From: a bacterium
Lineage (GTDB): Bacteria; Patescibacteriota; Minisyncoccia; UBA6257; 02-FULL-45-10c
Length of the DNA: 50,820 bases
Direction: 5' to 3'
Assembly (NCBI GenBank): GCA_030646915.1
Contig: JAUSKT010000019.1
Span: forward strand, 1 to 50,820
Part shown: positions 1 through 50,820 of the stretch, piece by piece
Layout: each line of letters begins with the position of its first letter
How positions within the stretch are numbered: the first letter of the stretch is position 1
Notes under the pieces: generated by a model
What the model was told of the DNA's origin: nothing
Database searches by the model: none
Seen by the model: the letters and a program-made list of their open reading frames with translations, nothing else
Made by a program: the position numbers and the translations under genes

Positions 1-75
1 CAGCACTACACCTAGGTGTAGTGCTGGACAATCGAAGCTTGCGACATAAAAGAAACCACGGAATTTAGTCCGTGG
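1..75 (+). repeat. Double-hairpin element copy 1 (5' part cut by window edge); IS200/IS605 right-end/omegaRNA-like
   Basis: Perfect palindrome cagcactacacctaggtgtagtgctg (1-26), linker cGAAGCTTGCGACATAAAAGAAACC, hairpin CCACGGA-atttag-TCCGTGG (56-75). Shares layout and linker with 21732-21811. Confidence 0.6.
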
Positions 76-96
76 AGTGGCCTTCATTTTTTTAAA

Positions 97-651
97 TTAA
101 TCCGCATTCGGTTCGCCTGGTATTCTTATAAGCCTTGCGCTTAAAGTGGTTTGGAGATTAGTAAAAGCTTCGGCAAAAGGCGCTCCTACGGCTCCGACTT
201 GCATAATTAAAGTAATCCTAGGCGCTTTTTTGTCTCCTAGGGCTTGGCCTTGCAAATAAAAAGCCATATTTTTAATATCCACATTATCTGCGGTAATTGG
301 AGTTGGCGTGCCGCCTTTTACTGCTCTAAGTATAGGTTTTGGCTGGGCACTCGCTGCTGGATCCCAGCGATACTCAACGCTTTCGCCGTTAGCATTAGTA
401 AATTTTAATTCATCAGGCCGGCAGGTACTTAGGCAAAAATTAGTTCCTGTTCTTATTTCTCTTGCGATTTGTTCAATTGCGAGGCTGGCATTGCTGTTTG
501 CGGCCATAAGAGCGGTAATAATCCGCTGAGTCCGGAGAGAATTTATAAAAATTGCAGAAGTAATAGAAATTATAATCGTAAAAAGCGATACGGAAATTAA
601 AAGTTCAATTATTGTGAAGCCAGATTTTTTTTGAAGCATAATATTTTGCAT
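97..651 (-). CDS. Prepilin-type N-terminal cleavage/methylation protein, PilW-like
   Basis: KKSGFTIIELLISVSLFTIIIS: prepilin peptidase site (G/F-T-x-x-E) plus hydrophobic helix. Confidence 0.8.
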   Translation of the reverse strand: MQNIMLQKKSGFTIIELLISVSLFTIIISITSAIFINSLRTQRIITALMAANSNASLAIEQIAREIRTGTNFCLSTCRPDELKFTNANGESVEYRWDPAASAQPKPILRAVKGGTPTPITADNVDIKNMAFYLQGQALGDKKAPRITLIMQVGAVGAPFAEAFTNLQTTLSARLIRIPGEPNAD

Positions 652-654
652 TAT

Positions 655-1257
655 TTAATTTTCAGTATCAGCATCTGGAGAGAAACATTTTAGGATGTCC
701 GCCATATCTATTAAGCCGTTGCCATTATTATCTAAGCCATCATTGCATTGATAAGGCCTCCATCTGAAAAAATGATCTTCCAAATTTATATCTGAAGCTG
801 ATCCGCCGCGGCCAGTCCAAGTTACAATGGAATTTACTTGAATTTCATCTGCCCTACTCACATCTATTTTTATTTTCCGTCTAAAGCGGGTGCTTTGCTC
901 GGTGCCGCCATAGCTATAAATTCCCGTACTAGGATCAAAATTTAAAAATCTATTATCGTCGCCGCAAGCAGAATTTAATTCATATTCATAATTTATGTCT
1001 ATTTCATGGTCGCCGTTAGTAAGGCAATTGCCTTCGTTCCATGCCCGGAATCCGCTGCCTTGAAGCACATTGTTATCAATTAAATTTTTCACCAACTCAA
1101 TTCCCTCCATGGCTAAATTGGAAGCCACGAATTGGTCGCTGACTACTTTGTTTAAGCCAAGAGATTGGGTAAGTAAAGAAAAAACTCCCAATAAGCCTAC
1201 GCCGGCAACAGTTATTGCCACTAATGCCTCAATTAATATTTGCCCCTTTTGTTTCAT
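655..1257 (-). CDS. Pseudopilin, PilV-like, with CNDGLDNNGNGLID C-terminal motif
   Basis: KQKGQILIEALVAITVAGVGLLGVFSLLTQS N-terminus; 3 nt from the neighbouring pilin genes. Confidence 0.7.
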   Translation of the reverse strand: MKQKGQILIEALVAITVAGVGLLGVFSLLTQSLGLNKVVSDQFVASNLAMEGIELVKNLIDNNVLQGSGFRAWNEGNCLTNGDHEIDINYEYELNSACGDDNRFLNFDPSTGIYSYGGTEQSTRFRRKIKIDVSRADEIQVNSIVTWTGRGGSASDINLEDHFFRWRPYQCNDGLDNNGNGLIDMADILKCFSPDADTEN

Positions 1258-1259
1258 AA

Positions 1260-1817
1260 TTAGTTAGTGCTGATTTGGCCAAAGCTGTTTACTTTGACGG
1301 TTTTTATAGTGCCGTTGTTGCTAATGCTGACAGTAAAAGTTCCAGTTGGAGCGGGGTTGCCATTGATTGCCACTCTAGGTTCTGGCGGAAGAAAAACTAT
1401 GTCATTTAGTTCCATCGGTTCTCCTATAACAAAATCAACTCCTAATTTTTCCATAATTGGCGGATCGAGATTTTCAGTAACAGGATTATATTGATAGTCT
1501 GGCCCCTCAGCTTTATTGGGGTTGGAGCAATCTTGTGATAACCCGCTTCCATTACTCGGTGAATCTTTGAAAATCCGGACTTCTTTAGCTGGCCTATCAA
1601 AATGCACTCCGTATCCGCAGGGCGCGCCAGCTTGAATATAGGCGCCGAGAGCAAAAGATTTTGCCCGTAAAATTAAGCTGATAATTTTTGCCTGTTCTCT
1701 AAATAGAAGAATTTGCCGTTCTCCAGTTCTATTGTAGGTCAGTAAAATTCCTGACATAAGAGTCAGAATGGTAAAAACTACCAGGATTTCTATAAGTGTG
1801 TACCCCCCGCGGTTCAT
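1260..1817 (-). CDS. Pseudopilin, GspH/FimT-like
   Basis: MNRGGYTLIEILVVFTILTLMSGILL prepilin motif. Confidence 0.75.
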   Translation of the reverse strand: MNRGGYTLIEILVVFTILTLMSGILLTYNRTGERQILLFREQAKIISLILRAKSFALGAYIQAGAPCGYGVHFDRPAKEVRIFKDSPSNGSGLSQDCSNPNKAEGPDYQYNPVTENLDPPIMEKLGVDFVIGEPMELNDIVFLPPEPRVAINGNPAPTGTFTVSISNNGTIKTVKVNSFGQISTN

Positions 1818-1877
1818 TATCTAATTATATCCTTCTATTTTTCAGATGTCATTTAGAAATATGCTATAATAAAAATT

Positions 1878-2300
1878 ATGGATAATAATTTAAGGCTTTA
1901 TAAAAGCTTAGTCTTGATTTTAGCATTAGTTTTATTAGTGATTGCGGTTGGCAATTTTTATTTTGCCCGCCAGCCAAAACAGCTGATTTTAAATCAAATT
2001 GGCGATTGGCTTCCTTCAGAATTTATTTTAGAATCCTCAATCCCGGAGCAAGTTAATATTAGTCAGTATACAGACAGGAAGGAATCAATATTTGTTTTTA
2101 AATCGGAAAAAAATTTAGAGGAAAATCTTCAATTTTATTTAAATCTTTTAACTAAAAATACTTGGAAGGTTGAGGATAGAAAAAGCGATAGTAGAAATGC
2201 TTATTTAGTTGGCGACAAAGCGGATCAGCACATTAGCATTGTTATTTCTGTTGATGATAAAGATATTACTCAAGTGGGTATTTCTTATGTTACAAAATAA
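1878..2300 (+). CDS. Hypothetical protein with one N-terminal TM segment
   Basis: ORF with hydrophobic N-terminus LVLILALVLLVIAVGNFYF; divergent from the pilin operon. Confidence 0.6.
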   Translation: MDNNLRLYKSLVLILALVLLVIAVGNFYFARQPKQLILNQIGDWLPSEFILESSIPEQVNISQYTDRKESIFVFKSEKNLEENLQFYLNLLTKNTWKVEDRKSDSRNAYLVGDKADQHISIVISVDDKDITQVGISYVTK

Positions 2301-3828
2301 ATTTTTAATAAATAGCTTTTTAAAGTTATCTTTTTTTACAATTTTAGTTATTTTCAGTTTTTCTTTTTTAGCTAATAGCGCGAAAGCAGCTTGCGTACAG
2401 CAATCCAGCGGCAGCGGAAACAGTTGGACGTATTGGTTTACTGTCAATAATACAAAAGTAACATATGAAGCTAATAGTTTTCCTTGGACTAGCGGTCCAA
2501 CCACAGTAGGTCCTTGCACTCATCCATCGGGGACTGATTCTTATAGAACTCATTGGTATTATTACGGCGGCGCTACTAGGCAAGCTGCCTATTATTCCAG
2601 TTGTACAAATGGATATTCAATTCAACAAGTTACGCCAACCATAAATTATGGGGATAATATCTCAGGATTTAAAGTAGTTGGTAGTTTAGCAACTTGGAAT
2701 TTTTATAGCAGTATTTCTAGGAATTGGAGTTCTGGATCTAAAACTTTAAGCAGCTGTACGCCACCACCACCGCCGCCTCCACCACCAACCTGCGCTGCGT
2801 CAACTTCTTGTGTTCCGCAATATTGCCAGTATGGGGGCGACCTAAAGATATGCACCGTTAAGAATACTAATTGTTCTACTTCTTCATATACTACTGGAAG
2901 TTGCTTGCCTCCTCCGCCAACCTGCACCCCGTCAACTTCTTGTGTTCCGCAGTATTGCCAGTATGGGGGTGATTTAAGCCAATGTACCGTTAAAAATACT
3001 GACTGCTCTACTTCTTCATACTCCGCAGGAAGCTGCTTGCCTCCTCCGCCCCCATTATTATTAAATGTTAATAAATTAGGTACTGGGGATGGAATTATAA
3101 TTAGTGATGTGGGAGGAATAAATTGCGGGGGTGGGGGCAGCTGCTCTACTTCTTTTACTAACGGAGCAAATATAAATGTGACTCTTACTGCATCTCCGGC
3201 AATTAATTCAAATCTTGCCAGTTGGTCTGGCTGCGACAGCACTAATGGAACTTCTTGTATTGTGAATATGAATAATAGCGATAGGTCTGTTACTGCTAAT
3301 TTTACTAAAACTTATGAATTATCTATTAATACGTCTGGAGGCACAGGTGTTGGAACTGTAAATATCAGTCCGGCTGGAAATAATGGATTAAGTACTTGCA
3401 GTGGCGCTTGTTCGGATTTTTATAATGAAGGTACAACTATAACTGTTACTCTCCCTCCGCCACCCAAATTTACTCCTTTTAAGCCTCTTTCAATATCTCC
3501 TTCTACCTCATCTTCTGTTTTTGACCATTTTTCTGGCTGTGATAATGGTGTTACTACAAATCCCTGCGCTGTAACTATGGGTGGAGATAAATCTGTTACC
3601 GCATTTTTTAATGTTGCTTGCAAGACAGATATTTGGTCTTGCACTAATTGGAACGCATGTTCTTCCAACGGCACTCAGACTTGCGCAAACTGGGTTATGA
3701 CTTGTAACAGCCCCACTGTTGTTATTCCGCAACCAACAACTTCCCAATCTTGCACGCCGCCCGCTCCAGTATTCACGCCAACGAGCAGTTTATTCTTAAA
3801 GAAATTCAAGGAGCTTCTTCCGTTTTAA
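2287..3828 (+). CDS. Secreted Cys/Pro-rich repeat protein (InlB-B-like and TSP1-like modules), C-terminal tail SLFLKKFKELLPF
   Basis: Start moved from 2209 to the M preceding the signal peptide (MLQNKFLINSFLKLSFFTILVIFSFSFLANSAKA); two tandem CVPQYCQYGGDL...CTVKNT.CSTSSY modules; polyproline linkers. Confidence 0.7.
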   Translation: MLQNKFLINSFLKLSFFTILVIFSFSFLANSAKAACVQQSSGSGNSWTYWFTVNNTKVTYEANSFPWTSGPTTVGPCTHPSGTDSYRTHWYYYGGATRQAAYYSSCTNGYSIQQVTPTINYGDNISGFKVVGSLATWNFYSSISRNWSSGSKTLSSCTPPPPPPPPPTCAASTSCVPQYCQYGGDLKICTVKNTNCSTSSYTTGSCLPPPPTCTPSTSCVPQYCQYGGDLSQCTVKNTDCSTSSYSAGSCLPPPPPLLLNVNKLGTGDGIIISDVGGINCGGGGSCSTSFTNGANINVTLTASPAINSNLASWSGCDSTNGTSCIVNMNNSDRSVTANFTKTYELSINTSGGTGVGTVNISPAGNNGLSTCSGACSDFYNEGTTITVTLPPPPKFTPFKPLSISPSTSSSVFDHFSGCDNGVTTNPCAVTMGGDKSVTAFFNVACKTDIWSCTNWNACSSNGTQTCANWVMTCNSPTVVIPQPTTSQSCTPPAPVFTPTSSLFLKKFKELLPF

Positions 3829-3859
3829 ATTTTGTAATAATTAGCCCACAATTAATTCT

Positions 3860-4282
3860 ATGAATAAAAAAACGGTTTATAGTTTGATTTTGCTGGTTTT
3901 ATTAGCTGGCTTGGCGTATTTTGGTTACTTTTACTTTTTTACTAAAAATTCTTTGCAAGAAGCAGAGGATCGCGGAATTAATAATCTAAGCGGGGAAGTG
4001 ATAAAAGTTTCGGATAATTCTATTGAAATTTCCGCAGAGGTTCCGGAAAGATTAGATCTTTCTGGCAATCCGTCAAAATTGGCGCAGAAAATTTACGCGG
4101 TGAATATTCCGAAAGATTTTAGAATTGATATCGTGCTTAATAACAATTTTAGTAATCCGGGTATTTTGAAATCCGCTAAAGATATAAAAGTCGGCGATAT
4201 TGTCTCAATCGTCGCTCAAGAAAATATTATTGGCGCAAGCTCGGTTACTGCTAAAGAATTAGTAATTTTGCGATTTAATTGA
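3860..4282 (+). CDS. Hypothetical membrane-anchored protein
   Basis: N-terminal TM helix; beta-rich remainder. Confidence 0.6.
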   Translation: MNKKTVYSLILLVLLAGLAYFGYFYFFTKNSLQEAEDRGINNLSGEVIKVSDNSIEISAEVPERLDLSGNPSKLAQKIYAVNIPKDFRIDIVLNNNFSNPGILKSAKDIKVGDIVSIVAQENIIGASSVTAKELVILRFN

Positions 4283-4286
4283 ACTT

Positions 4287-5732
4287 ATGAATTTAAAGAA
4301 AAATTTATTTAAAAAAGTATTTGTCTTTTTGTTAATTAGTTTAGCAACCTCCCTTTTTTCTTTGAATATCAGTTTTGCCGGTTCCTCAAACCCGGCTTAT
4401 CAAAGCGTTGATTTTAAGAAAAATTCCAGTTCTTTATCTTGGTATCCCTCAGTTTTTGATTGCGTTCCTGGCACTGGCATTTATGGTTTTGAGAATCTTC
4501 GTTATGCCGGATTTTATAATTATGGCGGTTCGGGTGGCATTTGGGGTTCTCTCTCGGAAGGAAATTGGAATTCAAGGCTTGGGACTTTAACTTCTTGGCA
4601 AAATTGTTTGTCTGCTAATGGTTATTCTGCAAGCACAGCCAGTTGGATGAGCGGGCGTTTCTATAACGGCCCTTGCGTTGGGCTTTATGCTCCGGGCGGC
4701 GGAACAATTAAATATTATAAATGCGGCATGACTTATGATTCTTGGAATGGAATTTATAATGGGACAGATCGCATGCAGTTCAGATATTCCGCATACGCTT
4801 CTGGCGATATGCAGCAGTTTTCCGGAGTTACGATGTATACTATCACTTGCAATAATGTAAAATATCCTCAGAATTTATCTAATTGCATTAAATATACCGG
4901 TTCTTCTCCGCCTAATAGATCAGCCAATATAAATATCAAAGCTAATAATTCCGATGGGCCGCTGGCTGATTATTATGGAACGCCGGTAACGCTTTCTTGG
5001 ACTGCTGATTCGGGTTTTAGCAGCTGTGTTGCTTCAGGAGATTGGTCCGGTTCTAAAAATCCTAGCGGATCAGAAGCCGTAGGCAGTCTTCTATCAAATA
5101 AAATCTATAATTTTACTTGTTCTTTAAGCGGCGGGCAATTATCGGCTTCGGTTTCTGTCAGCACTTATCCGACTTTAACCGTTAACGTTGCGGGAACCGG
5201 ATCTGGCACAGTCACTGCTTCTCCAACTGGCAAAACTTATACTAATCCAAACGGAATTTTAAATTGTTCCAGCAATTGCGTTTCAAGCTATCCTCCGCCT
5301 ACTGGCGTTACGGTTTACGCTTTGCCGGCAAGCGGTTCCGGCATTACAAGTTGGTCCAATTGCGATAGCGTCAGCGATAATGCTTGCAATATTAATATTA
5401 ATTCTAATAAGGCGGTTACAATAAAATTTGATATATTACCTCCTTCTTGTACTGCTGATACTTGGTCTTGCGCTGATTGGAGTGTCTGTTCTTCTGGCGG
5501 CACCCAGACTCGCCCTCTTTGCACTATGACTTTTAATTGCCCAACTGCTGTTACTCCTTCTCCGGAAATATCCCAACCTTGCACGCCTCCTCCGCCTGTT
5601 TGCGGCAATAATATCTGTGAATCTGGAGAAACTTCTTTAAGTTGCAAGGCAGATTGCGGTAGTGGAAGTCCGGGTACTGGCGGATCAGTAAGCTTATTCT
5701 TGAAAAAATTAAGGGAACTCTTGCCTTTTTAA
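4287..5732 (+). CDS. Secreted Cys-rich protein paralogous to 2287-3828, TSP1-like segment, tail SLFLKKLRELLPF
   Basis: Signal peptide; WSCADWSVCSSGGTQTRP; CGNNICESGETSLSCKADCG; same C-terminal tail as the upstream paralogue. Confidence 0.7.
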   Translation: MNLKKNLFKKVFVFLLISLATSLFSLNISFAGSSNPAYQSVDFKKNSSSLSWYPSVFDCVPGTGIYGFENLRYAGFYNYGGSGGIWGSLSEGNWNSRLGTLTSWQNCLSANGYSASTASWMSGRFYNGPCVGLYAPGGGTIKYYKCGMTYDSWNGIYNGTDRMQFRYSAYASGDMQQFSGVTMYTITCNNVKYPQNLSNCIKYTGSSPPNRSANINIKANNSDGPLADYYGTPVTLSWTADSGFSSCVASGDWSGSKNPSGSEAVGSLLSNKIYNFTCSLSGGQLSASVSVSTYPTLTVNVAGTGSGTVTASPTGKTYTNPNGILNCSSNCVSSYPPPTGVTVYALPASGSGITSWSNCDSVSDNACNININSNKAVTIKFDILPPSCTADTWSCADWSVCSSGGTQTRPLCTMTFNCPTAVTPSPEISQPCTPPPPVCGNNICESGETSLSCKADCGSGSPGTGGSVSLFLKKLRELLPF

Positions 5733-5749
5733 TTTGTTATAATTTAATA

Positions 5750-6160
5750 ATGAGCGGAACGAATAATGGCGGCCAAGTAATGCTTATTACCGTATTGGCG
5801 TTATCAGGCACTATTTTAGGAGCTACTACTATTGCCGGCCTTTTAATGCTTTATCAGATCCGGCAGGCAACGGATGTGGTGAATTCCACCAAAGCAATTT
5901 TTGCCGCGGATTCCGGGTTTGAATGGCGGCTTTATAAATTTTATAAAACCGACAATAAAACTTGCGGCAGTGATTGCCCGCCAGGGGACAATTCTTGTTC
6001 TCCGCCAATAATGACGAATATTAATTTGCCTCCGGATCAAGCAATTTTAACCCGTTGCGTTTCTAATTCTAATCCTGACGGAACTTTAACTTTTGATATT
6101 CAATCAATCGGGACTTCTGGAAATAATCGAAGAGCTTTTGGCGTTCAATTAGCTCCTTAG
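5750..6160 (+). CDS. PilX-like pilus assembly-type protein
   Basis: NNGGQVMLITVLALSGTILGATTIAGLLMLYQIRQATDVVNSTKAIFAADSGFEW. Confidence 0.55.
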   Translation: MSGTNNGGQVMLITVLALSGTILGATTIAGLLMLYQIRQATDVVNSTKAIFAADSGFEWRLYKFYKTDNKTCGSDCPPGDNSCSPPIMTNINLPPDQAILTRCVSNSNPDGTLTFDIQSIGTSGNNRRAFGVQLAP

Positions 6161-6178
6161 CCATAAAAATTTTTATGG
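6161..6178. terminator. Perfect 18-nt palindrome CCATAAAAATTTTTATGG directly after a stop codon
   Basis: Direct reading; begins right after the TAG at 6160. Confidence 0.4.
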
Positions 6179-6180
6179 AT

Positions 6181-8339
<2,159 letters not shown>

Positions 8340-8395
8340 TTTAATAGACGTAAGTTTAGATAAGTATATTTTTAATAACCGCAAAGGAGAGTCAA

Positions 8396-8707
8396 ATGCC
8401 AACGGACGGCGATGATGCTTATGATAAAGAACTGAATAAAAAATATGTAAATAAGTGGGTGCTTTGTCGAAATTTGGAACTCTTTAAAGTGATTGGCTTA
8501 GTTTGGACAACTATGGATCTGTGGGGTGGTCCGATCAATTATGCAAACGTTAATGAGGCTAGAATAGATTGTGTATTTAGTAAAAATGGTACGCTCACAA
8601 GTTTTACAGGAGAAATAAGTTTTATTGTTCATATTTTTGGCGAAGATTATCCTTCAGAAGCAGAAGTGGAGAGTATAAAAAATGAGTATAAAACAAAGGG
8701 GCAATAA
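8396..8707 (+). CDS. Hypothetical protein
   Basis: Shine-Dalgarno AAAGGAGAG upstream; followed by a hairpin terminator. Confidence 0.55.
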   Translation: MPTDGDDAYDKELNKKYVNKWVLCRNLELFKVIGLVWTTMDLWGGPINYANVNEARIDCVFSKNGTLTSFTGEISFIVHIFGEDYPSEAEVESIKNEYKTKGQ

Positions 8708-8751
8708 AAGCCCCCTTTTTCTTTTCATTAAAATTTTCGTATAATTTTAAT

Positions 8752-9039
8752 ATGCTTACAAAAAAAGATTTAGCGCATTTGGCAGAACTGGCAAGGATTG
8801 AATTAAAAGAGGGGGAGGAGCAAAAGCTTCAAAAAGATTTGGGGGCGATTTTGGATTATTTTCAGGAATTAAAAAGCGTAGATACGGAAAATGTTGCTCC
8901 GATGACTGGCGGAACAGAATTAAAAAGTGTTGTCCGGGAAGATGTAATTAGTCCAAAGTCCAAAGTCAAAAGTCAAAATGGCGTCGAAGCTTTTCCAGAA
9001 ACAAAAAATGGTTACTTAAAAGTGCCGCCGGTATTTTAA
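8752..9039 (+). CDS. gatC: Asp/Glu-tRNA(Asn/Gln) amidotransferase subunit C
   Basis: LTKKDLAHLAELARIEL...ILDYFQELKSVDTENVAPM; adjacent gatA. Confidence 0.93.
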   Translation: MLTKKDLAHLAELARIELKEGEEQKLQKDLGAILDYFQELKSVDTENVAPMTGGTELKSVVREDVISPKSKVKSQNGVEAFPETKNGYLKVPPVF

Positions 9040-9041
9040 AT

Positions 9042-10523
9042 ATGCATTTGCACGATTTAACAATTAAAAAGTTTCATGATGGGCTTTTAAAAAAAGAATT
9101 TTCCGCTTTGGAAATGACTCAAAGTTTTTTTGACTGGATTGAGAAAAGAGATAAAGAGGTTGGCGCTTATTTAAGTTTAAATAAAGATTTAGCCGTTAGA
9201 CAGGCAGAAGAAACAGATTTAAAAATTGCTAAAAATATGCCGGTCAGTATGATGGCTGGTGTGCCAATGGCTATTAAAGACAATCTTTTAATAGAAGGTT
9301 TGCCGGCAACTGCCGCTTCAAAAATTTTAAAAGATTATACTGCCAGCTACGATGCGACGGTGATTAAGAAATTAAAATCCGCAGGAGCAGTTTTTCTTGG
9401 AAAAACTAATATGGATGAATTTGCTATGGGTTCTTCTACGGAAAATTCCGCATTCCAGAAAACTAAAAATCCTCATGATTTAACCCGGGTTCCCGGCGGT
9501 TCTTCTGGCGGATCAGCTGCAGCAGTGGCATCGCATATGGCAGTGGCAGCGCTTGGTTCAGATACCGGCGGATCAATTAGGCAGCCGGCGGCTTTTTGCG
9601 GAGTAGTGGGGTTAAAGCCGACTTACGGGGCAGTTTCTCGTTTTGGGGTAATTGCGATGGCTTCCAGCTTGGATCAGATCGGGCCGTTTACAAAAACCGT
9701 TGAAGATTCCGCGATTTTATTTAAAGAAATCCTTGGCCAGGATGGTTTAGATTCGACCAGCGTCAATGCTGATTATGGCGAGGAATTATTAAATCCAAAA
9801 TTAGAAAATATTAAAAAATTAAAAGTCGGCATTCCGGAAGAATACTTTGTGGAGGGATTAGATAAAGAAGTTGCGGAAAAGGTAGATGAAGCGATTAAAG
9901 CCATTCAAAGCCTGGGCTTGGAAATTAAAAAAATAAGTTTGCCTAATACCAAATACGCTCTGTCGTGCTATTACATTATTATGCCAGCAGAAGTTAGTTC
10001 TAATTTAGAAAGGTTTGATGGCATTCGCTATGGTACCAGGCAGAAAGCGGAAAATTTGTTAGAATTATATAAGAAGAACCGCGAAGCTGGATTTGGTGCT
10101 GAGTCGAAAAGAAGAATTCTGCTGGGAACTTTTGTGCTTTCTTCCGGATATTACGATGCTTATTATGCCAAAGCCCAGAAAGTCCGCCGGCTGATTAAAG
10201 AAGATTTTGACAGGGCATTTAAGGATGTGGATGTGATTTTAACTCCAGTTACTCCTACATTGCCGTTTAAAATCGGAGAAAAAACCAGTGATCCTTTGTC
10301 TATGTATTTATCTGATATTTTTACTATTCCAGTGAATTTAGCCGGACTTCCCGCAGTATCTATACCCATTAAGTCAAATGTCAAAGGTCCCGCCGAAGGC
10401 GAGGCTCGCCAAGGGCGGCAAATGTCAAAAGATTTGCCGGTTGGATTCCAATTAATCGGCAAGCCGTGGCGGGAAGCAGATATTTTAGGAATAGGGCAAT
10501 ATTACGAAAAATTATCCCGTTAG
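9042..10523 (+). CDS. gatA: Asp/Glu-tRNA amidotransferase subunit A
   Basis: Amidase signature GGSSGGSAAAVASHMAVAALGSDTGGSIRQPAAFCG. Confidence 0.97.
   Translation: MHLHDLTIKKFHDGLLKKEFSALEMTQSFFDWIEKRDKEVGAYLSLNKDLAVRQAEETDLKIAKNMPVSMMAGVPMAIKDNLLIEGLPATAASKILKDYTASYDATVIKKLKSAGAVFLGKTNMDEFAMGSSTENSAFQKTKNPHDLTRVPGGSSGGSAAAVASHMAVAALGSDTGGSIRQPAAFCGVVGLKPTYGAVSRFGVIAMASSLDQIGPFTKTVEDSAILFKEILGQDGLDSTSVNADYGEELLNPKLENIKKLKVGIPEEYFVEGLDKEVAEKVDEAIKAIQSLGLEIKKISLPNTKYALSCYYIIMPAEVSSNLERFDGIRYGTRQKAENLLELYKKNREAGFGAESKRRILLGTFVLSSGYYDAYYAKAQKVRRLIKEDFDRAFKDVDVILTPVTPTLPFKIGEKTSDPLSMYLSDIFTIPVNLAGLPAVSIPIKSNVKGPAEGEARQGRQMSKDLPVGFQLIGKPWREADILGIGQYYEKLSR
10375..10429. repeat. In-frame palindrome CCGCCgaaGGCGAGgCTCGCCaagGGCGG flanked by direct repeats CAAATGTCAAA
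   Basis: 11-nt direct repeats at 10375-10385 and 10419-10429; palindrome 10390-10418. Confidence 0.8.
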
Positions 10524-10636
10524 AGACAACCAAACTATGTTTAATGAATATTCAAAATTAGTATTTATAATTAATCGTCAGGAGCAATTTAGGCGGCCGG
10601 GCTACGGTCATCTAAAGATGACCTGTCTCTAACGGG
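10517..10636. promoter_or_regulatory. Inverted-repeat leader CCCGTTAGAGACA...TGTCTCTAACGGG; left arm holds the gatA stop, right arm abuts the next ATG
   Basis: 13-nt perfect arms; internal hairpin GGTCATC-taaa-GATGACC. Confidence 0.7.
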
Positions 10637-11278
10637 ATGGCAGGATTTAAAAAACCAGAAGTTAGCAGCAAACCATCAGGATTGGATTTATTGATTATTG
10701 GAGTTTTAATGGCCTCGTTTATTTCAGTAAGCGGAATTTTAGCTTTTTTATTGACGCCTCTGACAATTTTATACAGGATAAGAGATTTCTTTGCGCCTTT
10801 TTTTGAAAAATATCTTTTAACTTTTGAAATCAGCGCTATATTGCTTTCTATACTTTTTATTTGGGGAATTATTTATATTATTGATAAGACTAAGTATTTT
10901 GAACTTAAAAAAGAGCAGTTTTTGGATATTTTAGGGAAAGGCCATGTTTCCAAGCGCCGTTCCTTAAAGGGCTGGAAGCAGATTTTAGAAAGATTAAAAT
11001 CTTCCGAGCAAAATAGCTGGAAGCTTGCGATTTTGGAAGCTGATCATATTTTAAATGAAATTTTGAAAATGTCAGGTTATCTTGGTCCCAAACTGGAAGA
11101 TAAATTGGATTTGATTACTGCAGCCCAGATTTCAAATATAGACGATATAAATAAAGTCCATAAAATAAGGGATAAGATTGCTACTGACCCAGCTTTTCAG
11201 ATTACAAAAGAAGAAGCTGAGCACATTATTTCAGTTTATAAAAAAGCTTTCGTGGAATTGAATTTAATCAGAGAATAA
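10637..11278 (+). CDS. Hypothetical membrane protein (two TM helices plus helical C-terminal domain)
   Basis: Two hydrophobic segments; ORF follows the inverted repeat. Confidence 0.6.
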   Translation: MAGFKKPEVSSKPSGLDLLIIGVLMASFISVSGILAFLLTPLTILYRIRDFFAPFFEKYLLTFEISAILLSILFIWGIIYIIDKTKYFELKKEQFLDILGKGHVSKRRSLKGWKQILERLKSSEQNSWKLAILEADHILNEILKMSGYLGPKLEDKLDLITAAQISNIDDINKVHKIRDKIATDPAFQITKEEAEHIISVYKKAFVELNLIRE

Positions 11279-11314
11279 ATTAGTATTTGAGCAGTTCTTA
11301 ATAAAGGATATTAA

Positions 11315-11656
11315 GTGAGTCTTAAGCGGGGCTCAGAAGAAGAATTTGAAAAATGGCGGTTAAAAATGCTAAATGCCAAGAGAACGAACATTTTAGAAAG
11401 TTTCGCAGAAGTCTGCCAGTTGCTGGAAAGCGGTTGTTTAGAAGAGAAAGTGGCGGAAAAATTAGCCAAAGTTAAATTAAAAACAAAAATTAAGCTTAAG
11501 GATTTAGGATATCTTGCTCTTGCCATCTCGGCATTTCACGAAAGAGGAGCCCCCTTTAGATTTAATTGGAATAAATTTTGGCAAGGCGAAGATTGGGCTT
11601 TGGATATGGAGTTATCTGAAAAAAGAGTTTTTGATCCATATGGCGAAAAAGAATAA
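11315..11656 (+). CDS. Hypothetical protein (GTG start)
   Basis: AAAGGA Shine-Dalgarno upstream of GTG; terminator downstream. Confidence 0.5.
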   Translation: MSLKRGSEEEFEKWRLKMLNAKRTNILESFAEVCQLLESGCLEEKVAEKLAKVKLKTKIKLKDLGYLALAISAFHERGAPFRFNWNKFWQGEDWALDMELSEKRVFDPYGEKE

Positions 11657-11711
11657 TCCCCATTACGGGGATTTATTTTTTTAGAAATTAGTGATAAAGT
11701 TTATTTAAAAT

Positions 11712-11758
11712 GCGGTGGTAGCTTATCACCGCCTACGGCGGGACCCCGCCAACGGCGG
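11712..11758. repeat. tRNA-Asp 5'-end-like fragment plus CCGCC-type palindrome
   Basis: gcggtggtagctta resembles the tRNA-Asp start gcggtagtagctta; CCGCCtacGGCGGGacCCCGCCaacGGCGG at 11729-11758. Confidence 0.6.
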
Positions 11759-11786
11759 TGGGCGGCGTGAGTATAATTAAAATATT

Positions 11787-11860
11787 GCGGTAGTAGCTTA
11801 GCGGCCTAAAGCGCCTCCCTGTCACGGAGGAGACCGTGGGTTCAAATCCCATCTACCGCG
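11787..11860 (+). tRNA. tRNA-Asp (GTC)
   Basis: Acceptor GCGGTAG/CTACCGC; anticodon arm CCTCC-CTGTCAC-GGAGG; T-arm GTGGG-TTCAAAT-CCCAT; no encoded CCA. Confidence 0.95.
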
Positions 11861-11869
11861 CAAAATTAA

Positions 11870-11893
11870 AACTAGCTTTAAGCTAGTTTTTCT
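11870..11893 (+). terminator. Hairpin AACTAGCTTTAAGCTAGTTTTTC downstream of tRNA-Asp
   Basis: Inverted repeat followed by T-run. Confidence 0.7.
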
Positions 11894-11951
11894 TTGCTTA
11901 AACATCAATAATCCCTTAATATGAAATCAGTTTTTTGAATCAACAAAATTC

Positions 11952-12377
11952 ATGGCAGATCCTAGGTTTGCGCCTTTTGTGGTTGTATTTGTAGTTTCAG
12001 GATCAATTTTTGTAATGGGATTTTCGCTGTTTGTCTGGAAATTAGTGGAAAAATTTAAAAGAATTTATTGGAATTATAAAATAGCCAATTGGCTATATAG
12101 TTTGTGGGAAGATGCTTATCGCGCCGGCTATAATGACAAAATGCTCTATCGCCCTTATTCTTTTTCGGAGAATTTTATTGAACAATCCAGCGTGGTTTCT
12201 GAAATTATCAAGAATGGCTATTTGGAAGGCTATGACGATGGAATTATGCAAAAAGGGCATAAAGTTAATGAGTATAAATATTTCAGGAAAGAAAAATATC
12301 CTCCAGTTTGGGAATATATCCAAAGATTGGTTAAAGATTCAGATGAAAAGATTTTTAGATTAAAAACCCTGCAGTAG
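11952..12377 (+). CDS. Hypothetical membrane protein
   Basis: One N-terminal TM helix. Confidence 0.5.
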   Translation: MADPRFAPFVVVFVVSGSIFVMGFSLFVWKLVEKFKRIYWNYKIANWLYSLWEDAYRAGYNDKMLYRPYSFSENFIEQSSVVSEIIKNGYLEGYDDGIMQKGHKVNEYKYFRKEKYPPVWEYIQRLVKDSDEKIFRLKTLQ

Positions 12378-12384
12378 CGGGGTT

Positions 12385-12840
12385 TTATAATATTCGTTTA
12401 ATCATTACTATTGCCCCCATTTTTCCTGTAACTGAATCCAGATTTTCTTCTGTAATTTTTCCTTGCTTTGAAGACCCGTGGATTAAAGAATTACTGCCTG
12501 CATATAAAGCAACATGTCCAATATAGATTGTTCGTCCGCCAAACAAAGAATCTTCATAATGTCCTTTGCTGCCGCGGAAAAACAGCAAATCTCCAATTTG
12601 TAAATTAGAGATTTGCTGTCCTGAGCTTGCCGAAGGATTTACATTAATTTCCTTTCCTGCCCGGCTTGCCTGCAAAATAGTGCTTCTTTCAATATCTATC
12701 CCGATTTGCTTATAGGCGTATTGGGTAAAAGAAGAGCAATCCAATGCCTTGGGCATATCTTCCGACTTAGCGGCATATTTGTATGGAGTGCCGATTAGAG
12801 ATCGGGCAATATTTAAAATTTGTTCCTGATTTGAATTCAT
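12385..12840 (-). CDS. NlpC/P60-family cysteine peptidase
   Basis: LIGTPYKYAA...LDCSSFTQYAYKQIGI...GDLLFFRG...IGHVALYAG (Cys/His catalytic motifs). Confidence 0.88.
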   Translation of the reverse strand: MNSNQEQILNIARSLIGTPYKYAAKSEDMPKALDCSSFTQYAYKQIGIDIERSTILQASRAGKEINVNPSASSGQQISNLQIGDLLFFRGSKGHYEDSLFGGRTIYIGHVALYAGSNSLIHGSSKQGKITEENLDSVTGKMGAIVMIKRIL

Positions 12841-12866
12841 ATATATTTTCTATTATAGTATGAAAC

Positions 12867-12942
12867 AGCGGGGTAGAGCAGTAGTTAGCTCGCCTGGCTC
12901 ATAACCAGGAGGCCGTTGGTGCAAATCCAACCCCCGCGACCA
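12867..12942 (+). tRNA. tRNA with CAT anticodon, probably initiator tRNA-fMet; CCA encoded
   Basis: A1-G72 mismatch with GCGGGG/CCCCGC acceptor; CCTGG-CTCATAA-CCAGG; GTTGG-TGCAAAT-CCAAC; ACCA 3' end. Confidence 0.85.
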
Positions 12943-12987
12943 CGCAAAATAAAAATCCAGCCAAAAGGCTGGATTTTTATCGCGTGG
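12940..12987 (+). terminator. Long hairpin incorporating the tRNA CCA end: CCACGC-aaa-ATAAAAATCCAGCC-aaaa-GGCTGGATTTTTAT-c-GCGTGG
   Basis: Direct complementarity. Confidence 0.7.
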
Positions 12988-13053
12988 CGAGCCATAGGGC
13001 GAGACTCTTTGCGTGAGCCCCGCGATGAAATCATTGATTTCATTTTGCGGGGC
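12983..13053 (-). repeat. Bulged palindromic element, intergenic copy (related to the pheS insertion)
   Basis: Reverse complement GCCCCGC-AAA-ATGAAATC..GATTTCAT-C-GCGGGGCTCACGCAAAGAGTCTCGCC aligns with 15188-15239. Confidence 0.8.
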
Positions 13054-13079
13054 AATGTGATATAAATATTAAAAAATAT

Positions 13080-13337
13080 ATGTATTATGTTTATGTTTTA
13101 GAGAATCAGGATGATAAAAGTTTTTATATAGGATTTACGATTGATTTGAGGCGACGGATTTCGGAACATAATGATGGTAGAGGCGGCAGAACCACCAGCT
13201 TAAAAAAGCATTGGAAAATTATTTATTTTGAAGGCTATTTAAATAAGTCAGATGCTTTGGGGCGTGAGAAATTTTTAAAAGGGGGTTCTGGAAGAAAATA
13301 TTTGAATAAGCAGTTAAGACATTATTTTAGTTTTTAA
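13080..13337 (+). CDS. GIY-YIG nuclease family protein
   Basis: YYVYVLENQDDKSFYIGFTIDLRRRISEHNDG. Confidence 0.9.
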   Translation: MYYVYVLENQDDKSFYIGFTIDLRRRISEHNDGRGGRTTSLKKHWKIIYFEGYLNKSDALGREKFLKGGSGRKYLNKQLRHYFSF

Positions 13338-13429
13338 CATCCTGATTCTCTGCCGCATATTTTAACAAAAAAATACTCGAAAAGATATTTTTTGAATTTT
13401 ATCTTCATTTATTTTATATTGATATAGTC

Positions 13430-13501
13430 GCCTGTGTAGCTCAGTGGTAGAGCGAGGTCTTCATAAGGCCGAGGTCGCAGGTTCGATCCCTGCCACAGGC
13501 A
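13430..13501 (+). tRNA. tRNA with CAT anticodon (elongator Met or Ile2)
   Basis: GCCTGTG/CACAGGC acceptor; D-arm GCTCAGTGGTAGAGC; loop TTCATAA; T-arm GCAGG-TTCGATC-CCTGC. Confidence 0.9.
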
Positions 13502-13545
13502 CATTGAACAAGGCTTTAGGTTGCCTTATAATTTAAAAATCAGAA

Positions 13546-14163
13546 ATGAGGCGTTATTTTGGCACATTGGCAGTTTTAATTTTTTCCGGCATTGGCCTTT
13601 ATTTAGTCTTTAATAAGGAGAATGTTTCCAGCTATCGATTTCCCAACTCCTTAAATTTAAAAGGCCGGGAAATTGTTTCAAATTTGAGGGGTTTTACCAG
13701 CAGTTTAGCGAGCAGCACTCTTGCTGTAACTTCTGGAGCAAAGGATAAATTAATCAGCCAAATCAGCAAAAAAAGTGAAGAGTTATTTTCTAGGGCCGTA
13801 GAAGGGGCAAAGACTCAAGCTTTTAATCTGGTAAAACAGGAGGTCAATAAAAATGTTGATAATTTAGGCCAAAATTTTGGCATTAGCTTAGGGGGCTCTA
13901 ATTCAGAAGTTCCTTCCCCCATAACTTTTGCAATAAAAATTAATCAGCCTGCATATTTTACTGTTAAAAATACCGAATCAACAGCAGTAGAATATGAAAT
14001 AGATTGGCAGGATAATTTAAAGGATAGCGGGCAATTAAGCGCTAACACGGGGAAAACCCTGTCTCATCAATGGAAGAACCCCGGAATTTATGAACCAATA
14101 TTTAAAATTATAAAAAAAGACGGACAATCAGAAGAACACAAAGTAGTTATTTCTATATTTTAA
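13546..14163 (+). CDS. Hypothetical exported protein with PKD-like C-terminal domain
   Basis: N-terminal TM; YEIDWQDNLKDSGQLSANTGKTLSHQWKNPGIYEPIFKI. Confidence 0.55.
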   Translation: MRRYFGTLAVLIFSGIGLYLVFNKENVSSYRFPNSLNLKGREIVSNLRGFTSSLASSTLAVTSGAKDKLISQISKKSEELFSRAVEGAKTQAFNLVKQEVNKNVDNLGQNFGISLGGSNSEVPSPITFAIKINQPAYFTVKNTESTAVEYEIDWQDNLKDSGQLSANTGKTLSHQWKNPGIYEPIFKIIKKDGQSEEHKVVISIF

Positions 14164-14169
14164 TTTATG

Positions 14170-14312
14170 CCAGGTAGTAGAACTGCGACTAGAATTTAAC
14201 TAAATCAATTCGCGTTATGTATCTAGATTAAATATGTTGGTATTAATATAATAGTTTGTCATAATTAAATAATGTTAAATTCTGCGAATTGCATCGCAGT
14301 TTCACTACCTGG
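14170..14312 (+). promoter_or_regulatory. Structured pheS leader with closing stem and pseudoknot-capable internal helices
   Basis: CCAGGTAGTagAACTGCGA (14170-14188)/TCGCAGTTtcACTACCTGG (14294-14312); B/B' and C/C' pairings in B-C-B'-C' order. Confidence 0.6.
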
Positions 14313-14313
14313 T

Positions 14314-15477
14314 ATGTTAGAAGATTTAAAAAAACTAAAAACTGAAGCTCAAAAATTCTTAAAAGAAGTTAAAGATTCCAAAGAATTGGAAAATTTGAGA
14401 GTTAAATATTTAGGCAGAAAAGGGGAGCTGAATAAATTTTTTGATGTTTTAAAAAGCCTGTCTCTTGAAGAAAAGCGGAAATTTGCGCCTCCGCTTCAAA
14501 AATTAAAAAAAGAATTGGAAGAAATTTTGGATAAGAAAATTTCTGAACTTAGCCAATCTTTAAAATCTTCCGGCGGATTGGATATTACGATGCCAGGAAA
14601 GAAAATGTCCATGGGGCATTTGCATCCGCTGACAATTGTTGAAAAAGAAATCAGAGAAATTTTTAAAGCAATGAATTTTTCTGTAGTTGAAGGTCCGGAA
14701 GTGGAATCCGAATACTATAATTTTGACGCTTTAAATATTCCCAAAAGCCATCCAGCAAGAGATATGTGGGATACTTTCTGGTTACGAAGTAACCAGAAAC
14801 AATTGACAATTGACAATAAACAAATAACCAGCGGTAAAAGGTCAAATGTCAAAGGTCAAATGTTATTAAGGACTCATACCAGCCCAGTTCAGATCCGATA
14901 CATGGAACAGCATAAGCCCCCATTTCAAATAATTGTTCCCGGCAGAGTATTTCGTTTTGAAGCTACTGATGCCTCCCATGAAATCAATTTTTATCAGGTT
15001 GAGGGCTTAATGGTCGGGAAAGATGTGAATTTAGCGAATTTTAAATTTGTCATCCAGGAATTTTTTCAGAGGCTTTTTAAGAAAAATCTTAAAATCCGGC
15101 TTCGGCCAAGTTACTTTCCATTTGTTGAGCCCGGCTTAGAAGTGGATGTGCAATGCATCAGATGTGAGGGAACTGGAAGATTAGACGGCCCCGTAAAATC
15201 TGCTTCGCAGATCACGGGGCTCACTCAAAAGGGCTTGCCACGAGGGGGCGAAGCCCCTTTTCGTGGCTGTAATCTTTGCAAGGAATCCGGTTGGCTGGAA
15301 GTAATGGGCGCTGGAATGGTTCATCCGAGAGTTTTTGAGTCCGCGGGATATAATCCAAAAGATTTGCAAGGATTTGCTTTTGGTTTGGGATTAGAAAGAA
15401 TCGCCATGATTAAATATAATATTCCAGACATCCGCTTATTTTATTCCGGAGATTTAAGATTTATAAGACAGTTCTAA
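14314..15477 (+). CDS. pheS: Phenylalanyl-tRNA synthetase alpha subunit with repeat-encoded insertions
   Basis: KYLGRKGELNKFF; GPEVESEYYNFDALNIPKSHPARDMWDTFWL; GLGLERIAMIKYNIPDIRLFYSGDLRFIRQF. Start moved downstream of the leader (ATG 14314). Confidence 0.95.
   Translation: MLEDLKKLKTEAQKFLKEVKDSKELENLRVKYLGRKGELNKFFDVLKSLSLEEKRKFAPPLQKLKKELEEILDKKISELSQSLKSSGGLDITMPGKKMSMGHLHPLTIVEKEIREIFKAMNFSVVEGPEVESEYYNFDALNIPKSHPARDMWDTFWLRSNQKQLTIDNKQITSGKRSNVKGQMLLRTHTSPVQIRYMEQHKPPFQIIVPGRVFRFEATDASHEINFYQVEGLMVGKDVNLANFKFVIQEFFQRLFKKNLKIRLRPSYFPFVEPGLEVDVQCIRCEGTGRLDGPVKSASQITGLTQKGLPRGGEAPFRGCNLCKESGWLEVMGAGMVHPRVFESAGYNPKDLQGFAFGLGLERIAMIKYNIPDIRLFYSGDLRFIRQF
14775..14866. repeat. In-frame hairpin TTTCTGGTTAC-gaa-GTAACCAGAAA followed by acaattg and ggtcaaa/tgtcaaa heptads in pheS
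   Basis: Direct reading; encodes RSNQKQLTIDNKQITSGKRSNVKGQM. Confidence 0.8.
15188..15267. repeat. Two opposed copies of the bulged palindromic element, in frame in pheS
   Basis: 15188-15220 GCCCCGT-AAA-ATCTGC-ttc-GCAGAT-C-ACGGGGC; reverse complement of 15237-15267 is GCCACGA-AAA-GGGGC-ttc-GCCCC-C-TCGTGGC. Confidence 0.85.
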
Positions 15478-15484
15478 TAATAGA

Positions 15485-17482
15485 ATGAAATTTTCTTTTT
15501 CTTTAATTAAAAAATTAGCGCCTGGCAAATACACCAAATCCGAATTGGTTGAAAAGTTTAATTTGCATTTGTTTGAAACCGTAGATTTAGGAGGCGATGC
15601 TTTGGAAATTGTAGTTTCGCCGAACCGTTTCAGCGATGCTGCGTCTCATCTGGGGATTGCGATGGAAACAGCGGCTATTTTTGGAACTAAATTATCAGAT
15701 CCTAATTCGGGCGAGTTGAAATTTAATTCAAAAAGTCCGGGAGTTTTTCGGGTAAATATCCAGGATAAGAAATTAAGCAGGCGGTATTTGGCTGGTTATG
15801 TTTCCGAGGTTAAAATTGCTTCTTCTCCGATTTGGTTGAAAGAAATTTTGGAAACCTGCGGGCTTCGTTCAATTAATAATGTCGTTGATATTATGAATTA
15901 TGTAATGCTGAAAACCGGCCAGCCAATGCATGCTTTTGACGCGGATAAGGTTTCCGGAGGAATCGTTGTTCGGAAAGCAAAAAAAGGAGAAAAAATTGAT
16001 ACAATTGATAACCAGACTTTTTCTTTAGATAAAGAAATGCTGGTGATTGCGGACGCTAAAAAGAATCTGGCGATTGCCGGCATTAAGGGCGGAAAAAATA
16101 GTGAAATTGATTCTAATACCAAAAGAATTTTGGTTGAATCAGCTAATTTTGACAGCGCCAGCATTTATGACACTTCCAAAAAATTAGGATTGCGGACAGA
16201 CGCTTCGGTGAGATTTTCTCACAATCTTAGTCCAGAACTTGCTGAATTGGGAATAAAAACTGCCTTGGATTTGCTCCAAAAATTTGCCGGAGGGAAAATT
16301 CATCCCTATATTGATGTTTATCCAAAAAAACAATCTAAAAAATTATTACGGCTGGATATTGATAAAATGGCAAGTTTAATCGGGAAAGATTTAAAAGAAA
16401 AAGAAGTTGTAAATTTACTGAGCCAGCTGGGCTTTTCCGCCAAAGGCGGATTCGCCTCAGGAGGAAAAAAGCAAGGCAAGAATATAGAAGTTCCGGCTTT
16501 GCGGACGGACATTAACGATTCGGAAGATTTAGCAGAAGAGGTGGCGAGGCTGATTGGTTACAATAATTTAATTGCAAAGCCTCCTGCGGTTGCTTTAGGA
16601 TTCGCAGCCGAAGAAGAATTAATTTTGCTTAAAGACAGAATTAGGAATTTTTTGGCTGGAGCGGGGTTTAGTGAAGTTTATAATTATTCACTAATTTCCA
16701 AAGAAGATTTGGCCTTGGGGCCGGTAAAGATTTTTGGAAGCGGAGATGGCGTATTACTAGCAAATCCTATGAGCCGGCAATTGGCAGTGTTAAGAGACAG
16801 CCTTTCGCCTGGATTACTGAAAAACTTAAAAGATAATTTAAGATTTTTTGAAGAAGTCAGAATTTTTGAAATTGGCAATGTTTTCAGCCAGTCAAAAACC
16901 GGAACAGACGAAAAAACTCTTTTGGGGATTGCATTGGCGTCAAAAAATGCAGTTTTAGAATTGAAGGGATTACTAGATATTTTATTGGAGAAATTGGGGT
17001 TGGTGGATTATTTTTTGCCGGATTTAAATTATGACAATAAGCTTTTGAAAACTGGGGAGTCTTTAAGAATTGAAACTGGCGATCACAAAGTTTTGGGGTA
17101 TATGGGGTCGGTCCATGGAGTTAAAGGCGCAATTTTAGAATTAGATCTGGGAAAATTATTAAAATTAGTTGACGAAGAAAAAGAATACGAACCGCTTTCA
17201 AAATTTCCTTCCGTAATGAGGGATATTTCGATTTTAGCAGATAATCAAATTAGAGTTGGGGAAATTCTGGCAATGATTCAACGCATTAGTCTGAAATTAG
17301 TAGAAGATGTAGATTTGATTGATTGGTATCAAGATGAAAAATTAGGAGATAATAAAAAAAGTTTAACCTTTCGGATTGTTTTTCGCGCAGAAGACAGGAC
17401 TTTAACTGACCAGGAAGTGGATCGGGAAATGGCTGCAATTAATCAAATTTTAATTAATAAGTTTGATGTAGAATTAAGGTAA
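15485..17482 (+). CDS. pheT: Phenylalanyl-tRNA synthetase beta subunit
   Basis: B3/4 and B5 domain motifs; NNVVDIMNYVMLKTGQPMHAFD; C-terminal FDX-ACB domain; follows pheS. Confidence 0.95.
   Translation: MKFSFSLIKKLAPGKYTKSELVEKFNLHLFETVDLGGDALEIVVSPNRFSDAASHLGIAMETAAIFGTKLSDPNSGELKFNSKSPGVFRVNIQDKKLSRRYLAGYVSEVKIASSPIWLKEILETCGLRSINNVVDIMNYVMLKTGQPMHAFDADKVSGGIVVRKAKKGEKIDTIDNQTFSLDKEMLVIADAKKNLAIAGIKGGKNSEIDSNTKRILVESANFDSASIYDTSKKLGLRTDASVRFSHNLSPELAELGIKTALDLLQKFAGGKIHPYIDVYPKKQSKKLLRLDIDKMASLIGKDLKEKEVVNLLSQLGFSAKGGFASGGKKQGKNIEVPALRTDINDSEDLAEEVARLIGYNNLIAKPPAVALGFAAEEELILLKDRIRNFLAGAGFSEVYNYSLISKEDLALGPVKIFGSGDGVLLANPMSRQLAVLRDSLSPGLLKNLKDNLRFFEEVRIFEIGNVFSQSKTGTDEKTLLGIALASKNAVLELKGLLDILLEKLGLVDYFLPDLNYDNKLLKTGESLRIETGDHKVLGYMGSVHGVKGAILELDLGKLLKLVDEEKEYEPLSKFPSVMRDISILADNQIRVGEILAMIQRISLKLVEDVDLIDWYQDEKLGDNKKSLTFRIVFRAEDRTLTDQEVDREMAAINQILINKFDVELR
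16437..16464. repeat. CCGCC-family palindrome in pheT: CCGCCaaaGGCGgattCGCCtcaGGAGG
   Basis: Same segment layout as the gatA and 11729 copies. Confidence 0.65.
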
Positions 17483-17498
17483 TTATTTTTTAAATACT

Positions 17499-17825
17499 AT
17501 GGATAAATTTGAAAACGGCATTCCTAAAATAGAACATTTAACGCCTCATTCTGAAGAACTTAATAAGCTGGAAGAAAAAGCAGTGCAATATTTGACGCAG
17601 CGGACTTTATATAAAGAAGATTCAATAAAGGGATTAGAAAAAGCCATGCAGTTGGAAGATGTGGACAATATCCTTTATTTTAGGAATGAAATTAAAAAAT
17701 CAGAAGAAGAAATTGAAAGCGGAAAAGGATTATTGAAGGCTATAGATGAGCGGCGAAAGGGTTATAATGTTGCCCAGCAGCTTTCTAAAGAAGCCAGTAA
17801 AGATTTTAAAGATAAAAAAGATTGA
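17499..17825 (+). CDS. Hypothetical coiled-coil protein
   Basis: Charged helical ORF between pheT and gyrB. Confidence 0.5.
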   Translation: MDKFENGIPKIEHLTPHSEELNKLEEKAVQYLTQRTLYKEDSIKGLEKAMQLEDVDNILYFRNEIKKSEEEIESGKGLLKAIDERRKGYNVAQQLSKEASKDFKDKKD

Positions 17826-17906
17826 TTTTTTGTTTGCTTTTGGGATAGGAATTTGCTATAGTTTAAATATAAAAAGCGGAGGCTTTTTTAGTTTGGGGAA
17901 TATATT

Positions 17907-19865
17907 ATGGCAAAAAATAAAGAAGAAAAATCAAAAAAAAATCCTTCAGTGGCGGGGCAACCATCTTATACCGCCAAAGATATTTATGTTTTAACGGGTT
18001 TGGATCCAGTCCGAAAGAGGCCGGGTATGTATATCGGCTCTACCGGAGTAGAGGGCCTGCATCATTTAATCTGGGAAGTAGTAGATAATTCTATAGACGA
18101 AGCAATGGCCGGATACGCAAAAAATATCCGGGTAGATTTATTGCCGGGGAATAAAATCAGCGTGGAAGACGACGGCCGCGGCATTCCAGTGGAAACCCAC
18201 AAGCAAACTAAGAAATCGGCCTTAGAAACGGTCTTGACCACATTGCATGCTGGCGGAAAATTCGGCGGTGATTCCTATAAAGTTTCCGGCGGCTTGCACG
18301 GAGTTGGCGTTTCGGTGGTAAATGCCTTATCGATTTGGCTTAAGGTGGAAGTTTGCCGTGATGGAGATATTTGGGCGCAGGAATACGAAAGGGGAAAGCC
18401 TAAATATAAAGTTAAGAAAGTTGGAAAATCTAAAACGACTGGCACTAAAGTAACTTTTATTCCCGATAGTGAAATTTTCGCAAAAATTGAATGGAATCTA
18501 AAAACTATTATTGATCATCTTAGGCAGCAAGCATTTTTAACCAAAGGAGTAAAATTAGAGATTGTGGACCAGCGGGAATTGCCGGCTAATTATCAAGGAT
18601 TTTATTTTGACGGCGGGCTTTTATCTTTTATTAAATATTTAAATCAAACTGAAAAGCCGCTGCAAGAAGATCCTTTTTATGTCCAAAAGGAATATGAAAA
18701 AATAGATGTGGAAATTGCTTTTTTATATAATGATGAATTAGAAATGAGAGAATTGAGTTTTGCGAATAATATTTACACTCCTGACGGCGGAATGCATTTG
18801 ACTGGTTTTCGCTCCGCATTAACCAGAACTTTAAATGATTACGCTGGAAAAGAAGGCTATATTAAGGGCAAAGATGAGGGTCTTACCGGTGATGATGTAA
18901 GAGAGGGGCTTTCGGCAATTATAGCCGTAAGGCTACGAGAGCCGCAATTTGAAGGCCAAACCAAGGCCAGGCTTGGCAACCCTCCGGCAAGAACTGCGGT
19001 AGAAAGCGTAGCTGGAGAAGCTTTAAAGGATTGGCTTGAGCGCCACCCGGCTGATGGAAGGAGAATTATTGAAAAGTGCCTGCTTGCGGCTAAGGCCAGA
19101 AAGGCTGCCAAGGCGGCGAAAGACACAGTGCTTAGAAAGGGCGTTTTAGACGGCCTAACTTTGCCAGGAAAATTAGCAGATTGTATTTCTAAAGATCCGT
19201 CGGAATCCGAATTATTTATAGTTGAGGGCGATAGCGCAGGAGGCAGCGCCAAACAAGGGCGGGATCGGCGGACTCAGGCAATTTTGCCGTTAAAAGGCAA
19301 GATTTTAAATGTGGAAAAATCCAGGATTGATAAAATGCTTTTAAATAAAGAAATTAGAGCTTTAGTTGTTGCCTTAGGTACCGCAATCGCGGAATCTTTT
19401 GACCTCACTAATCTTCGCTACCATAAAATTATTTTAATGACCGACGCGGATGTGGATGGCGCGCATATCAGGACTTTGCTTTTGACTTTGCTTTACAGAT
19501 ATTTACAGCCGTTAATCACTAATGGGCATGTTTATATCGCCCAGCCTCCGCTTTATAAAATTCAAAAAGGAAAAGAATCCCAATATGTTTATAGTGATAA
19601 TGAAAAAGAAAAATTGATTAAAAAACTTTCTTCCGGAAATAGCGATAAAATTAATATTCAGCGGTATAAAGGTTTGGGAGAAATGAATCCAAGCCAGCTT
19701 TGGGAAACTACAATGGAACCGGCAAATAGGGTTTTAAGGCAAGTAAAAGTTGCGGATGCGGTTGCGGCAGATAAGCTTTTTGATATTTTAATGGGCCAAG
19801 AAGTTGAGCCACGGAGGAATTTCATCCAAGCCAGGGCATTATTGGTTAAAAATTTAGATATTTAA
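17907..19865 (+). CDS. gyrB: DNA gyrase subunit B
   Basis: GHKL motifs VVDNSIDEAMAG, GGLHGVGVSVVNALS; Toprim VEGDSAGGSAKQGRDR; QRYKGLGEMNPSQLWETTM. Confidence 0.97.
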   Translation: MAKNKEEKSKKNPSVAGQPSYTAKDIYVLTGLDPVRKRPGMYIGSTGVEGLHHLIWEVVDNSIDEAMAGYAKNIRVDLLPGNKISVEDDGRGIPVETHKQTKKSALETVLTTLHAGGKFGGDSYKVSGGLHGVGVSVVNALSIWLKVEVCRDGDIWAQEYERGKPKYKVKKVGKSKTTGTKVTFIPDSEIFAKIEWNLKTIIDHLRQQAFLTKGVKLEIVDQRELPANYQGFYFDGGLLSFIKYLNQTEKPLQEDPFYVQKEYEKIDVEIAFLYNDELEMRELSFANNIYTPDGGMHLTGFRSALTRTLNDYAGKEGYIKGKDEGLTGDDVREGLSAIIAVRLREPQFEGQTKARLGNPPARTAVESVAGEALKDWLERHPADGRRIIEKCLLAAKARKAAKAAKDTVLRKGVLDGLTLPGKLADCISKDPSESELFIVEGDSAGGSAKQGRDRRTQAILPLKGKILNVEKSRIDKMLLNKEIRALVVALGTAIAESFDLTNLRYHKIILMTDADVDGAHIRTLLLTLLYRYLQPLITNGHVYIAQPPLYKIQKGKESQYVYSDNEKEKLIKKLSSGNSDKINIQRYKGLGEMNPSQLWETTMEPANRVLRQVKVADAVAADKLFDILMGQEVEPRRNFIQARALLVKNLDI

Positions 19866-19868
19866 TAT

Positions 19869-19897
19869 TTGACACGAGATAAAAATTACTATATAAT
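19869..19897 (+). promoter_or_regulatory. Consensus sigma70-type promoter TTGACA-17-TATAAT for secE-nusG
   Basis: TTGACA 19869-19874, 17-nt spacer, TATAAT 19892-19897. Confidence 0.85.
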
Positions 19898-19913
19898 ATA
19901 AACTATCAATTTT

Positions 19914-20102
19914 ATGTTTACAAAATTAACCTCATTTTTACAAGAATCTAAACAAGAATTACTGAGAGTGAATTGGCCAAGCAGGGAAGAAACTGTCCGA
20001 TTAACTGCTGTTGTTATTGGTATTTCTCTTTTAGTGGCGTTTTTCTTAGGCGCCTTAGACTTTGTATTTGCGCGGTTATTAGAGATATTAATTCTTAATT
20101 AA
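19914..20102 (+). CDS. secE: Preprotein translocase subunit SecE
   Basis: FLQESKQELLRVNWPSREETVRLT; upstream of nusG. Confidence 0.92.
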   Translation: MFTKLTSFLQESKQELLRVNWPSREETVRLTAVVIGISLLVAFFLGALDFVFARLLEILILN

Positions 20103-20105
20103 AAA

Positions 20106-20690
20106 ATGTCAGATCAAAATCAAAAACCAAAAGAAGGTTCTAAGATGGTGGAAATTAAAAATAAAGAAAGGCATTGGTATGCTGTGCATACTTATTCCGG
20201 CTATGAAGACGCCGTAGCGCGGTATTTAAAGCAAAGGGTAGATTCGCTTTCTATGAATGACAAGATTTTTAATATTTTGGTTCCGAAAGAAACAAAAATT
20301 AAAATTAAAAATGGGAAAAGGCGGGAAGTTGAAGAAAAAATTTATCCAGGCTATGTTTTGGTGGATATGATTTTAATGGAAGATTCTTGGTATGTAGTGC
20401 GAAATACTCCTCGGGTTACTGGTTTTGTCGGTCCGGATTCTACCACTCCAGTTCCGCTTTCCCGCGATGAAATTGATGCCTTGATGGCAAGAATGGGCAG
20501 CCAGGAAAAGAAATTTAAAGTTGACCTCAAAGTAGGAGAAATGGTAAAAGTTATAGACGGTCCATTCAAGGATTATGACGCGAAAGTGGCTGAGGTGGAT
20601 GAAGAAAGGGCAAAAATAAAAGTTTTTATTCCAATTTTCGGAAGAGAGACTATGGTTGAATTGGATTCATTACAAATACAGAAGATATAA
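20106..20690 (+). CDS. nusG: Transcription termination/antitermination factor NusG
   Basis: WYAVHTYSGYEDAVARYLKQR; KOW segment GEMVKVIDGPFKDYDAKV. Confidence 0.96.
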   Translation: MSDQNQKPKEGSKMVEIKNKERHWYAVHTYSGYEDAVARYLKQRVDSLSMNDKIFNILVPKETKIKIKNGKRREVEEKIYPGYVLVDMILMEDSWYVVRNTPRVTGFVGPDSTTPVPLSRDEIDALMARMGSQEKKFKVDLKVGEMVKVIDGPFKDYDAKVAEVDEERAKIKVFIPIFGRETMVELDSLQIQKI

Positions 20691-20756
20691 AAAGCTTTTT
20701 AGGAAAATTAATTATCCTAATAAGCTAAAAAGCTAATTAACTAAAAAATTAAAATT

Positions 20757-21182
20757 ATGGCAAAACCAATTAAAACAGTAATAAAACTTCAATTAGAAGC
20801 TGGAAAAGCAAATCCGGCGCCTCCAGTTGGAACAGCGCTTGGTCCGCACGGCCTTAATATTATGGACTTCTGCAAGAAGTTCAATGAAGCGACTAAGGAT
20901 ATGACGGGCGATGTGGTTCCGGCAGAAATTACTATCTATGAAGACAGGAGTTTTGATTTTAAATTAAAGACTCCGCCAGCTTCAGCGCTTTTGAAAAAAG
21001 CCGCTGGCATAGAAAAAGGCTCTGCTGATCCATTAAAAGTAAAAGTAGGAAAAGTTACCAAAGCTGACCTTCGCGCTATCGCAGAAAGAAAAATGGTTGA
21101 TCTTAATGCCTATGACATAGATGCGGCAATGAAAATCATCGCCGGCACCGCAAGGAATATGGGGATAGAGATAGTAGATTAA
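20757..21182 (+). CDS. rplK: Ribosomal protein uL11
   Basis: [38 protein letters not shown]. Confidence 0.98.
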
Positions 21183-21212
21183 AAATCCGGCCAATAAGCC
21201 GGATTTTTAATT
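21181..21212 (+). terminator. rplK terminator AAAAATCCGGCCaataaGCCGGATTTTT
   Basis: GC hairpin with T-run. Confidence 0.85.
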
Positions 21213-21213
21213 A

Positions 21214-21241
21214 TTGACACAAGAGCACATTCTTATATAAG
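21214..21241 (+). promoter_or_regulatory. Putative promoter TTGACA-16-TATAAG
   Basis: Upstream of the ORF at 21276. Confidence 0.6.
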
Positions 21242-21275
21242 CTTTTAAATAGCATTAAACTTTTAAAACTTAATA

Positions 21276-21575
21276 ATGGACGACACGATTGATACTGGAT
21301 TCGGGTCTGTCTCTTTTTTGTCGCAAAGATTATTCGGCCGAGCAGTAGTAACATTATATGTTAATCATCATAAAACTTTGAAAAAGCTGGTTCGATATTG
21401 TAAGCAAGAGAAATGGTCTTCAAGTAATCTTACATATAGAGAAGTACAATTCCTTCAAAAAATACGTATTCTTGATGCCAGTGAAAATGTTAATGATGAA
21501 GCTAGAACAGTAATTCTTTCTATGGCTTACTTAAAAAAAGATGGAGCTGTAGAATTGCGAAAAGCTTATCAATAG
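21276..21575 (+). CDS. Hypothetical protein
   Basis: ORF with its own promoter and terminator. Confidence 0.5.
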   Translation: MDDTIDTGFGSVSFLSQRLFGRAVVTLYVNHHKTLKKLVRYCKQEKWSSSNLTYREVQFLQKIRILDASENVNDEARTVILSMAYLKKDGAVELRKAYQ

Positions 21576-21613
21576 AAAGAAAATTTAATCGGCAATCAGC
21601 CGATTTTTTATAT

Positions 21614-21815
21614 GCCGAAACACATTACTAAACCTCCGCACTTAACAATCCGGAGGTAATTATTAAGTGTAGATGTGAAACCATGGCTGTTTGCAGCTGG
21701 CTTGTCGAACTATTGGGCCGTGGATAGTTGGCATATCCGGCACTACACCTCGGTGTAGTGCCGGATATGTGAAGCTTGCGATATAAAGAAACCCCGGCCG
21801 TAAGGCCGGGGAGTT
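21614..21815 (+). ncRNA. Orphan IS200/IS605-end/omegaRNA-like structured element, copy 2
   Basis: 18-bp perfect hairpin 21732-21769, conserved linker GAAGCTTGCGATATAAAGAAACC, GTAA-capped hairpin 21792-21811, upstream helices ACCTCCG/CGGAGGT and AACTAT/ATAGTT. Confidence 0.55.
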
Positions 21816-21882
21816 TTATTTGATTTTAGGGTATTTTGTTGTTACTATTTTAAATAGTTCATTACAAAATAGATTGATAGAT

Positions 21883-22383
21883 ATGGAATCTGAAAATTTT
21901 GGAATCCAGAAATTTCTTGAAGATTTATCAGGAAAATTAAAAAACGAGACAAAGAAAGATTCATTGATAGATTTAGACGACCCAATTGTAGTTCTTTGGA
22001 GAAAAAGAGAATTAGAAATGCAGGCACGGAAGCAGGGATATATTGCAAGATGTCCGAGTCCTGGATGCTGTTATATTGTTCCATTGACTATGATGACCGG
22101 AGAGGCTGAATCGGGAAAGCGGTTTTGCACTATCTGCGAGAAAGAATTTGATTATGATGAAGCGGAAAAAGAGGCAAAGAAATATTTGAGGTATGAGACT
22201 TTAATTAATTATGAATTGCAAGTGGCTGGGTTTAATGGAAGGATTGGCAATTTAAAAAAAGATAGCCGAGAAGGCCTGCTTTTTGGATACAATAGGGAAT
22301 TTATAGAAGAAATTAAAAATAGAAATGAAAGATTTAAATCTATATTTAAAGAAATTATTCCAGAAGAAGACAGAAAAATATAA
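21883..22383 (+). CDS. Hypothetical protein with putative zinc-binding cysteines
   Basis: ARCPSPGCCYIVPLTMM...KRFCTICEKEF; start chosen downstream of the element. Confidence 0.55.
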   Translation: MESENFGIQKFLEDLSGKLKNETKKDSLIDLDDPIVVLWRKRELEMQARKQGYIARCPSPGCCYIVPLTMMTGEAESGKRFCTICEKEFDYDEAEKEAKKYLRYETLINYELQVAGFNGRIGNLKKDSREGLLFGYNREFIEEIKNRNERFKSIFKEIIPEEDRKI

Positions 22384-22436
22384 ATTCGGCCAAGGGCCGA
22401 TTTTTTAATTTAAATTTTGTTATACTTAATGAGAAC

Positions 22437-23069
22437 ATGCAAAAAAAGATAAGGGGAAAATTTATTGTTTTGGATGGCGTTGATGGCTGCGGAAAGGGGA
22501 CTCAGGCAAAAAAACTCGCTAATTATCTTTTTGACAGGATAAAAAGAAGCCATGTTTTTTTGACTCGGGAGCCGTATAATTCGGAATATTACGAAGAAAT
22601 CAGGAGAATTTTAAAAGAAAGTAAAAACCCTCGAGATAATGCGGAGCTTTTATCGGGGCTTTTTATTAAAGATAGGAAGGTTCACGCCGAGATAATTGAA
22701 AAAAATTTAGATGAGGGAATTCATGTTATTTCTGATAGGTACAAGTACTCTACTTTGGTTTATCAGCAAACTCAAGGGATTTTATTGGATAAATTAATTA
22801 AGATGCACATAGGGGTGCTAGTTCCGGATTTAGTGTTAATTATTGATGTTCCCGCAGAAGTGGCCATGAAAAGAATTGCAGAAGATGCAGGAAGGGAATA
22901 TAAGGAGGTATTTGAAGATTTAGCTTTTCAGGAACAGCTTCGCCATAATTTTTTGGCTTTGCCAAAACAATTACCAGAAGAAAGAATCGTAGTTATTGAT
23001 GGAAATAAATCGGTTTTAGATGTTTTCGTATCAGTAAAACAGGAAGTTGATGAGCTATTAATTTGGTAA
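22437..23069 (+). CDS. tmk: Thymidylate kinase
   Basis: GKFIVLDGVDGCGKGTQAKKLANYL; TREPY; DRYKYSTLVYQ. Confidence 0.93.
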   Translation: MQKKIRGKFIVLDGVDGCGKGTQAKKLANYLFDRIKRSHVFLTREPYNSEYYEEIRRILKESKNPRDNAELLSGLFIKDRKVHAEIIEKNLDEGIHVISDRYKYSTLVYQQTQGILLDKLIKMHIGVLVPDLVLIIDVPAEVAMKRIAEDAGREYKEVFEDLAFQEQLRHNFLALPKQLPEERIVVIDGNKSVLDVFVSVKQEVDELLIW

Positions 23070-23124
23070 ATGAATAAAGGCGGTTAGCCGAAAAGAGATT
23101 TTAGCTTTATAATTAAAATTAAAT

Positions 23125-24429
23125 ATGATTAAGCTTCCAGTCCAAAAAATTATTTCCGATCCTATTTTGGGGCTGATTGATATCAGCACCGTATTGCCGA
23201 TGATTGATACGAAAGCATTCCAGTCTTTGGCTTTTAAATATCAGCTTGGGCCGGCATTTCTTTTATTTCCTTCCGCAACTCATACGAGGAAACAGCATTG
23301 TTTGGGCGCATTCCAGCGGACTAAAGATTTAATGAGGCGGTGGGTAGAGGCTGGCATGGTTACCAAAGATGAAGCAAAAACCGTAACCGCTTATGCTTTA
23401 TACCATGATATCGGCCATGGGCCTTTTTCTCATACCATAGAGCCGCTTTTTGATCTGCTTCCGGACGCGGAAAGAAGCGAACTTAGGGCAGATGACGCAA
23501 TGGCACTTGCGATTGTAAAAGAGCTTAGGCCGGTGATTGAAAAAACTGGCATTGATTTTGACGCGATGTATAAGCTTATGGAGCATAAAAATCCGCTTTA
23601 TCTCGCGGTGCATGATAAAAATCTTGGCGCGGAAAAATTTGATTATTTAACTCGTGATGCGTTTTATACAATTATGGAGATGCCAGGCGTGGATTATTTA
23701 TCCAGATATATTTATTTTGTTGACGGACAAGTGGTAGTGGATGAGCGGGTGATTGACCAGGCAAAGGCGATTCAGGATTTTTATATTAAAATGTCCAAGC
23801 ACGTGTATCTTCGGAAAAAATCAGCAATTCTTCAGCGGGTAATCCAAAAAATGGCTTATGAATTAGTAAAAGAAGGGATGAGCGTTCATGATATCTGGAA
23901 ATTCACAGATTTCGGACTTTTGGGGAGGTTTGAACTTTCTGAAAATTCTTTGATTAAGAATTATTATCAAAATCTGATGTCCGGTAATTTGCCTAAAACT
24001 GCCATAGAAATTAAATCAGAACAATTTGTGCAGATGGACGAAAAACGGAGGGATAAGTCTTTGAATATAATCGGACTTCCCGAAGAAGTTGTAGAAACTA
24101 TGCTTTCACGTAAAAAATTTGGAAGTTTGAAATCGTTGGAAGAAATGGAAACTGGAATTGCTGAATTAGTTGGCGTTCCCCAAAATAATATTTTGATAGT
24201 TCCACCGCTTTCCCACCATCGTTTTATTCCTGAAGATGTCAAAGTTTATGGCCGGGACGGGAGTATTGTCGGTTTAAGCGAGTTTTATCCGAATCATTTT
24301 GCGGCTATGCAGGAATATGGTCGTTCTCACCATCTTTTAAGAGTTTGCGCTTTTCCGGAATATCGCGACCAGCTCCGCGATAATGCCGCAAAGGTTAAAA
24401 ATTATCTTTTAAAACTCGCTAAAATATAA
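23125..24429 (+). CDS. HD-domain phosphohydrolase
   Basis: THTRKQHCLGAFQ...ALYHDIGHGPFSHTIEPLF; GAEKFDYLTRDAFYT. Confidence 0.88.
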   Translation: MIKLPVQKIISDPILGLIDISTVLPMIDTKAFQSLAFKYQLGPAFLLFPSATHTRKQHCLGAFQRTKDLMRRWVEAGMVTKDEAKTVTAYALYHDIGHGPFSHTIEPLFDLLPDAERSELRADDAMALAIVKELRPVIEKTGIDFDAMYKLMEHKNPLYLAVHDKNLGAEKFDYLTRDAFYTIMEMPGVDYLSRYIYFVDGQVVVDERVIDQAKAIQDFYIKMSKHVYLRKKSAILQRVIQKMAYELVKEGMSVHDIWKFTDFGLLGRFELSENSLIKNYYQNLMSGNLPKTAIEIKSEQFVQMDEKRRDKSLNIIGLPEEVVETMLSRKKFGSLKSLEEMETGIAELVGVPQNNILIVPPLSHHRFIPEDVKVYGRDGSIVGLSEFYPNHFAAMQEYGRSHHLLRVCAFPEYRDQLRDNAAKVKNYLLKLAKI

Positions 24430-24444
24430 TACAAATTTACAAAT

Positions 24445-24510
24445 GAATACTAATCTACAAATAACGAATTCGTATATTCGCAGATTCGAATAGATTCGTT
24501 GATTAGTATT
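24445..24510. repeat. Intergenic inverted repeat AATACTAATC(tacaaat)AACGAAT...ATTCGTTGATTAGTATT before gatB
   Basis: 17 paired nt with a single 7-nt bulge. Confidence 0.6.
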
Positions 24511-24517
24511 ATTTCAT

Positions 24518-26047
24518 ATGAAATATTTTCCCACAATTGGTTTAGAAATTCACTCTGAATTAAAAACCGCAACTAAGATGTTTTGCGATTGCCCGAATGA
24601 TCCGGAAGAAAAACATCCCAATATTAATGTTTGCCCGATTTGCCTAGGCCATCCGGGAGTTTTGCCGACTATCAATAAAAAAGCGATTGAATCAATGATT
24701 AAAATCGGTTTTGCGGTTAATGGTGAGATTAATCCAAGTTTTAAATTTGACCGGAAAAATTATTTTTATCCGGATTTGCCGAAAGGCTATCAAATTTCCC
24801 AATATGATTTGCCATTAGTAAGGGGCGGAGAACTGGATATAACTGCGAGGCTTAAGTCTTCAAAAATTGTTAAGTTGAACAGGGTTCATTTAGAAGAAGA
24901 TGCCGCGAGGCTTATTCATGAGCCGAGTCCCGACTTTGCGTCGGGAGAACAATATGGCAGCTCCGACGCCCAAAAGGGGTCGGAGCGATTAGCGGGTACG
25001 CTAATCGATTTTAATCGAGGCGGGCTTCCCCTTATGGAATTAGTGTCCGAACCGGATATGCATAGCGTAGAGGAGGCAGTGGCATTTGCTAAAGAATTAC
25101 AGCTAATTTTGCGCTATTTAGAGGTTTCTGACGCGGATTTAGAACATGGCCAGATGCGGTTTGATGCCAACGTTTCTCTTAGTGAAGATAAGTCCTTGGG
25201 GACGAAAGTTGAGATTAAAAACCTTAATTCTTTCGGAGCTTTAGAGCAGGCGATTAATTATGAGATTAAAAGGCAGAGCGAAATTTTAGATTCTGGGGAA
25301 AAAGTAAAACAAGAAACTCGCGGTTGGGACGATATTAAAAAGAAAACTGTCAGCCAGCGTTCCAAGGAAGAGGCGCATGACTACCGTTATTTTCCAGAAC
25401 CGGATTTGCCGCTTTTGATGGCTTCAGATTTTGATTTAAAAAATTTGAAATTGTCCGTTCCAGAATTGACTAATCAAAAACGAAAAAGATTCAAAGAGCA
25501 ATTTAAGCTTAATGATGATCAGGTTAATATTTTAGTTGAAGACCGAAAAGAAGCAGAGTATTTTGAAAATGCTGTTTCAGAATTGGAAGCGGATACAGAA
25601 GTCAAAAGTGGAAAGTTGAAAGTTGAAAAGGTTCAGTTATTATTTAATTATTTAAATAGCGATTTAAAAGGATTGATGAAGGAACAAGAATTGGATTTTG
25701 ACAGCTTGAAAATTACTCCGGAAAATTTTGCGGATCTTATTGAAATGGTTTCTATAAATAAAATTTCCAGTCGCACAGCCAAAGATTTATTAGTTAAAAT
25801 GGCGGATTCTGGAGTTGACCCGGATACTTTGGTAAAGAGTGAGGGATTGGGTCAAGTTTCTGATTCGGCAGTATTAGAAGAAGTGGTTCAGCGGGTGCTG
25901 GCGGCAAATCCTGCGGCGAGAGCTGATTTTAAAAAAGGAAAAATGAATGCTGTGCAGTTTTTGATTGGCAAAGCAATGGCAGAATTAAAAGGCAGGGGAA
26001 ACCCAGCAGTTTTACGTAGTCTTTTTGAAAAGCATTTGATTTCATAA
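24518..26047 (+). CDS. gatB: Asp/Glu-tRNA amidotransferase subunit B
   Basis: GLEIHSELKTATKMFCDC...NVCPICLGHPGVLPTIN; RVHLEEDAARLIHE; LPLMELVSEPDMHS. Confidence 0.97.
   Translation: MKYFPTIGLEIHSELKTATKMFCDCPNDPEEKHPNINVCPICLGHPGVLPTINKKAIESMIKIGFAVNGEINPSFKFDRKNYFYPDLPKGYQISQYDLPLVRGGELDITARLKSSKIVKLNRVHLEEDAARLIHEPSPDFASGEQYGSSDAQKGSERLAGTLIDFNRGGLPLMELVSEPDMHSVEEAVAFAKELQLILRYLEVSDADLEHGQMRFDANVSLSEDKSLGTKVEIKNLNSFGALEQAINYEIKRQSEILDSGEKVKQETRGWDDIKKKTVSQRSKEEAHDYRYFPEPDLPLLMASDFDLKNLKLSVPELTNQKRKRFKEQFKLNDDQVNILVEDRKEAEYFENAVSELEADTEVKSGKLKVEKVQLLFNYLNSDLKGLMKEQELDFDSLKITPENFADLIEMVSINKISSRTAKDLLVKMADSGVDPDTLVKSEGLGQVSDSAVLEEVVQRVLAANPAARADFKKGKMNAVQFLIGKAMAELKGRGNPAVLRSLFEKHLIS
24928..25007. 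repeat. Three consecutive hairpins in frame in gatB
   Basis: TCCCGAC-tttgc-GTCGGGA (24928-24946); GCTCCGAC...GTCGGAGC (24960-24986); CGATTAGCG-ggta-CGCTAATCG (24986-25007). Confidence 0.85.
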
Positions 26048-26072
26048 TTAATTAAGTTACAATATAAATATT

Positions 26073-26291
26073 ATGGGATTATTTGAAACATCCAAAATGT
26101 ATAAAAAAGGCAGTCCGGAAGTTACTAAAGAAGATAAAGATAGAATGGAAAAAGCCCGTCTTGAGCGTCTTGCTAATGCGCCAGAATCAAGAAAGGCAAT
26201 AGAAAATTTGCAGAAAGAAGTTGATAAATTGCCAAATGAATTAGTAGAGGAAGATCGAAAAGCTTGGAGAGAAGCAGAGGAAAGAGGCTAA
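26073..26291 (+). CDS. Small charged hypothetical protein
   Basis: ORF followed by terminator CTCCCGCCagttGGCGGGGGATTTTTATT. Confidence 0.5.
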   Translation: MGLFETSKMYKKGSPEVTKEDKDRMEKARLERLANAPESRKAIENLQKEVDKLPNELVEEDRKAWREAEERG

Positions 26292-26325
26292 TAAAAATCT
26301 CCCGCCAGTTGGCGGGGGATTTTTA

Positions 26326-27561
26326 TTAGTTTCGGTTTCCTATTTCTTTTTTTATAATTTCAGTCAGGTTATCTATGGCCATTTCTTTTAAATCTCCTTT
26401 TGTATAATGCCGGACAGCAACGGTATTATTGCCAGCTTCTTTTTCCCCGACTATCAAAAGATAGGGGACTCTTCGGATTTCTGCTTCCCGGATTTTTTTG
26501 CCGATAGTGGCGTTATCCGTATTAAGTTTTACTCTAATCCCAGATTTTTTTAATTCCTTAAGGACTTTTTCGCCATATTGATTTTGTTTGTCTGTGATAG
26601 TCAAAATTTCCGCTTGAACTGGCGAAAGCCAAAGCGGAAGTTTGCCGTCAAAATGCTCAAGAAGAACGCCAAGGATTCTTTCAAAAGATCCGAAAACTGC
26701 CCTGTGGATTACCCATGGCATTTGTTTTTTGCCGTTTTCATCAATATAAGAAACTTCAAATTGTTTTGGCAGCATTACCAAGTCCAGTTGCGCAGTTCCT
26801 AACTGCCAATCGCGGTCTTGAGAATCTTTCAGGTGAACTTCAATTTTGGGACCGTAAAAAGCGCCCTCACCTTTTTCAATTGTGTATTTTAATCCGGAAT
26901 TTTTAAGCGCGTTTTCCAAAGCATTTTCTGAGCTGTCCCAGTCTTCTTTTTCCCCAAGGGCTTTTTCCGGCCTAGTGGCAAGCACGTAGCGGGGTTCAAA
27001 ATTAAAAAGCGCATAAAATTTTGCAATCACTCTCAGGATTTTTTCCACTTCCTCTTCTACTTGGTCCGGCCGGCAATAAATATGGGCATCATCCATTGTA
27101 ATTTGCCTTACGCGGAATAACCCGCCAAGAGTTCCAGAGCGCTCATTTCTATGCAATCTTCCTATTTCCGCTAAGCGTAATGGCAAGTCTTTATAGCTTC
27201 GGATAGTGGAATTATAGACATAAGTGGATTCCGGGCAGTTCATTGGCTTTACCACCAAAGTCTCATTTTCATCAGTCGGATTTTTAAACCAAAACATATT
27301 TTCCCGGTAATGGTCCCAATGGCCGGATTTTTCGAAAACTTCTTTTTTAACCATAATCGGAGTGGAAATTTCCATGTAACCTTCCTCTTCATTCATTTCC
27401 CTGGCAAATTTTTCCAGTTCTTTAAAAATCACCATTCCGTTCGGGTGCCAGAATGGCGCGCCAGGAGCAATTTCTTGGAAAGAAAAAAGATCCAGTAATT
27501 GCCCGAGTTCCCGATGGTCTCGGCCTGGTTTTTGCGGGGAATTTTCTTTTTTATTAGGCAT
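26326..27561 (-). CDS. thrS: Threonyl-tRNA synthetase, catalytic and anticodon-binding domains only
   Basis: DHRELGQLLDLFSFQEIAPGAPFWHPNG; KPMNCPEST; RVRQITMDDAHIYCR; PWVIHRAVFGSFERILGVLLEHFDGKLPLWLSPVQ. Confidence 0.95.
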   Translation of the reverse strand: MPNKKENSPQKPGRDHRELGQLLDLFSFQEIAPGAPFWHPNGMVIFKELEKFAREMNEEEGYMEISTPIMVKKEVFEKSGHWDHYRENMFWFKNPTDENETLVVKPMNCPESTYVYNSTIRSYKDLPLRLAEIGRLHRNERSGTLGGLFRVRQITMDDAHIYCRPDQVEEEVEKILRVIAKFYALFNFEPRYVLATRPEKALGEKEDWDSSENALENALKNSGLKYTIEKGEGAFYGPKIEVHLKDSQDRDWQLGTAQLDLVMLPKQFEVSYIDENGKKQMPWVIHRAVFGSFERILGVLLEHFDGKLPLWLSPVQAEILTITDKQNQYGEKVLKELKKSGIRVKLNTDNATIGKKIREAEIRRVPYLLIVGEKEAGNNTVAVRHYTKGDLKEMAIDNLTEIIKKEIGNRN

Positions 27562-27684
27562 TTAATTATTATAAGCCATTTTTATTTTCTAATCCAGAAA
27601 ATGAATGTTTCTTTCGGCTTATTTTCTTTTTGACATTTTTAAATAAAAATGATAATCTGTTATCAGTTTTCTTGAAAGAGAAAT

Positions 27685-29100
27685 ATGATGAGCTACGGAG
27701 ATGTGAAATTAGATGCTTATTTTGATTCATTTTTGGAAGTTTGGCAGCGAAAGGGCAAATTAGAAAGCCCCATGCCGGATCTCAAAAATAGGAGAGATGG
27801 TCTGATAAATGTAATAAAAGTTCAAATAGCTGATATTAAAAAAAATCAGAGTTTAGACAAAGAAAAACTAGAGGATCTCACTTTGTTGGCTAAATATCTT
27901 TTAAAACATCTTATTCTTTTAAAAAGAGAGCCGGAAATTATTCAGGAACTTTTTTTACAAACTATTGTCTTTGCCTATTACGACAAAGTATTATTTGAGA
28001 GATTTATCAGCGATATTGCCCAGCCAAGCATTTTGGGGCAGATGATCGCATTTCACAATCTTTTAGTGGAAGAAAAATTCAAGCATGCTGGAATAAATTG
28101 GGATAGATGGCTTTCTTTTAAAGGAGAAGAAGGCATAGACCTAGAACATTTTAAGAAAATTAATCAGGGAAATGCCTGGAAAAAGCTAGATGTTTTGCTT
28201 GCCGAGCTGGAAAAAGGTTTTGAGGCGCAAGGAAACTCTCTTGCCGGATGTGTCAGGAAAGATGTGATTATGCTTAGGAAAAATAAAAACTCTTTAGTTG
28301 TTACTAGCGATGATCTTATTGAAAGAAATGGAACGATGTGGGGATTGGATAATAAGTTTTTTCCAGTTTTTCATAATGGGAGAAGCTATCTTCATAGGAA
28401 TGGGAAACCAGTTATTATACCCAGTGAAGCATTTGTTCTTTTTCCCAAGATACGCAGAAACTTAGCAAAGTTTATTCCTCAACCGGTAAAAAAGAAATTT
28501 TCAGTCAAGCTTTGGAAGAGAAATCCTACTTCTGATTTATTTTTAGGGAATGTAAGCAATTGTTGCATTGCAATAGGAACAGCAAGTCTGTTTCCTGCAA
28601 TTCTTCTTGACGGCGTGCCATATAAGAAGCGTCCAGCTGGCATATTGGATTTTTTGGTTGATAAAGGAATCCAGGTTGCGGAAATTAGTGATGAAAGCGG
28701 GGCGATCGGCCAGGCTTGGCTTTTTGTCACTATGAATAAAGGCAAGCCGATGCTTGTAGTGGATTCCATTGATATTTTAGGTGGAAATCGTTTTTGTGAT
28801 GATGTTTTGTATGGTAAGGCGATCAGGAAATGCTTGTTTAATTTTTTGAAGCGTTATGCTGAAGAAATTGGCGTGCAGTGGATTGTTCTTGGCATAGACG
28901 GCGCTCTTGATAAAATAAAAAATAGACAGCATCAGATTAAACATGATATACCAACTGGGAATTTAGCAGTTCTTCCGACAGATCCAATAGAAAAACTGGG
29001 AGGTTACTGGAATATTTTTCCGTATTTTTTGGAATCCCGCACCGGAAAACTTGCTTACTATATTCTTATGGATGGAATTCCTCTTTTCCCCGTTGATTAA
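27685..29100 (+). CDS. Hypothetical protein, 471 aa
   Basis: Long ORF, TTGACA-like box upstream and terminator downstream. Confidence 0.6.
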   Translation: MMSYGDVKLDAYFDSFLEVWQRKGKLESPMPDLKNRRDGLINVIKVQIADIKKNQSLDKEKLEDLTLLAKYLLKHLILLKREPEIIQELFLQTIVFAYYDKVLFERFISDIAQPSILGQMIAFHNLLVEEKFKHAGINWDRWLSFKGEEGIDLEHFKKINQGNAWKKLDVLLAELEKGFEAQGNSLAGCVRKDVIMLRKNKNSLVVTSDDLIERNGTMWGLDNKFFPVFHNGRSYLHRNGKPVIIPSEAFVLFPKIRRNLAKFIPQPVKKKFSVKLWKRNPTSDLFLGNVSNCCIAIGTASLFPAILLDGVPYKKRPAGILDFLVDKGIQVAEISDESGAIGQAWLFVTMNKGKPMLVVDSIDILGGNRFCDDVLYGKAIRKCLFNFLKRYAEEIGVQWIVLGIDGALDKIKNRQHQIKHDIPTGNLAVLPTDPIEKLGGYWNIFPYFLESRTGKLAYYILMDGIPLFPVD

Positions 29101-29176
29101 AACGGGGATTTTTTATTCTTGCGGATGTTTTAATACTTTGCTATGCTCCTTACTAGAAACTTGAATTGGAAATATA

Positions 29177-29758
29177 ATGCAGAAAGGTAATAAGGAATTG
29201 GCTGAGCTGTTAAAATCAAGAATTGACGCGGTTTTAAAAGATGATTTTAAACGGCAAAAACAGCTTTGCGATAAGATGTACGCGCCGGTCAGCGGCTTGG
29301 TTCATATAACAGTTTTAGTTCCGGATCGCTGGCTTACTGCAATTTCAAAAAATGTCGCTGATGAATTAGAACGGCTTTATAAATGGGAAAACACGAAGGT
29401 GCGTTTTGACCTATTTGTTATCGGCAAAGAAAAATCAATTTGTATTTGGTTTTTTGGCAAAGATGAGGCAATAGCTTTTGGAGTTCGGGTTTTTGGAGAA
29501 AATCGAGTTCGACTGTTACTTAATAGTCTTAGAGGGGAAATTAACTTGAAATTAAAGAAAGATGAAGGTTTTTCTCATCACGTTAATTTAAAAAAATGGG
29601 ACGCGCATAATATAACTCCGTTGCTTATGGATGATTTAGCAAAGAAATTTAAATGGAAATTTGTAAGGACCGGAATATCAATAAGCGATTCTGGAGATGC
29701 TTATCCTAAATTATATCTAGGAAATAAGAAGGGCCTGCATTATTTTCTGATCTATTAA
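29177..29758 (+). CDS. Hypothetical protein, 193 aa
   Basis: ORF; shared bidirectional terminator AAACTGCGCtaaaGCGCAGTTT with dnaE. Confidence 0.55.
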   Translation: MQKGNKELAELLKSRIDAVLKDDFKRQKQLCDKMYAPVSGLVHITVLVPDRWLTAISKNVADELERLYKWENTKVRFDLFVIGKEKSICIWFFGKDEAIAFGVRVFGENRVRLLLNSLRGEINLKLKKDEGFSHHVNLKKWDAHNITPLLMDDLAKKFKWKFVRTGISISDSGDAYPKLYLGNKKGLHYFLIY

Positions 29759-29779
29759 AAACTGCGCTAAAGCGCAGTT

Positions 29780-32700
29780 TTATAATTCTTTTACTGTATC
29801 GCAGATTAATTTCGGTTCGCCGTTCCGCCAGGACATTTTTCCGGTTACCATTACAATTTTATTTTCCTGCCAAAGCGGAAGAGTTTTTGCGAGCGTGTCG
29901 GCAAAGACGATAACTTCCATGGAGTCATTTAAATCTTCTATTTTGGCAAAAGCCATTGCTTGGCCGAGCTTGGTATTTATTTTTTTAATTTGGGAAACTA
30001 CTCCGGTAATCTTGGGCTTCGGCCCGTATTCGGAGTCATAATCTTTAGAAAGAAAATGTTTGATCGGCTGGCTGCCTGATTTTTCAATTATATCTTTATG
30101 TTGGCTAAGCGGATGGTCAGAAACATACAATCCAAGCAACTCTTTTTCCCAGGCGAGTTTTTCCTGCTGAGTAGCAGGCGGAGCGGGTTTTAATTTAAGC
30201 GCATTGTGGGAAACAGAGCTCGCTCCAAAAAGCGAAGCTTGGTTGCTTAATTTTGCTTTCCGGACTGTGCTTGTAAAATTTATAATTTCTTCAATATTGG
30301 AAATTCCAACATTCCTTTCAATTCCCATTGAGTCTAGCGCCCCGCATTTTAATAAGCTTTCAAAAGATTTTTTATTCAAATCTTTATGTTCAACCCGTTC
30401 TAATAAATCCACTAAATTTTTAAACGGGCCGCCTTTTTGCCTTGCGCTGACAATCGCGTCAATTACATTTCCGCCGACATTTTTAATAGCCAGAAGCCCG
30501 AATCGGATAGCTTTCTCTTCCGGAACGAAATTAGCCACGCTTTTATTTATATCCGGAGACAAAACCGCAATGCCGGCTTTTTTTACTTCTTGAATTAGGA
30601 ATGCAATACGTTCCACATCTCCGGAGTCTGAATTAAATAAGCTGGTATAAAATTCTACTGGGTAGTGGGCGCGAAGATAAGCCGTGCGATAGCCAATCAT
30701 TGCGTAACAGGCGGCATGCGATCGGTTAAATCCATAGCGGTCAAAAGGCTCGATTAAAGTCCAGAAGTGTTCGGCAATTTCTTTTTTAACTCCGTTTTTT
30801 ATCGCGCCATTGATAACTTTTTCTTTTTGTTCCTGCATCAGCGATTTTATTTTCTTGCCGACAGCTTTTCGGAGGATATCCGCTTCTGCCAGTGAAAATC
30901 CAGAAAGCGCTCTGGCGCCAGCCATCAGCTGCTCCTGATAGATCATTATCCCGTAAGTATTTTTTAAAACCGGCTCTAGTAGGGGATGAAGATAGGACAC
31001 TCTTTCTTTTCCTAATTTTCTTTTCATATATTCCGGAATAAGTTCCATAGGCCCCGGGCGATAGAGCGAGATCATGGCGATGATATCTTCTAGCTCAGTC
31101 GGTTTCAATTCTTTAAGGTAGCGCCGCATGCCGCTGGATTCTAATTGAAAAACTCCAGTGGTATCGGCTAATTGTAGAAGCTCAAAAGTTTTTTTATCAT
31201 CCAAAGGAATTTTACTGATATCAATTTTTTCTCCATTAATATCTTCAATTAGGCGCAAAGTATTTTCTATGATAGTAAGGTTTTTTAATCCTAAGAGATC
31301 TATTTTTAAAAGGCCGAGATCTTCAACACTGTGCATTTCAAATTGGGTGATAATGGTATTTTCATCTTGCGGCGCGTATTGGATCGGCATATATTCAGTG
31401 AGCGGTTCTTTTGCTATAACAGTTCCGCAAGCATGGACAGACGCATGGCGGACTACTCCTTCTAAATTTTTTGCTGTATTTATAAGTTTTTTAGCATCTT
31501 CATTATTTCGGTAAAGATCTCTTAATTCCACGACATCTTTAAGGCATTGGTCCAGCCAGCCTTCTTTCATGCCTTGGGTTGGATTAAAAGGAATAAGTTT
31601 GGCGATTTGGTCGCAAAAGCCGTAGCTTAATCCCATTGCCCGCCCGGCATCACGGATTGCGGCTCGCGCCGCCATAGTTCCGAAAGTAATAATATGGGCA
31701 ACCCGGTCTTTTCCATATTTTTCTTCTAAGTATCCAAAAACTTCATCGCGCCTTGCATCCGCTATATCTATATCAATATCCGGCATTTGAATTCTTTCTG
31801 GATTTAAAAATCTTTCAAAAAGGAGATTATATTTTAGCGGGTCTAAATCAGTAATATTTAAAATATAAGAAATGATGCTGCCCGCTGCCGAACCTCTTCC
31901 TGGCCCGACTACGATTCCGCGGTCTTTCGCCCAGTTTATAAAATCCTGGACAATTAAGAAATAATCGGCAAAGCCAGTTTTTTCGATAACGCCTAATTCA
32001 TACTCAATGCGGCTTTTTACTTCTACAGTTAGTTCTGGATATCGGATAGAAGTGCGTTCTTCGGTAAGTTTTCTTAAGAAAGAATTAGCTGTTTCATTTT
32101 CCGGTAAGGTAAATTCCGGCAATTGTGTTTTCCCTAATTCTAATTCAAAGTTGCAGGCCTCGGAGATTTTAGCGGTATTTTCAAGCGCTTCTGGAACATC
32201 TTTGAAGAATTCAGCCATTTCTTCCGGCGAGCGCATGGAAAAATCGTCGTCTTTTAAGGTAAGGCGGTCTTTATCAGAAAGCTTATTTCCGGTTTGCACT
32301 GCCAATAAAATGTCGTGATATTCTGCGTCTTCTTTTTTTACATAATGGATGTCTTGCGTAGCCACTAATGGAATTCCGGTTTCTGAAGAAAGTCTTTTTA
32401 ATCCTTCATTTGCTTTAATAGTCGGTGCGATGCCTGGATGATGCCCGATTTCCAGATAGAAATTATCTTCTCCGAAAATTTCTCGGTATTCCAAAGCAGC
32501 CTTTTTTGCTTCAGAAAAATTATTATTTAAAATTAATTTCGGAATTTCTCCTGTTATGCAGGCAGAAAGAGCAATCAGCCCTTCATGATATTCCCGAAGC
32601 AGTTTTTTATCCATTCTCGGCTTGTAATAAAAGCCTTCCAGGTGGGAGATGGTTACTAATTTAATTAAATTTTTCCAGCCAGTTTTATTTTTAACAAGAA

Positions 32701-32971
32701 GGATTAAATGATGATACCGGTCATCGCCGCTATTTTCTTTTAACTTATGGTCTTTGGGCGCGATGTAGGCTTCTACTCCGAGAATCGGTTTTATTCCGGC
32801 TTTTTTTGCCTTTTTATAAAATTCTACGGCGCCATAGAGGGCACCGTGATCAGTAATCGCTAGTGAATCCATTCCTAATTCTTTAGTTCGACTTACCAAT
32901 GCATCAATTTTCCCAAGTCCGTCAAGAAGTGAATAATGAGAATGTGTATGTAAATGGGTAAAGCGAGGCAT
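29780..32971 (-). CDS. dnaE: DNA polymerase III subunit alpha
   Basis: PHP start FTHLHTHSHYSLLDGLGKID; VVGPGRGSAAGSIISYILNITDLDPL; PDIDIDIADARRDEV; C-terminal OB region. Confidence 0.97.
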   Translation of the reverse strand: MPRFTHLHTHSHYSLLDGLGKIDALVSRTKELGMDSLAITDHGALYGAVEFYKKAKKAGIKPILGVEAYIAPKDHKLKENSGDDRYHHLILLVKNKTGWKNLIKLVTISHLEGFYYKPRMDKKLLREYHEGLIALSACITGEIPKLILNNNFSEAKKAALEYREIFGEDNFYLEIGHHPGIAPTIKANEGLKRLSSETGIPLVATQDIHYVKKEDAEYHDILLAVQTGNKLSDKDRLTLKDDDFSMRSPEEMAEFFKDVPEALENTAKISEACNFELELGKTQLPEFTLPENETANSFLRKLTEERTSIRYPELTVEVKSRIEYELGVIEKTGFADYFLIVQDFINWAKDRGIVVGPGRGSAAGSIISYILNITDLDPLKYNLLFERFLNPERIQMPDIDIDIADARRDEVFGYLEEKYGKDRVAHIITFGTMAARAAIRDAGRAMGLSYGFCDQIAKLIPFNPTQGMKEGWLDQCLKDVVELRDLYRNNEDAKKLINTAKNLEGVVRHASVHACGTVIAKEPLTEYMPIQYAPQDENTIITQFEMHSVEDLGLLKIDLLGLKNLTIIENTLRLIEDINGEKIDISKIPLDDKKTFELLQLADTTGVFQLESSGMRRYLKELKPTELEDIIAMISLYRPGPMELIPEYMKRKLGKERVSYLHPLLEPVLKNTYGIMIYQEQLMAGARALSGFSLAEADILRKAVGKKIKSLMQEQKEKVINGAIKNGVKKEIAEHFWTLIEPFDRYGFNRSHAACYAMIGYRTAYLRAHYPVEFYTSLFNSDSGDVERIAFLIQEVKKAGIAVLSPDINKSVANFVPEEKAIRFGLLAIKNVGGNVIDAIVSARQKGGPFKNLVDLLERVEHKDLNKKSFESLLKCGALDSMGIERNVGISNIEEIINFTSTVRKAKLSNQASLFGASSVSHNALKLKPAPPATQQEKLAWEKELLGLYVSDHPLSQHKDIIEKSGSQPIKHFLSKDYDSEYGPKPKITGVVSQIKKINTKLGQAMAFAKIEDLNDSMEVIVFADTLAKTLPLWQENKIVMVTGKMSWRNGEPKLICDTVKEL

Positions 32972-33073
32972 ATCAATTATTTTATAGGACTAATCTCATT
33001 AATCCAATTGTCTCAGTGGATAACTTTTAACAAAAATAAAAATCCCCGCAATTTTGCGGGGAAGTCTTGATGT

Positions 33074-34309
33074 TTAGTCGTCGCTACTCTTAAGGGTGGT
33101 TTTCACATTAATTAATTTTATCTTTTTCAGCAGAAACTTTCCTTTTCTTAGAATTTGAACTTCTACTTCTTTGCCGGGTTCATAGAGGAGGTTTATTTTG
33201 GCAATATCACTGACTGTTTTTACGATTTTGCCGTCATATCTCTTAATAATATCCCCGGTTATTAGCCATTCGAAAATTTCATTAAGAGAGGAAATCATGG
33301 GGATTGCGCTTTTTTTCTGCAAAACCACGGGTCCTTCCGCATTTATTGAGTCTAATCCCATTTCTTTTAAATGGGGCATTGATAAGGACTCGCTATCTTT
33401 TATTCCATAAGGGAAATCTGATAATTCAATTTCTCCGCCCTTCAATAATCTAGGAAGGATAATTTTTACATCATCGATCCCAGTAAAAAAATGGATTTGC
33501 TCAATGTTTATAATCGGATGGTAAGGCCATCCAAAATCACAAAGCCCGAGCACTTCTCCTTTTAAATTGAGAATTGGCCCGCCGGAATTTCCAGGAAAGA
33601 TTTTTGCTTCCGTAGCCAGCAGTTCTGGCCCTAAATAATATGGCGGGGCGGTTTTTTTGCCGATTTTTCCGCTAGTTAGAAATTCATTAATTGAATATGG
33701 GCCGCCGATTACTATAATGTCTTCACCGGTCTTTGTCTTATCAGATTTACCGAGCGGAGCAAAAACTTTTGCCGCGAAATTCACATCTTTAAATTTCAGG
33801 AGGGCGATATCCATAGTTGTTGATTTAAATGAAGTGTATCCAACAACCTCGACTGCTTTTCTTAAAACTCTATTATGAGTTTTAGAAAAATGCGCCCAAA
33901 TTTCCACTTCTTGTTTTTTGGCTAAATCTTCCACGCAGTGCCCGTCGGTTAAAATATAATGAGTGCTGATAACAATCCCATAGCAGCGGTAGCCGCCTTC
34001 TTTTTTACTAAGTAATGAAGGATCTTCGTCCGGTCCAAGATCAGTTTTTTTATAGAAAGCATGCAGGCTGACGGTGTAAAGCCGCGCCTGATTGAATAAT
34101 TGATTCGCGGAAAAGATTTTTCTTTTCTGGGTTTTTTCTGATTTAGAAATAACTTCTCTTATTTCCTTTTCTAGTTCTGGATCTATTTTGGGTTTTAAGT
34201 TTATTTCTAGTTTAAAGATGGGGATTTCAATTGTTGAATATTTTGAAGACATCAGATTGCCAATGCCAAATAATAAAACCAGGCTTGTCATAAAAAGCAA
34301 ACTCTTCAT
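33074..34309 (-). CDS. Exported trypsin-like serine protease with PDZ-like C-terminus (HtrA-like)
   Basis: ILTDGHCVED, DIALLKF, FPGNSGGPILNLKGEVLGL; signal peptide at M34309. Confidence 0.85.
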   Translation of the reverse strand: MKSLLFMTSLVLLFGIGNLMSSKYSTIEIPIFKLEINLKPKIDPELEKEIREVISKSEKTQKRKIFSANQLFNQARLYTVSLHAFYKKTDLGPDEDPSLLSKKEGGYRCYGIVISTHYILTDGHCVEDLAKKQEVEIWAHFSKTHNRVLRKAVEVVGYTSFKSTTMDIALLKFKDVNFAAKVFAPLGKSDKTKTGEDIIVIGGPYSINEFLTSGKIGKKTAPPYYLGPELLATEAKIFPGNSGGPILNLKGEVLGLCDFGWPYHPIINIEQIHFFTGIDDVKIILPRLLKGGEIELSDFPYGIKDSESLSMPHLKEMGLDSINAEGPVVLQKKSAIPMISSLNEIFEWLITGDIIKRYDGKIVKTVSDIAKINLLYEPGKEVEVQILRKGKFLLKKIKLINVKTTLKSSDD

Positions 34310-34536
34310 TTCTTGCTCCGTTTTGAAAGTTCGCGGAAAGAAAAAGACTCCGGGTTTTGCCATATGCTCTTCTCAAAGATCGCCCCCCGAAATAATCGGA
34401 GAGTAATCCTTAGGGATAGAGTCGACAGACCAGGAGTCTTTGCCCTTTCCTTTCTAGGATTAATTAAGTATATCATATTATATTTAGGGAGCAAGCTAAT
34501 TGCTTTTTAAATAAGTTTTTGCTATTGTATAAAAAT

Positions 34537-34722
34537 ATGGGAGGAGTACCAGTTAAACATCGTTCTAAATCAGCTGTTGGCCATACCAGGTCTCATTTGG
34601 CGTTGAAAAAGATTCCGTTGAATGTCTGCGCGAATTGCAAGAATCCGGCTTTGCCGCACAGGGTTTGTATTAATTGCGGTTCTTATAGAAGTTCTGCGAT
34701 TCCAAAGCAAAGTAAAAAATAA
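34537..34722 (+). CDS. rpmF: Ribosomal protein bL32
   Basis: VPVKHRSKSAVGHTRSH...CANCKNPALPHRVCINCGSY. Confidence 0.9.
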   Translation: MGGVPVKHRSKSAVGHTRSHLALKKIPLNVCANCKNPALPHRVCINCGSYRSSAIPKQSKK

Positions 34723-35243
34723 TGGCAACTCGACAACTTTGCAGATCAATTGTTCTTCAATCTCTTTATGAGTGGGATTTTTATAAGTCCCGCCGTGCTG
34801 ATTTAAAAAATAAAAATAAAGAAGGCGGGATCCCGCCAGAGGCGGGACAACCTGATTTATTCGAAATTTTAGAAAGAAATCTTTTGGAATTCGGACCGGG
34901 CATTGATGAGCCGGATTTTGCAAAGAAATTAGCCCAGGGGATTATGGACCACAAAAAAGAAATTGATATTATTATTGAAAAAGCCGCGCCCGATTGGCCG
35001 TTAGCGCAGATTGCCGTTATTGACCGGAATGCTTTGCGAGTTGGCTTGTATGAGCTTTTATTTGCGGACCGCAATGAAGTTCCCCCGAAAGTTGCTATTA
35101 ATGAAGCAATTGAAATTGCTAAAAATTATGGAGGGCCGAATTCTGGAAAATTCATCAATGGAGTTTTGGGCACAATTTACAGGGAAATAGGCGAACCGGG
35201 CAGGGACGATAAAGCTCCGGAGAAAATAGTAAATAGTAAATAG
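34722..35243 (+). CDS. nusB: Transcription antitermination factor NusB
   Basis: RSIVLQSLYEWDF...VIDRNALRVGLYELLF...KVAINEAIEIAKNYGGPNSGKFINGVLG. Confidence 0.95.
   Translation: MATRQLCRSIVLQSLYEWDFYKSRRADLKNKNKEGGIPPEAGQPDLFEILERNLLEFGPGIDEPDFAKKLAQGIMDHKKEIDIIIEKAAPDWPLAQIAVIDRNALRVGLYELLFADRNEVPPKVAINEAIEIAKNYGGPNSGKFINGVLGTIYREIGEPGRDDKAPEKIVNSK
34824..34847. repeat. In-frame palindrome GGCGGGATCCCGCC-aga-GGCGGGA in nusB
   Basis: Encodes GGIPPEAGQ between NusB helices. Confidence 0.75.
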
Positions 35244-35310
35244 AAATTGGTAACTGGTAATTAGTAATTATGCTTTTGTTTAATTACTAATTACTAATTA
35301 CTAATTACTG
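35228..35310. repeat. Heptad arrays (tagtaaa)n and (taattac)n forming an inverted repeat between nusB and rnc
   Basis: tagtaaatagtaaatag; ggtaattagtaatta / taattactaattactaattactaattac. Confidence 0.8.
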
Positions 35311-35314
35311 AATA

Positions 35315-36001
35315 GTGAATTTAGACAAATTAGAAAATTTAATATCTTATTCATTTAAGAACGAAAATCTCCTCAAAGAGGCGCTGACTCATCGTTCTTA
35401 TTTAAATGAAAATCCAAAATGGCATTTGCCGCATAATGAGCGTTTGGAATTTTTAGGCGACGCAGTATTGGAATTAGCCACGACGGAATCTTTATTTGAA
35501 CAATTCCCAAGAGAAGCAGAGGGGAAATTAACTACTTTGCGGGCGGCGCTCGTCAATTATGTGATGCTTGCCAAGCTTTCAAAAAAAATTGATTTAGAGA
35601 TTTTTTTATTGATGTCCCGAGGCGAAACAAAAGATATCGGCCGCGCTAGGGAAGTAATTTTGGCGAATGCGATGGAATCCCTTATCGGCGCTATTTATAT
35701 GGACGGCGGTTACGAGCCGGCCAAGAATTTTGTAGTTAAGTTTATTTTATCGGAAATAAAAGAAGTGATTCAAAAAGGCCTTGATAAAGATCCAAAAAGT
35801 TTATTGCAGGAAAAAGCCCAGTCTGATTTAAAATTAACGCCAGTCTATAAATCGCTTAGTGAAAAGGGTCCGGATCATAAAAAGATTTTTATTGTCGGTG
35901 TTTATTTTGGAGATGAAGAAATTGCTCGAGGCGAAGGTTTATCTAAACAAGAAGCCGAAGTGGATGCTGCTCATAAAGCATTGGCGGCTAAGAGTTGGTA
36001 A
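35315..36001 (+). CDS. rnc: Ribonuclease III (likely non-ATG start)
   Basis: HNERLEFLGDAVLELA; ANAMESLIGAIYMDGG; C-terminal dsRBD. Confidence 0.96.
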   Translation: MNLDKLENLISYSFKNENLLKEALTHRSYLNENPKWHLPHNERLEFLGDAVLELATTESLFEQFPREAEGKLTTLRAALVNYVMLAKLSKKIDLEIFLLMSRGETKDIGRAREVILANAMESLIGAIYMDGGYEPAKNFVVKFILSEIKEVIQKGLDKDPKSLLQEKAQSDLKLTPVYKSLSEKGPDHKKIFIVGVYFGDEEIARGEGLSKQEAEVDAAHKALAAKSW

Positions 36002-36077
36002 ATAATAGCCTTGCTAGTTTACCCTTTTTGTATTTTACTAAGTAGAGTATTTATTCTTGAAAATAGAATAAAAGCTT

Positions 36078-37889
36078 ATGGCGAACAGCCTGCTTACGCG
36101 GCTAATTGTCGGCATGATGCTATTCTTGTTTTTATTCAGTGTCTTGAATCAATCTTCCCGCTCAAAACAGCTGCCTCCGGACATTATCAATATTCTTCAG
36201 TTAAAGTCGGAGATCGCGTCGGGTAATGTAAAAGAGCTGAAAGTTAGAAAAATTACTCTTTATCGCATTGATGGCGTGCGTAAAATAGTTGACGCATCAA
36301 AGCCTGAATCTTTTACGGCTGATCTTACTGAAACTCAGCTTAATGAAATATCATATTTGTCTGCCCAAAATAATGTGCCCTTAATAGTGCCTATTCCTTC
36401 AAATGGTTTATTTGAAGCAATGCTTTTAAATTTATTTTGGATAGTGTTATTTTTTGGCGCTTATTGGTATTTTGTTATTAGAAATGTGAATAAACAGCAG
36501 AGTACAGCGTTTAGTTTTGGAAAAAGCAAAGCAAAAAAATATCAGTCTAATGAAGGGCGGAAAACTTTTGCCGATGTCGCGGGTTGCGATGAAGCAAAGG
36601 AAGAAGTCCGAGAAGTGGTTGAATTTTTAAAAAATCCTAAAAAATTTCAACGTTTGGGCGCAAGAATTCCCAGGGGCGTATTGCTTTATGGATCTCCGGG
36701 CACCGGAAAAACTTTGCTTGCAAAAGCGGTGGCCGGTGAAGCTAATGTTTCGTTTTTATCTGCGAGCGGTTCAGAATTCGTGGAAATGTTTGTTGGCATG
36801 GGAGCGGCTAGGGTCAGGGATCTTTTTGAAAAAGCGAGATCAATGAAGCCCTGCGTGGTTTTCATCGATGAAATTGATGCGGTTGGCAAAAAAAGAGGAG
36901 TTGCAATCGGCGGCGGCCATGACGAGCGCGAACAAACCTTGAATGCCATTTTAACCGAATTAGATGGTTTTAATACCGGCGATGGCATTGTAGTAATGGC
37001 GGCGACCAATCGCCCTGATATTTTGGACGAGGCCTTAATTCGCCCAGGAAGATTTGACCGGCAAATTGAAGTTCCTAAACCGGATTTAGCCGGACGGGAA
37101 ATGATTTTAAAAATACATTCAAGAAAAGTTCCTTTAGCTGAAAACATAGATTTATTGTCAGTGGCTAAAGATACCGCCGGAATGGTAGGGGCGGATCTGG
37201 AAAATGTTGTTAATGAAGCTACTATGTTTGCTACCCGTAAAGATAAAAAACAAGTGGAGAATTCTGATTTTAGCGAAGCAGTAGATAAAGTTTCCATGGG
37301 GCCGATGAGAAAGTCCATGAAACTTACAGAAAAGGCCAAAAATGTAACTGCGTATCATGAAGCCGGCCATACATTGATCGCAAAATTAATTCCAGAGGCT
37401 GATCCAGTCCATAAAGTCACAATTATTCCCCGCGGTCCTGCTTTGGGATTTACTAAGCAATTGCCCAATGATGACCGGTATTCAATAACTCAAAAACAGC
37501 TGGAGGCTATGGTATTAGTATGTTTAGGAGGGAGAGCGGCCGAAGAATTGGTTTTTAATGAAATTACCACAGGACATTCCAATGATTTTGAAAAAGCTAC
37601 GCATATTTTAAAGAAAATGATTTATGAATTCGGTATGGATGGAGAAGCAGGATTGGCAGTATATAAAGAGAAAACTGATTTTTGGGGAAATCCAGCCGGG
37701 CTGGATGCTTCCCAGAAAACTAAAGAAAAATTGGAAGCAAGACTAGAAGATATTTTAAAGAAAAAATATGATGAAGTAAAAGAATTGCTTAATAAGAATA
37801 GGAGTAAATTGGATGCCTTGGTGAAAGCTCTGTTGGAAAAAGAAACTCTGCAAGCCGAAGATATTGACCAAGTTATTAATTCCGCATAA
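36078..37889 (+). CDS. ftsH: ATP-dependent zinc metalloprotease FtsH
   Basis: GSPGTGKTLLAKAVAGEA; FVEMFVGMGAARVRDLF; HEAGH zinc motif. Confidence 0.98.
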   Translation: MANSLLTRLIVGMMLFLFLFSVLNQSSRSKQLPPDIINILQLKSEIASGNVKELKVRKITLYRIDGVRKIVDASKPESFTADLTETQLNEISYLSAQNNVPLIVPIPSNGLFEAMLLNLFWIVLFFGAYWYFVIRNVNKQQSTAFSFGKSKAKKYQSNEGRKTFADVAGCDEAKEEVREVVEFLKNPKKFQRLGARIPRGVLLYGSPGTGKTLLAKAVAGEANVSFLSASGSEFVEMFVGMGAARVRDLFEKARSMKPCVVFIDEIDAVGKKRGVAIGGGHDEREQTLNAILTELDGFNTGDGIVVMAATNRPDILDEALIRPGRFDRQIEVPKPDLAGREMILKIHSRKVPLAENIDLLSVAKDTAGMVGADLENVVNEATMFATRKDKKQVENSDFSEAVDKVSMGPMRKSMKLTEKAKNVTAYHEAGHTLIAKLIPEADPVHKVTIIPRGPALGFTKQLPNDDRYSITQKQLEAMVLVCLGGRAAEELVFNEITTGHSNDFEKATHILKKMIYEFGMDGEAGLAVYKEKTDFWGNPAGLDASQKTKEKLEARLEDILKKKYDEVKELLNKNRSKLDALVKALLEKETLQAEDIDQVINSA

Positions 37890-37947
37890 GGCGGAATTTT
37901 TTTATACTTTCTCTAATTTACGAAATTTTTGTTATAATATTTTTATA

Positions 37948-40125
37948 ATGTATCTTAAGCGCTTAGAAGTAATAGGATTTAAGTCTTTTGCGGAAAAAAC
38001 TGTTTTTGATTTTCCTGGAGGCATTGCTGGCATTGTCGGCCCCAATGGAAGCGGGAAGTCTAATATTATTGACGCTATCCGCTGGATTTTGGGCGAGCGG
38101 GAAGCTAAAAATCTTCGCGGAGGAAAAGCTGAAGATTTAATTTTTGCCGGCACTCCTAAGCGTCCTCGGATGGGAATGGCGCAGGTAACGATTAATTTTG
38201 ATAATTCCAGCGGATTTTTTCCGGTGGATTTTAAAGAAGTTTCCATTTTGCGCAGGATTGAACGGGACGGTAATTCAAAATATTTTTTAAATAAAGCTGA
38301 AGTTCGTTTAAAAGACATTATAGATTTTTTTGCTAAAGTTCGGCTTGGGACTCATGGCCTTTCTATTATCAATCAAGGTTCAAGTGATTTATTCGTCCGG
38401 GCGACTCCTCAAGAAAGGCGGGCGATGATTGAAGAAATTTTAGGCCTGCGCCAGTATCAGCTGAAAAAGCATGAGGCAGAAAGGAAATTAAAAAATACCG
38501 GCATTAATATTGAAAAAGTTCGGGCGATGATTGAAGAAATTGCTCCGCATCTCAGGTTTTTAAAACGCCAAACTTCCAAATGGGAAAAGCTTGGAGAATT
38601 AGAAAAAGAATTGCGTGAGCAGGAAAATCTTTATTTTTCCAACAAATTAAAAGATCTTAATGCCGGCTTGGAAAAATTAAATCCGGAAATTAAAAAGCTT
38701 GACCAAGAAATTTCTCATAAAGAAAAAGAACTTAGCCAATTAAAAATAGACTTGGAAAAAGTTGAGGCTGGCCAGCCAAAACAAAAAAATCAAATTAGTG
38801 AATTAAGAAAAAAACGAGAAGAACTGCTTAGGGAGCGTTCGGAAATTGAAAGGGAATCCGGCAAATTGGAAGCTAAATTGGAAATGTTAAATTCGATGGT
38901 AGCCAGTGAAAATATCGATTTGCGGGCGGGGGAATTATTGACTCTTTTAGGAGAAATAAAAGACATTTTATCCGGGCTTTTACAAGAAAAAACTTTAGAT
39001 AAAGTGCATTCAGAGATTGCCTCAATGGTGCAAAAAATTAATTTAGTTACTGATAAAACTGCCAAGAAAAAAGGTGAAATTGAGGATATAAAAGGATTAA
39101 AAGACGCTTTATCGAAAAAGCTTCAGCCGATCCGTTTAGAACTGGATTCTCTTTTAAAAATAGAAGAAGAATCTTCCCATGGATTGGAACATTTTAACGT
39201 GGAATTCCGGGAAGCTTTTGAAAGGCTGGAGAAAAAACGGGAGGAAATCATTAAATTGAATAATGATAAAAATAAAGTTCTTTTTGAGGCAGAGAGATTG
39301 AATTTGCGGAAACAGGATTTGGAATCACAGCTTTCTCAAATTGGCCGGAAGGTTGAAGAATTTAAAAACTTGGCCTTGGCTTCAGCTGGCATGCCAGCTG
39401 AAGAGTTAGTTTCTTTGGAGCGCAAAATGCTTAAATTACGGTCAGAACTTGCCGGCATCGGCGAGGTGGATCATGCGCTGATTAAAGAAGCTCAAGAAAC
39501 TGAAACTAGGCATAGCTTTTTAGCAGTTCAGATTCAAGATTTAGAAAAAGCTGCAACTGATCTGGATCAGTTGATTAAGGAATTGGAAGAAAAAATCAGC
39601 AATGGATTTGATGAATCTTTGAAGAAGATTAATGTTGAATTTGATAAATTTTTTAATCTTATGTTTGGGGGCGGCAGTGCAAAATTATTTTTAGAAAAAC
39701 CGGAAGTTCCTAAAGTCATCGAAGAAGGAGATGAGGCGCAAGAATTAAAAGAGCATCAAAAAGAAATGGAAGAAGATGAATTATCCAAACAGTTAGGAAT
39801 TGAAATTGATTTAAATTTGCCGAGAAAACGCATTCGGGGATTAGACATGCTTTCTGGCGGAGAAAAAAGCTTAGTTTCTATTGCCGCGCTCTTTGCTTTA
39901 ATTTCCGTCAGCCCCCCGCCATTTTTAGTTTTAGACGAAGTGGACGCAGCCTTAGACGAAAAAAATACCAAGCGTTTTGCGGATATTGTTCGGGATTTCG
40001 CCAAGAAAACCCAGTTTATTATCGTTACCCATAACAGAGCGACCATGGAGGCTGCGGATGTTTTGTACGGCGTAACCATGGAAGAGGACGGAGTTTCAAA
40101 AGTATTGTCTCTGAAGTTGGATTAA
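37948..40125 (+). CDS. smc: SMC-family ATPase, short (725 aa)
   Basis: MYLKRLEVIGFKSFAEKTVFDFPGGIAGIVGPNGSGKSNIIDAIRWILGE; LSGGEKSLVSIAALFAL...LDEVDAALD. Start moved from 37864. Confidence 0.9.
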   Translation: MYLKRLEVIGFKSFAEKTVFDFPGGIAGIVGPNGSGKSNIIDAIRWILGEREAKNLRGGKAEDLIFAGTPKRPRMGMAQVTINFDNSSGFFPVDFKEVSILRRIERDGNSKYFLNKAEVRLKDIIDFFAKVRLGTHGLSIINQGSSDLFVRATPQERRAMIEEILGLRQYQLKKHEAERKLKNTGINIEKVRAMIEEIAPHLRFLKRQTSKWEKLGELEKELREQENLYFSNKLKDLNAGLEKLNPEIKKLDQEISHKEKELSQLKIDLEKVEAGQPKQKNQISELRKKREELLRERSEIERESGKLEAKLEMLNSMVASENIDLRAGELLTLLGEIKDILSGLLQEKTLDKVHSEIASMVQKINLVTDKTAKKKGEIEDIKGLKDALSKKLQPIRLELDSLLKIEEESSHGLEHFNVEFREAFERLEKKREEIIKLNNDKNKVLFEAERLNLRKQDLESQLSQIGRKVEEFKNLALASAGMPAEELVSLERKMLKLRSELAGIGEVDHALIKEAQETETRHSFLAVQIQDLEKAATDLDQLIKELEEKISNGFDESLKKINVEFDKFFNLMFGGGSAKLFLEKPEVPKVIEEGDEAQELKEHQKEMEEDELSKQLGIEIDLNLPRKRIRGLDMLSGGEKSLVSIAALFALISVSPPPFLVLDEVDAALDEKNTKRFADIVRDFAKKTQFIIVTHNRATMEAADVLYGVTMEEDGVSKVLSLKLD
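39380..39403. repeat. 24-nt perfect palindrome CTTCAGCTGGCATGCCAGCTGAAG inside smc
   Basis: Direct reading; encodes ASAGMPAEE. Confidence 0.9.
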
Positions 40126-40157
40126 TTTTCACAGCCCCTCCCTGTCAACCCTCGATT

Positions 40158-40183
40158 TGTGCATAACTTCCCCCTGTGGATAA
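40158..40183 (-). promoter_or_regulatory. Two DnaA-box-like 9-mers (reverse strand TTATGCACA and TTATCCACA)
   Basis: tgtgcataa 40158-40166 and tgtggataa 40175-40183, matching TTATNCACA. Confidence 0.45.
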
Positions 40184-40288
40184 CTTGAACTAGGGGAGTA
40201 TGTATAATAAAGAACTTCTTTGCTAAAATTATTAGTGGCAATGAAGCGGAGTATTTAATACTAATTCTAGCTGCTTGCCAACGCCAAA

Positions 40289-41320
40289 ATGAACATGATT
40301 GGCGAACTTACAATTCGAAGTTTAATTCTAATTTTTAGCTTTTCTGCGCTAGGATGGTTTTTTGCTTACCCAGTTTTTATTTATGCAAGCGAAGCCGCTT
40401 CAAATAATTTTTCCATATTAGAATCGGTTATTGCCCCCGGAGAATATTCTGCTTCGGCCAGCTATATTTTACTTGATGCATTAGATGAATTTGTTATCGG
40501 AACCAGTACTGCAAGTAGTTTTCAATTAAATGACGGATTTTTATATTATCCTTTTGTGAGTACGCCGGTTTTATCGGCAACGGCAGGCAATGGTTCAGTC
40601 GCGCTTTCTTGGACGGCCGCGCAAGGATTTTTGGGATGGAATGTGTCTGGCTATAATGTCGGAGTATCGACGGTTTCCGGCAGCCAATATGCTTTTACTT
40701 CGGTTGGCGATGTACTTGCTTCAACTCAGGCAACTTTAACTAACGGCATAATTTATTATTTTATTGTGCGGGCTGAAGACTTTTTCGGAAATTCTATTGC
40801 AACTTCAACAGAAGTTTTTGCAACACCCTCCGCACTTGGAGAAGTTGTCCAAACTCACCCCGGATCCGGCGATGGCGTTCTCATCAGCCTATTGCCATTT
40901 TTTGGCACTACTAATCCTGCCATTCCAAGAATAATTTGCAGTAGGTCAGACTTAAATTGTGATGGAAAAACTGGCCTTGCGGATTTTAGTATTCTTTTGG
41001 CCAAACCGGAACAGGCTGCCAGAAAAATTTTAAGCTATCTTTTCTCCGACTGGACCGAGACTCTCCCAATTCCTAAATCTAATTTGGAAGAATCCAGTGA
41101 ATTTGCATCTAATAAAAATTCCCAGCAAGTTTTTTCAGGAAATAATGAAATTGCCCAGTTTGTAAATATTTTCCCGCCAAGCCAAGCCATTTCAACAGTT
41201 AAAAACTTTTTATCAACTGTTAAATCTTTCCTGGAAAATTTCTGGTCTTTGTTGAAAACCGTTTCGTACTCATTGCTTCAAGGCGCAGAGGAATCAATAA
41301 ATAATATTTTAAAAAGATGA
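40289..41320 (+). CDS. Exported FnIII-like protein with dockerin-like calcium loop
   Basis: FnIII-like PVLSATAGNGSVALSWTAA...YYFIVRAEDFFGNS; SDLNCDGKTGLADFSILLAKP. Confidence 0.6.
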   Translation: MNMIGELTIRSLILIFSFSALGWFFAYPVFIYASEAASNNFSILESVIAPGEYSASASYILLDALDEFVIGTSTASSFQLNDGFLYYPFVSTPVLSATAGNGSVALSWTAAQGFLGWNVSGYNVGVSTVSGSQYAFTSVGDVLASTQATLTNGIIYYFIVRAEDFFGNSIATSTEVFATPSALGEVVQTHPGSGDGVLISLLPFFGTTNPAIPRIICSRSDLNCDGKTGLADFSILLAKPEQAARKILSYLFSDWTETLPIPKSNLEESSEFASNKNSQQVFSGNNEIAQFVNIFPPSQAISTVKNFLSTVKSFLENFWSLLKTVSYSLLQGAEESINNILKR

Positions 41321-42555
41321 AAAATAAAATATTTAAAATAATTTTCTTATTATTCCTATTCCAGGGCGGAATAGCTGAAGCTGCCACTTTAAGGCTGACT
41401 CCGGCCATAGGTTCATTCATTTTAGGAAGCACTTTTGATGTTTCGGTAATTATGAATACCAATAATGTGCCAATAAATACGATAGAGGCGGAACTTAATT
41501 TTCCGGCGGATAAATTGCAGATTGCCAATCCATCGCTCGGCCATTCAATAGTCCAAATCTGGGCCAGTCCGCCCACTTTTTCTAATCGCGAGGGAAGAAT
41601 TTATTTTATCGGCGGAATTCCTTCTCCGGGAATCAATACTTCCGAAGGAGTGGTGCAATCTTTTACTTTCCGAGTGGTGGCTCCCGGCGAAGCGAAGATT
41701 TCTTTTGGTAAAAATACTTCCGTACTGGCTAATGATGGGCTTGGCACTGATATTCTCAAGCAAACTTCCCCAGCCGAATTTAAATTGCTTCTGCCGCCGC
41801 TCCAGGGTCCGGATGTTTTTTCTCCAACGCATCCGGAACAGGGGAAATGGTATCGTGATCCAAATCCAATATTAAAATGGTCTGCTTCATCAAATTCATC
41901 AGGTTTCAGTTATCTGATTGACCACAGCCCGAATACCGCGCCTCCTGCTTCGGTTATGGCTACCAGTTCTGAAGCTACTTTTGACAATTTAGAAAGCGGA
42001 ATTTGGTATTTCCATGTCCGGGAAAAAGCCGGTGGAACTTGGGGAGGGACAAGCCATTATATTTTAAATATTGATTCTTTGCCGCCGGCAGAATTTAACC
42101 CAGAAGTTTCTCCGTCTGCCAGAACTTCTAACAAAAATCCAATTTTCCGATTTTTTACCACTGATTCGCTTTCTGGCTTTGATTATTTCCAAATAAAATT
42201 GATACCCCTCAAAAGCGGGCCGACTGAATCATCTTTCTTTTACGAAGTTTCCAGCCCATACCAATTTTCTAATTTAAAAATCGGGCGGTATGAAGCAATT
42301 GTCCGGGCTTACGATAAAGCCGGCAATTTCCGGGATGGATCAGCGGTCCTGAATATTATTTTTTCGCCGCTGAGCTTTATAAATTCTGAAGGAATTGATT
42401 TCATTTTCTTCTTTATGTCCTGGCCGGCCATCCTTTCAATTTTAATCTCCATTACTTTCTTCATGTCAGTTTTTATTTTGATAATTTGGATCCGCCACCG
42501 CCACCATCTCCAGCATGCGTTTAAAGATGATTTTAAAAATTTATGGCCATTTTAA
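41317..42555 (+). CDS. Exported cohesin-like domain protein with C-terminal TM
   Basis: LRLTPAIGSFILGSTFDVSVIMNTNNVPINTIEAELNFPADKLQI...GRIYFIGG...GVVQSFTFRVVAPGEAKISFGKNTSVLANDGLGTD; ATGA overlap with the preceding CDS. Confidence 0.7.
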   Translation: MKNKIFKIIFLLFLFQGGIAEAATLRLTPAIGSFILGSTFDVSVIMNTNNVPINTIEAELNFPADKLQIANPSLGHSIVQIWASPPTFSNREGRIYFIGGIPSPGINTSEGVVQSFTFRVVAPGEAKISFGKNTSVLANDGLGTDILKQTSPAEFKLLLPPLQGPDVFSPTHPEQGKWYRDPNPILKWSASSNSSGFSYLIDHSPNTAPPASVMATSSEATFDNLESGIWYFHVREKAGGTWGGTSHYILNIDSLPPAEFNPEVSPSARTSNKNPIFRFFTTDSLSGFDYFQIKLIPLKSGPTESSFFYEVSSPYQFSNLKIGRYEAIVRAYDKAGNFRDGSAVLNIIFSPLSFINSEGIDFIFFFMSWPAILSILISITFFMSVFILIIWIRHRHHLQHAFKDDFKNLWPF

Positions 42556-43127
42556 ATTTTAAAATAACAAAAGCAGTATTAACGGTGATTTTTTCGGCTT
42601 TAGTGCTTTTGGGGATTTTTCTCGGAACCTCAATCAGCTTCGCTGATAATCAAAAAGCTGTTTTACCTCCGCCGGCTTTTGTGAATCCGGAAGATTTTCA
42701 TTCTGTGGAAGAAGTCTTGTATCTGGAGGGAAGAGCAAATCCAAATGCTTCCGTAACTGTGGCAGTGCAAAAGCCCGGAGAAAATTCTTTGCAGCTGACT
42801 GCCCAGGCGCTTGATTCCGGAGAGTGGATAATAGCTAAAAAAATTATTTTGGGTTCAGGAATTTATGAAATCCGCGCCCAGCAGCAATTAGGCAATTTAG
42901 TTTCTGGCTGGTCAGAGCCGCAGATTATGAAATCGATTGTTACCGGGATACATATTTTAGGCCTGAATATCCTTTATATAAATATTGTTTTAGCGCTTTT
43001 AATAATTTTAGTCCCATTGGCTGCTATTTTTTCATACTTTGTACGGCATCACTGGAAATTCCGCATATGGGTTAAAAATGGAAAACCGCATCACCCAATT
43101 TTTTCCAGAGCAAAAATTAAAAAATAA
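42543..43127 (+). CDS. Membrane protein with Ig-like extracytoplasmic domain
   Basis: Signal/TM at N-terminus; second TM IVLALLIILVPLAAIFSYFV; overlaps the preceding CDS. Confidence 0.6.
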   Translation: MAILNFKITKAVLTVIFSALVLLGIFLGTSISFADNQKAVLPPPAFVNPEDFHSVEEVLYLEGRANPNASVTVAVQKPGENSLQLTAQALDSGEWIIAKKIILGSGIYEIRAQQQLGNLVSGWSEPQIMKSIVTGIHILGLNILYINIVLALLIILVPLAAIFSYFVRHHWKFRIWVKNGKPHHPIFSRAKIKK

Positions 43128-43133
43128 AAAATT

Positions 43134-46100
43134 ATGAAATCCCTAAGAAAATATCTTAAAAAATTATTGCTGCCAAAATCGCTTATTATCAGCGCAGTGA
43201 TATTTTTATTTTCTTTCGGGAGCGCTGCCGCGGTTTCCGGTACGCCAACGATTATTAATTATCAAGCCAGATTGACCAATTCAAGCGGAAATTTGGTCAC
43301 TGGAACTTATTATTTCAAATTTTCTATTTGGGATAATCCAACAGTGGGTTCCGGAAATCAGTTATGGCCCACTACTGCTGGCGCTCCGCATTCTACTTCA
43401 ACTACAGTCACACAAGGAGTCTTTAATATAAAAATAGGGGATACGGCAAATGGATATCCGGATCCGTTAAATTATAATTTTAATACTAATAATACTGTTT
43501 ATCTTCAAGTTGAAGTTTCCTCAGATAATGCCAGTTTTGAAAAGCTATCACCCAGAAAACAAATCTCTTCCGCCGCTTTCGCCCAAGTTGCCGGAGCAGT
43601 GAGCGGAACTTCCACCCCGTCATCTTTTGGAACAACAACCCCGATTGGAAATTCTATTGTGACGATTGAAGCATCTTCTTCTGGCGCAGTTCCTCTTTCA
43701 ATCCGCGGAGCATCCGGGCAATCAGCGAATATTTTTCAAATCCAAGATTCTACTTCCGCTAATCTTTTATATTTAAATTCCTCTGGAAGTTTATTCGCAT
43801 CCTCATCTCTCCAAGTTTCCGGCACTTCTGTTTTTTATAGCAATTTGGGAATCGGTACTTCCACGCCCGGTTCATTACTCGCAGTTCAAGGCAATGCATT
43901 AATTTCCGGAAATTTAAATGTTGCGAATATTACCGCGACGGGGACTTTGACCGTAGCCGGAACAATTACTTTCAATAACGCTTCCACTACCGGAATGCTG
44001 ACGATTGGTAATGGTTTTATTTCTTCCGCTTCTTCCACGGTGGCTGGGCCGTTCCAAGTTTCCGGAGTTCTAAATGCTTCCTCAACAATCTCTGGAGGAA
44101 CCACGACAATTAATAATTTAATCGTCACCAATACTTCCACTTCCACTTTCACCGGGGGAGTATCCGCTAATACTTTAGGAGTTACTGGAACTTCCAGTTT
44201 AGCCGGATTATCTGCCGGTTTTGGAACATTTTCCGGAAATCTTTTGAGTCTTGGCAATTTGGATATAACCGGCACTTCTACACTTAACGGCTTATCCGCC
44301 GGCTTTGGAACATTCTCCAGCAATCTCGTCACTTCCAAAGATTTAAATGTCAGCGGATTAAGTTCTTTAAGTGGTTTTATTTCCTCGGCGTCTTCTACTG
44401 TTTCAAATACTTTACAAGTTACCGGCAATATACAAGCTTCTTCTTCGGTTTCAATTGGCGGCGTATTAGCATTAACCGGTACAACCGGAACTTCAACAAT
44501 TGCCAATGGACAAGGATTTACTATTGGCTCAACTCAATTAGTGCTTCAGCAGGGCAGTGGAAAAGTTGGAATCGGAACAAATGATCCGTCCACACTTTTA
44601 CATATAAAAGGAAGTAGCCCGATTTTTAGGCTAGATAACTCGGATAATATTTACTGGGAAATCAGAGGAGCTGCTAGTCAACTTATATTCGCTGACCAAA
44701 ACAACGGGCAAAGAGCGGCTATAGATACATCTGGCAATCTGTATTTAAGCGCAGGAAACTTCAAATCTGGAACATTAGGAAGCGCTTCAGCGCCGGCTTT
44801 TACTTTTTTTAATGATGATGATACTGGTATTTTTTCCGGAGACAATATATTAGGATTTGTCACTGGAGGATTAGAGAGGTCGCGCATTAATTCTTCCGGT
44901 CAGTTGGGTATTGCCACTAATACTCCCGGAGCTTTACTGGCAGTTCAAGGAAATGCCTTAATTTCTGGAAATTTAAATGTTGCCAATATCAATGCAACTG
45001 GAACATTAACAATCCCTTATGCTTCTACAACGATGGTGACGATGACTAATGGATTCATTTCTTCGGCTTCTTCCACATTGGCCGGATCTTTGCAGATTGC
45101 CGGCGTCTTGCAAGCCTCCTCCACCATCTCCGCAGGCACCACTACTATTACTAATTTGATTGTCACTAATACTTCCACCTCCACTATTGCCGGAGGATTC
45201 GCGGTTCAAACCAACAAACTCGTGGTAGACAAAGAAACCGGAAATGTGGGGGTCGGCACTACTACTCCAGGCTCTCTTTTCTCAGTTGCCGGTGATTCTT
45301 TATTGGGCGGATTAACAACTATCTATCGAGCTATTTTTGGATCCATTTCTGCTACCGGAACCCTTGATGTTTCCGGACTTTCCACTTTTTCCGGATTAAT
45401 TTCTACTGCATCTTCCACTTTTTCTAATAATCTAAATGTCAGCGGTCCGCTTTCTGCCTCATCTACTTTGAATGTCGGAGGATTAGCTTATCTTTCCGGG
45501 TTTATTTCCACCGCCTCATCCACGATTTCCAATTCCCTCAATGTTTCCGGACCATTATCTGCTTCTTCCACTTTGTCTGTGGCCGGACTGGCTACTCAAG
45601 TTGGAGGTTTTATTTCATCGGCTTCTTCTACGGTTTCTTCCAATCTTTTAGTCTCCGGAGTTTTCAATGCTTCTTCAACAATCTCCGGAGGAACCACGAC
45701 AATCAATAATTTAATCGTCACTAACACTTCCACTTCCACAATTGCCGGCGGCTTGGCGGTTCAAACCAATAAATTAGTGGTGGACAAAGAAACTGGAAAT
45801 GTCGGGGTGGGAACGACTACTCCAGGTTCGCTCTTTTCAGTTGCCGGAAATTCTCTGTTCGACGGACTTCTGACTGCCTATCGAACTCTCTTCGGATCAA
45901 TGACTGCCACCGGCACTCTCAATGTTTCCGGACTATCCGCGCTAACCGGAGGATTTATTTCTTCGGCATCATCAACGGTAGCAGGTAATTTCCACGTCTC
46001 TGGAGTTTTGAATGCTTCCTCAACTTTGCTGGCAAACGGACTTTCTGTTTTGACTGGAGGATTTATCAGTTCTGCTTCTTCCACTGTGGCCGGATCGTTG

Positions 46101-49100
46101 CAGGTAGCTGGCAATCTTCAAGCTTCATCAACAGTTTCAGCTAATGCTCTTTTTGTGGTGGGAAATACTGGTATCGGCACAACTTCTCCAGGCGCACTCT
46201 TTGCAGTCCAAGGCAATGCTTTGTTAGCTGGAAATCTTTGGGCCAATAATATTACTGCGACTGGGACAATCACCGTAACCGGAACTTCTGGGACTTCAAC
46301 AATCGGTTCCATCACTATCGGACCGAATGGCAGATTTGGTTTTAGCACCACTACTCCTAATATCGCCAATTTTGAAGTGGCGACCAGGACGATTGCATTT
46401 AACTCTGGAGCGGATGGATCATTGGGTTCCTGGTCAACTGCCAATGCTTTGCCGGGAATCAGGGGATATCATTCTTCTGTTACTGCTAATGGATATGCAT
46501 ATGTGATTGGAGGAACTGATGGTTCTTTTCAATCTACAATTTATTATGCAAAATTAAATAGTGACGGTTCAACCGGCGCTTGGGCAACCAATGCTAATGC
46601 TTTGCCGGGAATCAGGGGCGGACATTCTTCTGTTGCTGCTAATGGATATGTATATGTGATTGGAGGTAGAGGAATTGCCAATGCTCTTCAATCCACTATT
46701 TACTATACCTCTACTGCCCGGATTATGGTTTCTGGCAATTTGGATTTATTAGGCTTAGCTAGCACCACTCTTTCTGACAGCAGCGATTTTGGTTCTAATG
46801 GCAGTTCTATTTTTGCCGGCGATATATTCAGCAATGGGAAACTAGAAGTAACCGGCAACTCTATGCTTTGGAACGGGCTTGGAGTAAATGGATTATTATC
46901 TGTAACTGCCAGTTCATCTAATCAACAAAATGTTCCGATTTTTAGCATTCAAAATGCTACCGGCACAGTTCCATTATTTCAAGTTTTGTATAATGGCCTG
47001 GCTACTTTATCTAATGGATTTATCAGTTCGGCTTCTTCCACTGTGGCCGGATCGTTGCAGGTAGCTGGCCCATTATCCGCTTCCTCTACTTTGTCAGTAG
47101 CCGGACTGGCTACTCAAGTTGGAGGTTTTATTTCCTCGGCTTCTTCTACGATTTCTTCAAATCTTTTAGTTAGTGGATTTTTAAATGCTTCTTCGTCAGC
47201 AGCTATAGGCGGCGCATTGAGCGTTGGCGGAAACATCACTATTCCAACGGGAGGTTATGGCTTATTTATTAATGGAAATAATAGTGGGCTTAGTTTAGTA
47301 GGAGGACAGAATACTTCTGGTGGAGCAAGTATTTCAATATTTGGTATTGACCATTCAACATTATCGAATGTTATTCAATTCAATAGAGTGACAGGAGGTG
47401 AATCTGCAAGAATAGATACAAATGGACGATTGGGCATCGGAACTACTTCTCCATCCCAGCCCCTTTCGGTTCATGGAGGAGCTTTAATTGCCGGTACTAC
47501 TACTGTTAATGGTTTAATTGCCACGGGTTCGGTGTATATCACCGGAAATGTCGGAATCGGGACGACGAACCCGATAGGCAGTTTGGACGTCAAAGGCGTT
47601 GGTAATACTGCGGGCAGCATCGGTTTGCAGCTGCGAAGTGGCAACTCCTCTGAAGGGTTCCTCGGCAACCAAATAGTTTTTGGAAATTCCGGAACAACTG
47701 ATTATAACCAGGCAATAAAGACCCGTCACAACAACGCAACAAATAACAATGCTTTCGACTTTTATACCTGGCAAACAGGAGATGTGGCCGGGGATATCGG
47801 CAGTCTCTTTAACATGACTATCAACGGTGGCAAAGTTGGCGTTGGTACAACTTCACCCTCTCAACGCTTATCAGTCCACGGAAATGGATTATTTTCTGGA
47901 AATCTTAGTTTGGCTAATTTAACGGCAACTGGGACTTTGACTTTTGCTAATGCTTCCACTACCGGAATGTTAACCATTGGCAATGGTTTTATTTCTTCGG
48001 CTTCCTCAACGGTTTCTTCAAGTCTTAATGTCTCTGGTTCATTTATAGCTTCATCAAGCGTAGCATTAGCAGGGGAAGTTGTTATTGGCCCCGTAGCTCC
48101 TACTGGTTTTGGCAGAGCCTTAACTATTGGCGCTGCAGATATGGCAATTAATGTAATGGATTCAGATGTTGGTGGTACTGGAATTGGGATAGAATGGAAA
48201 AGAAATAATGGTACCGCCGATTTAGGGATAAGCATAACGGGGGGTCAAGTATATTTTTCTGGCAGAGCAGGAGATGTTTTCAATTTTCGCGCCGATGGCT
48301 CTAATAACGGTTTAACTTTGGATGCTAATGAACTTGCAACTTTAGTTAATGCCACTACGACTCAACTTACAGTTACTAATAATACTTATCTTGCAACCGC
48401 TGGAGGTAGTGTCGGCATCGGGACTACTACTCCGGGTAAAAAGTTAGTATTAGAAACAGGGACACATCAAGACGGTATAAATTTAGTTCAAACTAATTCA
48501 GCTTTTGATACTGGATTTAGTATTAATAATAGAAATGTTGTTAGCTACTTTGGGGGATGGTCTACAACTAAACTATTTATAAACGGCATGGCTGACTGGA
48601 CTGGCGGAGTTGAAGTTGGTTCGTTTGCCGGAAGTAAAACAAGTAATTTATTAATAAACGGTAATGTCGGCATTGGGACGGATAGTCCTGACTCCAATCT
48701 CGATGTTGTTAATACTGGTGCTGGTGCGGATAATATAATTTTGACGCTACAAAGCGATTCTGGAACGCCAGCCGCAGAGGACATTGCTAGGATTGACTTC
48801 AAATTCTCGGACGCTGGCGGGAATCAGGATGTAATGGCATCGGTAGTTGGCGTAGATGAAGACCCCGCAGAGGGAACCGAGGACGGTGGTCTTGCATTTT
48901 ATACTAGAGCCGCTGGCGGTTCTGTGACTGAAAAAGTGCGTTTAGGCTCAACTGGCAATCTTGGAATTGGCACTACCACTCCAGGCGCATTATTTTCAGT
49001 CCAAGGTAATGCTTTATTAGCTGGAAATCTTTGGGCCAATAATATTACGGCGACTGGAACTATCGGTATAAATGCAAATCAAAAACTTATATTAAATAGC

Positions 49101-50820
49101 GGGACAGATACTGCTTATCTTACAAGATCTACTGCTGGTACTGCTCATGTTTTAATCTACTCTGATGGAAATCAGCCGCTAGATATAGGTAATGGCGGTT
49201 TATCAGTCGGTACTTACGCAAATGTAACTTCTGCGCCAAGTAATGGAATTATTGTCAGCGGAAATGTTGGGGTCGGAGCATCAAGTCCAGTAGCAAAATT
49301 ACAAGTCAATACTACTTCTCAACCTGGCGTTACAACTTGGTACAATCCATCGGCGATGATGATAGTTGGGACGTCTACTAATGGAGGTTCTACTCTTGCA
49401 AATCCGGAAACCATACTCACTCTTTCAAGAAATGGCGTTGGTGGCACAGCATATGATAATTTTGCGCGCTTTGATTTAAAGCGTTATGTAAATTCCGGCG
49501 TCTCATCTAAAACCCAATTAGATATAAGACTAAGCGACGGAGATTTAAATTCTGAAGGAAATAATACGCCAACAATTATGTCATTGCAATCTGGCGGAAA
49601 CGTCGGCATCGGGACTACAACTCCCGGGGCTTTATTAGCGGTTCACGGCAATGCTTTGATTGCCGGCACGACAACTGTAAGAACTTTGGTTGCTACAGAT
49701 ACTTTATCTGTCGGAGTAACAAGGTTAGTTGTTGATGCTAGCGGAAAAGTTGGCATTGGAACAGATGCGCCTGCCGCAGGTTTGGACATGCGTGGATTTC
49801 AAGAAATGCGCATTGGTGGATCTGCCGCGCCATTCTTGGGCTTCTATCATACCGACAATTCCACCTTATATGGTCGGATTGGCATTGCAACAGCCGCAAA
49901 TCATTTTCTTACTGGGAGTGCCCAAGGCGACACCATTATTGCGGGTCAAACATCAAATTCAAAAATCCATTTTGGGCAGGTTACTAACGATAATCTCGTA
50001 ATGACTGTTGATGGCCAAAATGAGCGTGTCGGCATCGGCACAGTAAACCCAGGGAATAAATTAGAAGTGAATGGGGGCGGAAATGATGTTATCTCTTCTA
50101 TCTTGAGTGGTGGAACAGCAAAGTATGCGGTATTGGCAACGGGTAGGACTGCTATAGAAAATTACATTGGAACCGCTCAAGGAGTTGATGGTTTATCGAC
50201 TGGTGCAGTTGCTGGAGATTTAGTATTCCGTACTGAAAACAAAAATATGCTTTTTAATGTTAATGCCGGCAATAACGCGGCAATGTATATAAAATCAGAC
50301 AGCAAAGTCGGCATCGGCACCACGACTCCTGGAGCACTCTTTGCAGTCCAAGGTAATGGATTATTTTCCGGAAATCTTAGTTTGGCAAATTTAATCGCGA
50401 CGGGCAGTATTACTACAACCGGAACAGCGAGTTCCTCAATATCTCAAGCTCTAGGCATTGCCTCCTCAACTCCTTGGGGGACCTTATCTGTAGAAATGGG
50501 AGAAGTTAATCCTTCCTTTGTTGTAAGTAATAATGGCAGTTCTACTCCTTCCTTCTGGATAGGAGGAGTTAATCAAAATGGTTTTGTAGGGATTGGAACT
50601 TCTACTCCCGATCAACCACTAACTGTTTTTGGCAACATATCTAATTTACAAGCTAGCACCTCAATGAGATTAGTGGGACAGAATCAGGCGGCCGTTAATA
50701 CCGCGAGCAAATCCGATTTACAGGGCAAATATCTATTTTCTGGCACTCAAAACGGAGTATTTGAAATTTGGGATGTTTCTACTTCCACTCCTGCCTTAGT
50801 AAATTCTTTAACTATTTCCT
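43134..50820 (+). CDS. Giant secreted repeat protein (tail-fibre/S74-like GIGTTTPGALLAVQGNALI repeats), 3'-truncated by the window
   Basis: ATG 43134, signal peptide MKSLRKYLKKLLLPKSLIISAVIFLFSFGSAAA. Reading frame followed by eye with no stop found over most of its length. Absent from the ORF track because no stop lies in the window. Confidence 0.85.
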   Translation, partial: MKSLRKYLKKLLLPKSLIISAVIFLFSFGSAAAVSGTPTIINYQARLTNSSGNLVTGTYYFKFSIWDNPTVGSGNQLWPTTAGAPHSTSTTVTQGVFNIKIGDTANGYPDPLNYNFNTNNTVYLQVEVSSDNASFEKLSPRKQISSAAFAQVAGAVSGTSTPSSFGTTTPIGNSIVTIEASSSGAVPLSIRGASGQSANIFQIQDSTSANLLYLNSSGSLFASSSLQVSGTSVFYSNLGIGTSTPGSLLAVQGNALISGNLNVANITATGTLTVAGTITFNNASTTGMLTIGNGFISSASSTVAGPFQVSGVLNASSTISGGTTTINNLIVTNTSTSTFTGGVSANTLGVTGTSSLAGLSAGFGTFSGNLLSLGNLDITGTSTLNGLSAGFGTFSSNLVTSKDLNVSGLSSLSGFISSASSTVSNTLQVTGNIQASSSVSIGGVLALTGTTGTSTIANGQGFTIGSTQLVLQQGSGKVGIGTNDPSTLLHIKGSSPIFRLDNSDNIYWEIRGAASQLIFADQNNGQRAAIDTSGNLYLSAGNFKSGTLGSASAPAFTFFNDDDTGIFSGDNILGFVTGGLERSRINSSGQLGIATNTPGALLAVQGNALISGNLNVANINATGTLTIPYASTTMVTMTNGFISSASSTLAGSLQIAGVLQASSTISAGTTTITNLIVTNTSTSTIAGGFAVQTNKLVVDKETGNVGVGTTTPGSLFSVAGDSLLGGLTTIYRAIFGSISATGTLDVSGLSTFSGLISTASSTFSNNLNVSGPLSASSTLNVGGLAYLSGFISTASSTISNSLNVSGPLSASSTLSVAGLATQVGGFISSASSTVSSNLLVSGVFNASSTISGGTTTINNLIVTNTSTSTIAGGLAVQTNKLVVDKETGNVGVGTTTPGSLFSVAGNSLFDGLLTAYRTLFGSMTATGTLNVSGLSALTGGFISSASSTVAGNFHVSGVLNASSTLLANGLSVLTGGFISSASSTVAGSLQVAGNLQASSTVSANALFVVGNTGIGTTSPGALFAVQGNALLAGNLWANNITATGTITVTGTSGTSTIGSITIGPNGRFGFSTTTPNIANFEVATRTIAFNSGADGSLGSWSTANALPGIRGYHSSVTANGYAYVIGGTDGSFQSTIYYAKLNSDGSTGAWATNANALPGIRGGHSSVAANGYVYVIGGRGIANALQSTIYYTSTARIMVSGNLDLLGLASTTLSDSSDFGSNGSSIFAGDIFSNGKLEVTGNSMLWNGLGVNGLLSVTASSSNQQNVPIFSIQNATGTVPLFQVLYNGLATLSNGFISSASSTVAGSLQVAGPLSASSTLSVAGLATQVGGFISSASSTISSNLLVSGFLNASSSAAIGGALSVGGNITIPTGGYGLFINGNNSGLSLVGGQNTSGGASISIFGIDHSTLSNVIQFNRVTGGESARIDTNGRLGIGTTSPSQPLSVHGGALIAGTTTVNGLIATGSVYITGNVGIGTTNPIGSLDVKGVGNTAGSIGLQLRSGNSSEGFLGNQIVFGNSGTTDYNQAIKTRHNNATNNNAFDFYTWQTGDVAGDIGSLFNMTINGGKVGVGTTSPSQRLSVHGNGLFSGNLSLANLTATGTLTFANASTTGMLTIGNGFISSASSTVSSSLNVSGSFIASSSVALAGEVVIGPVAPTGFGRALTIGAADMAINVMDSDVGGTGIGIEWKRNNGTADLGISITGGQVYFSGRAGDVFNFRADGSNNGLTLDANELATLVNATTTQLTVTNNTYLATAGGSVGIGTTTPGKKLVLETGTHQDGINLVQTNSAFDTGFSINNRNVVSYFGGWSTTKLFINGMADWTGGVEVGSFAGSKTSNLLINGNVGIGTDSPDSNLDVVNTGAGADNIILTLQSDSGTPAAEDIARIDFKFSDAGGNQDVMASVVGVDEDPAEGTEDGGLAFYTRAAGGSVTEKVRLGSTGNLGIGTTTPGALFSVQGNALLAGNLWANNITATGTIGINANQKLILNSGTDTAYLTRSTAGTAHVLIYSDGNQPLDIGNGGLSVGTYANVTSAPSNGIIVSGNVGVGASSPVAKLQVNTTSQPGVTTWYNPSAMMIVGTSTNGGSTLANPETILTLSRNGVGGTAYDNFARFDLKRYVNSGVSSKTQLDIRLSDGDLNSEGNNTPTIMSLQSGGNVGIGTTTPGALLAVHGNALIAGTTTVRTLVATDTLSVGVTRLVVDASGKVGIGTDAPAAGLDMRGFQEMRIGGSAAPFLGFYHTDNSTLYGRIGIATAANHFLTGSAQGDTIIAGQTSNSKIHFGQVTNDNLVMTVDGQNERVGIGTVNPGNKLEVNGGGNDVISSILSGGTAKYAVLATGRTAIENYIGTAQGVDGLSTGAVAGDLVFRTENKNMLFNVNAGNNAAMYIKSDSKVGIGTTTPGALFAVQGNGLFSGNLSLANLIATGSITTTGTASSSISQALGIASSTPWGTLSVEMGEVNPSFVVSNNGSSTPSFWIGGVNQNGFVGIGTSTPDQPLTVFGNISNLQASTSMRLVGQNQAAVNTASKSDLQGKYLFSGTQNGVFEIWDVSTSTPALVNSLTIS

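Follow-up and report, generated by a model that had tools for sequence, protein, structure and literature searches.

Genomes of Patescibacteria probably harbour short palindromic DNA repeats that multiply and insert themselves into genes, essential ones among them, in the manner of the selfish Rickettsia palindromic elements (RPE). The copy in gatA belongs to a dispersed repeat with a 30-nt core, CCGCCnnnGGCGAGGCTCGCCnnnGGCGGC, of which 16 copies have been found in 7 patescibacterial genomes (two in the genome analysed here and 14 in six others). The window, by which we mean the whole stretch of 50,820 nt that was analysed, is contig C14 of a draft genome (599 kb, 22 contigs, 77% complete; GC, 38%), and among named records the nearest matches of its GatA are Parcubacteria-type (CPR/Patescibacteria) genomes.

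Four palindromic sites with a common layout

In a preliminary description of the window, palindromic sequences were reported at 11729-11758, 10390-10418, 16437-16464 and 34824-34847, the letters and coordinates of which proved exact, and it was proposed that one layout recurs among them with constant stems and variable 3-nt loops, which is borne out. The pattern CCGCCN3GGCGN{2,8}CGCCN3GGNGG occurs three times in the window as compared with none in 100 dinucleotide shuffles, and four times in the 599-kb genome as compared with none in 20 shuffles, which rules out chance by composition. The three copies within genes (GatA, PheT and NusB) preserve the reading frame, as had been stated, and all are lineage-specific insertions relative to orthologues; alignment found none of these segments to be conserved in orthologues, the NusB insert alone being shared with one other genus, which rules out conserved coding sequence and favours the original claim. 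A fourth coding copy, absent from that description, lies at C15:17428 in a gene for phosphomannomutase (PMM).

The layout shared by the PheT, NusB, 11729 and gatA sites consists of CGCC-3nt-GGCG, a central GGCG..CGCC palindrome and a second triloop hairpin. The proposal that all four form one family holds only in part, in that PheT, NusB and 11729 are alike in layout, but proven sequence relatives exist for the gatA copy alone, and no dispersed copy linking the other three to the GatA core was found in the genome. In the alignment, the central palindrome reads GGCGAG.CTCGCC in GatA as opposed to GGCGGG..CCCGCC in 11729 and NusB, and from this paired change a remote common origin of the GatA, 11729 and NusB palindromes is possible.

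The single hairpin CGCCN3GGCG occurs at 26 places in the genome, five-fold more often than the 5.2 expected, as compared with 5 for the reversed pattern. At 10 of these places the hairpin is part of normal, conserved coding sequence, at 8 there was no orthologue suited to a test, 2 belong to the 11729 site and 6 fall in insertions (in 4 genes), so that palindromic insertions account for only part of the excess. Single-strand folding was better than that of shuffles for NusB (z -4.3) and PheT (z -2.8) and was not better for 11729 (z -1.0) and GatA (z -1.3). Judged from the letters, a cruciform may form at each of the four sites.

The GatA insertion and the dispersed core

The following features are found at gatA:
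9042-10523, forward strand: gatA, host gene (Pfam Amidase; TIGR00132 gatA above cut-off)
10377-10430, forward strand: in-frame insertion in GatA, residues 446-463, NVKGPAEGEARQGRQMSK, composed of heptads, the 30-nt core and further heptads (orthologue gap, solved chains, AlphaFold model)
10390-10419, forward strand: 30-nt core cassette CCGCCGAAGGCGAGGCTCGCCAAGGGCGGC, stop-free in all six frames (identical copy at C15:17428-17457)
10514-10639, no strand assigned: long MITE-like element with ends ATCCCGTTAGAGACA and TGTCTCTAACGGGAT (repeat family; fold z -6.0)

With its flanking repeats the insertion amounts to 18 aa (54 nt), and it is missing from family orthologues, which have from none to a few residues at this place in the alignment; the solved GatA chains 3h0l and 2df4 likewise show a gap. 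In the AlphaFold model of GatA (mean pLDDT 87), residues 446-462 are the sole segment below 50 and form a loop between strands 438-442 and 468-473. For GatA, the one protein in which this was tested, the model thus places the insertion in a predicted disordered loop, a position at the surface that would be tolerated. Other, unrelated repeat-like inserts, e.g. TQTNADKIQRSSALSQRKSAS, are seen in the same loop in the GatA of G014, G029 and G040 (L152, L157 and L160), as if the loop were a tolerant hot spot across genera.

A stretch of 60 nt is 100% identical between gatA and the PMM ORF on contig C15, where it is read in the same frame, giving the peptide SNVKGPAEGEARQGRQMSK in both, and the PMM copy is an in-frame insertion relative to G006. 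When the order was searched with the centre left free (pattern CGCCNNNGGCGNGNCNCGCCNNNGGCG), 10 further copies were found in four genomes (G008, G072, G214 and G236), nine of them with the centre GAGGCTC, and 384 genomes drawn from the phylum contributed four more, one in G369 and three in G480. Reversed-pattern controls gave zero in all genomes but one. The core ends in GGCGGC in 15 of the 16 copies and follows TC in 15 of the 16, neither of which is required by the search pattern, and its unpaired centre GAGGCTC is also fixed. In the own genome, G236 and G480, the loops are common to the copies of each genome, and they differ between genomes (GAA/AAG in both own copies, AAG/AGA in all five of G236, CAA following GGA in all three of G480), which fits amplification inside each genome from one source copy; in G008 and in G072, the loops differ between the two copies of each genome. 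No match to the gatA element was found in plasmid and phage collections, and an origin from either was set aside.

Ten of the 16 copies lie inside ORFs, in frame and all in sense orientation, and the host genes of the other genomes have been confirmed as IleS, MurE, HolB, UvrC, GltX and ROK:
own genome: GatA; PMM
G236: IleRS, three copies (two in L278; one in L274, the same gene continued over a contig break); MurE; GltX
G214: ROK kinase
G008: HolB
G369: UvrC

In G236, five copies are therefore spread over three genes, and the best solved chain for its GltX has no residues at the inserted stretch. The core is read in three frames (PAKGEARQ.RQ, RQGRGSPEAA and PPRARLARGG), all of which occur in the single ileS gene of G236. 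Since the core is 10 codons long and, by inspection, stop-free in six frames, the bare core would keep any frame into which it is placed. Besides its palindromic inserts, the same IleRS (L278) has a histidine phosphatase domain (PF00300, E 1.6e-34) embedded in the synthetase at residues 526-694.

Arrays of 7-nt repeats around the core

Seven of the 10 coding cores sit between 7-nt repeats, which are AAAxGTC in the own genome and AAAAATC or AAAAGTC in G236; the UvrC core of G369 adjoins CACGGAT repeats, and the HolB and ROK cores have no 7-nt arrays. The repeat found at the flanks of the gatA core recurs in pheS:
14837-14857, forward strand: array of heptads, AAAGGTCAAATGTCAAAGGTC, within pheS

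Without exception, the ten pure arrays of the own-genome repeat lie within ORFs and on their coding strand, an orientation explained by the TGA that the opposite strand contains. The only flank that recurs at the core is YTC before it and AA after it, and relatives are too diverged (nearest ~69% protein identity) for exact empty sites.

Insertions in PheT, PheS and NusB

Three further insertions in the window carry palindromes:
15172-15261, forward strand: insertion of 30 aa that keeps the frame of PheS and forms two strong hairpins, not mentioned in the preliminary description (lacking from the orthologue in G006; fold z -3.5; single-copy in the genome)
15485-17482, forward strand: pheT, host gene (Pfam B3_4, B5, CLM, FDX-ACB; TIGR00472)
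16436-16468, forward strand: 10-aa in-frame insertion located in PheT domain B5, with the palindrome TTTTCCGCCaaaGGCGgattCGCCtcaGGAGGAAAA (orthologue gap)
34722-35243, forward strand: nusB, host gene (Pfam NusB; TIGR01951)
34794-34850, forward strand: 19-aa in-frame insertion in NusB with GGCGGGATCCCGCCagaGGCGGGAC, whose partner stem GTCCCGCC begins immediately ahead of the insert, at 34787 (orthologues)

The extra residues of PheT, AKGGFASGGK, are missing from all 16 family orthologues, and their DNA is a near-perfect foldback with 16-nt arms. Nineteen nucleotides of it are common to one other place in the genome (C6:103680); a fresh insertion there (C6:103685) was considered and rejected, as the sequence is also present in G006. 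Among 13 family orthologues, the NusB insertion is found in G005 only and is absent in 12, and the only relative of its DNA is at that same site in G005. The insert is 93% identical between the two genomes, as compared with 73% for the remainder of nusB and an average protein identity of 63% between the genomes, which suggests, at the level of sequence, late exchange or constraint. Horizontal transfer of a tract covering the whole 5' end of nusB is weakened as an explanation by G001, which has no insert and is nevertheless 97% identical in the 5' part.

The intergenic site upstream of tRNA-Asp

The fourth site lies outside genes:
11712-11725, forward strand: GCGGTGGTAGCTTA, which copies part of the 5' end of tRNA-Asp and immediately precedes the hairpins (13/14 identical to tRNA-Asp 1-14 in a local alignment)
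11729-11758, no strand assigned: double hairpin CCGCCtacGGCGGGacCCCGCCaacGGCGG between genes, lying 28 bp before tRNA-Asp (sequence, pattern count)
11787-11861, forward strand: tRNA-Asp (GTC) (ARAGORN; Rfam RF00005)

No second copy of the 11729 sequence longer than 15 nt is present in the genome. An identical stretch of 22 nt, GGCGGGACCCCGCCAACGGCGG, occurs in G155, and in a search of 245 genomes of the order the strict 11729-type pattern was found outside the own genome only in G048 and G155. The partial tRNA-Asp copy upstream is also seen in G011 (score 22.5) and, in shorter form, in G004 (11 nt aligned), and not in six other genomes of the family; a tRNA-Asp leader conserved in the family was rejected because the copy is confined to the own genome, G011 and, weakly, G004. 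A known RNA family was likewise rejected, as Rfam matches in the window are to tRNAs only. In G006, the tRNA-Asp (L239:3196-3468; G006 C1:483225-483514) is interrupted at 36/37 by an intron with an Rfam group I intron match (E 2.5e-14); the own tRNA-Asp has no intron.

Further palindromes and repeats in the genome

Hairpins are enriched in insertions of the genome at large. Across 610 orthologue pairs with G006, the well-aligned proteins contained 87 insertions that keep the frame and measure 7-45 aa, and, as judged against matched windows, strong hairpins were present in 16 of the 87 as compared with 2.4 expected (11 as compared with 0.35 at a stricter threshold). The largest in-gene family is an element of 48 or 66 nt with the ends CCCGTTAGAG...CTCTAACGGG; all copies of these two lengths are multiples of three, most lie in ORFs, and one copy each is found in G001, G010 and G011. 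The in-frame copies of the own genome, encoding peptides like PVRGREGSQRASASNG, include:
C4:21216
C6:52717, C6:67115 and C6:98523
C9:2367 and C9:3943
C15:4661, and others

Elements of 100-124 nt with CCCGTTAGAG-type ends are mostly outside ORFs, and the ends are common to short and long copies; a parent insertion sequence was sought and not found. The long element at 10514-10639 adjoins the 3' side of gatA, and its left end provides the gatA stop codon. Two other kinds of repeat were observed in the window, i.e. a dispersed element with the palindrome GCACTACACCTAGGTGTAGTGC and more hairpins (window 1-90 and 21602-21822; around a dozen copies genome-wide), and degenerate tandem repeats at 43800-50820, which encode a repetitive protein and are related to repeats on contigs C8-C11.

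Possible origin and spread of the palindromes

In the explanation that we prefer, the palindromes would behave as selfish, non-autonomous elements, of which the only surviving insertions would be those that are in frame, free of stops and in tolerant loops. The in-frame and sense state of the copies would then be due to this survival filter and not to a useful peptide. The core may enter, or ride in, 7-nt arrays that end in TC and are followed by AA, with the arrays offering either a place to land or the homology needed for copying, a step that we put forward more guardedly; the 11729 copy would be the intergenic counterpart, within a pseudo-tRNA-Asp stretch. A search for Y1_Tnp gave matches in G214, G236 and G480, and none in the own genome (a 77%-complete draft), G008, G072 or G369. 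It counts against this explanation that no transposase is tied to the core, that the two copies in G008 and in G072 differ in their loops, and that the palindromes of PheT, PheS and 11729 are single-copy, such that the evidence for mobility comes from other copies. A more ambitious version, in which a mobile unit of composite nature and specific to Patescibacteria, i.e. a 10-codon palindromic cassette stop-free in six frames, enters 7-nt arrays, is harmless in essential genes and remodels proteins throughout the phylum, we regard as doubtful.

The main rival concerns the last step, in which DNA taken up from relatives, or other copies on the chromosome, would pair by way of the 7-nt arrays and the core would be copied as a patch of gene conversion. 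This has an appreciable though minor chance of being correct, since 7-nt repeats are present on both sides of the core in the own genome and in G236, CACGGAT repeats adjoin it in G369, and the NusB insert is far closer to that of G005 than is the rest of the gene. However, the HolB and ROK copies are without arrays, and the 5' part of nusB is kept elsewhere too, as seen in G001, so the common tract may partly reflect constraint. An origin on the spot, where slippage and intrastrand template switching at replication forks make perfect inverted repeats out of imperfect ones, and these are not mobile and are alike by convergence, is rather unlikely for the palindromes as a whole; it would suit the lack of second copies for the PheT, PheS and 11729 inserts, the foldback of PheT, and the arrays at the GatA core, which are typical slippage products, but the 60-nt identity between GatA and PMM, together with the 16 copies in 7 genomes with a fixed GAGGCTC centre, makes it impossible for the core.

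That selection keeps the hairpins as functional signals at the RNA or DNA level (for translation pausing, for mRNA stability, as terminators or for uptake) is improbable. Conserved stems with varying loops, the many simple CGCCN3GGCG hairpins over the order, and the NusB and PheT folds that surpass shuffles would agree with it, whereas the palindromes are missing from nearly all orthologues, their host genes differ per genome, they are read in three frames, and the GatA and 11729 folds are no better than shuffles; for an uptake signal, two copies per genome are too few. Least credible of all is an artefact of assembly or binning in a draft metagenome genome. Such a genome, with 22 contigs and 77% completeness, invites the suspicion, as palindromes break assemblies and a contig of G005 ends at the nusB insert, but all ORFs are open across the inserts and the core lies inside genes of six other genomes.

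Comparison with known systems

RPE of Rickettsia (Ogata et al. 2000, 2002, as reviewed in PMC2229807 and PMC10969869) are palindromes of 105-150 bp that are found in frame in many unrelated conserved genes as well as between genes and are tolerated by the host protein, and RNA genes have also been reported to contain palindromes of Rickettsia (PMC2229807). The selfish palindromes proposed here resemble them in that palindromic repeats occur in several unrelated genes of one genome (the 60 nt of GatA and PMM; the five copies in three genes of G236), that the insertions are in frame relative to orthologues (GatA, PheT, NusB and PMM), and that 11729 lies in a partial tRNA-Asp copy, comparable to RPE in RNA genes. 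Unlike RPE, the core is 30 nt, or 54 nt with its flanking repeats, is used in three frames, is flanked by 7-nt arrays and has Patescibacteria as hosts. Membership of the Rickettsia RPE family was rejected on size (30 nt for the core and 54 nt for the GatA insert, as opposed to ~105-150 bp), and kinship in sequence is not claimed. Palindromic repeats with coding potential in Wolbachia and Methanocaldococcus (Ogata 2005; Suyama 2005, cited in PMC2229807) represent the same phenomenon, the likeness being one of description and not of sequence.

The CCCGTTAGAG elements of the own genome are like intragenic MITEs, such as the Coxiella QMITEs (PMC5896051) and enterobacterial RU elements (PMC2759123), which are small and non-autonomous, have inverted ends and sometimes make in-frame fusions. 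The GC core differs from MITEs in that, beyond its own palindrome, it is not known to have terminal inverted repeats or a parent among insertion sequences. REP and the GTAG- and CGTC-tagged palindromes (PMC3733652), which are scattered GC-rich hairpins of 20-40 bp, by definition extragenic and associated with Y1 (RAYT) transposases, are similar as short GC-rich hairpins dispersed in a genome; a REP/RAYT system was rejected, as 10 of the 16 core copies are in ORFs and not extragenic; a Y1 match was not found in the own draft genome and was found in three of the six others with the core.

A search of the open literature found no earlier report of such elements in CPR/Patescibacteria, which is weak evidence that there is none. 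The phenomenon, once described as peculiar to Rickettsia and a few others, would be widened to essential genes in several families of a large phylum whose genomes are reduced and whose members are mostly uncultured. It would explain odd short insertions in patescibacterial housekeeping proteins, by which annotation, alignment and structure prediction can be led astray, and the IleRS of G236, with the same element in three frames of one gene, offers a case in which the conversion of selfish DNA into protein sequence can be studied. Protein-coding palindromes are known in Rickettsia, Wolbachia, Methanocaldococcus, Coxiella and enterobacteria (PMC2229807, PMC10969869, PMC5896051, PMC2759123), and from these the elements described here are set apart by their length, their 7-nt flanks and their use of three frames.
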